48,261 bases of DNA from contig CATPBK010000014.1 in NCBI GenBank assembly GCA_955652705.1, positions 1-48,261 of the forward strand. The letters run 5' to 3'. The notes below the pieces were generated by a model. The model searched no databases. It saw nothing but the letters and a program-made list of their open reading frames with translations, and was not told where the DNA came from. A program made the position numbers and the translations under genes. This document shows, piece after piece, positions 1 through 48,261 of the stretch. This stretch comes from Candidatus Dormiibacterota bacterium (GTDB lineage Bacteria; Chloroflexota; Dormibacteria; Dormibacterales; Dormibacteraceae). Within the stretch, counting starts at the first letter, position 1, and each line of letters begins with the position of its first letter.

Positions 1-804
1 CTTGAGGCTCAAATCGCCGACACCCAGAGGCACCTTGCTTACACGCGCGCCGCCGAGGGCATGATCCATAACCTCCGAAACCACCTCGCTGTCGCCAAGG
101 CGTACCTCGAGGATCTCCTCGCCCAGGTTGGCCCGACCGCTCAGGCTGACGGCGCCAAAGGGGCAGTCGATGACGGACTCCATTCCTTGGGCCGGCTGTC
201 CTTCGGCGCCAGCCCCAGGCTCACACTCACGAAGGACCCGGTTGACCTCCGCGCATTGGCGGAGGCCTCAGTCAACGGAGTTCGGTCCCGGATGCGAGAC
301 CGTGATTGCAGCATCGACACCAAGGTTGAATCCGATCCGATCCCCGTGCACGCCGACCAAACCCTTATCCGCGAGGTCATCACCAACCTGCTGCTCAATG
401 CAGTTGAAGCCGCGCCGCTTGCGGGCCGGGTCACGGTGACCGTCTCCAAGACCAAGAAATGGGCCCAGGTTCGCGTGGCCGATGACGGTCCGGGCATTGC
501 CGAGGATCAGCGAGATCGTCTCTTCGAGCCCCACTTCACGACCAAGCCAGCCGGCAGCGGGCTGGGGCTCTTCACCTCCTACGGCATCATCCGCGAGCAC
601 CACGGCAAGCTCATTTACGAAGGCTCGCCGCGCAAGGGCGCTGTCTTTACGGTTCAGCTCCCCTTGGCCGGGACCAAGGCCGCCGGCGAGCTGCTCGCCG
701 CCTCAGCGGTGGCTGACGAAGCGGTAGCCGAAACCGTGCACGGTCTCGACCCAGCCGGGCTCCCCGATCGCTTGCCGCAGGCTGTAGACCGCCTGGTCCA
801 CTGA
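1..804 (+). CDS. Sensor histidine kinase, 5' end outside window
   Basis: The reading frame is open from base 1, so the protein starts before the window. The visible part is the kinase core. The dimerisation helix has HNLRNHLAVAKAYLE with the likely phospho-acceptor His at base 67; the usual Pro of HxLRNPL is His here. The ATP-binding domain follows, with an N box (LLLNAVEAA), DDGPGI, and the G2 motif GSGLGL. The conserved fold ends near base 670. The last ~44 residues are low-complexity Ala-rich sequence, partly antisense to the regulator gene that faces it, so they may be read-through rather than domain. Likely partner is the OmpR-type regulator at 703-1392. The input signal cannot be judged without the N-terminus. 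Confidence 0.85.
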   Translation, partial: LEAQIADTQRHLAYTRAAEGMIHNLRNHLAVAKAYLEDLLAQVGPTAQADGAKGAVDDGLHSLGRLSFGASPRLTLTKDPVDLRALAEASVNGVRSRMRDRDCSIDTKVESDPIPVHADQTLIREVITNLLLNAVEAAPLAGRVTVTVSKTKKWAQVRVADDGPGIAEDQRDRLFEPHFTTKPAGSGLGLFTSYGIIREHHGKLIYEGSPRKGAVFTVQLPLAGTKAAGELLAASAVADEAVAETVHGLDPAGLPDRLPQAVDRLVH

Positions 805-1392
805 GCGTTCGAACTTCTCGTATCCACTGTCCCAGACCCGTCGCAGGAGCTCGTCGCGACTCAGCGTGGTTCCCTCTTCGAGCGCCAGGTGGTAAAGGAC
901 CAGGAAGGGCTTGCGGTCGAGGTCAAGCCGGTGATCGTCCAGCCAGGCCTGACCGGAGCTGGCATCGAGCATCAAGCGGCCCCGGCGTAATCGCGTCGGT
1001 CGGGCGTTGGCCTCTCTGAGCTTGGCCTTGATGTGGGCCAGGAGAACCTGGTTGTCGAGTCCCTTCACGAGGTAGTCGGCAGCACCTCGCTCGATCCCCA
1101 CCACCTGGTCGCCAGACGAGTAGCGGGCGCCGGTCAGGATGAGGACAGGAAACTGGGGACGATCGGCTCCCCCTTTGAACAGCTCGAGCACCTCGAGTCC
1201 GTCCATGTCGGGCAGTTCGTAGTCGAGCAGCGCCAGGTCGGGCCGGCGCAGCTTGGCCGCCTCGGCGGCGGCCGCACCGGTACCGGCGATCTCGACCTCG
1301 AAACCCGCTCGTCGGAGCATCTCCGCCGATAAGCCGGCCAACCGGGCATCGTCCTCAACAAGCAAGATCCTGGCCGTCCCACCCTCAGGCAC
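703..1392 (-). CDS. OmpR/PhoB-family response regulator
   Basis: About 229 residues from a GTG at 1392, placed just before the first receiver strand (ARILLVEDD). The receiver domain has the acidic pair E13-D14-D15, phospho-acceptor D57 in LLDYELPDMDG, and the switch lysine in ADYLVKGLDN. The usual K-P is K-G here. The C-terminal half is an OmpR winged helix ending in VETVHGFGYRF. The open frame extends to 1635, but the extra sequence overlaps the divergent gene and has no domain. It faces the kinase at 1-804 tail to tail, and the two coding regions overlap by about 100 bases. Likely a transcription factor of a two-component pair; its targets are unknown. Confidence 0.85.
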   Translation of the reverse strand: MPEGGTARILLVEDDARLAGLSAEMLRRAGFEVEIAGTGAAAAEAAKLRRPDLALLDYELPDMDGLEVLELFKGGADRPQFPVLILTGARYSSGDQVVGIERGAADYLVKGLDNQVLLAHIKAKLREANARPTRLRRGRLMLDASSGQAWLDDHRLDLDRKPFLVLYHLALEEGTTLSRDELLRRVWDSGYEKFERSVDQAVYSLRQAIGEPGWVETVHGFGYRFVSHR

Positions 1393-1474
1393 GATTGGCC
1401 ACGCTACCACCTTCAAATTCTTTTGATAACTATCTGAACAGGGCCTGAGGACTTGTCCCGAGGCGGCCGCTAGC

Positions 1475-2149
1475 TTGGTGCCCGTGCAGGCGAGACCCCG
1501 GACCCGAGACACCGCCCGGCGGCTGGATGCAGCCCTCGCCCTTGTGCGCCAGGAGCGCTGGATGCTGACCGGTCTCCGGGGCGGCCGGATGGTAGTTCTC
1601 GGCGAAGGGCCCTCGCCTCCGCGCGGCTCGGACACTGCCGTCGCGAATACGCAGCGGGTCTGTGAGCTGAGCCCACTCGGCAGGCGTTCGCTCTACGAGC
1701 GACGGCCGGTGGCTGTCTCGGGACTCACCCTCAAGGCCGAGCCCCCGCCGGCCGACGACCAGGACTGGGAGTCGACCTGGCCGACTCTGCTGTACGCGCC
1801 GGTTGCAGAGGTCCAGGAGCGCCCGGTCGGGCTCCTGATCATTGGTTCGCGACGTCCCTCCTGGCACGACGACGACGACATCAGCTATGTCTGCGCGTTG
1901 GCCGCCACACTGACCAACTTCGTCCTGGCCGCCCTCGATCCTCTACGGGGCCTCAGCCGGGCGGAGCGAATGGTGGCCTACCTGGTCGCAGAAGGTCTGT
2001 CCGGCGGGGAGGTGGCCCGGGCGCTCAAACTCGAGCGCCCGGAGGCCATCCAGGCCATCCAGAACGTCCTGAAGAAGCTCAAGCTGCGATCCCGCACGCA
2101 GGTGGCCGAGCTCATGGAGAGCGTCCCCGGCCGGCAGTGGTCCGCCTGA
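1475..2149 (+). CDS. GAF-like domain protein with LuxR-type HTH
   Basis: Up to 224 residues. Start is TTG 1475 or the adjacent GTG 1478; no good ribosome-binding site decides between them. Residues ~15-155 resemble a degenerate GAF/PAS sensor domain with an alternating hydrophobic pattern (WPTLLYAPVAEVQERPVGLL). Residues ~160-215 form a LuxR-type helix-turn-helix beginning LSRAERMVAYLVAEGLSGGEVA and ending VLKKLKLRSRTQVAEL. There is no receiver domain, so it is not a standard NarL response regulator. It faces the NarL-type kinase at 2174-2986 tail to tail with a 24-base gap, which suggests a functional link, though signalling by phosphotransfer is not supported by any visible Asp pocket. Confidence 0.7.
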   Translation: MVPVQARPRTRDTARRLDAALALVRQERWMLTGLRGGRMVVLGEGPSPPRGSDTAVANTQRVCELSPLGRRSLYERRPVAVSGLTLKAEPPPADDQDWESTWPTLLYAPVAEVQERPVGLLIIGSRRPSWHDDDDISYVCALAATLTNFVLAALDPLRGLSRAERMVAYLVAEGLSGGEVARALKLERPEAIQAIQNVLKKLKLRSRTQVAELMESVPGRQWSA

Positions 2150-2173
2150 AAGAAACCGCGGCCGGCGGACGGG

Positions 2174-2986
2174 CTACGGACCGAAGAGGAAGACCTTGGT
2201 GCCGCGGCCTGGTGCGCTGACCAGCTGGAGCCGGCCGCGGATCCCGGCCGCGCGCTCGCGCATACCGATCAGACCGTAGCCTTCGCCGCTGCGATCGGAC
2301 ACCCCTGATCCGGAGTCGCTGATCTCCACAAAGAAGGGTTGGGCGGCAAGATTCAGTACCACTCGGCAGGAATCCGCGCCTGAGTGCCGGCGAACATTGC
2401 TGAGCGCTTCGCGAACCACCTGGAAGATGACTTCGCGTTGGTTCTGAGTGAGATCGTCCTCGCTACCCAAAGCCTCGATCTCGACCTTGATGCCGTGGCG
2501 CTGCAAGTACTCCTCCCCGAGTGCCGAGAGATCGCCAACCAGTCCATCTGGACCCAGCTGGTGGGTTCGCATCGAACGCATCAGCTGACGGGTCTGTGTC
2601 AAGAGCCCGCGCACGATGTCGAAGATGTTCTGGAGGGTCTTTTCACGATCCTGGCGCCCGTGGGCGGACTCGAAGTAGTACTTGAATAGGGCCACCGCGG
2701 CGGCCAGGTCGGCGCCGATTTCGTCGTGCAGCTCCCGGGCGAGCCGCGCCCGCTCCCGGGCGGCGCCGATGTCGACCGCACGCTGGGACGCGTCACCCAC
2801 CGCATCCTCGTCATCCCGCGCCCGTTCCAGCTCGCGCGACATCACATCGAGCCAGGCAACCAGCTTCTGGCGTGATCGGATCGGCAGCCGCGCTATCGCC
2901 TCGAGAACTTCCTCGTCGGGCTCGTGGCCGTCAGCCGCCCAGCCGAGGGAGCGGAGTCGCTTCAGCGGATCGTCTGCTAGAGCCAT
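2174..2986 (-). CDS. NarL/DesK-type cytoplasmic histidine kinase
   Basis: 270 residues from ATG 2986 ([10 protein letters not shown]). A longer frame to 3124 lacks conserved sequence and would run further into the upstream gene. The HisKA_3 dimerisation helix has ARERARLARELHDEIG, with phospho-acceptor His 87 (the H of ELHDE). The HATPase domain follows, with the N box REALSNVRRHSGA, DSGSGV and the G2-like GYGLIGMRERA. No membrane segment is predicted, so it is cytosolic. It overlaps the small membrane-protein gene upstream by 56 bases, and that gene overlaps gyrA, so all three are probably cotranscribed. The membrane protein may be its input partner (inference). The facing GAF-LuxR gene may be its output. 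Confidence 0.8.
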   Translation of the reverse strand: MALADDPLKRLRSLGWAADGHEPDEEVLEAIARLPIRSRQKLVAWLDVMSRELERARDDEDAVGDASQRAVDIGAARERARLARELHDEIGADLAAAVALFKYYFESAHGRQDREKTLQNIFDIVRGLLTQTRQLMRSMRTHQLGPDGLVGDLSALGEEYLQRHGIKVEIEALGSEDDLTQNQREVIFQVVREALSNVRRHSGADSCRVVLNLAAQPFFVEISDSGSGVSDRSGEGYGLIGMRERAAGIRGRLQLVSAPGRGTKVFLFGP

Positions 2987-3278
2987 TTCTTGATCGTCTT
3001 CTGCGGTACGAGTGGTAGAGCGCGATCGCAAGCGGATGACGGATCCAACGCCGGATTCTGCGGTACGGCTGAAGGAGCCTGCTCGTTTCGCCGGCCGCGT
3101 TTCGGAGGGAGGCGAGCTCTTCATCTACGTCTCGGAGCTCCCCCTCCACGCGCAGATTCAGTTTACGGAGCCTCTTTGTCAAGAGGAAAGCACGCAAAAC
3201 CAGTACCACGAACTCGACCAGCACCGCGCTGGCACCTACCACCAGCATCAGGAGCCCGGCCTGGCCAGCCAGGTTCAC
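2931..3278 (-). CDS. Small membrane protein with coiled-coil, unknown
   Basis: 115 residues, not recognised. Residues ~8-35 form one strong membrane helix ([20 protein letters not shown]). It is followed by a charged heptad-like segment (~38-70, [20 protein letters not shown]) likely to be a coiled coil, then a basic Arg-rich tail. Its ATG overlaps the gyrA stop codon by four bases (ATGA type), so it is translationally coupled to gyrA. Its 3' end overlaps the kinase gene downstream. The upstream overlap and the clear membrane helix argue that it is real. It could anchor or regulate the kinase; this is inferred only from position. Confidence 0.6.
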
Positions 3279-5758
3279 TCTTGGTCGGGTTCGTCGAGGC
3301 CGACCGGCGCGATGGCGACGACCGCGTCGCCCGGCTGGAGGCGCATCACGATCACTCCCTGCGTCTGCCGCCCGTACCTCGGGATGGCCTCGACGGTAGT
3401 TCGCAGGACCATCCCTTGCGCGGTGATGAGCAGGATCTCCTCCTCCGGGTCGGTCGCGTTGCGAATGGCGGCCAGAGGCCCGACTTTCTCGGTCACTCGC
3501 AAGGTGAAGATGCCCTGCCCCGCGCGGTGCTTGCGGGGGTACTCACTGACTGGGGTGCGCTTGCCGTAGCCGCGTTCGGTCACGACCAGGATGTCGCCGT
3601 CGCCCTGCGTCACAACCATGCCCGCAACTTCGTCGTTCTTGCCCAGCCGGATACCGATGACACCCTGGGTGTCGCGCCCAGTGGCGCGCACCTCTGCCTC
3701 GGCGAAGCGGATGGCCTTACCCAGGCGGGTGGCGATGATGACGTCGTCAGCGCCACTCGTCGGGGCCACCCAGAGCAGCTCGTCGCTCTCCTGCAGGTTA
3801 ATGGCGATCAAGCCGTTGCGGCGGACATTCGCGTACTCCTTCATCGCCGTCTTTTTGATGGTCGCCTGCTTGGTGACCATCAGCATGTAACGAGCGTCCG
3901 CTTCCTCCTCCGGTCGGACGAAGACCGCCGTCACCCGCTCGCTGGGCGCGATGTCGATCAGGTTGTTGACCGGCATGCCCTTGGCGCTGCGCTCGCGGTC
4001 GGGCAGCTCGTGGACGCGGAGCTGGAAGACGCGGCCAGACTGCGTGAAGAAGAGCATCGACGCATGTGTGTGCGTGATCAAGAGGTGCTCCGCGTAGTCC
4101 TCCTCGCGGGTGCCGGTCGGCGCCTCCGCGCCAGCGGTTGGTTTGGCGCCACGGAGGCCCAAACCACCTCGCTTCTGGGCTCGGAAGATGCGGCTCGGCT
4201 GGCGCTTGATGTAGCCGCGGTGCGTCAGCGTGACGACGACCTCTTCCCGCGGAATCAGATCCTCAGCCGTGAGGTCGCTTGCCGAATCGCCGGAGATGTC
4301 GGTCCGCCGATCGTCTCCGTACTTCTTGGCGACCTCCTCCATCTCCTCTTTGATCAGCATCCGCACCTTCTGCTCGGAGGCCAGGATCGACTCCAGGTAG
4401 GCCATCAGCTTGATGACCTCCTCGTACTCCTCTTCGATCTTGTTGCGCTCTAGCTGGGTGAGCCGCCGGAGCGTCATGTCGAGGATGGCCTTGGCCTGCC
4501 GCTCGGTCAGCCCGAACTTCGACTGCAGGTCAGTACTGGCGGCCTCACCGTCGGCCGCCGCCCGGATCGTCGCGATGACCTCGTCGAGGTTGTCGAGGGC
4601 GATCTTGAAGCCCTCCAGGATGTGGGCCCGTTCCTGGGCCTGCTCCAGCTCGAACCGGGTGCGGCGAAGGATGACATTGCGGCGATGGTCGATGAACAGC
4701 TGGAGCATCTGCTTCAGCCCCAGGATCAGAGGCCGGCCGTCGACCAGCGCAAGCGAGATCACGCCGAAGGTCTGCTGCAGCGGCGTGTGTTTATAGAGGT
4801 TGTTGAGGACGGTGAACGGCCGCGCGTCCCGCTTCAGCTCGATGACGATCCGCATGCCTTCGCGGTCGGACTCGTCCGCCAGGTCGGCGATGCCTTCCAG
4901 CTTGCGGTCGGCCACCAGCTCCGCGATCTTCGCCACCAGGTTCGCCTTGTTGACCGCATAGGGGAGCTCGTCGATGATGATCCGCTCTCGCCCATTGGCA
5001 GCTTCCTCGAATCGGTGTCGGGCTCGCACGATGATGCGCCCGTGGCCGGTGGCGTAGGCAGCCTTGATGCCATCGGTCCCCATCACGATGCCGCCCGTCG
5101 GGAAGTCTGGGCCCTTGATGAAGTGCATGAGGTCTTCGGACGTCGCGTCGGGGTTGTCGATCAGGTGGTTGATCCCGGCCGTCACCTCGCGGAGGTTGTG
5201 GGGCGGGATGTTGGTGGTCATCCCGACGGCGATGCCGGTGGCCCCGTTGACGAGCAGATTGGGGATGCGGGCCGGCAGCACCGTCGGCTGGGTCTCGCTG
5301 GCGTCGTAGTTGGGCTCGAAGTCGACGGTGTTCTTGTTGATGTCGGCGAGGACCTCGTCGGAGATCCGGGCCAGCCGGGCCTCGGTGTAACGCATCGCGG
5401 CGGCTGGGTCGCCGTCGACCGAGCCGAAGTTGCCCTGGCCGTCGATGAGCGGATAACGCAAGGAGAAGGGCTGGGCCATGCGCACCAGGGCGTCGTAGAT
5501 CGCGGACTCGCCGTGGGGGTGGTACAGCTTCATGACCTGGCCCACGTAGGCGGCGCATTTCCGGTAGCGGGAGCCGGCCGTGGCTCCCTCCCCGAACATC
5601 GCATAGAGGATTCGGCGCTGGACCGGCTTCAGCCCGTCGCGCACATCGGGCAGTGCCCGGCTGATGATGACCGACATGGCGTACTCCATGTAGGAGGTCT
5701 GCATCTCCTCCTGGAGGCTCTTCGGCATGATCGTCCCGATGTTCATCTCGTCAGCCAT
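3275..5758 (-). CDS. gyrA: DNA gyrase subunit A
   Basis: 827 residues, normal length. GyrA with GyrB introduces negative supercoils; A carries the cleavage-religation tyrosine, here Y124 in [10 protein letters not shown]. The quinolone region [15 protein letters not shown] keeps the serine (S85), with Glu after Gly where Asp is common. The C-terminal six-bladed domain is present, with a GyrA box variant QKRGGLG where the consensus is QRRGGKG. The terminal blades run to [14 protein letters not shown]. Start ATG 5758 precedes the conserved [22 protein letters not shown]. It follows fabF after a short gap that holds a parS-like site, and it overlaps the small membrane-protein gene downstream. 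Confidence 0.97.
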
Positions 5759-5781
5759 CGACTCGGTCCATTCCTCTCATT

Positions 5782-5797
5782 TGTTCCACGTTTTACA
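5782..5797 (+). other. parS-like site 1 (intergenic, fabF-gyrA)
   Basis: TGTTCCACGTTTTACA, a 16-bp site with half-sites TGTTCCACG and TGTAAAACG. It sits in the 42-base gap between fabF and gyrA, just upstream of the gyrA start. It is one of eight related sites flanking the origin. Identification as parS is inference from length, symmetry, position and the presence of parAB. Confidence 0.8.
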
Positions 5798-5800
5798 GAG

Positions 5801-7054
5801 CTACTCCTCGTACCGCCTGAAGACCGCGACCGCGTTCTGGCCGCCGAACCCGAAGCCGTTCGAGATGGCGATCCGGACGTTGGCGGCGCGGGCCTGGTTG
5901 GGGACGTAGTCAAGGTCGCAGTCTGGGTCCGGCGTCGCGTAGTTGATCGTCGGGTGAATGCGACCCCGGTTGATTGTGAGCAAGGTGGCGATGGCCTCGA
6001 CCGCCCCCGCCGCGCCGAGCAGGTGCCCGGTCATCGACTTCGTCGAGCTGATGGCGACCTTGCGCGCGTGCTCGCCGAACGCCATCTTCAGCGCTCGCGT
6101 CTCGGCCGCGTCGTTGAGCGGCGTCGAGGTGCCATGGGCATTCACGTAGTCGACCTCGCTCGGCTCGATGCCGGCGTCCTGGAGCGCGTTCGTGATGCAG
6201 CGCGCTGGGCCCCGACCCGTCTCATCTGGCGCCACCGAGTGGAAAGCGTCGTCGGTCAGCCCGAAGCCGATGATCTCGCCGTAGATCCGAGCCTCACGAG
6301 CGCGGGCGTGTCCGAGCTCTTCCAGGATCAGCACGCCCGCCCCTTCCCCAGGGACGAAACCGTCTCGGTCCTTGTCAAAGGGCCGGCTCGCGTGCTCCGG
6401 GTCGTCGTTGCGCGTGCTGAGCGCCCGGATCGCGTTGAAGGACCCGATCCCAAACGCGGACAAGCTGGCCTCGGTCCCTCCTGCCAGCATCAGGTCGGCG
6501 TCGCCGCGCTCGATGATCCGGGAAGCGCTGCCGATGGTGTGCGTGGAGGCGGCGCAGGCGGTCGTGATGGTGGAATTGGGACCGCGCAGCCCGAAGCTCA
6601 TGGCGATCTGGCCGGCGGGCATGTTCGGAATCACCATGGGCGCGAAGAACGGCGAAATGCGACCCCCGCTGTAAAAGGCGTGGGCTCCGTCGGTGATCTC
6701 CGGGAAGCCCCCGATGCCGGTGCCGATCTCCACGCCACAGCGGAAGCTGTCCTCCTTCTCGAGGTCGAGACCGGAGTCGTCGAGCGCCTGCTGGGCGGCC
6801 GCAACCGCGATCTGCGTGAAGCGGGCCGTCCGACCGACGAGCTTGCGATCCATCCAGTCCAGGGGATCGAAGCCCTCCACGGTGCAGGCGAACTTGGTGT
6901 TGATGCGGTCGGTCGGGAAGCGATCGATGGTGCGAGCGCCGGAGCGACCTTCGATGAGCCCGTCCCAGTACTCCTCGACGTTCCTGCCCAAAGGGTTGAT
7001 GGTGCCCATTCCGGTCACCACCACTCGCCGGCCGTTGGAACCGCTCGCGCTCAT
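5801..7054 (-). CDS. fabF: Beta-ketoacyl-ACP synthase II
   Basis: 417 residues, typical for KAS II. It condenses malonyl-ACP with acyl-ACP in fatty-acid elongation in the cytosol. The thiolase-fold Cys-His-His triad is visible: C167 in TTACAAS, H307 in NAHGTSTPLND and H344 in STKSMTGHLLGAAGA, with K339. The C-terminal loop SNGFGFGGQNA is intact. The ATG overlaps the plsX stop by four bases, so it is coupled to plsX. No acpP, fabD or fabG lies nearby, so this is only a fragment of the usual fatty-acid cluster, embedded between the two gyrase genes. Confidence 0.95.
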   Translation of the reverse strand: MSASGSNGRRVVVTGMGTINPLGRNVEEYWDGLIEGRSGARTIDRFPTDRINTKFACTVEGFDPLDWMDRKLVGRTARFTQIAVAAAQQALDDSGLDLEKEDSFRCGVEIGTGIGGFPEITDGAHAFYSGGRISPFFAPMVIPNMPAGQIAMSFGLRGPNSTITTACAASTHTIGSASRIIERGDADLMLAGGTEASLSAFGIGSFNAIRALSTRNDDPEHASRPFDKDRDGFVPGEGAGVLILEELGHARAREARIYGEIIGFGLTDDAFHSVAPDETGRGPARCITNALQDAGIEPSEVDYVNAHGTSTPLNDAAETRALKMAFGEHARKVAISSTKSMTGHLLGAAGAVEAIATLLTINRGRIHPTINYATPDPDCDLDYVPNQARAANVRIAISNGFGFGGQNAVAVFRRYEE

Positions 7055-8031
7055 CTGCCCACCGCCTCCGAGATCCGCCCCACCAGGTTCTGCTCGACCG
7101 CTTCCTTGGCGACCCGGATGGCGTTCTTCATCGCGGTTGCGTCGGAGCGACCGTGAGCCACCACGGCGACGCCGTCGATACCAAGCAACGGTGCCCCGCC
7201 GAACTCACGCCAGTCGATCCTAGACCTTATCTTCTGCACCGGACCCCGAATGAGGAGGCCGCCGAGGGCCCCCAGGGGTGACTTGGGCAGCTCGTCGCGC
7301 AGCGTCCAAAAGAGGAAATCGGCGGTCGCCTCGGCCATCTTGATGGCCACGTTGCCGACGAAACCGTCGGCCACCACCACGTCCGCTTTGCCGGCGTAGA
7401 TGTCTTTACCCTCGAGGTTGCCGATGAAGTTCAGGTCTGACTTTTCGAGCCGCGTGTAGACCTCCTTCACGAGGGCATTCCCCTTCGAGGCCTCCTCGCC
7501 GTTGGAGAGCAGCCCCACCCGAGGCTCGGGCCGCGAGAACATTCCGCTCACGTAGACCGACGCCATCTGCGCGTACTGGTAGAGGAACTCCGGCCGGCTG
7601 TCGACGTTGGCACCCACATCGACGAAGTAGGCCAGCCCTTGACGAGTCGGGATCACACTGCCAAGCGCCGGCCGCTCGACACCCTTGATCCGGCCCTGTA
7701 CGAATAGAGCGGCGGCCAGGATCGCGCCGGAGTTGCCCGCCGAGGCCCAGCCATCGACCTTGCCGTCCGCGCAGAGCCGGGCGCAGACGTTCATCGAAGC
7801 GTCCCGCTTCTGGCGCACGGCCTGGGCGGGGTGATCGTCCATCGAGATCACTTCGGTCGCTGGGTGAAAGCGCAGCTCGGGGTGCTTGTCGAGCAGCGGC
7901 TGGACGGCGTCGGGCAGCCCCACGACGGTCATCTCGATCCCATACTCGGCGGCCGCCTGGGCAGCGCCCTCTACGACCTCGCCCGGGGCGTGGTCGCCGC
8001 CCATGCCATCGACCGCGATGCGAACCGGCAC
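7051..8031 (-). CDS. plsX: Phosphate acyltransferase PlsX
   Basis: 326 residues, usual length. PlsX converts acyl-ACP to acyl-phosphate, the donor for PlsY in phosphatidic acid synthesis; it is a peripheral membrane enzyme. The sequence opens with the family signature RIAVDGMGGDHAP. It also contains MDDHPAQAVRQKRDASMN and GLLSNGEEASKGN, and ends near GVAVVAHGRSDATAMKNAI. The GTG start at 8031 lies eight bases after the gyrB stop, and the stop overlaps fabF, so gyrB-plsX-fabF looks like one transcription unit. Confidence 0.96.
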   Translation of the reverse strand: MPVRIAVDGMGGDHAPGEVVEGAAQAAAEYGIEMTVVGLPDAVQPLLDKHPELRFHPATEVISMDDHPAQAVRQKRDASMNVCARLCADGKVDGWASAGNSGAILAAALFVQGRIKGVERPALGSVIPTRQGLAYFVDVGANVDSRPEFLYQYAQMASVYVSGMFSRPEPRVGLLSNGEEASKGNALVKEVYTRLEKSDLNFIGNLEGKDIYAGKADVVVADGFVGNVAIKMAEATADFLFWTLRDELPKSPLGALGGLLIRGPVQKIRSRIDWREFGGAPLLGIDGVAVVAHGRSDATAMKNAIRVAKEAVEQNLVGRISEAVGR

Positions 8032-8039
8032 CGATCGGG

Positions 8040-10043
<2,004 letters not shown>

Positions 10044-10074
10044 TCAAGCAAGACGTAATCTTCGACAGCTCCTC

Positions 10075-10080
10075 ATTCTA
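10075..10080 (-). promoter_or_regulatory. Candidate gyrB -10 box
   Basis: TAGAAT on the minus strand, which would give a leader of about 40 bases before the gyrB ATG. No convincing -35 was seen. The same hexamer precedes several other genes in the window. Confidence 0.45.
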
Positions 10081-10107
10081 CCAGATCCGGGACTTCCGGG
10101 GGGAATT

Positions 10108-10131
10108 TTGGCCCCCCTTAAGGGGGGCCAA
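10108..10131. terminator. 24-bp perfect palindrome after gcvPB
   Basis: A perfect inverted repeat with arms TTGGCCCCCC and centre TTAA lies 12 bases after the gcvPB stop and ahead of the gyrB promoter. RNA from either strand would form a very stable hairpin. The plus strand has TTTT before it, so the minus-strand transcript is followed by AAAA rather than a U-run. It is therefore an atypical terminator, or an insulating hairpin, between the glycine-cleavage and gyrB units. Confidence 0.5.
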
Positions 10132-10143
10132 GCCCGACAGGGT

Positions 10144-11601
10144 TCAGTCTTGCGCTGGAGGACGCCAGCGCAGCACGGGGTGGCGCGCGGCGGCGACCTC
10201 GTCGAGTCGGCCGACCGGCAAGCTGGTCGGCTCGGCCTGCAGCCGCTCCGGGTCAGTTTGCGCAAGCTGGACGATTTCCAGAACCGCCTCTGTAAAGGCG
10301 TCCAGCGTGGCCTTCGACTCGGTCTCGGTGGGCTCCACCATGACCGCTTCCGGGACGATCAGCGGGAAGTAGATGGTGGGCGCGTAGAAGCCGCGTTCGA
10401 GCAGCCCCTTGGCCAGGTCCGTGGCGTGGATGCCCTGCGCCGTCAGGTTGCGGGCGGAGGCCACGAACTCATGCTTGCAGGGTCCGTCGTGGGGAAATTC
10501 CAGCGCGCCCTCGAGCCGCGTGCGCAGGTAGTTGGCAGAGAGGACCGCGTCCTCCGAGGCCTGGCTCAGGCCGTCCGCGCCCATCGCCAGGATGTAGGTG
10601 AGCGCACGCACCAGCATCCCGAAGTTGCCGTAGAAGCTGCGGACTCTGCCGATCGAGCGCGGACGCTCGAAGTCGAGCTTGAAGTGGCCGTTCTCACGCT
10701 CCAGAGTGGGCCGGGGGAGAAACTGCTCCAGGTCCTTCATGACACCCACGGGACCGGCGCCAGGGCCGCCTCCGCCGTGCGGCGTGGTGAAGGTCTTGTG
10801 GAGGTTCAAGTGGACGACATCGAACCCCATGTCGCCGGGCCGGCAGATACCCATCAGCGCGTTCAGGTTGGCCCCGTCGTAATAAAGCTTGGCGCCGACT
10901 GAGTGCACCAGGTCGGCGACTTCCAGGATCTCTTTCTCGAAGAGGCCGAGCGTGTTCGGGTTGGTCAGCATGAGGGCCGCCGTCCGCGGCGAGAGTTTCG
11001 ACTCCAGGTCAGGCAGGCTGACCCGACCGCCGGCGTCCGACCTGACCTCCACGACCTTGAAACCGCAGAGAGCCGCGCTGGCGGGATTGGTTCCGTGTGC
11101 GCTGTCCGGCACGATGACCTCGCTGCGATCCTCGCCCCGGTCTTCGTGGAAGGCCTGGATCATGCGCAGGCCAGTCCACTCGCCGTGCGCACCGGCGGCC
11201 GGCTGCAGGCACATGCGGTCGACGCCGACGATCTCGCAGAGCGCCCGCTCCAGGTCCCACATCAGCTCAAGGGCGCCTTGCACAGTCTCCTCGGGCTGGT
11301 AGGGATGGAGGTAAGCGAAGCCGGGCAGGCTCGCCGCCACTTCGTTGGTGACGGGGTTGTATTTCATCGTGCAGCTGCCGAGTGGATAGAAATTCTTGGA
11401 GATCGAGTAGTTCATCGCTGCCAGCCGTGTGAAATGGCGCATCACCTCCGGCTCGCTCAGACGCGGGAGGTGCGGCCGGTTCCGGCGCAGGCGCGCTCGC
11501 GGGATGACCTGCGCCGGATCGACGCCCGGCAGGCCCGCCGCCGGCAGGCGGGGGCCCGGCAGCGACTCCCGGCTCTTCTCGAAGGAAAGCGGCTCGGTCA
11601 T
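10144..11601 (-). CDS. gcvPB: Glycine dehydrogenase (decarboxylating) subunit 2
   Basis: 485 residues. This is the PLP-binding half of the two-subunit P protein, which decarboxylates glycine and passes the aminomethyl group to lipoyl-GcvH. The PLP lysine is in DVVHLNLHKTFTTPHGGGG. MNYSISKNFYPLGSCTMKYN and PAAGAHGEWTGL are typical of this subunit. Its start overlaps the end of gcvPA by four bases. It is the last gene of the glycine cleavage operon and is followed by a strong palindrome. Confidence 0.95.
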   Translation of the reverse strand: MTEPLSFEKSRESLPGPRLPAAGLPGVDPAQVIPRARLRRNRPHLPRLSEPEVMRHFTRLAAMNYSISKNFYPLGSCTMKYNPVTNEVAASLPGFAYLHPYQPEETVQGALELMWDLERALCEIVGVDRMCLQPAAGAHGEWTGLRMIQAFHEDRGEDRSEVIVPDSAHGTNPASAALCGFKVVEVRSDAGGRVSLPDLESKLSPRTAALMLTNPNTLGLFEKEILEVADLVHSVGAKLYYDGANLNALMGICRPGDMGFDVVHLNLHKTFTTPHGGGGPGAGPVGVMKDLEQFLPRPTLERENGHFKLDFERPRSIGRVRSFYGNFGMLVRALTYILAMGADGLSQASEDAVLSANYLRTRLEGALEFPHDGPCKHEFVASARNLTAQGIHATDLAKGLLERGFYAPTIYFPLIVPEAVMVEPTETESKATLDAFTEAVLEIVQLAQTDPERLQAEPTSLPVGRLDEVAAARHPVLRWRPPAQD

Positions 11602-12929
11602 CCGTTGCAGGCCTCCACCAACGTCTCGATCGCGGCTGCGTCGTTGAGCTCCGTACAGCAGAAAACGAGGACGCCCTCCAGCTCGGGGAACCAGCGCCCG
11701 ACCGGGAGTCCGCCGAGGATGCCGACCTCCTGGAGTCGGGCCAGGAGGCCCTCGCCCCCCTCGACCCGGACCGGAAATTCATTCACGAAGGCGGCCTCCG
11801 GGAAGGCCGGCCGGAATCCCCGGAGCCCCGCCAGGCGGCGCTCCAGGTGGTGACTCCGCGTCAGGCTCGTCTGGGCGACATCGCGCAGACCATCCGGACC
11901 CATGTAGCTGAGGTAAACCGTCGCCGCCAGCGCGCAGAGAGCGTGGTTGGTGCAGATGTTGGAGGTCGCCTTGTCGCGGCGGATGTGCTGCTCGCGAGCC
12001 TGCAGCGTCAAGACGAAGCCTCGACGGCCCCGCGCATCCTGGCTTTCACCGACCAGCCGGCCGGGCAAGCGGCGCACGAGCTCGCTGCGGCAAGCGATGA
12101 AGCCCAGGTGGGGCCCGCCGTAACTGGGCGTCAGCCCCAGCTGCTGACCCTCCCCGACCGCTATGTCAGCTCCGTACTCGCCTGGTGGCTGGAGGAGGGC
12201 CAGATTCACCGGGTCCACGCAGGCGACGGCCAGGGCCCCGGCCTGGTGCGCGGCCTCGGTGAGGGCCTGGGCATCCTCGACCAGTCCGAGGAAGTTCGGC
12301 TGCTGGAAGATCACCGCCGCCACCGTCTGGTCGAGCGGCTCCCCGAGCTCGTCGGGGTCGACTACGCCGGCCCGCGGCAGCTTTTGTAAAACGTGGAACT
12401 TCCTGCCCCGCGCATAGGTGGTGAGGACTTCCAGATACTCGGGATGCAGGTACCCCGCCACCAATACCCGATCCCGCCCGGTCTGGACGACCGCCATGGC
12501 GGCCGCCTCCGCCACCGCCGTAGCGCCGTCATAAAGGGAGGCGTTGGACACGTCCATAGCCGTCAGCTCAGCGATCATGGTCTGGAACTCGAAGGTCGCC
12601 TGCAGCCAGCCTTGGCTGGCCTCCGGCTGGTAGGGCGTGTAGGCCGTGTAGAACTCCGACTTGGAGGTCACCGCGGGCACCGCGGCGGGAATGAACCGGC
12701 GGTAGACGCCGCCGCCTCGGAACGTCAGCCGGTCCTCGAACGCCGAGTTGCGCCCCGCCAGCTGCCGGACCCTGGCCATGGTCTCGGCCTCGCTCAGGCC
12801 GTCGGCGAGGTTCAAGCGGCGCAGGCGAAGCCGGGCGGGTATGTCGGCCAGCAGGGGCTCGAGAGTTTCGATGCCCATCTCCGCCAGCATCGCGGCGCGA
12901 TCCTCCGGTGAATGAACGAGGTAGGGCAC
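11598..12929 (-). CDS. gcvPA: Glycine dehydrogenase (decarboxylating) subunit 1
   Basis: 443 residues. This is the N-terminal-half subunit of the split P protein and forms the heterotetramer with GcvPB. Typical segments are FRGGGVYRRFIPAAV, FYTAYTPYQPEASQGWLQ, SLYDGATAVAEA and TSNICTNHALCAL. The GTG start at 12929 overlaps the gcvH TAG by one base (TAGTG). A parS-like site lies inside the gene at 12385-12400. It encodes FHVLQ with a TTA leucine codon, very rare in this GC-rich gene, which suggests selection on the DNA rather than the protein. Confidence 0.95.
   Translation of the reverse strand: MPYLVHSPEDRAAMLAEMGIETLEPLLADIPARLRLRRLNLADGLSEAETMARVRQLAGRNSAFEDRLTFRGGGVYRRFIPAAVPAVTSKSEFYTAYTPYQPEASQGWLQATFEFQTMIAELTAMDVSNASLYDGATAVAEAAAMAVVQTGRDRVLVAGYLHPEYLEVLTTYARGRKFHVLQKLPRAGVVDPDELGEPLDQTVAAVIFQQPNFLGLVEDAQALTEAAHQAGALAVACVDPVNLALLQPPGEYGADIAVGEGQQLGLTPSYGGPHLGFIACRSELVRRLPGRLVGESQDARGRRGFVLTLQAREQHIRRDKATSNICTNHALCALAATVYLSYMGPDGLRDVAQTSLTRSHHLERRLAGLRGFRPAFPEAAFVNEFPVRVEGGEGLLARLQEVGILGGLPVGRWFPELEGVLVFCCTELNDAAAIETLVEACNG
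12385..12400 (-). other. parS-like site 2 (inside gcvPA)
   Basis: On the minus strand AGTTCCACGTTTTACA, one end base different from the other asymmetric sites. The first base is fixed by the AAG lysine codon of gcvPA, which can explain the mismatch. Confidence 0.7.
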
Positions 12930-13306
12930 TACTCCGCCCTCCCTCCGGTGAGCTTCTTGTAAGCGGCCTCATCGAGGAGCCCGTCGCCGACGCCATTGCT
13001 CAGCTCGACCTTGACCAGCCAGCCTTCGCCGTAGGGGTCCTTGTTCACGAGCTCTGGCTGCTGGGTGAGGCGGTCGTTCACCTCCACGACCTTGCCGGCC
13101 ACCGGTGAATAGAGGTCGGATGCCGCTTTGACCGACTCGATCACGCCGAAGGCGTCGCCGGCCTGGACCTGAAGCCCTGCCCGGGGCAGCTCCAGGAAGA
13201 CGACATCCCCCAGCTGGGACTGAGCGAAGTCGGTGACCCCAACGGTGGCCACCTTGCCCTCGACGCTGACCCACTCGTGGCTCTCGGTGTAGCGGCGTTC
13301 GGCCAA
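12929..13306 (-). CDS. gcvH: Glycine cleavage system H protein
   Basis: 125 residues, normal. H protein is the lipoyl carrier that shuttles the aminomethyl group between P and T proteins. The lipoylation lysine is K60 in [15 protein letters not shown]. The opening [10 protein letters not shown] and the C-terminal [10 protein letters not shown] are typical. The TTG start at 13306 is supported by a strong AGGAGG seven to eight bases upstream. It lies between gcvT and gcvPA, and it touches the gcvPA start. Confidence 0.96.
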
Positions 13307-13335
13307 GTCAGATCCCTCCTGATCTAGATCGCAAT

Positions 13336-14445
13336 TCAGCTTTTCGCCGGCGCGGGCGAGCGAACTGAACCCCGATAGATGGGCAGCGCGACAGTTTCGG
13401 CCGGGCTCTTCCGGCCCCGGACCTCGAGCTCGATGGCCTGGCCCGGCTCGGCCAGGGCGGGCGCGACGGAGGCCATCCCGATGCCCTGGTTGAGCCAGAA
13501 GGAATAGGTTCCGCTGGTGACCTGGCCGGCGGGCCGCCCGGCCACCTGCACAGGCGTACCGTGGCGCGGGATGTTGCGGTCGAGCGACCGGATGCCCGTG
13601 AGCAGCCGGTCTGGCCCTTGGGCCTTCGCCGCCGCCAGCGCCGCCGATCCGATGAACTCCCCCTTGGCGAGCTTGACCGTCCAGCCGAGTCCGGCCTGGT
13701 AAGGGTTGGTCTGCTCATCCATGTCGTTGCCGTAGAGGCGCAGTCCCGCCTCCAGCCGGCAGGCGTCGCGAGCGCCGAGGCCGCAGGGCAGCACGCCTTG
13801 GGCGCGGCCGGCGCTAAGGATCGCCCGCCAGACCTCCGGCGCCCGGTCTGAGTCGACGAAGATCTCGAACCCGTCCTCGCCGGTGTAACCGGTGCGCGAG
13901 ATGAGCACCTGGGCGCCGGCTATCTCACCTTCCGCAAACCCGAAGTGGGGCACGGCCGCCAGGTCGATCCGCCGCGCGGGCAGCAGGGCCTCGGCCGCCG
14001 GTCCCTGGAGCGCCAGCAGGCTCAGCTCGATGGTCCGATCCTGAAAACGAAGGCCGCTGTGAGCGCGCATCCAGGCCAGGTCCTTCAGGCGGTTGGAGGC
14101 GTTCACGACGATCCGGAAGGCGTCCGCTCCGAGCCGATAGACGACCAGGTCATCGAGGATCCCAGCCTCCTCGTTGCACATCAGGGTGTACTGGGCGCGA
14201 CCAGGCGCGATCCTGGCCAGGTCGTTAGTAAAAAGGCGCTGGAGGTCGGCTTCAGCCCCGGCACCCGCGACGTCGACGCGGCCCATGTGGCTCAGGTCGA
14301 AAAGGCCCGCGACTCGCCGCACCGCGACATGCTCGTCGCGGATCGATCCGTACTGCTGGGGCAACTCCCAGCCGCCGAAATCGACCATCTTGCCGCCCAG
14401 CGCCAGGTGCTCCTGATAGAGGGCGGTGCGCTCAGTCCCGGCCAT
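13336..14445 (-). CDS. gcvT: Aminomethyltransferase (T protein)
   Basis: 369 residues from ATG 14445 ([10 protein letters not shown]). It transfers the methylene group from lipoyl-GcvH to tetrahydrofolate and releases ammonia. Visible family motifs are [63 protein letters not shown] and a C-terminal [11 protein letters not shown]. The frame is open to 14559, but the conserved N-terminus fixes the start. It overlaps the 3' end of the sigma-like gene by 14 bases, so that gene probably heads the operon gcvT-gcvH-gcvPA-gcvPB. No glycine riboswitch fold is apparent upstream. Confidence 0.95.
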
Positions 14446-15112
14446 CGTCGCCTTCCTCACCACGCAGCAGTTCGCTTGGATCCACCTCGATCCGCTCGGG
14501 ATCGATATAGAGCAGGAGCTCTTCGTCGTGGCGACGGCGGGCCTCGGCGACGATTTCACGGATCTGCTCTGTGCGCCGGGGCGTCCACTCCAGGCGGGCG
14601 CCGATCTCGGCCGCAGTCGGCGCGCGCCGGAGCTCGCTGCTGAGCAGCAGCTCGACGCGCTCGTAGTCGTTCGCCGCCTCCATCAGGAGACGCTCCTGCC
14701 GGACTGCCTCCGCCTCGCCCGCGAGCGCGTCCTCGATTGCAAGGGCAACCCGGCCGCGCGCGTAGGCGTTGAAGTCGCCCTGGCCGCCGGGCCGGTAGCT
14801 CGCGATCGCTTGCAGGAGGCCCACGGATCCCTCCTGGAAGAGGTCGCTGATGCCAAGTCCGCGGCCCTGCTTTTGAGTCGCAACTGCCAGGACGATCTGG
14901 AGATGAGTCTCGAGCAGGCGCTCCCGAGCTGGATTCGGCTCGCCGGCGGAGCTGACGCTCTCCAGCAGCCGCGCCTCTTCGCCAGGGCGCAGCGGTGGCA
15001 CCCTGCGCACCTCGGCCGCGATCGCTCGCAAGTCGGTGCTTTCGCTCAGGTCCGCCGGAGTCCCGCGCCGGCGCCGCGCCCCCGGCCCCATAGCCTCAGG
15101 CACGGGTGCCAT
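14432..15112 (-). CDS. Sigma-70-like protein lacking region 4
   Basis: 226 residues. Residues 28-52 (LRAIAAEVRRVPPLRPGEEARL) match sigma region 1.2. Residues 63-130 match region 2, with GRGLGISDLFQEGSVGLLQAI. Residues 150-190 (RRAPTAAEIGARLEWT) match region 3. The aromatic YATWWIRQAI segment that melts and reads the -10 element is YARGRVALAI here, and there is no region 4, so -35 recognition is absent. The protein ends in an acidic tail. It is either a divergent sigma factor or a core-binding regulator that has lost promoter recognition. It overlaps gcvT, and a TAGAAT box lies nine bases before its ATG. Confidence 0.7.
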   Translation of the reverse strand: MAPVPEAMGPGARRRRGTPADLSESTDLRAIAAEVRRVPPLRPGEEARLLESVSSAGEPNPARERLLETHLQIVLAVATQKQGRGLGISDLFQEGSVGLLQAIASYRPGGQGDFNAYARGRVALAIEDALAGEAEAVRQERLLMEAANDYERVELLLSSELRRAPTAAEIGARLEWTPRRTEQIREIVAEARRRHDEELLLYIDPERIEVDPSELLRGEEGDDGRD

Positions 15113-15121
15113 CGGTGCCTA

Positions 15122-15127
15122 ATTCTA
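15122..15127 (-). promoter_or_regulatory. -10 box of the sigma-like gene
   Basis: TAGAAT on the minus strand ends nine bases before ATG 15112, so transcription would start at or one to three bases before the start codon, giving a leaderless mRNA. Confidence 0.45.
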
Positions 15128-15179
15128 TCGGCCGCGCCGATCGCCTCCCCTCCGCCGGAGGCCCCGGGGAGGCCGCGCC

Positions 15180-15185
15180 TATACT
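15180..15185 (+). promoter_or_regulatory. -10 box before the CPBP protease
   Basis: TATACT ends six bases before an ATG at 15192, the spacing expected for a leaderless transcript. That ATG is one frame away from the protease reading frame. Confidence 0.45.
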
Positions 15186-15191
15186 CGCCCC

Positions 15192-16330
15192 ATGCTTGGC
15201 CCGTACTCGTTCGCAAACGGGCCCGCCGCCGCCGGCGCTCTGCTCTTCTCCTTCTCGCCGTCCTGACCCACCCTCACTTCCTCTTCGACTGGGGCAGCGA
15301 GGCCATCCTCCTGGCGCCGCTTCCCGCGGTCGTCGTGGCCAACCTCGCCGTCACCCGGCGCTGGGCGGCGATCCTGAATCTGGTCTTCCTGGGAGCGGCG
15401 ATCGCCTTTGTCGTCCTCAACACCGTCGCGGCTTCCTTCCTGGTCTCTCCCGGGAGCTCGCCGACCGGCCTGCGCCTTGCCTCCGCGGTCCAGCTCGCGG
15501 CGGCCGGTTTGGGGGTGGTGGTCATGCGACGCGGCCCCCGTCAGGTGCTGGCCCGCCTGCTGCCGATCGACCCCGACAGTCCCGTCACGATCTTCGCTTT
15601 GGTCGTCACCATCCTCATAGTGGGGGGCCAGGCCGGATTCCAAGCCTCGGCCGACGTACTCCACCAGGTGGCGACGGGCCCCAGCCTGGAACGGGTCGAC
15701 ATCGTGGGCCAGGAGCTGCCCTTCATTGCGGCGGCGCTCCTCGGCGTGGGCCTTTTCACGCGTCGTCGTTTGGGCGAGTCGCTGACCCGCCTGGGTCTCG
15801 TGCTGCCAGCCTGGTGGCAAGTGGTGGCCGGCCTCGCGTTGGCCGGAGCCGGCTTCTTCCTGAGCTATGGAGGGGAGCAGCTGCAGGGATTCCTCGATCC
15901 CGGCCTGGCCGAACGTTTGCGAGCTGCTACCGATCACTACTACGCCCGCCTCCTGGACCCGGGCGGCATCGCCGTGATCGCGTTGGCGGCGGGCATCTCC
16001 GAAGAAATCCTCTTCCGGGGAGCCCTTCAACCCCGCCTCGGCATCATCTGGACCTCGCTTGTTTTCACTTCGCTGCATACCCAATACGGGCTTTCTGTCG
16101 ACACCCTGACCGTCTTCCTGACCAGCTGCGGCCTGGGGCTGCTACGACGCTTCACCAACACCAGCAGCTCGATAGTTGCTCACGTCGCCTTCGACGGCCT
16201 CGCCGGCTTGCCAACCGGCCCACTCTTCCTGCTCTGGACGGCCGTCGCAGAGGCCGGGCTCCTGGTACTCCTGGCCGGCGCCTGGCTGGTCGCCCGCGGG
16301 CGGCCTCGTCCAGCTTCAACCCTGCCTTAA
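15192..16330 (+). CDS. CPBP-family intramembrane protease, start unresolved
   Basis: Multi-spanning membrane protein of the CPBP/Abi (Rce1-like) glutamic protease family. The catalytic EEILFRGAL motif is at about base 16000. The downstream VFTSLHTQYG and the final AHVAFDGLAGLP segments fit the family His/Asn motifs. Some eight membrane helices are visible from LLLLAVLTHPHFLF onward. The reading frame has no ATG, GTG or TTG between ~15125 and GTG 15335, which would cut off the first helix. ATG 15192 starts a frame that stops at 15266; a -1 shift near 15240 would join it smoothly to the protease. Either a frameshift, a sequence error or an unusual start is present. Confidence 0.65.
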
Positions 16331-16362
16331 CCAGGTATCTAGCCGTCCCCCGGAACTCAGAG

Positions 16363-16368
16363 TTAGAA
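16363..16368 (+). promoter_or_regulatory. Candidate parAB -10 box
   Basis: TAGAAT lies 16 bases before the parA ATG, giving a leader of roughly ten bases without a clear ribosome-binding site. Confidence 0.4.
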
Positions 16369-16384
16369 TGCCACCGAGTTTAAG

Positions 16385-17218
16385 ATGGCATTGGAGCAAA
16401 TCACACCAACTGTGGCCCTATCAGATAACGGTGACCCCAAGATCTTGGGGTGCACCGGCGAGACCCGGATCATGGCGGTGGTGAACCAGAAGGGCGGCGT
16501 GGGCAAGACTACGACCGCGATCAACCTCGCCGCCTCGATGGCCGAGCTCGGCCGGCAGGTGGTCCTGATCGACCTCGACCCGCAGGCCAACTCCACCAGC
16601 GGCCTCGGCTTCGACGTGCGCCGGCAGCGCCTCAACGTCTATCACCTGCTGGCGGGTGAAGCCGTGATCGACGACGTGGCCGTGGCCACCTCGGTGCCCG
16701 GCCTGCACCTCGTGCCCTCGCACGTCTCCCTTGCGGGTGGGGAGATCGAACTGGCCCTGGTCGAGGAGCGCGAGCGCCGGCTGCAGCTGGCGCTCCGGGA
16801 GCTCAGCGGCGGCTTCGGCCACGTGCTCATCGACTGTCCGCCCTCGCTTGGGTTGCTGACCTTGAACGGACTCACCGCCGCCCATGAGGTGCTGATCCCG
16901 GTCCAGTGCGAGTACTACGCGCTGGAAGGCTTGGGCCACCTCCTTTACACGATGGAACTCGTGCGCGAGCGGCTCAACCCTGGGCTTCGCCTAGCCGGCA
17001 TCCTGATGACGCAGTTCGACTCCCGGACGACGCTCGGCTGGGACGTTGTGCAGGAGGTCCGCCGCGCCTACCCGGAGCAGATCTACGAGACCCTGATCCC
17101 GCGCAACGTCCGGCTCAGCGAGGCGCCCAGCCATGGCCAGCCGGTGACCGCATACGACCCCAATTGCCGGGGAGCCCAGGCTTACCGGCAGCTGGCGAAG
17201 GAGGTTCTCTCGCGATGA
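16385..17218 (+). CDS. parA: Chromosome-partitioning ATPase ParA/Soj
   Basis: 277 residues. ParA-type deviant Walker ATPase that moves ParB-parS complexes and, in many species, regulates DnaA. The deviant Walker A is KGGVGKTT (36-43), followed by DLDPQANSTSGLG and IDCPPSLGLLTLN. It carries about 28 residues before the usual start of Soj (RIMAVVNQKGG), and these are not conserved in the family. ATG 16385 is the only strong start for this extended form. The stop overlaps the parB start (ATGA), so the pair is translationally coupled. Confidence 0.96.
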   Translation: MALEQITPTVALSDNGDPKILGCTGETRIMAVVNQKGGVGKTTTAINLAASMAELGRQVVLIDLDPQANSTSGLGFDVRRQRLNVYHLLAGEAVIDDVAVATSVPGLHLVPSHVSLAGGEIELALVEERERRLQLALRELSGGFGHVLIDCPPSLGLLTLNGLTAAHEVLIPVQCEYYALEGLGHLLYTMELVRERLNPGLRLAGILMTQFDSRTTLGWDVVQEVRRAYPEQIYETLIPRNVRLSEAPSHGQPVTAYDPNCRGAQAYRQLAKEVLSR

Positions 17219-18066
17219 TGGAAGCCAAGAGAAGAGGGCTCGGCCGGGGGCTCGAGGCCCTGATCCCGCTGCCCAGCGACGGTCGCGAGAGCGGCGTTCC
17301 GCAACTGATCGCGGTCGACCAGATCAGACCGTCGTCGCAGCAGCTCCGGCGCTCCTTCGAAGCCGAGCCGCTCCGGGAGCTGGCTGACTCGATTCGACGC
17401 CACGGCGTCCTCCAGCCGGTCATAGTCCGGGCGCTACCCGACGGCTATGAGCTGCTCGCCGGTGAGCGTCGCTGGCGGGCTGCCAGGCTGGCCGGCCAGA
17501 CTCGGATCCCGGCGCTCGTCCGGAATGAGCCAGACGACCTGGACCGGCTTGTGATCGGCCTCATCGAAAACCTCCAGCGAGCTGACCTCAACCCGCTCGA
17601 GGAGGCGCACGGGGTACGGGCCTTGATCGACCAGTACGGGCTCACCCAGGAGGAGGTCGCCCTCCGCCTCGGCAAGAATCGGGTCTCGGTGGCGCAGGCT
17701 CTCCGACTCCTGCAGACCTGCCCCGCCGTGCAGTCGGCCTTGGCCACCGGCGCTCTCAACGCCGGCCACGCCCGAGCGCTGGCCGGACTGCCCGACGCGG
17801 CCGCCCAGGAACGAGGCCTCAAAGTCGTGCTGGGACGCCGCCTCTCGGTCAGGCAAGCGGAGGCTTGGGTGAAGACCTACCAGCCGGCTCTCCCCCGACG
17901 CCGGCCGAGCGACGCTCAGGGCGCGCTGGAGCAGCTCACTGTCGAGGTGCAGGACGCGCTCGGGGTCCCAGTGGCGATCACTGGCAGCCTGCGGCGCGGC
18001 CGCGTCTGCCTGAGCTACTCGAGCCGGGACGAGCTGCAACGTCTTTACGAGAAGCTGACCCACTGA
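17215..18066 (+). CDS. parB: Chromosome-partitioning protein ParB/Spo0J
   Basis: 283 residues from ATG 17215; the longer open frame upstream is only a shadow of parA. ParB is a CTP-dependent DNA clamp that loads at parS. The N-terminal ParA-stimulating segment RGLGRGLEALIPL (7-19) is conserved. The CTP-binding motifs are GERRWRAAR (83-91) and ENLQRADLNPLEEA (118-131). The helix-turn-helix at 143-166 reads LTQEEVALRLGKNRVSVAQA. In typical ParB the recognition helix reads KSRxxIANxLRLL; here KNRVSVAQALRLL replaces Ser by Asn and the IAN by VAQ. A parS-like site follows ten bases after the stop. Confidence 0.96.
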   Translation: MMEAKRRGLGRGLEALIPLPSDGRESGVPQLIAVDQIRPSSQQLRRSFEAEPLRELADSIRRHGVLQPVIVRALPDGYELLAGERRWRAARLAGQTRIPALVRNEPDDLDRLVIGLIENLQRADLNPLEEAHGVRALIDQYGLTQEEVALRLGKNRVSVAQALRLLQTCPAVQSALATGALNAGHARALAGLPDAAAQERGLKVVLGRRLSVRQAEAWVKTYQPALPRRRPSDAQGALEQLTVEVQDALGVPVAITGSLRRGRVCLSYSSRDELQRLYEKLTH

Positions 18067-18075
18067 CTCGCGGGT

Positions 18076-18091
18076 TGTTCCACGTTTTACA
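18076..18091 (+). other. parS-like site 3 (downstream of parB)
   Basis: TGTTCCACGTTTTACA, identical to site 1, ten bases after the parB stop. A parS next to parB is a common arrangement, which supports the assignment. Confidence 0.85.
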
Positions 18092-18136
18092 TCGGGCTGC
18101 CGATCGACCGCGGGGCGGCCCCCGGACAGCGCTGGC

Positions 18137-18142
18137 TAGAAT
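18137..18142 (+). promoter_or_regulatory. Candidate lepB -10 box
   Basis: TAGAAT between the parS site and lepB. A transcript from here would include GGGAG at 18155-18159 upstream of an in-frame ATT at 18168. Confidence 0.4.
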
Positions 18143-18203
18143 CTAGCCTGCGGCGGGAGCGGTACTGATTCCAGACCAGATTTCGGGAGTAACCCAGCGC
18201 TCA

Positions 18204-18794
18204 TTGGAACCGGCCAAGTCTTTCGTCGTGGAGCTCGCGGAGATCCTGCTGCTCGCGCTGGGTCTCTACTTCGTGATCACCTTCGCGATCCAGACCGTCC
18301 ACGTGATCGGCTACTCGATGGTGCCGACTCTGAATGACAACGACTACCTCCTGGCGACCAAGGCAGATCTCCGCTTCACTCGCCCGAACCGGGGCGACAT
18401 CGTCATTCTGAAAAGCCCCTTCGACCAGTCCCAGGACTACGTCAAGCGCGTCATTGGACTGCCCGGGGAGCAGGTTCGGATTATCCGGGCCCACATCTAC
18501 ATCAATGGCCACCTGCTGGACGAGCCTTACCTGGATCCCCGCGACCCCTGGGTGACCCAGAGCAGCTGGCCGACGGCCGGCAGCAGCGACCCAAGTGGCG
18601 TCATCCCGCCGGATCGCTATTTCGTCATGGGTGACAACCGCAACCATTCCAGCGACTCCCGCACCTTCGGTCCGATCAGCATCGACGACATCGAATCTCG
18701 TGCCTGGGTTCGCATCCTGCCACTCGGCCATTTCGGGCTGCTGCCTAAACGACCCACCCTGGAGCCGGGGACGAGTCTGCCCGCGGCAGCCTGA
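18204..18794 (+). CDS. lepB: Signal peptidase I
   Basis: 196 residues from TTG 18204. It removes signal peptides from exported proteins at the outer face of the membrane. One membrane helix spans ~11-29. The catalytic serine is S38 in GYSMVPTL and the general-base lysine is K81 in DYVKRVIGLPGE. Box E is present as FVMGDNRNHSSDSRTFG. TTG 18204 lacks a well-spaced ribosome-binding site; an in-frame ATT at 18168 has GGGAG eight bases upstream and would add 12 residues. It ends in a palindrome facing the M16 peptidase gene. Confidence 0.93.
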   Translation: MEPAKSFVVELAEILLLALGLYFVITFAIQTVHVIGYSMVPTLNDNDYLLATKADLRFTRPNRGDIVILKSPFDQSQDYVKRVIGLPGEQVRIIRAHIYINGHLLDEPYLDPRDPWVTQSSWPTAGSSDPSGVIPPDRYFVMGDNRNHSSDSRTFGPISIDDIESRAWVRILPLGHFGLLPKRPTLEPGTSLPAAA

Positions 18795-18806
18795 CCGCGG
18801 TCAGGC
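18789..18806. terminator. Bidirectional hairpin at the lepB stop
   Basis: The 18-bp perfect palindrome GCCTGACCGCGGTCAGGC contains the lepB TGA. It lies between the converging lepB and M16 peptidase genes, followed by GAAAA on the plus strand. It probably ends transcription from both sides, though no U-run follows. Confidence 0.5.
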
Positions 18807-18822
18807 CTCAGAAAACCCGGGC

Positions 18823-20097
18823 TTAAGCCTCGATCAGCGTCCGGAACGCGCTGTCGGAGTCGAAGGGGCCGATCACCGCCAGCTGGAGCGGTTGGGTGAG
18901 GACGCGTTTGGCGACCTTGCTCGCTCTGGCGGGGTCGATCGCGTCCACCTCGGCGACGACCTCCGCCTCGGTCCTGATCCGGCCGGTGAGCAATGCCTGC
19001 TGGCCGAGCCAGCTGGCCATGGCGTTGGTGCTTTCGAGCCCCAAGCGCAGCCGTCCCTTCGTGAACTCCCGTGCCTTGGCCAGCTCTGTCAACGGAACTT
19101 CCTCGTCGGCGATCCGGCGCAGCTCCGCGATGATCGCCTCGCAGGCTTCCAAAGCCTTGCCCGGATCCACCCCCGCGTACACGGCGAAGTAACCGGAGTC
19201 GCGGTGTTTGCTCGTGAAGCTGTGAACATCGTAGGCGAGGCCGCGACGCTCCCTGATCTCCAGAAACAGGCGCGAGCTCATCCCCTCGCCCAGAATCGCG
19301 TTCACGATGTCGAGCGCGTAGCGATCCTCGTCCAGGTAGGAGATCGCCGGCACGCCGATGCAGATGTGGGCCTGCTCCGTGTCCTTCTTCAGGAGGCGGA
19401 GATTGGGTTTGCTCGGCCCCGGCGGCGCGGGTTGGTAAGGCGCGCCGTTGGGGTTGGCCGGCAGTCCCAAGCGGCTCTCTACGAGGCCTCGCGCCTGGGC
19501 CTCCCCGACGCCGCCCGAGACGCTCACCACCAGGTTCGGCAGCAGGTAATGGCCCTTGATGTAAGCGGTCAAGTCTTCGCGCTTGATCTCTTTGACGGAC
19601 TTCAGGCTGCCGCCGATGTCCCGGCCAAGCGGGTGAGCGGGCCACATCACCTCTTCGAAGAGGCTGTGGACGTAGTCCTGAGGAAGATCCTGATACATCT
19701 TCAGCTCTTCCAGGATCACCAGGCGCTCCCGGTCAATGTCATCCGGCGCCAGCTGGGAGTTGGTCACGATATCGAAGAGGACGTCGACCGCGAGCTCGAC
19801 GTGATCCCTCGGGACCCGCGTCCAGTAGCTGGTCACTTCCTTGTCGGTGGAGGCGTTGATGGAACCGCCGACGCCCTCGATGGCCTCAGCGATCTCTTTG
19901 GCGGTCGCGCGGCGCTGGGTGCCTTTGAAAAAGAGGTGCTCGACAAAGTGGGAGATGCCACCGAGTCGCTCGTCTTCATACCGCGAGCCGACCGAGAACA
20001 TCAGCACCAAGCTGGCTGAGGCGCGATCCAGCATCGGGGCTGTGACCAGACGAGCGCCGCCCTCGAGAGCAACGACCTCGAATTGGCCAGCGCTCAT
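18823..20097 (-). CDS. M16-family zinc metallopeptidase
   Basis: 424 residues, the usual length of bacterial single-chain M16B peptidases (YmxG/PqqL-like). The inverted zinc motif HFVEH is at 50-54, with FFKGTQRR after it, and the C-terminal M16 domain has GMSSRLFLEIRERRGLAYDV. The mature enzyme cuts small peptides; its native substrate is unknown. There is no signal peptide. The ATG at 20097 is preceded eight bases earlier by a TATACT box, so a leaderless mRNA is likely. Only one M16 gene is present here, whereas some relatives occur as pairs. Confidence 0.92.
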   Translation of the reverse strand: MSAGQFEVVALEGGARLVTAPMLDRASASLVLMFSVGSRYEDERLGGISHFVEHLFFKGTQRRATAKEIAEAIEGVGGSINASTDKEVTSYWTRVPRDHVELAVDVLFDIVTNSQLAPDDIDRERLVILEELKMYQDLPQDYVHSLFEEVMWPAHPLGRDIGGSLKSVKEIKREDLTAYIKGHYLLPNLVVSVSGGVGEAQARGLVESRLGLPANPNGAPYQPAPPGPSKPNLRLLKKDTEQAHICIGVPAISYLDEDRYALDIVNAILGEGMSSRLFLEIRERRGLAYDVHSFTSKHRDSGYFAVYAGVDPGKALEACEAIIAELRRIADEEVPLTELAKAREFTKGRLRLGLESTNAMASWLGQQALLTGRIRTEAEVVAEVDAIDPARASKVAKRVLTQPLQLAVIGPFDSDSAFRTLIEA

Positions 20098-20105
20098 TCG
20101 AGGCC

Positions 20106-20111
20106 AGTATA
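20106..20111 (-). promoter_or_regulatory. -10 box of the M16 peptidase
   Basis: TATACT on the minus strand, eight bases before ATG 20097; the spacing predicts a leaderless transcript. Confidence 0.45.
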
Positions 20112-20172
20112 TCGAGGCCGGAAGGAGGCGAAGCCGACGCCATCTCGGCCCTGGGCGAGGCGCCGCCGCGGT

Positions 20173-20188
20173 TGTAAAACGTGGAACA
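20173..20188 (-). other. parS-like site 4 (intergenic)
   Basis: TGTAAAACGTGGAACA as written on the plus strand, the reverse of sites 1 and 3. It lies in the 128-base gap between the M16 peptidase start and the 88-residue gene. Confidence 0.85.
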
Positions 20189-20225
20189 TTTCTACCCCGC
20201 AGGACGGGCTGGCCGGCGCGCTTGG

Positions 20226-20492
20226 TCAGGCCTCTCGGAGGGCACCGAGCGCCGCATACAAGCTCATCGCCACGTAGTCGGCCGGCATCCCATCCGAGAC
20301 CGCGTCGAGCGCTTCCAGCAGGTAGCGGCGCACCTTCTCGGGCGCATCTGCGCCGGCCTCCGCCGCGTCGCGAATCGCTTCCGCGATCTCGCTTGGAGTT
20401 ATCTCTTCGTCGCCTGCCTCGTCGGCCACCGAATTGACCAGGGTGACGGCCCGCCGGATGTGCCTGGCGAGGGGCTCGGAGCTCGGCGCCAC
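20226..20492 (-). CDS. Small helical protein, unknown
   Basis: 88 residues from GTG 20492, not recognised. It is almost entirely predicted helix and rich in Ala, Glu and Arg (SEIAEAIRDAAEAGADAPEK), with no membrane segment and no cysteine. It starts ten bases after the jag stop on the same strand, so it is probably the last gene of the rpmH-rnpA-yidD-yidC-jag unit. A parS-like site lies just after it. Codon bias fits the neighbouring genes, which supports it as real. Confidence 0.5.
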   Translation of the reverse strand: MAPSSEPLARHIRRAVTLVNSVADEAGDEEITPSEIAEAIRDAAEAGADAPEKVRRYLLEALDAVSDGMPADYVAMSLYAALGALREA

Positions 20493-20502
20493 CGATCCGG
20501 GT

Positions 20503-21135
20503 TCAGGGCTCGGAGCGACGCGGCTCGACGACGACTCGACGGCCAGGTTCCTCCCCGACGCTGACCGTGGTCACCTCCGGGTCGTCCTCCAGCGCCAGGT
20601 GGATGGCCCGCCGCTCGAACGGTTGCATCGCGTCCAGGGTGATGGGGTCGCCGGTGACTTTGACCTGGCGAGCGGCGCGGTAAGCGATCTCCCGCACCGT
20701 GTGCTCACGCCTCTGCCGGTAGCGCTCGACGTCGACGATGACACGCCGATTCTCGACCAGCCGCCGGCTCAGCACCATGTTCACAACCGTCTGCAGCGCG
20801 CGCAGGTTTTCGCCTCGCCAACCGATCAGGGGACCCAGGTCGCGACCGCTCACGTCCAGGACGATCGGATCGCCACCCTGCCGCACACTGACCTGGCTCT
20901 TGATGCCCATCAGGTCGAGCAGGTTGGCGACCGCAGTCCGGCTGGCTTCGGCCATCTCATCAGCCGCCAGCGTCGCTGGCGCTTCGGCGCCCATCACCGA
21001 AACCTGCACGACAGTTTCCTCCGGCGACTCCTTTACAACCCTCACGTCCACGTTGCGGCGGCTTTCGCCGAGCTCGATCAAGGCGGCGTCAATGGCTTCA
21101 TCGAGAGTGCGCCCTCGACCCTCAGTAGACTTCAA
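20503..21135 (-). CDS. khpB: Jag/KhpB RNA-binding protein
   Basis: 210 residues from TTG 21135, which overlaps the yidC stop (TTGA); a longer frame upstream lies inside yidC. The Jag N-terminal domain is STEGRGRTLDEAIDAAL. The KH domain carries the GxxG loop LIGWRGENL. The R3H domain follows with FERRAIHLAL; the R-x-x-x-H pair is present. KhpB binds RNA and affects cell division and envelope genes in Gram-positive bacteria. Its place after yidC is the classic origin-proximal order. Confidence 0.92.
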   Translation of the reverse strand: MKSTEGRGRTLDEAIDAALIELGESRRNVDVRVVKESPEETVVQVSVMGAEAPATLAADEMAEASRTAVANLLDLMGIKSQVSVRQGGDPIVLDVSGRDLGPLIGWRGENLRALQTVVNMVLSRRLVENRRVIVDVERYRQRREHTVREIAYRAARQVKVTGDPITLDAMQPFERRAIHLALEDDPEVTTVSVGEEPGRRVVVEPRRSEP

Positions 21136-21902
21136 CTTCCCGGTGGTCTCCAGCCCCCGTTGACCAAGTACTGCTGGATTATAGCCACGCAGTTCGAAAT
21201 GAACCAATAGAGGCCCAGTCCGGCCGGTGTGATGACCGCGAAGTAGGCGATCATCAACGGCATCATCACCTGCATGCTCTTGGTCATCTGCTGCGTCTGC
21301 AGCTCCTGCTCGGTCGCCAGCGGATTGGCCGGCTGTTGCATCATTCTGGCTTGAATCCAGGTCGACGCCGCCGCCAATAGCGGAATCACAAGGTAGACGA
21401 CTGTGGGTATCGGCACTCCCGGAATCAGGAGGTGATGATTGGGCAGGTCGTTGAGGCTCGGGATGAACAGGAAGTGCGTGTCTGCCGCTCCCTTGAAGGT
21501 GTAGAAGACCCAGTACAACGCGGTCAGGATCGGGATCTGAATGACGGCGGGAAAGCAGCCTGCAAGGCCGCCCAGCGGGTTGACACCGTGCTCGCGATAG
21601 AGCTCCATCGTGGCGGCGTTCAGCTTTTGCGGATCGCCCTTGAATTTCTTCTTCAATTTGGCCACTTCCGGTGCCAGTTTGCGCTGTTCCTGCATGCTCT
21701 TACGGCTGAGCGACAGCTGCCACTGATAGAGCGGCGCCAGGATCAACTTGATGACAATCGTGAGCACGATGATGGAGACGCCGTAGGCACCGATCGCCTC
21801 CAGCAAAGGCACGGTTACGAACGTGTTGTAAAGCAGGCTCAAACCGGTCTTTATCGTCACGCCGAAGATGGCCCACCAGACGTCATGAATGGGAGCCAGC
21901 AA
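21132..21902 (-). CDS. yidC: Membrane protein insertase YidC/OxaA
   Basis: 256 residues from TTG 21902. It inserts membrane proteins, alone or with SecYEG. Five membrane helices are visible, including YGVSIIVLTIVIKLILAPLY with the conserved hydrophilic-groove arginine region just downstream. The family signatures NPLGGLAGCFPAVIQIPIL and the final FAVITPAGLGLYWFISN are present. The TTG has no ribosome-binding site. An in-frame ATA at 21926 is preceded nine bases earlier by AGGAG and would add eight residues (IDLSQLFK), so the true start may be ATA. No lipobox is seen. Confidence 0.93.
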   Translation of the reverse strand: MLAPIHDVWWAIFGVTIKTGLSLLYNTFVTVPLLEAIGAYGVSIIVLTIVIKLILAPLYQWQLSLSRKSMQEQRKLAPEVAKLKKKFKGDPQKLNAATMELYREHGVNPLGGLAGCFPAVIQIPILTALYWVFYTFKGAADTHFLFIPSLNDLPNHHLLIPGVPIPTVVYLVIPLLAAASTWIQARMMQQPANPLATEQELQTQQMTKSMQVMMPLMIAYFAVITPAGLGLYWFISNCVAIIQQYLVNGGWRPPGS

Positions 21903-21986
21903 CTTGAAGAGTTGACTGAGATCTATAGCCGGTCGCTCCTGATCAGGTGACGGGTCGTCGCAGTGTTCATGTCTGACACGGGGCCA

Positions 21987-22196
21987 TCACGGGACTGGAT
22001 CGTAACCGCCCTTCGCAAAGGGGTGACAGCGAAGGATGCGCAGCATGCCCATCCAGGACCCGCGCGCCCAGCCGTACCGTTCGACCGCCTCGTAAGTGTA
22101 GTGGGAGCAGGAAGGGTAGTAGCGGCACTGGCCACCAAGGACGTGCGCGAGGCTCACCTGGTAGCCCCGAATCAGCGCCAGGACGGCGCGCGTCAT
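21987..22196 (-). CDS. yidD: Membrane protein insertion efficiency factor YidD
   Basis: 69 residues, typical. It has the family core [18 protein letters not shown] and ends in [15 protein letters not shown]. YidD is a small inner-membrane-associated factor that assists insertion. Its ATG overlaps the end of rnpA by four bases. Confidence 0.95.
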
Positions 22197-22552
22197 GCGG
22201 ACGCGGCGTGCAGCCGCTGCAGGAAGCGGCCCGCCTCCGCTTCCAGCTCAGAAAATGGCATCTCGAGCGCGGCCGGTCGAGCTATCACGACCATGTCGAA
22301 GGTTATTCCCGACTCACTCAGTCTCGAATCAGTGTTCTCGAGTCCCGACCGCAGGGCCTCCCGGAGTCGACGACGGGCCCGGTTGCGCGCGACCGCGCCC
22401 TTGATCTGGCGGCTGACGCCGACCCCGACCCGGTTCCGGGCCGCCCTTCCCGCCGCCGCGAAGCCGACGATTGCGTGGCCGGCGTAGAGCCGCCGGGAGG
22501 AGACCAGTCTCTGGAAGTCTCGGCGGCCTGTGAGGCGGAGGCCCTTCTTCAA
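22193..22552 (-). CDS. rnpA: Ribonuclease P protein component
   Basis: 119 residues. It is the protein cofactor of RNase P, which matures tRNA 5' ends. The signature is [20 protein letters not shown] followed by [11 protein letters not shown] start at 22552, 20 bases after the rpmH stop; the rpmH-rnpA pairing is nearly universal. The C-terminus runs to [14 protein letters not shown]. Confidence 0.94.
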
Positions 22553-22572
22553 ACCCCGGGGCGTCCGGCGGC

Positions 22573-22710
22573 TCAGCTGGAGCTGAGCTTCTCGCGTCCT
22601 TTACGCCGGCGATTACGGATGACGCGGGCACCGCCCCGCGTACTCATCCGCTGCAGGAACCCGTGCACGCGCCGGCGGTAGCGCTTCTTCGGTTGGAATG
22701 TGCGCTTGAT
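22573..22710 (-). CDS. rpmH: Ribosomal protein L34, likely ATC start
   Basis: 45 residues reading [20 protein letters not shown], then [20 protein letters not shown] and LSSS. This aligns residue for residue with L34 (MKRTFQP...HGF..RM.T.GG..V...RR.KGR). The codon in the Met position is ATC. The frame has a TAA 15 bases upstream and no ATG, GTG or TTG before the conserved sequence. AGGAAG sits six bases before the ATC, an ideal spacing. Either the gene starts at ATC, or the read carries a one-base error. Too short for most gene callers at this start. Confidence 0.88.
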
Positions 22711-22760
22711 GTTTCGCTTCCTTTATCGAATCAATTTCCAGCTGCTTATTGAACTCGCGG

Positions 22761-22790
22761 AGTATAGAAAACCAATTCAGACACTGTCAA
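22761..22790 (-). promoter_or_regulatory. Strong promoter of rpmH
   Basis: On the minus strand TTGACA (22790-22785), 18 bases, then TATACT (22766-22761). Transcription would start near 22754, giving a 44-base leader with an AGGAAG site. This is the best consensus sigma-70-type promoter in the window. Confidence 0.75.
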
Positions 22791-22824
22791 ACCGGCTGTT
22801 CGGTTTTCGGAGACTCGCGATGCC

Positions 22825-22853
22825 TTGCGAGGGTCTTGCCGCTTTGCTAGACT
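22825..22853 (+). promoter_or_regulatory. Promoter toward the ATPase-dnaA unit
   Basis: TTGCGA (22825-22830), 17 bases, then TAGACT (22848-22853). It would transcribe the GHKL-winged-helix gene and dnaA, with a leader of about 220 bases carrying DnaA boxes, which allows autoregulation by DnaA. Confidence 0.5.
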
Positions 22854-22953
22854 TCGGCCCCGGAAGCGGGATCCGGGGTATCGCAGCCAGGGCCTAGCAC
22901 CCGACGTCGAAACTTACGTTCTAGATCATTCTATCCACGGGCTGTGACCAATT

Positions 22954-22962
22954 TGTGGACAA
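22954..22962 (-). promoter_or_regulatory. DnaA box
   Basis: TTGTCCACA on the minus strand, a perfect match to the high-affinity box form TT(A/G)TCCACA. A weaker CTATCCACG lies at 22931-22939 on the plus strand. Confidence 0.7.
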
Positions 22963-23079
22963 CTTCGCTTTCGCGTTTTGGAACCGGCTTCTGATGGAGA
23001 AACGACGAGCGTTCCTGGTGAGCAACTCGTCAACCAGTCAGTAGCCTTTCCGCACTGGAAACACAAGGAGAGCCAGGGC

Positions 23080-23868
23080 TTGCAGGACGGGTCGGAAACC
23101 TGCCTGTCGGTTCGGTTGGCCATATACCGCGATGGCGAACCACAGCCGCAGGTCGAGGAAGTGCAGGGGACCGGTCCGGACGAACTTATCCACAGACTTT
23201 GCACCGCAGTAGGCGGGGTTATCACCGACCTCGGGGGTCCCCTTCCACAGGTTGCGGTCGTGGCGCTGATTCAGAATCTTCTGCACGCCAAATTCACTTG
23301 CGTCACCATTTCCGTTCTGGAGTCGGGTCGCAGCCTGAGAGTGGCGGATCGAGGACCGGGTATCGCTGATAAGGATCGTGCGCGCGAGCCCGGGTTCTCC
23401 ACAGCGGACGACGCCATGCGCCGCGTCATTCCGGGGGTCGGTGCCGGCCTCTTTGTGGCAGCTGGACTGGCCGCAAGCGCAGGCGGTCGGCTCGACGTCA
23501 GCGACAACCTCGGCGGCGGCACGGTCGCCACTCTCTCGGTCCCCGATCCGGCTCGGCTCGTGGCGCCCGCGCCGGAGCAGCTGACCAGCTCGCATTCGTC
23601 GTCCAGCACCGGAGCCGCGGCGGCTTTTCGACCCCGACCCCCCAGCTCCCAGCTGACCGACGGCGGCAAGCGGATCCTGCTCCTCCTGGCCGAGCTCGGA
23701 GGAGCCGCCCTGGGCACCATCTGTGACGAGCTCCGCATCCCGCCCGACGAGGTCGAATCGGAGCTCGACGCGCTGCGTAGCCGAGGTCTCCTCGACCCGG
23801 CCCGCAGCCACCAGATGATCCTGACGGCGGCGGGGCTGCGCTACCTCGATGGGATCTTCGTCGAGTGA
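23080..23868 (+). CDS. GHKL ATPase with winged-helix-like tail, overlapping dnaA
   Basis: 262 residues from TTG 23080, which has AAGGAG nine bases upstream; the frame is open to 22978 but without a site. It is not a family I recognise. Residues ~55-155 form a Bergerat-fold ATPase: N box ALIQNLLHA (N66, H69), ADRGPGIAD (D90, G92, G94), G2 loop GVGAGL (119-124) and a final GGGTVATLSVP. There is no phospho-acceptor helix or membrane segment. Residues ~160-190 are a Ser/Pro linker. Residues ~191-262 look like a winged helix (GTICDELRIPPDEVESELDA). The TGA overlaps the dnaA GTG by four bases, so it is coupled to dnaA. Confidence 0.75.
   Translation: MQDGSETCLSVRLAIYRDGEPQPQVEEVQGTGPDELIHRLCTAVGGVITDLGGPLPQVAVVALIQNLLHAKFTCVTISVLESGRSLRVADRGPGIADKDRAREPGFSTADDAMRRVIPGVGAGLFVAAGLAASAGGRLDVSDNLGGGTVATLSVPDPARLVAPAPEQLTSSHSSSSTGAAAAFRPRPPSSQLTDGGKRILLLLAELGGAALGTICDELRIPPDEVESELDALRSRGLLDPARSHQMILTAAGLRYLDGIFVE
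23186..23194 (+). promoter_or_regulatory. DnaA box inside the GHKL gene
   Basis: TTATCCACA, a perfect consensus DnaA box, lies within the coding sequence of the ATPase gene. A near match TTCTCCACA is at 23395-23403. Confidence 0.65.
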
Positions 23869-25235
23869 GCCAGCTCAGCCAGGAGCAGATCTGGTCCGCG
23901 GTCCAGGAGGAGCTCCGCTACCAGCTCGCCAAGCCCAGCTACGAGACCTGGGTGAAGAACACCTCCCTGCAGTCCTACGAGGGGACGACCTTCCGAATTG
24001 GCGTTCCCAGCAAGCTGGCCAAGGACTGGCTCGAAGACAGGTTCGCAGGCTTGATCCAGGAGACCCTGGTCGCCGTCACCGGCACCGAGGCGGAGGTGGA
24101 GTTTGTGGTCGCCGCCTCCAACGCCCGGCGTCTGGCTGAAGAGGAAGAGGGCGACGACCGGAGCTTCGCCGCCGAGGAGCTGGCGAGCGAGGTGCCGGCG
24201 ATCCCCCAGAGCGAGCTCAACGAGAAATTTAAGTTCAGCTCCTTCGTCGTCGGCAACAACTCCCGCTTCGCTCACGCCGCCGCCAACGCGGTGGCCGACG
24301 CGCCCGGCCAGGCCTACAACCCGCTTTTCCTGTATGGCGGGGTGGGCCTTGGCAAGACGCATCTCATGCACGCGATCGGCCACGAGGTCCGTCGCCGTTT
24401 TCCCAAAAAGCGCGTCAGCTACCTCACCTCCGAGCAGTTCATGAACGAGGTCATCGCTTCGATCCAGACCGCTCAGATGAGCGACTTCCGCCACAAGTAC
24501 CGGACCGTCGACGTGCTCCTCATCGACGACGTTCAGTTTCTGGCCGGCAAGGACCGCACCAAGGAGGAGTTCTTCCACACCTTCAACGCCCTCCACGAGA
24601 TCAATAAGCAGATCGTCATCTCATCGGACCGGCCGCCCAAGGAAATTCCCACCCTCGAGGATCGCCTGCGGTCGCGTTTCGAGTGGGGCCTCATTGCCGA
24701 CATCCAGCCGCCCGATTTCGAGACCCGGCTGGCCATCCTCAAATCAAAGCTCGGCTCCGGCGGCGGTTTCGTTTCCGAGGACGTGCTGACCTTCATCGCG
24801 CACAAGGTCCAGAAGAACATCCGCGAGCTGGAGGGGGCCCTGACCAGGATCATCGCCTTCGCGTCCATCCACCAGAAGGAGGTCGACGCGGAGGCTGCCG
24901 CGGTCCTCCTCTCGGACATCATCCCGGCTGCCTCCCGGCGCCCGATCAGCATCGATGCCATCCAGAGGGTAGTGTCCGACCACTACAACATCTCGCCCGA
25001 GGACATGAAAGGCAAGCGGCGCGACAAGCACATCGTGTTTCCGCGCCAAGTGGCGATGTACATCGTGCGCGAGGAGACGCCGTCCAGCCTGCCGGTCATC
25101 GGGCAGGCCTTCGGCGGGCGCGACCACACGACCGCTCTGCACTCGATCGAGAAGATCGCCAATGAGCTGAAGGAAGACGAGCAGCTCCGCTACGAGATCC
25201 AGTCCCTCCGCGAACGGCTCTACGCGGACCGCTGA
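23865..25235 (+). CDS. dnaA: Chromosomal replication initiator DnaA
   Basis: 456 residues from GTG 23865. DnaA binds DnaA boxes and unwinds oriC. Domain I spans 1-82 ([21 protein letters not shown]). Domain II is short and acidic (84-118). The AAA+ domain has Walker [10 protein letters not shown] (158-166), Walker [10 protein letters not shown] (D221, D222), and the arginine-finger region [10 protein letters not shown]. Domain IV holds the DNA-binding signature [16 protein letters not shown]. The start overlaps the stop of the upstream GHKL ATPase gene and has no strong ribosome-binding site of its own, which suggests dnaA translation depends on that gene. Confidence 0.97.
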
Positions 25236-25495
25236 GAACAGACAAGGAGAGGACGGATGCACAGCGCGCGGTGGAACCGGATGGGACTCCTCGGGAAAAC
25301 CAGGCTCGCGCTGATCCCGTCCACAGGTTTCCTTTACCGCCTGGCTGGAAGGCGGCGGGTTTTCCTATACACTTTGCGACCCGGCGTCGAGTTCGCTCCC
25401 AACTCGCCCTTCACATCCTCCACAGGTCCTACTGTTACGCCGGCTGAAGACCAATACCGACTCAGCAGTGAAGTCGTGGGGACAAGGAGCAAGTC
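25236..25495 (+). other. dnaA-dnaN intergenic region
   Basis: 260 bases. It contains a CCGCCT/AGGCGG hairpin (25337-25355) followed by GTTTTCC, which may be a weak dnaA terminator. A TATACA (25366-25371) could be a dnaN -10 box. Two CCACAGG motifs (25320-25326 and near 25420) share only the TCCACA core with a DnaA box. An AAGGAG lies six bases before the dnaN TTG. A second origin element is possible here but not demonstrated. Confidence 0.45.
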
Positions 25496-26611
25496 TTGAA
25501 ACTGACCTGTATGCCTGGGCCTTTGGGGCAGGCGCTCCAGGCTGTGTCCCGCGCCATCTCGGCGCGGACCACTCTGCCGATCCTCAACAACATCCTGGTC
25601 AGCGCCACCGATCAGGGACTGGCCCTGACTGCGACCAATCTCGAGATCGGCATCCGCAAGCTGGTCCCTGCGGAGATCTCCGAGGAAGGCAGCACGACTG
25701 TCCCCGCCCGGCTGCTCACCGACTTCGTGAGCACGCTTCCCGACCAGGAGCTCTCGCTCGAGCTCGATGCTTCAACCCAAACGCTTGGCTTGCGCTGCGC
25801 CCGCTTCGACACCCACATCAAATGCATCGAGGCAGAGGAGTTTCCACCCAGCCCCCGGCCCGATGAGGGTGATCGCCTCGAGGTGCCTCTGGAGGAGATG
25901 TTGCGGGCGGTGGAACAGACCCAGATGGCGGCTTCGACCGACGAGGCGCGGCCGGTCTTGACAGGCGTGCTCTTCCAGATCCAGGGAGCCAACCTGACGC
26001 TGGCCGCCACCGACGGGCACCGCCTGGCCGTGCGGAAGCTGACCGCCAGCCGGGCCGACGACATCGACGCCAGCTTGATCGTGCCAGCGCGGGCCCTGGG
26101 CGAGCTTGGCCGGGCGCTGAAAGGCGAGGGCAGCCAGCTCGAGATCATCATCTCCAAAGCCCGCAACCAGGTCTTTTTCAGGGCCGGCAGCGCGGAGGTC
26201 AACTCGCGCCTGATCGACGGCAATTACCCCAACTACTCACAGGTTGTCCCCACCAAAAGCTCGACCGTGGTGTCGGCTTCGACCACAGACATGATCCAGA
26301 CGGTGCGGGCGGTCTCCCTTTTCGCCAAGGACAGCGCCAATGTGATCAGGATCAAAACCGGCAACGGCGGCCTGGTTCTTTCCGCCACAACCAACGAAGT
26401 CGGGGACAGCCAGGCCGAGCTCGACGCCGGCCTCGAGGGCACCGACATCCAGATCGCGTTCAACGCCAGGTACGTGCTCGACGCGCTGAACGTTCTCGAA
26501 GCGGACAAGGTCGAGCTCCTCTTCAACGGCCCGCTCAGCCCAGGGCTGATCCGGCCGCCCGGCGAAGAGGACTACGTGTACGTGATCATGCCGGTCCGGG
26601 TGGCGATGTAG
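25496..26611 (+). CDS. dnaN: DNA polymerase III beta subunit (sliding clamp)
   Basis: 371 residues from TTG 25496, with AAGGAG well spaced upstream. The three clamp domains are present. Recognisable segments are LPILNNILVSATDQGLALTATNLEIG, VLTGVLFQI, LTLAATDGHRLAVRK, SRLIDGNYPNYSQVVP and the C-terminal PGEEDYVYVIMPVRV. The C-terminal hydrophobic pocket residues that bind client peptides are in the usual places. It is followed ten bases later by recF. Confidence 0.97.
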   Translation: MKLTCMPGPLGQALQAVSRAISARTTLPILNNILVSATDQGLALTATNLEIGIRKLVPAEISEEGSTTVPARLLTDFVSTLPDQELSLELDASTQTLGLRCARFDTHIKCIEAEEFPPSPRPDEGDRLEVPLEEMLRAVEQTQMAASTDEARPVLTGVLFQIQGANLTLAATDGHRLAVRKLTASRADDIDASLIVPARALGELGRALKGEGSQLEIIISKARNQVFFRAGSAEVNSRLIDGNYPNYSQVVPTKSSTVVSASTTDMIQTVRAVSLFAKDSANVIRIKTGNGGLVLSATTNEVGDSQAELDAGLEGTDIQIAFNARYVLDALNVLEADKVELLFNGPLSPGLIRPPGEEDYVYVIMPVRVAM

Positions 26612-26621
26612 CGGCCGCCGG

Positions 26622-27707
26622 TTGAGGCTCGTCTCGCTCACGCTGCGCAACTTCCGCAACTACCCGCGACTTGAGCTCGAGCTTGCCCCCCAGCTGAACG
26701 TTTTCCTGGGTCGCAACGCCCAGGGCAAAACCAACCTCCTAGAGTCGGTCGCGATCCTGGCGCTTTCGTCCTCGCCGCGCGCCCGCCGGGAATCCGAGCT
26801 GATCGGGCCGCTCGCAGCCGAGGCCTTGGTGGAAGCCTCGGTCGAGCGTCACGGACGGCCACTCGAGATGGCGATGCGGATCTCGTCGGAGGGGGAACGG
26901 ACCTCGAAAGCGATCCGCGTCAACGGCGCCCCGCGACGCGCGGTAGATCTCCCCGGCGAGCTGCAGGCGACGCTTTTCTGGCCCGAGGATCTGAGCCTGG
27001 TGAAAGGCGCCCCGGAGCACCGGCGCCGATTTCTCAACGAGCTCTTGGTCCAGGTCGAGCCGGGTTATGGGCGGGCGCTGGCGGCTTATCGGCGAGTGCT
27101 TGAGCAGCGCAACCACCTCCTGAAGAGGATCTCCTCCGGCCAGACTGAGCCGGCGCAGCTCGAGGTCTGGGACGAAGAGCTGACCCGGCTGACCGCGGTC
27201 ATCTGCCGGGCCCGTGAGGAGGCGGTGACGGAGCTCCGGCCGCTGGCTGCAGCCAATCAGGCGGCCATCTCGCCGGGGGAGCGACTGGACGTTGCCTACG
27301 CCGGTCCGCCGGCCGATTTCGCGCAGGCGCTGGCGACCGGCCGGGCGGAAGACCTGCGGCGTGGATCGACCGGACTCGGACCGCACCGCGATGACCTGGT
27401 GATTCAGATCGGGGAGCAGGACGCGCGCAGCTTCGCCTCGCAGGGGCAGCAGCGCACGGCCGTCGTCAGCTTGAAGCTGGCGGAGTCGGACTTGATCGAG
27501 CGCCGCTCAGGGGAACGGCCCGTACTCCTCCTCGACGACGTGCTCTCGGAGCTCGACGCCGCGCGCCGGGCGGCCCTGCTGGCGCAGGTCGGCTCCGGCG
27601 GCCAGGTGATCGTGACATCGGTGGAGGCGGAGCCTTTCCCCGCCTCCTTGATCGAACTGGCGCGGGTGCTTTGCATCGAGGCCGGACAGGTGTCTGCCTG
27701 TGGATAG
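26622..27707 (+). CDS. recF: DNA replication/repair ATPase RecF
   Basis: 361 residues from TTG 26622. RecF loads RecA at gaps with RecO and RecR. Walker A GRNAQGKTN is at 30-38, after the conserved LTLRNFRNY. The ABC signature region has FASQGQQRTAVVSLKLAE, and Walker B is PVLLLDDVLSELDAARR. The stop overlaps the start of the next gene by eight bases. The dnaA-dnaN-recF order is standard. Confidence 0.96.
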   Translation: MRLVSLTLRNFRNYPRLELELAPQLNVFLGRNAQGKTNLLESVAILALSSSPRARRESELIGPLAAEALVEASVERHGRPLEMAMRISSEGERTSKAIRVNGAPRRAVDLPGELQATLFWPEDLSLVKGAPEHRRRFLNELLVQVEPGYGRALAAYRRVLEQRNHLLKRISSGQTEPAQLEVWDEELTRLTAVICRAREEAVTELRPLAAANQAAISPGERLDVAYAGPPADFAQALATGRAEDLRRGSTGLGPHRDDLVIQIGEQDARSFASQGQQRTAVVSLKLAESDLIERRSGERPVLLLDDVLSELDAARRAALLAQVGSGGQVIVTSVEAEPFPASLIELARVLCIEAGQVSACG

Positions 27708-27993
27708 GCTGGGCAAGATTCTGCCGCGGGTGCTTGCGAAGCAGAAGGGGAGCGCACTGCTCGAGATTCGAGCCCGGCTGCTGTTCACAGAGATCGTGGG
27801 CCCGGCTCTGGCCGGCCAGTGCGAGCAGCTCCTCCTCCGTGGGTCGGTGCTGACCGTAGTAACCCAAAACCCAGCCTTGGCCCATCAGCTCCGGCTCGAC
27901 ACTGGGCAGGTGTTGGAGAGGTTGAACGGCGCCGGGCTCGGTCGCCAGATCCGAGAGCTGCGTGTCCGGACCGGGCGGGGGGCAGTCACTTGA
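27700..27993 (+). CDS. dciA: DciA/DUF721-family protein
   Basis: 97 residues from GTG 27700, overlapping recF. DUF721/DciA proteins load or assist the replicative helicase in bacteria without DnaC or DnaI. The core is FTEIVGPALAGQCEQLLLRG, followed by SVLTVVTQNPALAHQL, ending in RELRVRTG. Position after recF is common for this family. Domain match is moderate because the protein is short. Confidence 0.8.
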   Translation: MDRLGKILPRVLAKQKGSALLEIRARLLFTEIVGPALAGQCEQLLLRGSVLTVVTQNPALAHQLRLDTGQVLERLNGAGLGRQIRELRVRTGRGAVT

Positions 27994-28000
27994 GCCGCCG

Positions 28001-30784
28001 ATGAGGCTATCGGCGGAGCAGAGGGCGGCGGCAGCCGGCCTTTTCGGTCCGGTTCGAGTGGTGGCCGGCGCCGGCACCGGCAAGACGGCGGTCGTGGCCG
28101 AGCGCTTCCTCCGCCAGGTGCGGGCCGGGACTGAGCCGACCTCGATCCTGGTCATGACGTTCACGGAGCGGGCCGCCGGCGAGATGCGCTCACGCATCGA
28201 GTCCAGGCTTGGAAGCTGGTCGGGCCAGCTCTGGGTGGGCACCTTCCACGCTATGGCCCAGGCGTTTCTACGCGAAGAGGGTTGGCGCATCGGCGTGCCC
28301 TTCAACTTTCGAGTCCTGATGGGCGCCGACCGCTGGATCTTCCTGCGCGAGCTGCTCTGGCGGACCGGCGACCCGGCGCTGGTGGGTGTCGAGCGGCCAG
28401 ATGACCTCGTAGCGCCGCTGCTCAGGTTGATGGAGCGGTTCAAGCAAGAGCTGGTCCCGTTGGGCCGGGTCGAGGAATGGGCGAAAGGGGCGTCCGATCG
28501 TGAGCTGGGGGAGCAGCTGGCGGCGGCGGTGAGGCTCTTTCGAACTTATCGAAAGCAGACTCGCGCGGAGAAGCTGCTTGACTTCGATGACCTCCTGGTG
28601 CAGCTCGTGGAGCTGCTCAACCACCGTCCCGAGGTCCGCGAGCGCTTTGTAAAACGTTTTACATCGATCCTGGTCGACGAATACCAGGACTCCAACTTCG
28701 CGCAGGAGCGAATGGTCGAGCTGCTCTCGGGCAGCGGCAACGTCTGCGTCGTCGGCGACGACGATCAGAGCATTTACAGGTTCAGGGGTGCGTCGCTGGC
28801 CAGCCTGGAACGCTTCATGCGCTCCTTTCCCGGCGCCACCACCCGCACCCTCGGGCGCAACCGGCGCAGCACGGCCAACGTCGTCGCCGCGGCCTCGGCG
28901 CTGATCGCCAATAACCCGCGTCGGCTGCAGAAGTCGCTGAGCGCCGGCCGGCCCCCGGGCCCCCGGATCGCCGTCTGGCACTGCGCGGACAGCTTGGCTG
29001 AGGCCTTCGCCATCGCCGCCGAAGTTCAGCGGTTGGGCGCTCGCGGGATGCTCTTGCGGCGGATCGCCCTGCTGGTGCGTACCAACGCGCTGGCCCGACC
29101 TCTGGTGGCGGCCCTAAGGGCGGCGCGAATACCCCACCAGCTGTGGGGCGTGCGCGGCTTCTACCGGCGACCCGAAGTGCTCGACGCCATCGCCTACCTG
29201 CGCTTGCTCGATGACCCTGGAGATGAGGTCGCCCTGGCTCGGCTGGCGGCCAGGCCAGGTCTTGGCCTCGACGCCGAGGAGGTCCTGGAGCGCTTGCGCC
29301 AGGCCCGCGGGAACGGGAAGCAGCCGCTGGCAGCTGTGGAGGCCTCGACCGGCGGCGCATCCTGGGTCGCGGTCGTGCGGAGGCTCGTCGTGGCGAGCGC
29401 CCGGCTCGGGGTGGACGAGCTCTTCTTCGAGCTCATGAACCAGACGCGCTACCTGGACCTCGCGAGCTTCGAGTCGGAAGCCGACCGCCGCCAGGCGGCG
29501 GCCAACCTGGGCCGCTTTGCGGAGCTCCTGGCGGGCTACTGCGAGGGCGCGCGCGACCACTCCCTGCGGGCCTTCATGGCATACCTCGACCTGGTTCTCC
29601 TCTCGGAGACCGACGAAGAGGTCGCCGGCGCTGAGGAGGTTGAGGAGGCGGTCCAGGTCATGACGATCCACCAGGCGAAGGGCCTCGAGTTCGACGCCGT
29701 CTTCGTTCCTGCGCTGGTGGAGGGGCGGCTGCCCCACTCGCGCCGGCCCGACCGTTTCACTCTTCCCGCCGAGCTGGTCCCCGAGGCCCCTGGCCGCGAA
29801 GACCAGGTCGCCGAAGAACGGCGCCTCGCCTATGTGGCCATGACGCGCGCACGCGACCGGCTCTACCTGTCCTGGGCCGACCGCTACGACGGCGGCAAGA
29901 CCTGGCGGCGGTCACGCTTTCTGGAGGAGTTGGAGGCGGCCGGCGCGGAGCGGTTCCGACACCGGCGGGTTGAAGCCGTCCCACCGGCGCCAGTGCCCGA
30001 ATTGGCGGCCGGTGAATCCCCCGCCGCCGCAATTGCGCTCGCCGCCGCCATTCCGGGAGAGCCGCTTGCGCTCTCGTTCAGCGGCATCAGCACCTACCGC
30101 GAATGCCCCCGCCAGTATCGCTTCAGGTACGTCTACCGGCTGCCCCGCGCGGCCGACCCGGAGGCCGAGTTCGGCACCATCCTGCACCACGCCCTGCGTC
30201 GAGCCGGGGAGGTCAGACAAGCAGGCGGCGAGGTGGACGCGACGGCCTTGAGGAGAGTCCACGAGGCGGCCTGGGAGACGCTCCCCTACTCCGATGAGCG
30301 ACGCCGACCAGCACTTAAGTCGCTTGGGCTGAGCCAGCTGGAGCGCTACCGGGCCGCCGGTGGTTTCGCGGCGACCCCGGCGCTGCTCGAGCAGGCCTTT
30401 TCGGCTCGGGTGGACGGCTGGCAGCTGCACGGGATCATCGACCGGGTCGACCCGCCCGAAGTAAGCCGAGGCTCCTGGCGGCTGCTCGACTACAAGACTG
30501 GTTCGCCCGTACCCGCCAGCCGGCTGCGCCGCGATCTTCAACTCGCCCTCTACGCGCTGGGCGCTCGACGCGCACTCGGGCTGGACCCGTTAGAGCTGGA
30601 GATCGTGTACCTGAAAGACGCCACCCGGGTAGTCGTTCCTGCCACCCAGGGCTTGCTCGAGGAGGCGGAGGGCATCGCGTCGGAGGTGGCGGACGGGATC
30701 CGACAGGGTCGGTTCGAAGCTCGTCCAGAGCGGCGCCGCTGCGCCCTCTGCCCCTACCGGCTGGCCTGCTCGGATGCCTTGTAG
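28001..30784 (+). CDS. UvrD-type helicase fused to Fe-S PD-(D/E)XK nuclease
   Basis: 927 residues from ATG 28001. The N-terminal superfamily 1A helicase has Walker A AGAGTGKT (22-29), the DEYQD Walker B near 226, DDDQSIYRFRGAS and VMTIHQAKGLEFDAVF. The C-terminal ~230 residues are a RecB/AddB-like nuclease: FGTILHHAL, GIIDRVD and LLDYKTG. Four cysteines fit a 4Fe-4S cluster: one in YRECPRQYRF and three in CALCPYRLAC (C-x2-C-x5-C). This composition suits double-strand-break end processing, as in AddAB or AdnAB. A parS-like site lies inside at 28648. The 3' end overlaps the facing glycosyltransferase gene. Confidence 0.9.
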   Translation: MRLSAEQRAAAAGLFGPVRVVAGAGTGKTAVVAERFLRQVRAGTEPTSILVMTFTERAAGEMRSRIESRLGSWSGQLWVGTFHAMAQAFLREEGWRIGVPFNFRVLMGADRWIFLRELLWRTGDPALVGVERPDDLVAPLLRLMERFKQELVPLGRVEEWAKGASDRELGEQLAAAVRLFRTYRKQTRAEKLLDFDDLLVQLVELLNHRPEVRERFVKRFTSILVDEYQDSNFAQERMVELLSGSGNVCVVGDDDQSIYRFRGASLASLERFMRSFPGATTRTLGRNRRSTANVVAAASALIANNPRRLQKSLSAGRPPGPRIAVWHCADSLAEAFAIAAEVQRLGARGMLLRRIALLVRTNALARPLVAALRAARIPHQLWGVRGFYRRPEVLDAIAYLRLLDDPGDEVALARLAARPGLGLDAEEVLERLRQARGNGKQPLAAVEASTGGASWVAVVRRLVVASARLGVDELFFELMNQTRYLDLASFESEADRRQAAANLGRFAELLAGYCEGARDHSLRAFMAYLDLVLLSETDEEVAGAEEVEEAVQVMTIHQAKGLEFDAVFVPALVEGRLPHSRRPDRFTLPAELVPEAPGREDQVAEERRLAYVAMTRARDRLYLSWADRYDGGKTWRRSRFLEELEAAGAERFRHRRVEAVPPAPVPELAAGESPAAAIALAAAIPGEPLALSFSGISTYRECPRQYRFRYVYRLPRAADPEAEFGTILHHALRRAGEVRQAGGEVDATALRRVHEAAWETLPYSDERRRPALKSLGLSQLERYRAAGGFAATPALLEQAFSARVDGWQLHGIIDRVDPPEVSRGSWRLLDYKTGSPVPASRLRRDLQLALYALGARRALGLDPLELEIVYLKDATRVVVPATQGLLEEAEGIASEVADGIRQGRFEARPERRRCALCPYRLACSDAL
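28648..28663. other. parS-like site 5 (inside the helicase gene)
   Basis: TGTAAAACGTTTTACA, a perfect 16-bp palindrome. In the reading frame it encodes VKRFT just before the DEYQD motif, using the codons GTA, AAA, TTT and ACA, which are rare in this gene. Confidence 0.8.
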
Positions 30785-31944
30785 GCGGCGGCCACCCGCA
30801 GGCATTCGCGCGCGATGTCGAGGCTCGCATAAGGGTGCGAGATCTTGGCGGCGCGTTCCGCCATGGCGCGCCAGCTGGGGCTGCCGGGCTCGGCCAGCTC
30901 CCGAACCGCGGCCAGCAACTGGTCCGGCTTCGGTTCGTAGCGGCCAATGCCGGACTGCTCCACAAAGGTCACGTTTTGCGTCTCCTGGCCGGGCAGGTAG
31001 CTGGTCAACAGCATCGGCATCCCGGTCGCCAGCGCCTCTCCGATCGCTCCCGGCCCTGCCTTGCCCACCACGATGTCGGCTGCGCGCATGAGGTCGGGCA
31101 TGTAGTCCACAAAGCCGAGGATCAACGCCCGGGACTGCCAGTTGATCCGGCTCAAGCGGCGGCGCAGCTTTTCGTTCCGGCCGCAGACGACGATCAGCTG
31201 CCAGTCGGCCTCGCGTCGAGCCAGGGCCCGTACCTGTCGGAGCAGCTTGCCCGAGCCCTCGCCCCCGCCCGCGACCAGGATCGTGAATCGGCTCTCATTG
31301 AGTCCGAAGCGGCGGCGCAGGGCTGCCTGCTCGCCCGGGGCGGGGGGCCGAAACCGGAGGTCGACCGGCAGTCCCAGCAGCCGCAGCCGGGACTCCGGCA
31401 CGCCAGCCGCCAGGCACTCGGCGCGCGCCATCTCGGTGGGGACCACAACCAGGTCGGAGCGGGGGAACATCCACCCGAGGTGGAAGTCGACCAGGTCCGT
31501 GATCACCGTGACCAACCCGCGGGGGCGCTGGCCTCGCCTGATCGTCTGCCAAGCGACGTGATTGAGCAGCGGATGCACCGAGACGACGAGGTCGGGGTCG
31601 AACCCGGCCAGTTCGCGGGTCAGGACCTTGCGCACGTAGCCGCCGAAGACGCCCCGCACCAGAGCGAAAGCGGGCCGGTTGTTGAAGCCGTGGTAGATAG
31701 CGCCCCACAACGGCGGCGAGCGCTGGATGAGAGGCGAGTAGAGGCTGGCCAGACGCCGGACGAGGCGCGAAGAGGATTGTTCGCCCATGAGCGGGTCGAG
31801 CTGCTCCACACGAGCGTCGGGGTCCAACTGAAGGATCGCCATCTCGAGCGCGTGGGCGGCCGCGCGGTGCCCTCCCCCCGTATTCGAGTAGAGGATCAGG
31901 ATTCGCGGCCCTGAGCCGCTCTGCGCGGGGGCCGGGTCGGCTAT
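30754..31944 (-). CDS. MGDG-synthase/UgtP-like glycosyltransferase, likely ATA start
   Basis: About 396 residues. The family (GT28, processive diacylglycerol glycosyltransferases and MurG relatives) makes membrane glycolipids. The N-terminal motif ILILYSNTGGGHRAAAHALE is encoded upstream of the first ATG (31842), so that ATG is not the start. The frame opens after a TAA near 31981 and has no ATG, GTG or TTG before the motif. An ATA at 31944 has GGGAGG five bases upstream. Other features are VTDLVDFHLGWMFPRSDL, VAGGGEGSGK and the acceptor-side VGKAGPGAIGEALATGMP. It converges on the helicase gene. Confidence 0.85.
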   Translation of the reverse strand: MADPAPAQSGSGPRILILYSNTGGGHRAAAHALEMAILQLDPDARVEQLDPLMGEQSSSRLVRRLASLYSPLIQRSPPLWGAIYHGFNNRPAFALVRGVFGGYVRKVLTRELAGFDPDLVVSVHPLLNHVAWQTIRRGQRPRGLVTVITDLVDFHLGWMFPRSDLVVVPTEMARAECLAAGVPESRLRLLGLPVDLRFRPPAPGEQAALRRRFGLNESRFTILVAGGGEGSGKLLRQVRALARREADWQLIVVCGRNEKLRRRLSRINWQSRALILGFVDYMPDLMRAADIVVGKAGPGAIGEALATGMPMLLTSYLPGQETQNVTFVEQSGIGRYEPKPDQLLAAVRELAEPGSPSWRAMAERAAKISHPYASLDIARECLRVAAAYKASEQASR

Positions 31945-32163
31945 GAGCGCCTCCCAGCAAGCACCGTGCGCCGAACCCTGCGCTTAAGAACTGTGGTTGG
32001 GAGCCGGCTTGGGCGGTTCAGGATCACGCGGGCCCTAAATCATACGGAGGGAGTCGGGGCCGCCCGCGCCTCGCGACGCCCGGCCGGCGGGGAATAGCGG
32101 GCGGAAGGGTACGGTATTCACAGAGGTGCCTGCCCACGGCCGCGATTGTCATTTGACGCCCTC

Positions 32164-33423
32164 ATGATCTCTGGCCAGACCCGCCTGGCGGTGCTGTCCA
32201 TGCACACGTCTCCCACGGCTGCGCTCGGCCAGAGCGCCAACGGCGGGATGAACGTGTACATCAGGCAGGTTTGTACCGCTTTCAGCCGCTGCGGCATCGC
32301 CACCGACGTATTTACACGTCGCCTCAACGCGGACGACCCCGAGGTCGAACGGCTCGCGCCCTTGAGCCGCGTCGTTTACTTGCCGGCGGGCCCCTTCGAG
32401 ACCGACAAGTACGGCTTGCTGGAGCGGGTCCCGGCTTTCGCCCGCTCTATCCTCGAGCACGTTGGCGAGCGCGGCCTTGAGTACGACCTCCTCTACTCGC
32501 ACTACTGGCTGTCAGGGGCGGTCGCGGCCCGCCTGAGTCCCGCGCTCAAACTGCCCTGGGTACATACGGCGCACACCCTCGGCCTGGTCAAGAATCGGCG
32601 GCTGGCTCCGGGCGCCGAGCCGGAACCAGCACTCCGCATTGCGGTTGAGCAGGCAGTTGCCCGCAAGGCCGACCTCCTCATCGCCAGCACGGCCGTTGAG
32701 GCGGAGGATCTTGAGGACCTCTACGACGTCGATCCCGTGCGGATTACTGTTGTCGCCCCGGGCATCGACCCCTCCATCTTCGGCCCCATGGACAAGACAG
32801 AGGCGCGTCGGAAGATAGGCTACCCGGGCCAGCGGCTGCTGCTGTTCGTTGGCCGGCTGGAGCGGTTGAAAGGTGCCGAGGTCGTGCTTCGGGCGCTCTC
32901 CCAGTTGACCGAGCCCGGCCACCGCGACGTGCGTTTGCTGGTGGTCGGGGAAGATAGCCGGGACGCCGTCGACGGCGAGAAGGACCGCCTGCGGACGCTG
33001 GCGCAGGAGCTGGGCATCGCAGCTCGGGTCGACTTTTTGGGCCCGGTCGCTCATCACGAGCTGCCCTACTTCTATTCGGCCGCTGAAGCTTGCGTCATGC
33101 CCTCCTACAGCGAGTCATTTGGACTCGTTGGGCTCGAAGCTCAGGCCTGCGGATGCCCTGTGGTGGCCGCCAACGTTGCCGGCCTGGCCTCGGTGGTGCG
33201 CGAGGGCAGCACGGGCTTCCTGGTCGACGGGCATGACCCAGCCGTCTACGCCGACCGTATCAAGCGCCTGCTCGACGACGAGGAGCTGGCAGCCAAGATC
33301 GGTCGCCAGGGCGCCGTCGTCGCCCAACGCTATCCCTGGGCGCGCACCACAGATCGCATCTGGTCAGCCATGGGCTCGGTCTTGGAGCCGGCTCCCGCGG
33401 CCCGGGTGGCAAGACAGACCTAG
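32164..33423 (+). CDS. GT4 glycosyltransferase, MshA/sucrose-synthase-like
   Basis: 419 residues from ATG 32164; an in-frame TTG at 32146 is an alternative. The N-terminal LAVLSMHTSPTAALGQSANGG and MNVYIRQV resembles MshA and sucrose-phosphate synthases. The GT4 signature follows as SYSESFGLVGLEAQACGCPV, with the nucleotide-sugar region LLLFVGRLERLKGAEV. It could build a glycolipid, a thiol such as mycothiol, or a polysaccharide; substrate is not determinable. The ~180-base gap upstream shows no clear RNA or repeat. A parS-like site follows the stop. Confidence 0.85.
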   Translation: MISGQTRLAVLSMHTSPTAALGQSANGGMNVYIRQVCTAFSRCGIATDVFTRRLNADDPEVERLAPLSRVVYLPAGPFETDKYGLLERVPAFARSILEHVGERGLEYDLLYSHYWLSGAVAARLSPALKLPWVHTAHTLGLVKNRRLAPGAEPEPALRIAVEQAVARKADLLIASTAVEAEDLEDLYDVDPVRITVVAPGIDPSIFGPMDKTEARRKIGYPGQRLLLFVGRLERLKGAEVVLRALSQLTEPGHRDVRLLVVGEDSRDAVDGEKDRLRTLAQELGIAARVDFLGPVAHHELPYFYSAAEACVMPSYSESFGLVGLEAQACGCPVVAANVAGLASVVREGSTGFLVDGHDPAVYADRIKRLLDDEELAAKIGRQGAVVAQRYPWARTTDRIWSAMGSVLEPAPAARVARQT

Positions 33424-33460
33424 CCTGGATCGGCGCTGGAACCCGGCCGCTGGGCCGCGA

Positions 33461-33476
33461 TGTAAAACGTTTTACA
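33461..33476. other. parS-like site 6 (between converging genes)
   Basis: TGTAAAACGTTTTACA, a perfect palindrome in the 74-base gap between the glycosyltransferase and the lipoprotein gene, both of which end here. No other signal was seen in the gap. Confidence 0.85.
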
Positions 33477-33497
33477 GAGCGCCTCGGGAGGCATCGG

Positions 33498-35102
33498 TCA
33501 GGGCTCTCCCCAGTGCACTTCCCGGCAGGCGAACGGGAAGGCATCGGCGTCGAAGTGCGTGAGCCGGGCCAGGCCAGTCCCGTCCGCGTTCATGAGCCAG
33601 ACCTGGGCGCTGGCCGGCGAGCCCGCGAGAAAGGCGATCTGATGCCCATCGGGAGACGGCCGGGGGCTCCAGCTATCTCCAGGTCCAGCGGCGGGCAGCG
33701 CCGCGGCCGTGCTCAGGCGTGGGGGCGGGAGGGCCGTATTGAGGCGGAAAAGGCGCGTTGAAGCCACGCCTGCCGCCTCAATCTCAGCGCTAAAGATGAG
33801 GTCGTTGGAGCCAGCCGACCAGACCGGCGGGCTGATGCTCCCCGTGGCAAGCGTCGCAGGCGTGCCGGCTCCGCCGAGAGACTTCACGCGAAGTTGCACA
33901 GTGGTGGCGCCGGCGCTCTCTTCGAGGTAAGCCAGGCGGCGACCGTCCGGCGACCAGGCGATAGCGCTGACAGGGAGCGCCTCCCGCTGGATGCGGTACT
34001 GGGCTCGCAGCGCCACGTCATAGCCGCGAATTTCGGCACCCCCCGCCTCGTGGACCGAAAACGCCACCCGCGCCAGGTCAGGCGACACCGCTGCCTCGTC
34101 GACGCCAGTCGCTATGTCCACCGTGGATGCATCGGGTAGCAGTCTCTTCAGGCGCTGACTGTCGAGATAGACGTAGCCAGCCGCTTCGCCGAGGTAAGCG
34201 GCCCAGGTAGCGGTGAAGGGGAGCCGCACCGGGCTGGAGCCGAGCGTCACCTGCTCCCAATGGCCGCCCGGTCTCCGGACTAGTAGGCCAAGACCGTCGG
34301 CGGTCCACAAAAAGCCGTCCACGGGGCCCGTCACGAGCTGGCGGGGAAAGCCACCGGAGTCAACCATCCAGACCCCGGTGCCGGGATCGGTGGTCGTCTG
34401 GCCGGCGAGGAACGTGATCACGCGTCGCAGAGACCGCACCGGGCCGGTCGTGAAAGAGAGTCGGGCAGTCGGAAACGAGTTGCCATCGACATCTTGTGCT
34501 CCGGCTGCGATCGTCAGCTCGTAGCGGCTGCTCGGGTCGAGCAAGGTCTGCGGCGCGATGACAAGGCGCTTGGCATCCGCTGGATCGGATCGCACCGAGA
34601 AGGCCGCCGCCGGAGCGAAGGTCAGCGCTGAGCCAACGCTGGCCGGGTCCATCTCGCGGCTGAAGACGAGGGTCAGGAAAGCGGCCGGATCCACGCCATG
34701 GTCACCTGCTGCCGGCGTCGTCGATCGCAGCCCCGGCGGCGGCTCGGTGTGAAACTTCCAACTGTGGCGTAGCGGGTTGGACCTCCCTGAAGCGTCGCGA
34801 TAACCCGGCGTCAGGATCACCTCGTACTCGGCATCAGGTCGCAGCGTCGCGTGGTTGTAGAGCAGAGTGCTGCCATCGGGCCAGGCAAGCTGGCCCGACG
34901 CCGCGGGCTTCAGGTTGAAGCTGGCCGCGACGGATGCCTTGTCGACGGGCCGGTCGAACTTGATCCGAACGGGCGCATTCGTGCGGACCTCTTGGGCGCC
35001 GCGCCCCGGGCTGATCTCCACGATCTGGGGCGGGCTGTCGCAGGCCGTGCTGAGGCTCGCCAGGATCAGGAAGGCCAGACCTGCCGCAAGTCGGGCGGCC
35101 AC
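33498..35102 (-). CDS. Secreted Ig-like/TolB beta-propeller lipoprotein
   Basis: 534 residues from GTG 35102. The first ~21 residues form a signal peptide ending in LASLSTAC, a loose lipobox with Cys 21. Residues ~25-215 hold two Big_5-type Ig-like domains; each has a segment such as VRIKFDRPVDKASV or LVFSREMDPASV. The rest is a TolB-like propeller with repeats like AIAWSPDGRRLAYL and SPRPSPDGHQIAFLAG. It should be exposed on the cell surface. Function is unknown. It follows the DUF4388-type gene by 14 bases and is likely cotranscribed. Confidence 0.8.
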   Translation of the reverse strand: MAARLAAGLAFLILASLSTACDSPPQIVEISPGRGAQEVRTNAPVRIKFDRPVDKASVAASFNLKPAASGQLAWPDGSTLLYNHATLRPDAEYEVILTPGYRDASGRSNPLRHSWKFHTEPPPGLRSTTPAAGDHGVDPAAFLTLVFSREMDPASVGSALTFAPAAAFSVRSDPADAKRLVIAPQTLLDPSSRYELTIAAGAQDVDGNSFPTARLSFTTGPVRSLRRVITFLAGQTTTDPGTGVWMVDSGGFPRQLVTGPVDGFLWTADGLGLLVRRPGGHWEQVTLGSSPVRLPFTATWAAYLGEAAGYVYLDSQRLKRLLPDASTVDIATGVDEAAVSPDLARVAFSVHEAGGAEIRGYDVALRAQYRIQREALPVSAIAWSPDGRRLAYLEESAGATTVQLRVKSLGGAGTPATLATGSISPPVWSAGSNDLIFSAEIEAAGVASTRLFRLNTALPPPRLSTAAALPAAGPGDSWSPRPSPDGHQIAFLAGSPASAQVWLMNADGTGLARLTHFDADAFPFACREVHWGEP

Positions 35103-35116
35103 CAGCCGCGTTGACC

Positions 35117-36634
35117 TCAGAGGTAGGTCTGCAGGCGCGCTCGCATATCCTGCTCGAGCTTTACGAGCAACGCCGAGTCGACGAACAGCAGTGAGATCTG
35201 GCTGACCTGGGAGACCGCCTGATCAATGCCACCCTGAGACCGCTCAGCCGAGCCCAGAAGGTCCTTCACCTTCCGCGAGCGGGCGCCCAGCGCCTGGTCT
35301 GCCATGCCCTGCAGGTCAGCCACTACCGCCTCCCAGTCGGGCGGCGGTTTGGCGCCTGGCGGAGCGTCGGAGACGCGCGGCGGCTCGGGGGCCGGTGCCG
35401 GTGACTCGAATTCGGCTGGCGCCGCTGGTTCCGGCACCGGTGTGGCCATCGAATCGGTGAAGGCCGGCATGGTGGCGGTTTCCACCATTCGCGGCAGCTG
35501 TTCGGTACCTTTTTCGGTCGGTTCCGGCGGAGCCGAGCGCCCGGCCCGCGGGCGCTGGCCCACCACTTCGTCCACGTTCAGCGGGGGGCGTCCCGAGGCA
35601 TGGTCCGCTCGCTTTACCTCGATCATCGCCTTCTCGTCGGCGCAGAGATCGAGCACGATCTTCGGGTCTTCGTCGATGGATCTGGATTCGCTGGTGTACG
35701 CGCCGGTCGCCTTTCCGTCCGTGAGGATCACGATGCCCGTCCCCCGCTCCGCACGCACCATGACGCTGCCGGTCAGCTTGCGGTCATGCAGGAACTTGAG
35801 AAGGGCGGGCATGTCCACCCAGGAGGCGTAGAGCTCGGTGTACACGGGTTGCGCAACGACCAGGTCGTAAAGGCCGTCCACAATTTCGCCGGGGAGCCCG
35901 ACAACGTCGAGTACACCGTGCCCGTGCGTGACCTCGTCATTGAATAGATGCAGCGCTTGGCGGCCGCGGTCGACATGCTCGCCGGCGTCGAAGACGCACT
36001 CCTGAGCCTTGCCGTCCTTGAACAAGATGAGGCCGGTAGCGCCCTCTGTGAGGAGGCGCACGTAGCCCGTGTAGCCCTCGCTTTCTAGCGTCGTGATGAG
36101 TCGGGGAAAATCGACAAACGACGTCTTCAAAGAGTCATACACAACCTCGCCCGCCGGTACGGGAAACGGCTCCCGACCGTGCTTCGGGCTGGGCCGATGC
36201 TTGACTCCTTTGCGCACTGGCGCTTCCTCTTCCACCTGCACCTCCGCCTTCGCTTCTTCGCGCTCCGCGGGCTCGAGAGCGGGCTCCTCTGCGGCGGGTT
36301 GCTCGGCAACGCCCACTTCGCCGCCGGGCGCCAGGCCGTTCTCTCCCGCCGCGTTGACGAGCTCAGGGATGGTCATCTTGACGGTTTCATCAGCGGGCAG
36401 TTTGGCCTTGGCGTCGAACGCGAAGTCGCCATCTCCAAAGCTGAGCGCGCCCAGCACCGCATCATCGCCGGTATGCCCTTCGCCACTCGCGTGGAAGAGG
36501 TGCCCGAAGAGGAAGTAGAGCGTGTAGGCGGCGCCGTTGTTCTTGACTGTCAGCGTGCCCGTGGCGCGCTCCGTCTGCGCCCCCTCCAGGAGGGAACGCA
36601 GCGCAGTTTCCTTGAGCGAGCCTTTAGCCTGCAA
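35117..36634 (-). CDS. DUF4388-type repeat protein
   Basis: 505 residues from TTG 36634, with GGGGAAG just upstream. The N-terminal ~95 residues match DUF4388: LRSLLEGAQTERATGTLTV and FLFGHLFHASGEGHTGDDAV. Two further copies of the same fold pattern appear at roughly 165-260 (EGYTGYVRLLTEGATGLILF) and 265-350 (RKLTGSVMVRAERGTGIVIL). A Pro-rich linker leads to a helical C-terminus. DUF4388 occurs in signalling and gliding-related proteins; the biochemical role is unknown. No signal peptide. Confidence 0.7.
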   Translation of the reverse strand: MQAKGSLKETALRSLLEGAQTERATGTLTVKNNGAAYTLYFLFGHLFHASGEGHTGDDAVLGALSFGDGDFAFDAKAKLPADETVKMTIPELVNAAGENGLAPGGEVGVAEQPAAEEPALEPAEREEAKAEVQVEEEAPVRKGVKHRPSPKHGREPFPVPAGEVVYDSLKTSFVDFPRLITTLESEGYTGYVRLLTEGATGLILFKDGKAQECVFDAGEHVDRGRQALHLFNDEVTHGHGVLDVVGLPGEIVDGLYDLVVAQPVYTELYASWVDMPALLKFLHDRKLTGSVMVRAERGTGIVILTDGKATGAYTSESRSIDEDPKIVLDLCADEKAMIEVKRADHASGRPPLNVDEVVGQRPRAGRSAPPEPTEKGTEQLPRMVETATMPAFTDSMATPVPEPAAPAEFESPAPAPEPPRVSDAPPGAKPPPDWEAVVADLQGMADQALGARSRKVKDLLGSAERSQGGIDQAVSQVSQISLLFVDSALLVKLEQDMRARLQTYL

Positions 36635-36702
36635 GTAACTTCCCCAAATTCTGCAGCCTTTTCATGGCAAGCGGTGATCTCGGACCGCCGCCGAATCACG
36701 GC

Positions 36703-36708
36703 TAGTAT
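36703..36708 (+). promoter_or_regulatory. -10 box of the histidine phosphatase
   Basis: TAGTAT ends eight bases before ATG 36717, again the spacing of a leaderless transcript. Confidence 0.45.
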
Positions 36709-36716
36709 AAAACCCG

Positions 36717-37382
36717 ATGTCAGATTCGGGCGCCAGGGCGACACCGCCCGATCCGCCCGAAACAATCCGGCCCCACCGCCTGAGCCTGATCTTGGTTCGG
36801 CACGGTTGTTCCACCTGGAACACGGAGCAGCGCATCCAGGGCCAGCTCGATCCGCCGCTGTCCGAGCTGGGTCGGGAGCAGGCGCGGCGCTTGGCGGAGC
36901 GCTTGGCGGACGTCCACCTGGACGGGTTCTACACGAGTGATCTGCAGCGTGCGGCCGACACCGCTGGAGCGGTGGCGGAGCGGCTCGGACGCGCTCCGGA
37001 AAGAGTTCCCGCGTTGCGCGAAATCGCGCTCGGCGAGTGGGAAGGTTTGACCAGGGCGGAGATCACCGAGCGCTATCCAAAGCAGTGGCAGGCCTGGCTC
37101 AAGCAGCCCGACTGGGACATCGTGCCGGGCGGCGAGGGCACGCGGCGCTTTGAGGAGCGGGTCGGCCGGGGCCTGGACCAGTTGATGGAGCGGCACCCGA
37201 CGGGAAGGGTGCTGGTCGTCACGCACGGCGGGGTCATCCAGGTCGCCCTCCTGCGCGTGGTGGGACGATCATCGAACGGCCTCTTTCCTTTCACTATCGA
37301 GAACACCTCTCTCACGGTCATCGAGGGACGTCCGCCTCGGATGGTCGTCTCGAGGGTGAACGACACCTGCCATCTGAACTGA
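36717..37382 (+). CDS. Histidine phosphatase (phosphoglycerate mutase superfamily)
   Basis: 221 residues. The catalytic motif is LVRHGCSTWN, with phospho-His at H29 and the second His in VVTHGGVIQVALL. Length and motifs suit broad-specificity phosphatases (CobC/GpmB type) rather than glycolytic mutase. About 20 Pro-rich residues precede the domain. A near-parS sequence at 36807 is explained by this motif. The stop overlaps the CTG candidate start of the next gene. Confidence 0.88.
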   Translation: MSDSGARATPPDPPETIRPHRLSLILVRHGCSTWNTEQRIQGQLDPPLSELGREQARRLAERLADVHLDGFYTSDLQRAADTAGAVAERLGRAPERVPALREIALGEWEGLTRAEITERYPKQWQAWLKQPDWDIVPGGEGTRRFEERVGRGLDQLMERHPTGRVLVVTHGGVIQVALLRVVGRSSNGLFPFTIENTSLTVIEGRPPRMVVSRVNDTCHLN

Positions 37383-38335
37383 GTGAAGCCGCCTGGGACG
37401 CCGAGCTGTCCCGGCTGCAGAGCCCGGCGCCGCTATTGCAGAGCTGGGCCTGGGGCGAGGTGCAACGGCGCGCCGGCTGGCGGGTGCAAAGGGTCCGGGT
37501 CGGCGAGTCGGGGCTGGCGTCGGTGCAGCTCCGGGGTCGGCCGCCCCTGGAGCGTGGTTACGTGCCGCGGGGACCCGTGGCCGCCGAGCCGGCGGCCCTT
37601 AGGGCGCTCGTGAGCTGGGCTCGGGAGCGCCGCCTGGCCCGGTTGCGGGTCGAGCCGGAGGCCGGCGCCGAGCTCGCTACGGAGCTGCGCGAGCTCGGGT
37701 TTCGGCCGGGACCTTTCGTTCAGCCGCAGCACACCCTGATCGTGCCGCTGGCCGACCCCGACCAGATGCTCGCCTCTTTCAAGCGCGGTACTCGCTACAA
37801 CATCCGGCTGGCGGAGCGGGGCGGCATCACCGTGGTGGAGGGCCGCGACGCCGCCGAAATGGAGCGCCAGGCCGCCGCCAGCGCCTCCCGCCAGAGGATC
37901 AACCTGCCCAGCCGCGCCTACTTCGAAGTTCTCCTCGACCGCCTGCCTTCGGCGCGCACCTACATCGCGCAATTTGAGGGTGAGGCGGTCTCCGCGCTGC
38001 TCGTCGCTCACCACGATGGGCGGGCCTACGACCTCTACAGCGGGTCGAATGGCCGGAATGCCCGATTGAAGCCGGCTTATGCCACGAAATGGGCCGCCCT
38101 CACCGGCGCCCTCCGGGCGGGGTGTCGCGACTACGATCTGTGGGGAGTCTCGCCCGGACCCGACCGCTCCCACCCTTGGTATGGACTCTGGGAGTTCAAA
38201 TCCGGCTTCGGCGGGGAGCTGGTCGAGTACGTGGGCTGCTGGGACCTGGTCCTCGGCGAAGTTCGCCACGCCGTGGCCGAGGTTGGAGAGCGCGCTCGCC
38301 GGCGGGTGGGCAAGCTACTTCGCAGGGGTGATTGA
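37379..38335 (+). CDS. FemAB/FemX-type peptidyltransferase
   Basis: About 318 residues if it starts at CTG 37379, which overlaps the upstream TGA (CTGA); TTG 37436 gives 299. The N-terminal sequence before TTG 37436 (AAWDAELSRLQSPAPLLQSW) fits the family, favouring the upstream start. The double GNAT fold shows VPLADPDQMLASFKRGTRYN, VSALLVAHHDGRAYDLYSG and YATKWAALTGAL, ending YGLWEFKSGFGGELVEYVG. Relatives add amino acids to peptidoglycan stem peptides using aminoacyl-tRNA, which relates to the murE nearby. No ATG is available. Confidence 0.82.
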   Translation: MSEAAWDAELSRLQSPAPLLQSWAWGEVQRRAGWRVQRVRVGESGLASVQLRGRPPLERGYVPRGPVAAEPAALRALVSWARERRLARLRVEPEAGAELATELRELGFRPGPFVQPQHTLIVPLADPDQMLASFKRGTRYNIRLAERGGITVVEGRDAAEMERQAAASASRQRINLPSRAYFEVLLDRLPSARTYIAQFEGEAVSALLVAHHDGRAYDLYSGSNGRNARLKPAYATKWAALTGALRAGCRDYDLWGVSPGPDRSHPWYGLWEFKSGFGGELVEYVGCWDLVLGEVRHAVAEVGERARRRVGKLLRRGD

Positions 38336-39102
38336 TGAGCGGGCTCTCCTCCTCGGACAATCAGGTCGTGGAAGCCGAGGCGTCCGGGCCAGCGGAGGCC
38401 GTCGTCAGTCGCCGGATCCTGCTCGTTGACGCCGACACCTCATTCCGGAAGGAGCTGCGCCTAAGCTGCGAGCAGTACGGCTACCAGGTGGTCGAGGCGG
38501 AGACCGCCGCCGACGGCCTGCGCGAATTCGAAGAGAAGCAGCCGAGCCTGGTGGTGTTGGACGTGATCCTGCCCGACGGTTCCGGCTTCGACCTTTGCCG
38601 CAATATCCGCCGCCAGGACGCCCGAGTCCCGGTGATGATCGTCAGCAGCCGCGGCGAGGAGATCGATGTAGTCGTGGGTCTCGAGATCGGCGCCGACGAC
38701 TACGTGATCAAACCGGCCCGGACCCGGGAGCTGCTGGCGCGGATCGCCGCCCACCTGCGCAAAGCCCGCCTCGATACTCAGGAGAGCAGCCCGGGCCGGC
38801 TCGAGTTCAAAGATCTCGCCATCGACATCAACGAGCGCCGTGTCTTCAAGGATGGAAAGGAGGTCGATCTGACGCACACCGAGTTTGACCTCCTGGCCTA
38901 CCTGGCGACCCACGCCGGCAAGGTGATGAGCCGCGAGAAGATCCTGAACCACGTCTGGGGTTACGAGTATCCGATCGAGACGCGCCTCATCGACGTGCAC
39001 ATCCGGAACCTGCGCCGCAAGATCGAGACGAACTCCTCGCGGCCCTACTACATCCTGGCCGTGCCGGGAATCGGCTACCGGTTCACGAGCGCACGGGCAT
39101 AG
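38335..39102 (+). CDS. OmpR/PhoB-family response regulator
   Basis: 255 residues from ATG 38335, coupled to the FemAB gene (TGATG). About 25 extra residues precede the receiver domain. The receiver has acidic VDADTS (D33, D35), phospho-acceptor D76 in VVLDVILPDGSG, and the KP pair in DDYVIKPARTREL. The C-terminal winged helix ends with YILAVPGIGYRFTS. No kinase lies beside it, so it is an orphan here. Its 3' end overlaps the facing glycosyltransferase by 20 bases. Its place after the FemAB gene hints at an envelope-related regulon. Confidence 0.92.
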   Translation: MSGLSSSDNQVVEAEASGPAEAVVSRRILLVDADTSFRKELRLSCEQYGYQVVEAETAADGLREFEEKQPSLVVLDVILPDGSGFDLCRNIRRQDARVPVMIVSSRGEEIDVVVGLEIGADDYVIKPARTRELLARIAAHLRKARLDTQESSPGRLEFKDLAIDINERRVFKDGKEVDLTHTEFDLLAYLATHAGKVMSREKILNHVWGYEYPIETRLIDVHIRNLRRKIETNSSRPYYILAVPGIGYRFTSARA

Positions 39103-40249
39103 CCGGCCGCCGGCTCGTTACCAGCTCTTCGTAAACCTCGATCAAGCCGTCCAAGTTGCGGTCGAGAGAGAAGCGTTCCAGCACGCGCTGCCTCGCCAGG
39201 CGGCCCAGCTCGGGGATCAAGAAAGGCAGGTCGAGCAGCTGGCGGATGGCCATCTCCAGCTCGACCGAAAGGTTGGAAGGGTCGATCACGATGCCGGCCC
39301 CGCCCAGGGCTTCGCCGTCGCTGCCCACGTCCGTGGCGACGGTCGCCACGCCGCAGGACATCGCTTCCAGCATGGAAAGGGAAAGGCCCTCGACCGAGGA
39401 GGGCAGCAAGAAGGCGTCGGCCGCGCGCAGGATCGCGATGCGCTCCGACTCTTCGGCGATGTGGCCGGTGAAGATGACGCGGCGGTCGCGGTAAAAACGC
39501 TCCAGGCGGCGCCGTTCGGTTCCAGAGCCCATGATCAAGAGCTTGGTGGAAGCGGGCGGATCCGCGTGCAGGAACGCTTCCAGCAGGACGTCCACGTTCT
39601 TCTCGGCGTCGACCCGGCCCATGAACAGAAAGAGCCGCTCGGCGCCGAAGCGGCGCTTGCGGTCGGAAGGGCCGGGCGAGTATTTCTCGACGTCCACGCC
39701 GTTCGGGATGATGAGCAGGGTCCGGGCCGGTACGCCGAGCTTCAGGAGGACGTCGCGCTGGCTGGCCCCGAAGACGATCACCCTGTCGCACTGCTTCAGC
39801 GCCGGGGCGTAGAGGCGATAGGCGGCGCTGAAGACCTGCGCCACCACGTTGCGGCGGCGGTCGAACGCCACATGAAACGTGGCCACGAAAGGGATGCCGA
39901 GCTCCCGGCAGAGCTTGGGAAGGTCGAAGTCGAGGCTCGAGAACCAGAAGCTCGCGTGCACCACGTCGAACTCGTGCCGCCGGAGGCGGTCGGCGAGCTT
40001 GCGCTTGGCGCGCGGCGTCGAAAGGATGACGGTCTTGACGAGGCTGATCGAGTCGAGTGGGACCGACTCCTCGTCTTCGGTGGCACCATCCCGCGGCTGC
40101 CCGGTCCAGTCGCCGTGGTGGAAGAACGTGACCTGCAGGCCCTTCCGCCGGAGCCCAGCCGTGATTTCCCGAGAGTAGGTGGCCATGCCGCCCCCGAGCT
40201 TGGCCGACTTGTGACCCAGCCAGGCGACGCGCAGCCGGCTGCCGCTCAT
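39083..40249 (-). CDS. GT4 glycosyltransferase
   Basis: 388 residues from ATG 40249. The N-terminal domain has AWLGHKSAKLGGGMATYSRE, typical of GT4. The C-terminal domain has IPNGVDVEKYSPG, LFLFMGRVDAEKNVDVLLEA and PSSVEGLSLSMLEAMSCGVA. It is cytosolic and could act in cell-wall, glycolipid or capsule synthesis. Acceptor unknown. It starts four bases inside the folK stop, so it lies downstream in a folP-folK-glycosyltransferase unit, which is an unusual pairing. Confidence 0.85.
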   Translation of the reverse strand: MSGSRLRVAWLGHKSAKLGGGMATYSREITAGLRRKGLQVTFFHHGDWTGQPRDGATEDEESVPLDSISLVKTVILSTPRAKRKLADRLRRHEFDVVHASFWFSSLDFDLPKLCRELGIPFVATFHVAFDRRRNVVAQVFSAAYRLYAPALKQCDRVIVFGASQRDVLLKLGVPARTLLIIPNGVDVEKYSPGPSDRKRRFGAERLFLFMGRVDAEKNVDVLLEAFLHADPPASTKLLIMGSGTERRRLERFYRDRRVIFTGHIAEESERIAILRAADAFLLPSSVEGLSLSMLEAMSCGVATVATDVGSDGEALGGAGIVIDPSNLSVELEMAIRQLLDLPFLIPELGRLARQRVLERFSLDRNLDGLIEVYEELVTSRRPAMPVRS

Positions 40250-40659
40250 CTCCCCAGTATGTCGGGACGCAGCTCGCTTAACTGTTCACGAAGGAAGGCG
40301 CGGTCGCGAAGGCCGGGATGCGGGATCTGGAGGTCGGGCTCCGCCAGCTCCAAGTCGCCGAACAGGAGGATGTCGACGTCGATCTCCCGGGGACCCCAGC
40401 GGTAGGTCGGAGTGCGGCCCACGTCTGCCTCCACCTGTTTGGCAATAGCGAGCAGTTCGCGAGGGTTGCCGGCAAACTCGACCTCCAGTACTTGGTTCAA
40501 GAAGGCTGGCTGATCCGTGACGCCGAATGGCTCAGTCTCTTGGACCGATGTAAAACGTTTTACAAGGACCCCGAGTGCCTCCAGATGCGTCCTCGCCAGG
40601 TGCAGGTTCAGAGCGCGGTCGCCCAGGTTGGAGCCAAGCCCCAGGTAGGCGATCGTCAC
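40246..40659 (-). CDS. folK: HPPK, dihydropterin pyrophosphokinase
   Basis: 137 residues, slightly short. It pyrophosphorylates 6-hydroxymethyl-dihydropterin in folate synthesis. Motifs are AYLGLGSNLGDR, QETEPFGVTDQPAFLNQV and GPREIDVDILLFG. A parS-like palindrome at 40549 encodes VKRFTS, just before the conserved ETEPFG, where homologs vary. Overlaps folP by four bases. No folB is present here. Confidence 0.93.
   Translation of the reverse strand: MTIAYLGLGSNLGDRALNLHLARTHLEALGVLVKRFTSVQETEPFGVTDQPAFLNQVLEVEFAGNPRELLAIAKQVEADVGRTPTYRWGPREIDVDILLFGDLELAEPDLQIPHPGLRDRAFLREQLSELRPDILGR
40549..40564. other. parS-like site 7 (inside folK)
   Basis: TGTAAAACGTTTTACA, a perfect palindrome. The encoded VKRFTS is the same hexapeptide as at the site in the helicase gene, because the frame is the same. 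Confidence 0.8.
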
Positions 40660-41462
40660 CGCAGCGCGGTAGCGACGCGCACGACCCGGAGCATCTCCTT
40701 CACGTCGTGGACGCGGACGAGGTCAGCTCCCCGCAGCACCGCCGCGGCGACCGTCGCTGCGGTGCCCTCGAGTCGGTCGCTAGGCGGCGCGTCATCCAGC
40801 AGCTTGCCGATGAATGACTTGCGCGACGTGCCCACCAGGACCGGCTGTCCGAGGCGTTGCAGCTCACCGAGCCGCCGCAGCAGGACCAGGTTCTGTTCCC
40901 AGGTCTTACCGAAACCGATCCCGGGGTCGACGATGACGCGCTCCCGGGCAACGCCGGCTCCAGCTGCCAGAGCGACACTCTCGGCCAGGCTCTCGATCAC
41001 CTGGCCGACCAGATCGTGGTAGTGAGTGCCATCCTGGTTGTGCATCACGACCAGGCCGAGCCCACGCTCGGACGCGAGCTCCGCCAACCTTGGCTCGCGG
41101 CGTAGGCCCCAGATGTCGTTGATGACGCGCGCGCCGGCATCGGTCGCGGCCTGGGCCACGTCGAGCTTGCTGGTGTCGATCGAGACCGGGACGCCGGCCC
41201 GGGCGGCCAGTTCTTCGACCACCGGCAGGACCCGCCGGAGCTCCTCTTCAGCGGCGACCGGCTGATGTCCCGGCCGAGTCGACTCGCCGCCCACGTCCAG
41301 CAGGTCGGCCCCCTCGCGGGCGAGGCGAAGCCCGCGCTCGATCGCCTCCTTCGGATCGACCAGGCCCTCTCCGCTGAAGGAGTCGGGGGTGGCGTTGACG
41401 ATGCCCATCACGAATACCCGGCTTCCCCACTCGAACTCCCGGTTGCCCAGGATCGCCCGCAC
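40656..41462 (-). CDS. folP: Dihydropteroate synthase
   Basis: 268 residues from GTG 41462. It joins pABA to the pterin pyrophosphate, the step after FolK. Motifs are MGIVNATPDSFS, LLDVGGESTRPG, INDIWGLR, VIVDPGIGFGK and LVGTSRKSFIGKLL. Divergent from murE with a 26-base gap. It is the target of sulfonamides in other species. Confidence 0.95.
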   Translation of the reverse strand: MRAILGNREFEWGSRVFVMGIVNATPDSFSGEGLVDPKEAIERGLRLAREGADLLDVGGESTRPGHQPVAAEEELRRVLPVVEELAARAGVPVSIDTSKLDVAQAATDAGARVINDIWGLRREPRLAELASERGLGLVVMHNQDGTHYHDLVGQVIESLAESVALAAGAGVARERVIVDPGIGFGKTWEQNLVLLRRLGELQRLGQPVLVGTSRKSFIGKLLDDAPPSDRLEGTAATVAAAVLRGADLVRVHDVKEMLRVVRVATALR

Positions 41463-41488
41463 CCGTCGAATTATCCTGTAGACCTTCG

Positions 41489-42976
41489 ATGAAGCTTGCC
41501 GAGCTGGCCGCCGCCGTGCCGGGGGCGGTGATCGAGGCGGGCGGGGACGTCGAGATCTCGGGGCTCGCTTACGATTCCCGCGCTGTTGGACCGGGCGATC
41601 TTTTCGTGGCGGTCCGTGGTCTCACCGTGGACGGCCATTCCTTCCTGGCCGAGGCAGCAGGACGTGCCGCGGCCGTTGCGGTCGAGCGCATGAGCGGCAT
41701 CCCGGCGGGCACACCGACCCTGCGTCTGCCTTCGACCCGCCGCGGCCTGGCGGAGCTGGCGGCCGCCTTCTACGGCTGGCCTTCGCGGCATCTGAAGATG
41801 GCCGGCGTGACCGGCACCGACGGCAAGACGACGACCACCCACCTGGCTGCGCACCTTCTGGACGCCTGCGGCCTGCCCTGCGGCGCGATGAGCACCGTCT
41901 CCTTCATGGCGGCTGGCCAGTCCAGCTCTAACGACACCGGCCAGACCACCATCGAAGCCCCGGAGCTGCAGGCCTGGCTGCGCCGGATGGCCGACCAGGG
42001 GCTTTCTCACGTCGTGGTCGAAGTCACCTCCCACGCGCTCGTCCAGCAGCGCGTCGGTGCCTGCGATTTCGACGTCGCCGCTTTCACGTACATCGGCCGT
42101 GACCACCTCGACTATCACCGCACCTGGGAGGACTACATCGCCGCAAAAGGGAGGCTTATCGACGTCACCTCCAGCGGCGCGTCAAAGGGCCTTCCCAAGA
42201 CTGCGGTCTTGAACCGCGATGACGCTAGCTATGACGCGCTGGCCCAGCATCCGATCGAACGACGCTGGAGCTACTCTCTCGGCGGATCTGCGGACATCCG
42301 GGCAGTGGACCTGATGCCGGCTGCTGAAGGTTGGCGCTTCCAGCTCGCGACGCCCCTCGGCGAAGCGCCGGTACACCTCCCTCTCCTCGCCCGATTCAAT
42401 GTCTACAACGCTCTCTGCGCGGCCGGGATCTGCCTGGCGCTCGGCGCCGACCTGGCTGGGGTGGCCGAAGGCTTCGGCAGCTTTCGCGGGGTGCCCGGGC
42501 GCTTGCAGCGCATTGATCTCGGCCAATCATTCACCGTCTATGTCGATTTCGCCCACTCGGCCGGCTCTTTGGCGAGCGCTCTGGCCGAGCTCAGGCCTCT
42601 GACCGAGAATCGTTTGATCGCTGTGTTCGGCACCACCGCCCGGAGCGACCACGACCGGCCGGGCATGGGCCGGGCGGCGGCGCTCGGCAGTGACTTCTTC
42701 ATCATCACGACCGACGATCCGGTGGACGAGGACCCCGCCGAGATCGCGCGGGAGGTCGCCGCCGGCGTCGAGGCACGGTCGCCGGGCAAGGACTACGAGA
42801 TCATCCTGGACCGGCGCACCGCCATCCGCCACGCCATTGAGCTGGCGCGCCCGGGCGACGTGGTTCTGCTGGCCGGCAAGGGACATGAGCGGTCCATGGT
42901 CACCGCGAAGGGCCGCGAACCCTGGGACGAGGTGGGCGAGGCGGAGGCCGCCATCCGGGAGGTGCTCCGGGCCTAA
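41489..42976 (+). CDS. murE: UDP-MurNAc-tripeptide synthetase MurE
   Basis: 495 residues. MurE adds the third amino acid to the peptidoglycan stem. The ATP loop is GVTGTDGKTTTTH (106-118), and YIGRDHLDYHRTWEDYIAAK includes the carbamoylated lysine region. In enzymes using meso-DAP the motif is DNPR; here it is DDPV (409-412), so the substrate may be Lys, ornithine or another diamino acid. VDFAHSAGSL differs slightly from the usual VDYAHTPDSL. A TATCCT lies 11 bases before the ATG. The nearby FemAB gene fits a cross-bridge on such a residue. Confidence 0.9.
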   Translation: MKLAELAAAVPGAVIEAGGDVEISGLAYDSRAVGPGDLFVAVRGLTVDGHSFLAEAAGRAAAVAVERMSGIPAGTPTLRLPSTRRGLAELAAAFYGWPSRHLKMAGVTGTDGKTTTTHLAAHLLDACGLPCGAMSTVSFMAAGQSSSNDTGQTTIEAPELQAWLRRMADQGLSHVVVEVTSHALVQQRVGACDFDVAAFTYIGRDHLDYHRTWEDYIAAKGRLIDVTSSGASKGLPKTAVLNRDDASYDALAQHPIERRWSYSLGGSADIRAVDLMPAAEGWRFQLATPLGEAPVHLPLLARFNVYNALCAAGICLALGADLAGVAEGFGSFRGVPGRLQRIDLGQSFTVYVDFAHSAGSLASALAELRPLTENRLIAVFGTTARSDHDRPGMGRAAALGSDFFIITTDDPVDEDPAEIAREVAAGVEARSPGKDYEIILDRRTAIRHAIELARPGDVVLLAGKGHERSMVTAKGREPWDEVGEAEAAIREVLRA

Positions 42977-43191
42977 CTGGGGCTGCCGCGGCCACCCCCG
43001 ACCATGCGCACGATCTCGACCCGGTCACCGGCTTGTAAAACGTGGAACACGAAGTCGTCGCGGGCCAGAATCTCGCCGTTGAGCTCGACTGCGACCGCCC
43101 GCGGATCGGTGCCCAGCTCGCGTAGGTAGTCGAGCAGCGGGAGGGGAGCCTTCAGCTCCACGTCGCGCCCGTTGACGTGGACTGAGATCAC
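42973..43191 (-). CDS. thiS: Sulfur carrier protein ThiS
   Basis: 72 residues from GTG 43191, which overlaps the thiE stop (GTGA); the longer frame to 43239 lies within thiE. ThiS carries sulfur as a C-terminal thiocarboxylate to ThiG. The ubiquitin-like fold is ISVHVNGRDVELKAPLPLLD with AGDRVEIVRMVGGG. It does not end at the Gly-Gly but continues as RGSPS, so it may need trimming before activation. A parS-like site lies inside and encodes FHVLQ. Its stop overlaps the murE stop. Confidence 0.85.
   Translation of the reverse strand: MISVHVNGRDVELKAPLPLLDYLRELGTDPRAVAVELNGEILARDDFVFHVLQAGDRVEIVRMVGGGRGSPS
43034..43049 (-). other. parS-like site 8 (inside thiS)
   Basis: TGTAAAACGTGGAACA on the plus strand. 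It gives FHVLQ in ThiS, as site 2 does in GcvPA, including a rare TTA leucine. Confidence 0.8.
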
Positions 43192-43700
43192 TGGAAGAGC
43201 CTGACCGCGGCGAACCCGGCCGCCCCGGCGGCCAGGCACTCACGACCCCGCTCGCGATCGACGCCTCCGATGGCCAGGACCGGGACAGCGATGGCGGCTG
43301 CCAGCGCTGCGAGGGCGTCCAGGCCCAGTCCTGCTTGATAGGGGTGGCTGGGTGTCTCGAAGACCGGCCCGAAGACCACGTAGTCGGCGCCTTCCGCTTC
43401 CGCAACTGCGGCCGCGGCCGCCGAGTGGACGGAGCGGCCCACGAGGCGCTCCGGTCCCAGCAGACGCCTGGCTTCGGCGACCGGTAAGTCTGCCTCCGGC
43501 AGGTTGACGCCGGCAGCGCCGGCCGCCAGCGCGACATCCGCGCGGGAGCTGACCACGACCGGCACGGGCGACTCCGCCACGAGCCGCGCCGCCAGCTCCT
43601 CCAGATGGCGTGCGGGCATCCCCGGCGCTCGAAGCTGCACCAGACTAGCGCCCCGGGCCGGGGCTGCCAGAGCCGTCGCGAGGTCGGCGGTCACCGCCAT
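43188..43700 (-). CDS. thiE: Thiamine phosphate synthase / TenI family
   Basis: 170 residues from ATG 43700, shorter than usual ThiE (~205). The TIM-barrel core is present: GASLVQLRAPGM, VLLAGAAGVNLPE-like segments, GRSVHSAAAAAVAEAEGADY and VVFGPVFETPSHPYQAGLGL. ThiE joins thiazole and pyrimidine halves, while TenI relatives aromatise the thiazole. The short N-terminus leaves the choice open. Lies between thiG and thiS in one unit. Confidence 0.78.
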   Translation of the reverse strand: MAVTADLATALAAPARGASLVQLRAPGMPARHLEELAARLVAESPVPVVVSSRADVALAAGAAGVNLPEADLPVAEARRLLGPERLVGRSVHSAAAAAVAEAEGADYVVFGPVFETPSHPYQAGLGLDALAALAAAIAVPVLAIGGVDRERGRECLAAGAAGFAAVRLFQ

Positions 43701-43714
43701 GATGATTGGCCGGG

Positions 43715-44506
43715 CTAGGAGCGCCGGGAGATCCCTTCGCTGGGTGAGCTCGGCGCTGCCTCGGTGCGGCGCGGCATCCGGCCCGCGAGAAAGGCCTTGC
43801 GGCCGGCGTCGACCCCAAGTCGAATGGCCTCGGCCATCAGCGCCGGCTGCCCGGCCGCCGCCACCGCGGTGTTGACCAGAACCGCGTCGGCCCCCATCTC
43901 CATGGCCTGGGCGGCGTCGGAGGCGGTTCCGATGCCGGCATCGACAACGACCGGGATCTGGGCGCCCTCGATGATCAGGCGGATCTGGGACGCGGTTTCG
44001 ATGCCCTGGCCAGAGCCGATCGGCGAGCCGAGCGGCATCACCGTCACGGTCCCGATCTCTTCCAGCTTTCGGGCCAGAACCGGGTCGGCGTTGATGTAGG
44101 GCAAGACCGCGAAGCCTTCCTTGACCAGGATCCGAGCGGCCTGCAACGTCTCTTCCGGGTCCGGGAGCAGGTAGCGCGGGTCCGGGATGACCTCCAGCTT
44201 GACCCAGTCGGAGAGCCCCATGGAGCGGGCCAGGCGAGCGATCCGAATGGCCTCCTCCGCAGTCTGGCTGCCGGCCGTGTTGGGCAGGATGCGATAACGC
44301 CGCCAGTCGATCACGTCGAGGATGGTCCGCTTCCTCGCGTTGTCAAGGTCGAGCCGGCGCAGGGCGACGGTGACCAGCTCGGCGCCGGAGGCGTCCAGGG
44401 CCGCCAGCATGTCTTCCTCAGTGCGGTATTTGCCGGTCCCGAGGAAGAGCCGCGAACGAAGCGGCTGGCCGGCGATCACGAGGCGGTCCTGGGTCAGGGT
44501 CTGCAC
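43715..44506 (-). CDS. thiG: Thiazole synthase ThiG
   Basis: 263 residues from GTG 44506. It builds the thiazole ring of thiamine with ThiS sulfur. The Schiff-base lysine is K103 in [46 protein letters not shown] and [21 protein letters not shown] are diagnostic. It follows rsmG by nine bases. No TPP riboswitch was recognised, as rsmG directly precedes it. Confidence 0.95.
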
Positions 44507-44515
44507 GGTTAAAGC

Positions 44516-45133
44516 TTACCCACCGGCCAGCGGCCGCCGAGCTGGCAGGCCCGGGCGTCGGGGGTACTCCGGCGGGGTCGACCGCTCCTTCGAGACCACC
44601 ACCACCACCCCGGACGACCTCGCGGCTGAGGGCGCGGGTGCCACCTCGCGCAGCCTGCCGCCGAGCTGCTCGATGACGGGCACCGCGAGCCTGACCTCCT
44701 CCTCTGCGTGGGCCTTCATGGCGAGCAGGCGGCCGCCGACCCGGACGAAGGGCAAGCAGAGCTCGGCCAGGACTGGCATCGGCGCCAGCGCTCTGACCAC
44801 CGCCACGTCGTAGGCCTCCCGGTGCGCCGGCGAGCGCCCGGCCGCCTCCGCACGAGCGCGCAGGACCAGCACACCGCTCAAGGCCAGGCTGGCCACCGCC
44901 TGCTGCAGGAAGGCAGCCTTGCGTCCGTTCGCCTCCAGCAAGGTCAGGTCGAGCGCCGGCCGGGCCAGCTTGAGCGGCAGCCCGGGCAGGCCGCCGCCGC
45001 TGCCGACGTCGATGACTCGGCCAGATTCGGGCAGGAAATCGAGCAGGACCAGCGAGTCTTCGACCAGAGCGCGGTCGGGGCGGCCGAGAAGGCCCGGCCA
45101 GGCTGCGAGCAACTCAAATAGAATCTGGTCCAT
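44516..45133 (-). CDS. rsmG: 16S rRNA m7G527 methyltransferase RsmG
   Basis: 205 residues. It methylates G527 of 16S rRNA using SAM. The SAM loop is VIDVGSGGGLPGLPLKL, with LLEANGRKAAFLQQAV and DVAVVRALAPMPVL. The N-terminus is shorter than usual (family about 230). The ATG shares its bases with the divergent fmdB-type ATG in a CATG. An in-frame TAG lies upstream, so an earlier start is excluded. Confidence 0.92.
   Translation of the reverse strand: MDQILFELLAAWPGLLGRPDRALVEDSLVLLDFLPESGRVIDVGSGGGLPGLPLKLARPALDLTLLEANGRKAAFLQQAVASLALSGVLVLRARAEAAGRSPAHREAYDVAVVRALAPMPVLAELCLPFVRVGGRLLAMKAHAEEEVRLAVPVIEQLGGRLREVAPAPSAARSSGVVVVVSKERSTPPEYPRRPGLPARRPLAGG
45119..45124 (+). promoter_or_regulatory. 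-10 box of the FmdB-type gene
   Basis: TAGAAT ends seven bases before ATG 45132. It lies inside the rsmG coding sequence and would give a leaderless mRNA. Confidence 0.45.
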
Positions 45134-45365
45134 GCCGATCTACGAGTATCGATGCGAAGGCTGCTCGGGGAGCTTCGAGGTGCTCACCTCGTTCGGGAAC
45201 CGCGAAGGGGCGCAGGCCTGTCCAAGTTGCGAGTCGACCCGGACCAAGGTGCTCGTATCCAGCTTCGCGGCCTTCGGGGGCTCGGAAACGGGCGAAGGTC
45301 CGGCCAGCCTGGGCGGAGGCGGCTGCGGGCCCGGCTGCTGCGGCGGCAGCTGCGCCGTCAACTAG
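45132..45365 (+). CDS. FmdB-family zinc-ribbon protein
   Basis: 77 residues. The start MPIYEYRCEGCSGSFEVL is the family signature, with two CxxC pairs (CEGC, CPSC) for zinc. The tail is Gly/Cys-rich (CGPGCCGGSC), which suggests a further metal or redox site. Function is unknown; relatives are called FmdB regulators, but this is poorly supported. It is followed at once by lysA. Confidence 0.9.
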   Translation: MPIYEYRCEGCSGSFEVLTSFGNREGAQACPSCESTRTKVLVSSFAAFGGSETGEGPASLGGGGCGPGCCGGSCAVN

Positions 45366-45388
45366 CGCCCGAGCAGCCCGCCCCAGAC

Positions 45389-46672
45389 TTGCTCTTCCCG
45401 ATCACGTATCGGGTGAACGCCCGCGGCCACCTCGAGATCGGTGGCTGCGACCTCGCCGACCTTGCCGCCGCGCACGGCACCCCCCTTTTCGTATATGACG
45501 AGGCCACGGTCCGCCAGCGGGCGGCGGAGTTCGTCAGCGCGATGGGAAAGGCGGGCCGTGTCCTTTACTCCGCCAAGGCATTCGCCAGCCCCGGCTTCTT
45601 GCGCGTCGTGGCCGAGGAAGGCATGGGCGCCGACGTCGTCTCCGCCGGCGAGCTTGAGCTGGCGTTGAGGGCTGGCCTGAAAGGCGCCCAGATCTTCTTC
45701 CTGGGCAACAACAAGAGCGCTCAGGAGGTCGCTCTCGCCTACCGCGCGGGAGCGACGCTTGTCATCGACGGAGCCTACGAGTTCGAGCTGCTCCAAAAGG
45801 TGATACCGGAAGGCGAGCGAGCCAGGGCGCTGGTCCGGATCTCGCCCGGCGTCAAGCCGGACACCCACGACTTCATCTCAACCGGGCAGCTCGATTCCAA
45901 GTTCGGCTTCTCGATCGAGAACGGCCAGGCCCGCGCGGCTATCGAAACCGCGCTCAGGCACCCACGCCTTGAGCTGGTCGGCCTCCACTCACACATCGGG
46001 TCGCAGATCTTTGATCTGCGCGGGCACCAGGCCGCGATGGACGTGATGCTCGACCTGCTGGTCGAGCTCAAGCGGGACCTCGACTACCAGCCGGCCACCC
46101 TCGGCGCCGGGGGTGGGCTCGGGATCGCGTACACGCGGGAGGACGACCCACCGACTCCGCGGCAGTTCGTGGAGGTGATCCGTTCCGCCCTGGCCGCCGG
46201 GTCCGACCGCCGCGGCTTGAAGCCGCCGCAGCTGGTGATCGAGCCGGGTCGCGCTGTCGCCGGGCCGGCCGGCGTCACCGTCTATACGGTCGGCTCGATC
46301 AAGGACATCCCGGGAATCCGGCGCTACGTCGCGGTCGACGGCGGGATGGGCGACAACATCAGGCCCAAGCTCTACGGTGCCCGCTACGAGGCTGTCAAAG
46401 TGGACGAGCCGGAGGCGGCCGGCGGCGAGCTCGTGACCATCGCCGGCAAGTACTGCGAGTCGACCGACATCCTGATCAGCGACATCCGCCTGCCTGCCCT
46501 CCATCCCGGCGACCTGCTCTGCGTGCCGGCTACCGGCGCTTACTGTCTGGCCATGGCCAGCAACTACAACGGCATGCCACGCCCGGAGGTGGTTATGGTG
46601 GCCGACGGGCGCGCCCGCGTGATCCGGCGTCGCGAGACCCTCGACGACCTGCTTGCAACCGAGGTGTTCTAA
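45389..46672 (+). CDS. lysA: Diaminopimelate decarboxylase
   Basis: 427 residues from TTG 45389; the frame is open further upstream, but that sequence lies over fmdB. It makes lysine from meso-DAP with PLP. K63 in VLYSAKAFASPGFL binds PLP. LHSHIGSQI, LGAGGGLGIAYT and the substrate-side GKYCESTDIL and GAYCLAMASNYN are typical. It shows that the cell makes DAP for lysine, even if MurE may use another residue. Confidence 0.94.
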   Translation: MLFPITYRVNARGHLEIGGCDLADLAAAHGTPLFVYDEATVRQRAAEFVSAMGKAGRVLYSAKAFASPGFLRVVAEEGMGADVVSAGELELALRAGLKGAQIFFLGNNKSAQEVALAYRAGATLVIDGAYEFELLQKVIPEGERARALVRISPGVKPDTHDFISTGQLDSKFGFSIENGQARAAIETALRHPRLELVGLHSHIGSQIFDLRGHQAAMDVMLDLLVELKRDLDYQPATLGAGGGLGIAYTREDDPPTPRQFVEVIRSALAAGSDRRGLKPPQLVIEPGRAVAGPAGVTVYTVGSIKDIPGIRRYVAVDGGMGDNIRPKLYGARYEAVKVDEPEAAGGELVTIAGKYCESTDILISDIRLPALHPGDLLCVPATGAYCLAMASNYNGMPRPEVVMVADGRARVIRRRETLDDLLATEVF

Positions 46673-46725
46673 GCCGCGACCTACTTCGTGACGCTGACCG
46701 GGCAAGCCGCGCCCTCAGGTTGCGG

Positions 46726-47397
46726 TTACCGATCCTTCCAGCCCACCTTGGCGCCGCTGCGGGCCGCGACCAGGCCGGCCAGGATGGAAAGTGCGATCTC
46801 GGGGGCGGAGCGGGCTCCGATCTCGAGTCCGACCGGGCTCCGGATGGAGTCGACCGCCACTCCCCGACGGCGCAGCTCCGCCAGGTGGTGCGCGGTGTGG
46901 CGCCGGCTGCCCATGACGCCGACGAAGCGCGGCTGCCGGCGGAGGATGCGCTCGAGCTGGTCGGGGAGGTCGGGGTCGTCGTGGTCGGTGTGGACCACAT
47001 ACGCGCCGGTCGGGACCTCCTCTGGCAGCTCCGTGACCGCCCGGAAACCGAGCTCGCGGCCCCACCTGACGAGGGCTTCGGCGACGGGGGTGCGCCCAAG
47101 CACCACGAGTAGCGGCACCGGCGGGTAGGGCTCCAGGTAGACCTCGATGCTGCCCAGGTCGTGGCGGTAGGTGCGCAGCTCCGGCCGGCCGGTCCTGAGG
47201 ACTGGAGCGGCGTCAGCTCGTGCCGCCGCGTCGAACTCGGAGCAGCCAAGGGTCCCCGCCAACGCGCCGGTCCGGTCCAGCAGGATCTTCTCGCCGGTCC
47301 GCGCAGGTGGCTCACCGGCGACCCGCACCACCGTGGCCATGACCACCTCCTCGCCGGCCTCGCGGCGCCGAACCAGCTCGGACTCGACGTCACTCAC
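46726..47397 (-). CDS. XdhC/CoxI-family protein
   Basis: 223 residues. The N-terminal XdhC/CoxI segment is EEVVMATVVRVAGEPPARTG with a lone cysteine in TLGCSEFD. The C-terminal Rossmann domain is YVVHTDHDDPDLPDQLERIL, followed by FVGVMGSRRHTAHHLAELR. Members help insert sulfurated molybdenum cofactor into xanthine dehydrogenase or CO dehydrogenase. The start overlaps the cysteine desulfurase by four bases, and that enzyme could supply the sulfur. No target enzyme lies in the window. Confidence 0.88.
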   Translation of the reverse strand: MSDVESELVRRREAGEEVVMATVVRVAGEPPARTGEKILLDRTGALAGTLGCSEFDAAARADAAPVLRTGRPELRTYRHDLGSIEVYLEPYPPVPLLVVLGRTPVAEALVRWGRELGFRAVTELPEEVPTGAYVVHTDHDDPDLPDQLERILRRQPRFVGVMGSRRHTAHHLAELRRRGVAVDSIRSPVGLEIGARSAPEIALSILAGLVAARSGAKVGWKDR

Positions 47398-48261
47398 ACC
47401 GGGGCCCGCGCCAGCCGGCCGACCACGGACACGATGATGTCCGCCGCCCGCTCGACCTCGTCAAGGGTGGTTTCGTAGCCGCAGGTCAGGCGCAGGCTGC
47501 TGAGCGACTGCTCCAGCGAAAAGCCCATCGCCAGCAGCACGTGGGAGGGGTCCAGCGATCCGCTGGCGCAGGCGGATCCGCTGGAGACGGCCACGCCGGC
47601 CAGGTCGAGAGCGAGGAGCAGGTCTTCACCCCGGATCCCCTCGAAGATCGCGCTGGCGTGGTTGGGCAGCCGCGGCTCTCCACCGCTGAGCTGGCCGCCG
47701 GCGGCGACCAGCGCTTCGGAAAGCATAGCGGCCAGTGGGGCGACGGCCGCCGCGCGTTCACCGCGTTCTCGAGCGCACACTTCCAAGGCCACCGCGGTGG
47801 CGGTTGCCGAACGGACGTCCTCGAGCCCGGCGCGACGCCCGCGCTCCTGGGGGCCGCCGTACTGGAGGGGCTCCAGGAGCACCCCGTCCCGGACGTAGAG
47901 AAGGCCGCCGCTCCCGGCTCCCAGCTTGTGGCCGGAAAAGGCGGCCAGGTCTACGCCGGCAAGATCGATTTCCAGCCATTGCGGGCCCTGGCAAGCGTCC
48001 AGATGCACCAGGGTTTCTGGCGCCGCGGGCCGCGGCTGCAGAGTTCCGACCTCGTTGTTGGCGACGGATGTGGAAAGCAGGCTGACACCGTTCGGGAGTG
48101 CACCCGAGTTGCGCGCTTGTGCGTCCACCGGCAGCAGCTGGAGCTCTCGGCCCTCGAGCTGGAGCCGCCGGCAGGCGCCCAGGACGGCCTGGTGCTCCGC
48201 AGCCCAGGTGACGACGGCTCCGGTGTTTCGGCGGCCTGCGCCCAGCAATGCCAGGTTGATC
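47394..48261 (-). CDS. Cysteine desulfurase (NifS/IscS-like), 5' end outside
   Basis: The C-terminal 289 residues are visible and the frame is open at the right edge. It releases sulfur from cysteine with PLP. The PLP lysine is in DLAAFSGHKLGAGSGGLLYV. The catalytic cysteine is in SSGSACASGSLDPSHVL, which carries the short loop typical of the NifS/IscS group. Couples with the XdhC gene, which suggests molybdenum-cofactor sulfuration as one role. Confidence 0.9.
   Translation of the reverse strand, partial: INLALLGAGRRNTGAVVTWAAEHQAVLGACRRLQLEGRELQLLPVDAQARNSGALPNGVSLLSTSVANNEVGTLQPRPAAPETLVHLDACQGPQWLEIDLAGVDLAAFSGHKLGAGSGGLLYVRDGVLLEPLQYGGPQERGRRAGLEDVRSATATAVALEVCARERGERAAAVAPLAAMLSEALVAAGGQLSGGEPRLPNHASAIFEGIRGEDLLLALDLAGVAVSSGSACASGSLDPSHVLLAMGFSLEQSLSSLRLTCGYETTLDEVERAADIIVSVVGRLARAPV

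Follow-up and report, generated by a model that had tools for sequence, protein, structure and literature searches.

It has long been asked how bacteria set the amount of DnaA, and few lineages are documented to exert control where dnaA translation begins. In Caulobacter, DnaA synthesis is controlled via the 155-nt untranslated 5′ leader of dnaA (PMC4489657) and also by the sequence of the nascent DnaA polypeptide (PMC8443254). The locus described here would resemble that system in placing the control of DnaA synthesis in front of the coding sequence or where it begins. Where Caulobacter has an untranslated leader and the nascent DnaA sequence, however, we find a separate ORF that overlaps the dnaA start and, in one clade, encodes a full protein.

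GHKL domains, MarR-like winged helices (wHTH) and coupled leader ORFs are each already known. The ATPase part of the present protein is like the catalytic (HATPase_c/CA) domain of histidine kinases in its best sequence and fold matches and in its G1 and G2 boxes, but it comes without the HisKA/DHp region, the phospho-acceptor domain and the sensor part, has Ala instead of the first N-box Asn as well as a shorter loop, and carries an attached wHTH. The C-terminal 80 residues have the wHTH core fold in common with MarR-type regulators, albeit without the flanking dimerisation helices and below the Pfam MarR_2 cut-off. A GHKL-like fold and a wHTH in one chain, as here, are also found in AlbA_2/HATPase_c_4-wHTH proteins: PDB 3lmm (DIP2311), a protein of this type with a wHTH, is a weak fold match to the whole model. 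Unlike DIP2311-type proteins, the GHKL-wHTH protein gives no AlbA_2 or HATPase_c_4 Pfam match, and it differs in size. In the open-access literature, we found no report of a GHKL protein joined or coupled to dnaA, nor of a dnaA leader ORF that overlaps the dnaA start.

A GHKL-winged-helix gene in front of dnaA

The window (the whole 48,261-nt stretch of DNA that was analysed) belongs to a 2.8 Mb genome assembly of 166 contigs. Upstream of the GHKL ORF, on the opposite strand, lie a KhpB/Jag gene and ORFs of the yidC and rnpA type; a dnaN-type ORF and a RecF/SMC-type gene lie downstream of dnaA. The yidC-, rnpA- and dnaN-type ORFs were named by their position and their conservation in relatives. 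The features of the locus are:

21132-21902, opposite strand: yidC-type ORF
22193-22552, opposite strand: rnpA-type ORF
23067..23072, + strand: Shine-Dalgarno (SD) sequence AAGGAG of the leader/GHKL ORF, anti-SD energy -8.5 kcal/mol (background 5% quantile -7.8)
23080..23868, + strand: chimeric GHKL-wHTH gene, an open frame of 262 aa with a TTG start
23257..23547, + strand: HATPase_c (GHKL) domain, residues 60-156 (PF02518, E=5.8e-10)
23638..23865, + strand: C-terminal MarR-like winged helix, residues ~187-262
23865..25235, + strand: dnaA (PF00308, E=4.6e-74), its GTG start lying on the TGA of the GHKL ORF, without an SD of its own
27962-30784, + strand: UvrD-type helicase fused to a PD-(D/E)XK nuclease, directly 3′ of the RecF-like gene

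The overlap between the TGA of the gene and the GTG of dnaA, at 23865, is as the original prediction had it. That prediction also spoke of a complete Bergerat ATPase core, and here the picture is mixed. PF02518 scores 40 bits against a curated cut-off of 26.4, and the profile matches all three known orthologues (the window protein included) at E<=1. The window protein has the G1 box DRGPGI and the G2 box GVGAGL, with DRGPGI and GVGxGL being invariant in 3/3 orthologues. The N box, by contrast, is only partly kept, which makes 'complete' too strong a word: when aligned by eye with the kinases of relatives on the G1 motif, the invariant N66 corresponds to the second N-box Asn, the first position is Ala62 in 3/3 orthologues, and the following loop is shorter than in those kinases. 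An alternative reading of NLLHA as NLLxNA, in which the N box would have no Mg-binding Asn, was rejected, as relatives' kinases place N66 at that very residue.

Is this a kinase? The closest relatives of the ATPase part, in sequence and in fold, are the catalytic regions of histidine kinases, and the AlphaFold model of the protein, although of moderate quality as a whole (pLDDT 67), matches such regions in the PDB. In line with the earlier view that kinase dimerisation and phospho-acceptor parts are lacking, no HisKA-type Pfam match (DHp dimerisation, phospho-acceptor His) was obtained at E<=10. The SpoIIAB equivalog TIGR01925 (RsbW/SpoIIAB anti-sigma kinase) reached 18 bits, far short of its cut-off of 135, and an HMM built from relatives' kinases produced no alignment to the protein. 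The protein likely binds ATP; action as a kinase is unlikely and ATP hydrolysis uncertain, and with Ala62 and a short loop it could make weak use of ATP or none.

The helix-turn-helix-like tail foreseen from the sequence is borne out by the fold prediction. Predicted separately, the C-terminal 80 aa form a winged helix (mean pLDDT 79.8), whose Foldseek matches in the PDB are MarR-type and similar wHTH structures (E about 4e-4; query TM-score about 0.75-0.87 against MarR structures). In the fold model, one helix follows the wing before the chain ends. Sequence profiles are less clear, with Pfam MarR_2, HTH_20 and IclR being weak or below cut-off (for MarR_2 the best E is 0.0072, and the window protein scores 13 bits against a cut-off of 27), and the domain searched alone yielded only weak wHTH matches (best E about 1e-3). 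The protein probably binds DNA through this domain.

The frame is open and conserved, neither frameshifted nor confined to the window: full-length orthologues occupy the same place, with the same dnaA overlap, in a genome of the same genus (G001, 89% identity) and in one of a sister genus (G006, 62%). Over codons 58 to the end, dN/dS is 0.17, 0.30 and 0.37, as against 1.4-3.1 in two shifted frames. The ATPase part gives 0.13 and 0.12 and the wHTH part 0.06 and 0.38 (window versus G001 and versus G006, respectively), and both are under purifying selection. Because of the two same-place orthologues and of dN/dS values well under 1 relative to the shifted frames, the ORF is a real coding gene and more than a product of chance.

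Absence from close relatives had been named beforehand as a point that would count against the gene. Of 42 family genomes, 39 dnaA loci were examined and 36 of these lack it, but it is present in the sister genome and the sister genus, so the gene is clade-specific rather than spurious. No other full-length match occurred among 110 genomes of the class (107 others searched) or in a 400-genome sample of the phylum (397 others), and in a search of genome contigs the sister genome was the sole match. There is no sign of a mobile source, since viral contigs and plasmids yielded no relatives. The carriers are one small group of soil Chloroflexi, and in a DnaA-DnaN-YidC tree the window genome, G001 and G006 form one clade with support 1.00, which makes a single gain the simplest history, with losses also possible. 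ORFs of similar length 5′ of dnaA in other families (252 aa at L097, 289 aa at L094) were dismissed as related genes: they look antisense or of low complexity, and tblastn gave no match to the GHKL protein at those loci.

Origin sequence, leader ORFs and the dnaA start

The gene had been placed directly between oriC and dnaA. This does not hold, as its 5′ ~140 nt are themselves oriC sequence, with a DnaA box inside the frame. The relevant features are:

22825..22853, + strand: predicted promoter TTGCGA-17-TAGACT with a TGC extended -10; the leader has no other of this kind
22928..22968, + strand: block conserved in the GHKL clade by three-way DNA alignment, CATTCTATCCACGG..CTGTG..TTTGTGGA.AA.TTC, with two facing DnaA-box-like half sites
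23080..23222, + strand: 5′ part of the GHKL ORF on the oriC module, codons 1 to about 45-48, homologous to the leader ORF of relatives
23186..23194, + strand: perfect DnaA box TTATCCACA, read in the coding frame as Leu-Ile-His; box 2 of the family origin

The oriC module of the family consists of DnaA box 1, an SD-like stretch and DnaA box 2, the latter being present in nearly all family loci and mostly 132-139 nt after box 1. Within the ORF of the carriers, box 2 makes up codons 36-39, and alignments suggest that similarity to the module may reach codon ~57 (23250). Compared with a gene-less relative (G008), the G006 sequence is 82% identical over 78 bp (E 2e-15), spanning the start codon, and the window is 84% identical over 44 bp. 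Between the window and G006, codons 1-30 carry 4, 3 and 4 substitutions at codon positions 1, 2 and 3, whereas codons 61-100 carry 12, 8 and 32. This pattern, along with the dN/dS values, indicates that constraint acts on the DNA sequence in the first part of the gene and on the protein in the rest. Further upstream, the block at 22928-22968 is conserved to 85% over 48 bp between the window genome and G006 and contains a minus-strand DnaA box at 22954; this dyad is a candidate site for the regulator or for DnaA. In the leader, no dedicated operator was identified beyond DnaA-box-like sites, nor any direct sign of the GHKL-wHTH protein acting on its own promoter.

What do relatives without the gene have in its place? 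It had been assumed that dnaA normally comes first in its unit, but dnaA in this family usually follows a short leader ORF that looks translated. In many gene-less relatives this ORF lies at the homologous place, downstream of the same single promoter; it starts just past DnaA box 1 and spans DnaA box 2, and its stop often falls on the dnaA start codon. An SD-preceded frame with its stop on the dnaA start is found at 24 of the 39 family loci (the window counted). In genus g9 the arrangement is uniform, with AAGGAGG, an ATG start and 65-70 open codons up to a TGA that overlaps the dnaA TTG or GTG in 16/16 genomes (L070, L079, L081, L082, L118-L128 and L134), which are related and hence do not amount to 16 independent observations. 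The frame is open despite changes in leader length (195, 201, 204 or 210 nt). Stops are absent from the other two sense frames in just 1/16 and 5/16, and when the alignment columns of nine equally long leaders were shuffled, 9 of 20000 trials left the frame open. The sequence of the peptide drifts, with a dN/dS of about 0.9. As the peptide is not conserved, translation as such, that is, the delivery of ribosomes to dnaA, is the likely function of the leader, and the g9 frame is a possible instance of a family-wide translational coupling element.

Similar leaders exist elsewhere in the family (76 aa in g4, 62 in g8, 97-101 in g12, 90-91 in g5 and 101 in g14), with much shorter ones of 21-23 aa in g11 and in one g7 genome. 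Their start codon, at one place and at a similar distance from the promoter, interchanges between ATG, GTG and TTG; this holds for either half of the family, with SD energies no weaker than -6.9. The AAGGAG of the GHKL ORF is also kept in alignments with gene-less relatives. The leader is not essential across the family, as g2, g3, g10 and the second g7 genome have a weak one or none. No consistent leader ORF was seen in the outgroup families of the class. At one locus (L074, genome G014), the frame of the 101-aa leader reads VEKEQEIGLGKVIHSIT...FPQLV, resembling residues 25-60 of the GHKL protein, with no ATPase part; this frame may be an intermediate, or the resemblance an echo at the DNA level.

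The nearly invariant pattern of the promoter, TTGCnn-17-TAnnnT with an extended -10, is present as a single copy at 38 of the 39 family loci, the contig of the remaining one ending early. From the promoter to the leader start the spacing stays at 208-264 nt, while from the promoter to dnaA it rises from 403-543 nt in gene-less relatives to 1034-1042 nt in carriers; the leader is longer by ~600 nt in the GHKL clade. Outgroup families of the class have a comparable promoter nearer to dnaA.

At the dnaA start, anti-SD energies are -4.0 kcal/mol in the window and -4.1 in G001 and G006, versus -5.0 to -13.4 in the 36 relatives and a background median of -3.0. The dnaA SD is thus weakest in the GHKL clade, although two g2 genomes come close. 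Inside the GHKL ORF, no later start with an SD was found at the loci L062 and L067. A weak dnaA SD next to a good GHKL SD is what would be expected if ribosomes from the GHKL frame translate dnaA, and the case for coupling is the stronger because dnaA lost its own SD in exactly this clade. We infer that the leader is translated; GHKL translation appears to feed directly into dnaA.

A proposed coupled regulator and its alternatives

We propose that the GHKL gene is an enlarged dnaA leader ORF. The dnaA transcript would start at the one conserved promoter and usually carry a short leader ORF whose role is to deliver ribosomes to dnaA. Between box 2 and dnaA, this ORF would in one clade have taken in a GHKL-winged-helix segment, and with dnaA having lost its own ribosome-binding site, DnaA would be made mainly by ribosomes finishing the GHKL protein. 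This protein would bind ATP without a kinase role and DNA by its MarR-like wHTH, the ATPase domain acting as a nucleotide- or partner-controlled switch. Its simplest target would be its own promoter or oriC, so that it would feed back on the expression of dnaA or on the use of the origin. While the anatomy and ancestry of the gene are well supported, the full reading (a chimeric, ATP-binding, kinase-unlike regulator that is translationally coupled to dnaA and probably regulates its own promoter or origin) has, in our estimate, about an even chance of being correct. It is plausible that the protein tunes the amount of DnaA or the activity of the origin. More tentatively, the locus might record the birth of a gene inside an origin: a leader ORF selected only for being translated would have gained an ATP- and DNA-binding cassette, and origin DNA, the DnaA box included, would have become the N-terminal part of a regulator coupled to, and feeding back on, DnaA synthesis. 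If true, this would be a case in which the birth of a gene over an origin can be traced. Likewise, if a family-wide leader within oriC passes ribosomes on to dnaA and has become a nucleotide-binding regulator in one clade, ribosome traffic would be connected with ATP state and the initiation of replication in a clear and testable way.

Could the leader 'ORF' instead be an oriC DNA element only, its SD, start letters and open frame being accidental, and the GHKL gene start further in? The first 30 codons of the GHKL ORF evolving like DNA, the drift of the leader peptide and the lack of a leader in several genera all fit this idea. Yet the g9 frame stays open in every genome through length changes while other frames have stops, start codons interchange with the strong SD being kept, and the GHKL ORF offers no later SD-preceded start, so that we consider it unlikely. 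MarR-like regulators have very varied targets, and the GHKL-wHTH protein might be one that is unrelated to replication and controls other promoters, its site before dnaA merely conferring growth-linked expression. Restriction of the gene to one clade and a leader without a dedicated operator would agree with this; its junction with an essential gene whose SD is lost, and selection keeping it at exactly this place in two genera, make such a role rather improbable.

The protein might also act by contact with DnaA: made in a fixed ratio to it, sensing ATP/ADP through the GHKL domain and restraining or helping DnaA, while its wHTH would bring it to oriC. The stop-start overlap implies linked synthesis, and the products of overlapping genes are often partners; to our knowledge, however, the known DnaA modulators Hda, SirA, YabA and Soj have folds unrelated to that of the GHKL-wHTH protein, and we regard direct contact as quite improbable.

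The wider surroundings of the origin have features of their own. An Rfam search of the window returned no match. ParA- and ParB-like genes (16385-18063, + strand) are found close to the origin, on the side of rpmH, rnpA and yidC. The UvrD-PD-(D/E)XK fusion is an unusual neighbour for a dnaA-dnaN-recF group, and gyrB lies apart from dnaA-recF, in the region 8040-14559 on the - strand, where it adjoins a cluster of glycine cleavage genes (GcvT and GcvP, the latter in two parts).

Follow-up and report, generated by a model that had tools for sequence, protein, structure and literature searches.

An apparent AUA start codon in an MGDG-synthase-type glycosyltransferase gene of a Dormibacteraceae bacterium

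The glycosyltransferase locus

The window, meaning the whole stretch of 48,261 nucleotides that was analysed, is contig C14 of genome G000, the 2.79 Mb assembly (166 contigs) of a soil bacterium of the family Dormibacteraceae, called f1 here; f2–f4 are other families of the same class. A glycosyltransferase gene and the region around its beginning carry the following features:

30754–31944, minus strand: MGDG-synthase/UgtP-like glycosyltransferase (PF06925 and PF04101), 396 codons, counted from ATA 31944 and without the stop
31840–31842, minus strand: first in-frame ATG, encoding residue 35 when the ATA is residue 1, inside helix α1; judged not to be the start
31843–31902, minus strand: strand β1 and TGGGHR loop, upstream of ATG 31842
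31942–31944, minus strand: ATA, the proposed start codon, the sole near-ATG codon before Arg14, conserved in the sister genome G001
31950–31955, minus strand: GGGAGG, Shine-Dalgarno-like, at a spacing of 5, conserved in G001
31984–31986, minus strand: upstream in-frame stop, a TAA closing the glycosyltransferase frame (TGA in G001)
31941–32027, minus strand: possible leader ORF of 28 codons, GTG 32027 to TAG 31943–31941, the TAG overlapping the ATA as ATAG; function speculative
32004–32043, minus strand: conserved block, 40 of 40 bases identical in G000 and G001, beginning one base inside TATGAT

The protein has a GT-B fold and an N-terminal MGDG_synth domain with the TGGGHR loop. PF06925 (MGDG_synth) scores above its cut-off and is covered in full (1–169 of 169) when the frame is translated from its stop, against only 39–169 if the protein begins at ATG 31842, and PF04101, the GT28 C-terminal domain, reaches 51.1 bits (cut-off 22). 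The best PDB match is Arabidopsis MGD1 (4wyi, E 1.1e-56), with an alignment that begins at residue 13. The AlphaFold model, numbered from the ATA (pLDDT 81.8, pTM 0.84), has its top Foldseek matches in 4x1t and 4wyi, with TM scores of 0.73–0.76 by model and 0.89 by target at 28% identity; in it, residues 14–18 form β1 and 24–40 form α1, and residues 1–9 have pLDDT below 50. The earlier note on this DNA had placed a conserved motif in front of the first ATG, and indeed ILILYSNTGGGHRAAAHALE is encoded at 31902–31843, directly before the ATG at 31842–31840. Within it, T22, G23, G24, G25, H26 and R27 are invariant and R14 is nearly invariant in an alignment of 32 f1 sequences. The available text of PMC7419546 describes H155 of MGD1 as the catalytic base, alongside T151 and R156, and since the spacing of these three residues fits TGGGHR, H26 would be the equivalent of H155.

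Substitutions between G000 and G001 fall at the three codon positions of the gene in the proportion 14/12/94, so the gene is under purifying selection and is not a pseudogene. We regard its product as a functional enzyme of the GT28/MGDG-synthase type, presumably with a diacylglycerol acceptor. Fold and loop are shared with MGD1, but that enzyme is an MGDG synthase, whereas sugar donor, acceptor and product are not assigned here. The protein is related to the NCBIfam diglucosyl diacylglycerol synthase model NF010135 but, at 120.7 bits, misses its equivalog threshold of 500 bits, and judged by its sequence the exact product is not assignable.

The start region

The frame on the minus strand reads TAA | GCG CAG GGT TCG GCG CAC GGT GCT TGC TGG GAG GCG CTC ATA GCC GAC CCG, and, as the earlier note had said, it holds no ATG, GTG or TTG from TAA 31986–31984 down to ATG 31842–31840. 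Essential coding sequence thus has no AUG, GUG or UUG upstream of it, the situation expected of a natural AUA start. Between the stop and Arg14 lie 26 codons, of which only ATA 31944 differs from ATG by no more than one base. The GGGAGG that had been reported five bases before it is there, at 31955–31950, and its GGAGG can pair with CACCTCC at the 3′ end of the 16S rRNA of G001. In the stretches of G000 examined, 121 of 1798 ATA codons (6.7%) have a Shine-Dalgarno match of at least 5 bases at a distance of 4–10 bases; by chance, 27 codons would be expected to include 0.065 such matches for ATA, ATC, ATT and CTG together and 0.032 for ATA, ATC and ATT. The motif by itself is only mildly unlikely and is weak evidence. 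What lifts this ATA above chance is that a canonical start is absent and that a second species has conserved both the ATA and the GGGAGG.

Farther upstream, TATGAT at 32044–32039 is a possible −10 element near the gene, and a promoter scan found no σ70-like promoter. The block identical at 40 of 40 bases (32043–32004) sits between the glycosyltransferase and a divergent plus-strand gene.

Comparison with the sister species

The glycosyltransferase of the sister species G001 is 96% identical in protein sequence, and the DNA of the start region differs by about 10.6%. G001 keeps the ATA at the same position, with CGGGAGGCGTTC in front; an identical codon in two assemblies so far apart is not a base-calling error. 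Base changes by codon position number 2/2/2 in the 39 bases upstream of the ATA, 0/2/4 in the 42 bases from the ATA to before ATC 31902, and 0/2/8 from the ATA to before ATG 31842, so that substitutions look non-coding upstream of the ATA and coding downstream. The likelihood break-point for the onset of coding constraint is the codon for Arg14, one codon before ATC 31902, and not the ATA, from which we take the tail between ATA and Arg14 to be poorly constrained. G001 also carries an in-frame TTG ten codons upstream of the ATA that G000 lacks. The leader ORF is open in G001 too, with the same ends, and its substitutions (5/3/4) are not coding-like.

This ATA occurs in two species only, G000 and G001, the latter being the sole congener available, and other codons are found outside the genus. 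In both genomes the neighbourhood of the gene differs from that in the rest of f1, and the partner gene, recognised by its ...YNMRWIARR... tail, is located on another contig.

Relatives in the family and class

In 25 of 33 f1 loci the glycosyltransferase frame contains GTAA or GTAG; in 23 of the 33 the partner gene ends there, in the −1 frame, and in the remaining two GTAG loci it ends in another frame. The other loci have ATAG (G000 and G001), CTGA (G005 and G017), ATGA (G006 and G012) or none of these (G008 and G014); the ATAG, CTGA and ATGA of these six loci do not contain the partner's stop and may be due to chance. No in-frame ATG, GTG or TTG lies within 120 bases before the motif in 14 of the 33 loci, although several of these frames are open farther upstream and may have a more distant start. 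A candidate for the real start in relatives is the NTG inside the partner gene, at its CGN TGG codons; by our tally a little over half of about 25 relevant genomes have ATG, GTG or TTG at this place and the remainder CTG. The earlier note had proposed comparing the start codons of homologs: the sister species retains ATA, and canonical ATG codons appear only farther off, in G006 (75% identity, ATG behind GAGAGG near the corresponding place) and G012 (52%). Nine loci were read in f2–f4, and in the 8 of 8 parsed (L251 was left out of the start count) an in-frame ATG or GTG lies within about 30 codons before the motif.

Apparent unusual starts in other genes

The comparison involves further genes of the window and of related contigs:

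22576–22710, minus strand: rpmH (ribosomal protein L34, PF00468), ATC start at 22710–22708; ATC or ATA in most of the class
37379–38335, plus strand: FemAB-like gene with CTG 37379 as probable start, its CTGA overlapping the end of the histidine-phosphatase gene upstream
L166, 10760–11329, minus strand: histidine phosphatase (PF00300; relatives L252–L281), its start overlapping the upstream stop
L157, 2917–3837, minus strand: ABC ATPase (MIEVQDLVKRY... if CTG is read as Met), CTG in a CTGA overlap; G001 has GTG at +9
L297, 13236–14222, plus strand: EamA-like transporter without canonical start, CTG directly after the TAA of the upstream gene
L300, 6420–7181, minus strand: GDPD-like gene with no ATG, GTG or TTG in its frame from stop to motif; first 16 codons identical in G001

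The claim that rpmH shows the same pattern as the glycosyltransferase stands as to the kind of start (AUH) but not as to the codon, which is ATC and not ATA. An ATH codon followed by the L34 N-terminus was found in 44 of 55 genomes of the class against 0 of 345 other Chloroflexota, by a pattern that can fail where rpmH has diverged or is absent from the genome; by family the counts are 23/23 in f1, 9/12 in f2, 12/12 in f4 and 0/8 in f3. Read base by base, 48 rpmH genes of the class start at ATC or ATA in 44 cases (ATA in G074, G085, G088 and G092) and at ATG in four (G043 and G051 of f3, G003 and G010 of f1); further ATG-started genes are those of G048 and G079 of f2. Some of the ATH-started genes also have a canonical codon farther upstream in frame. 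Apparent GTA, GTC or GTT starts of rpmH elsewhere in the phylum were rejected, the codon being the second one behind ATG, GTG or TTG in 10 of 10 loci. At L077 and L078 (G009 and G030) TATGCT or TACACT stands six bases upstream of the ATC, and the rpmH mRNA could there be leaderless, beginning at AUC. Genome G078 has a second rpmH-like match with an ATG start (C133, 11065–11084), possibly a contamination, and its other copy starts at ATC.

Starts at AUU, AUC or AUA are the known pattern of infC, under autocontrol by IF3. The inferred infC start is ATC or ATA in 29 of 30 loci, all 29 of them in f1, the exception being G051 of f3. This last gene (L206) has AAGGAGG in front and neither ATG, GTG, TTG nor ATH at the usual place, with ACG as a candidate. 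The glycosyltransferase resembles infC in its AUH codon, but no IF3 feedback loop is implied for it.

In many f1 genomes two genes seem to begin next to a stop that lies upstream, with CTG, GTA, ATA or CTA as the start codon. The overlap at the histidine phosphatase gene is, in 30 f1 loci, CTGA 23 times, GTAG twice (G000, G001), ATAG twice (G006, G013), CTAG once (G014) and GTGA once (G008, in which the usual upstream gene terminates sooner); G012 has no overlap but a GTG. In G000 this frame opens just 12 bases before the GTA, which has GAGGTGA seven bases upstream. At the 23 loci where the upstream gene ends in Ala-TGA the alanine codon is always GCC (23/23, in related and not independent loci), against 45% of the Ala codons there. 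For the FemAB-like gene, G000 offers no canonical start codon within 45 bases, and G001 has a TTG at +27; judging from the sequences, it and the L157 ATPase look like real CTG starts. Across G000 and G001, 32 four-base overlaps between coding-scored ORFs, some of which may be antisense, have GTG 8, TTG 7, CTG 7, ATG 6, GTA 3 and ATA 1 at the overlap codon, which is itself canonical in 21 of them; apart from the phosphatase, the other CTG, GTA and ATA cases have a canonical codon within 45 bases.

Genome-wide use of ATA starts was considered and rejected. The survey covered the pair G000 and G001, in which 219,369 bases were aligned and 143 coding ORFs were well supported; 23 of these ORFs lack ATG, GTG and TTG in the searched interval of G000. 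On inspection by eye, no plausible canonical start remains for four of them: the glycosyltransferase, the histidine phosphatase (GTA), the EamA-like gene (CTG) and the GDPD-like gene, the last two tentatively named from motifs that we recognised. Among the others, the majority look antisense or have their canonical start immediately beyond the interval, and at least four (L091 7746, L298 4361, L101 5011, L098 3715) were placed in neither group.

The 30S neck and initiation factors

No odd initiator tRNA was seen in the loci of 30 of 41 tRNA matches, which contain three CAT tRNAs, one with the GGG-CCC stem and the 1-72 mismatch, that is, a standard CAU initiator. Alignment revealed no odd IF3. 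In 16S rRNA, G1338 and A1339, placed by what we take to be E. coli numbering, are both intact. What does differ in f1 is helix 28, the neck of the 30S subunit, in which two base pairs are swapped in a compensatory manner, U921-A1396 to A-U and A923-U1393 to G-C (presumed E. coli positions). The Rfam structure line assigns both swaps to pairs of helix 28, which an unpaired A separates on the 3′ strand. The 16S rRNA of G000 ends at model position 902, and helix 28 was therefore read in six other f1 genomes, all those with coverage (G001, from L305/L328, and G004, G005, G008, G012 and G017), each of which has AATAGGCGG and TTGCACTCACC. In f2–f4 the corresponding stretches are TTGTACACACC in 14 genomes and AATTGACGG in those 13 of the 14 that have coverage there. 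The first stretch was also sought by a pattern, which 16S altered elsewhere in the stretch would escape; it matched in 107 of 400 Chloroflexota, with AATAGGCGG in 6 of 6 f1 genomes and 0 of 101 others; two of these 101, G283 and G342, read AATTGGCGG. The 3′ strand was compared within the class.

According to the available part of a cryo-EM study (PMC5037330), helix 28 forms the neck and is compressed in the closed state of the 30S subunit; the study also cites mutations of the neck by which translation from a non-cognate start codon is increased. It is conceivable, and we put it forward only tentatively, that f1 has a relaxed selection of start codons, with the helix 28 swaps as cause or as a parallel development and the glycosyltransferase AUA as one outcome. 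Starts would then be picked by position rather than codon, and would fall at AUA, GUA, CUA or CUG above all where these overlap an upstream stop. Against this, an ATG, GTG or TTG can plausibly serve as the start of most surveyed genes, the overlap codon is canonical in 21 of the 32 four-base overlaps, and rpmH starts at ATH also in f2 and f4 genomes, where helix 28 is normal, so that the altered helix is not needed for those starts. Since both swapped pairs are compensated, the helix is kept and no effect on fidelity is implied.

The AUA as probable start codon

We consider it highly likely that this gene encodes a functional GT28/MGDG-synthase-type glycosyltransferase translated from AUA 31944 with fMet-tRNA; its expression is probably low or responsive to IF3. 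The invariant TGGGHR and the nearly invariant R14 place the start upstream of R14, and the start at ATA that the earlier note proposed is backed by conservation in G001, by the shift in substitutions and by the catalytic motif upstream of the ATG. AUH starts at rpmH and infC in the same class, the standard initiator tRNA and the ordinary IF3 speak for it as well. Against it weigh the shortness of the Shine-Dalgarno match, the poorly constrained tail with the break-point at Arg14, the ATG of G006 and the occurrence of this ATA in just two species, in both of which the gene has other neighbours than in the rest of f1. We take the AUA to be a real start, probably a weak one. The 16S tail would pair with the GGAGG upstream and set the initiator fMet-tRNA (CAU) on the AUA with a third-position mismatch. 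The product would begin fMet-Ala-Asp-Pro-Ala-Pro..., a disordered tail preceding strand β1, and ADPAPAQSGSGPR would be its N-terminus once the methionine is removed. IF3 would be expected to discriminate against an AUA start and little protein would be made, which is why the codon probably sets a low or IF3-responsive expression; we infer possible control by IF3 from the codon class (PMC4611024).

The AUA might instead be used through reinitiation after the leader ORF (GTG 32027 to TAG 31943), as a relic of the four-base stop–start overlap of the relatives. The partner's stop meets the glycosyltransferase frame as GTAA or GTAG, in the −1 frame, in those 23 of 33 f1 loci, the leader is open in both species with identical ends, and the f1 histidine phosphatase gene has the same geometry (CTGA, GTAG, ATAG, CTAG). 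However, both G000 and G001 have the partner gene on a different contig, the leader does not evolve like coding sequence, a fair Shine-Dalgarno motif precedes the ATA, and an ATA followed by G, as well as an open frame of 28 codons, would easily arise by chance in DNA of 67% GC. Reinitiation thus appears rather unlikely to us. Less credit still is due to a start at another non-canonical codon at β1, namely ATC 31902, CTG 31899 or ATC 31896. All three are conserved in G001 and the break-point lies one codon before the first of them, yet the adjoining Arg14 is nearly invariant in 32 sequences and differs synonymously (CGA/CGG) between G000 and G001, and Shine-Dalgarno-like matches there extend over only 3 bases; we hold such a start to be improbable.

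That ATG 31842 is used, the similarity upstream being irrelevant, is very improbable, even though it is the first canonical start in frame: its product would lack β1, the invariant TGGGHR loop and half of α1, the codons upstream of it change mainly at third positions, and a Shine-Dalgarno motif was looked for before it and not found. A sequencing or assembly error or a pseudogene could be suspected, as G001 is a metagenome assembly and G000 is split into 166 contigs, but an ATA common to two assemblies about 10.6% apart and purifying selection on the gene make this barely credible.

Initiation at AUA from 31944, the reading that we prefer, would be an additional case of a known kind, while the wider use of unusual starts in the lineage appears to be new; our search of the available literature found no report of it. 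In Staphylococcus aureus, according to the available part of PMC13009471, infC, ccpN and citZ start at AUA and cvfC1 at AUU, and in poor medium ccpN and citZ reporters with that codon yield about 10% of what they do with AUG. Those AUA genes resemble ours in having a Shine-Dalgarno sequence in front and, for starts of the infC and ccpN type, in conservation between species. They differ in that ribosome profiling documents them, as reporters also do for three, whereas the glycosyltransferase AUA is known from comparison, and in that their Shine-Dalgarno sequences are described as extended, whereas that of the glycolipid enzyme has 5–6 bases. In Borrelia burgdorferi, too, a true non-canonical start upstream of the annotated one restores the active site of pncA (BBE22); there, as the available text of PMC13398362 has it, the codon is AUU, the gene had been mis-annotated as a shorter ORF, and biochemistry and a crystal structure were provided. 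Termination-reinitiation at four-base overlaps is treated in PMC10666635, and most f1 relatives have such an overlap, but in the part available start codons are taken to end in G, with rare non-canonical ones allowed, whereas the f1 overlap codon is GTA, ATA, CTA or CTG. The accessible part of PMC2268962 describes E. coli work in which a mutant initiator tRNA let non-canonical codons serve for reinitiation; for cells that have lost RRF, it cites starts at codons of this kind behind a stop.

Gene finders limited to ATG, GTG and TTG would lose the catalytic loop of this glycosyltransferase, truncate or miss the ATC- and ATA-started rpmH genes of the genomes sampled, and clip other f1 genes. A lineage with several non-canonical starts and a co-varied 30S neck helix would also offer a natural test of start-codon control by helix 28 and IF3. 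The altered f1 16S stretches coincide with what we take to be common universal primer sites, so that f1 may be under-counted in amplicon surveys.
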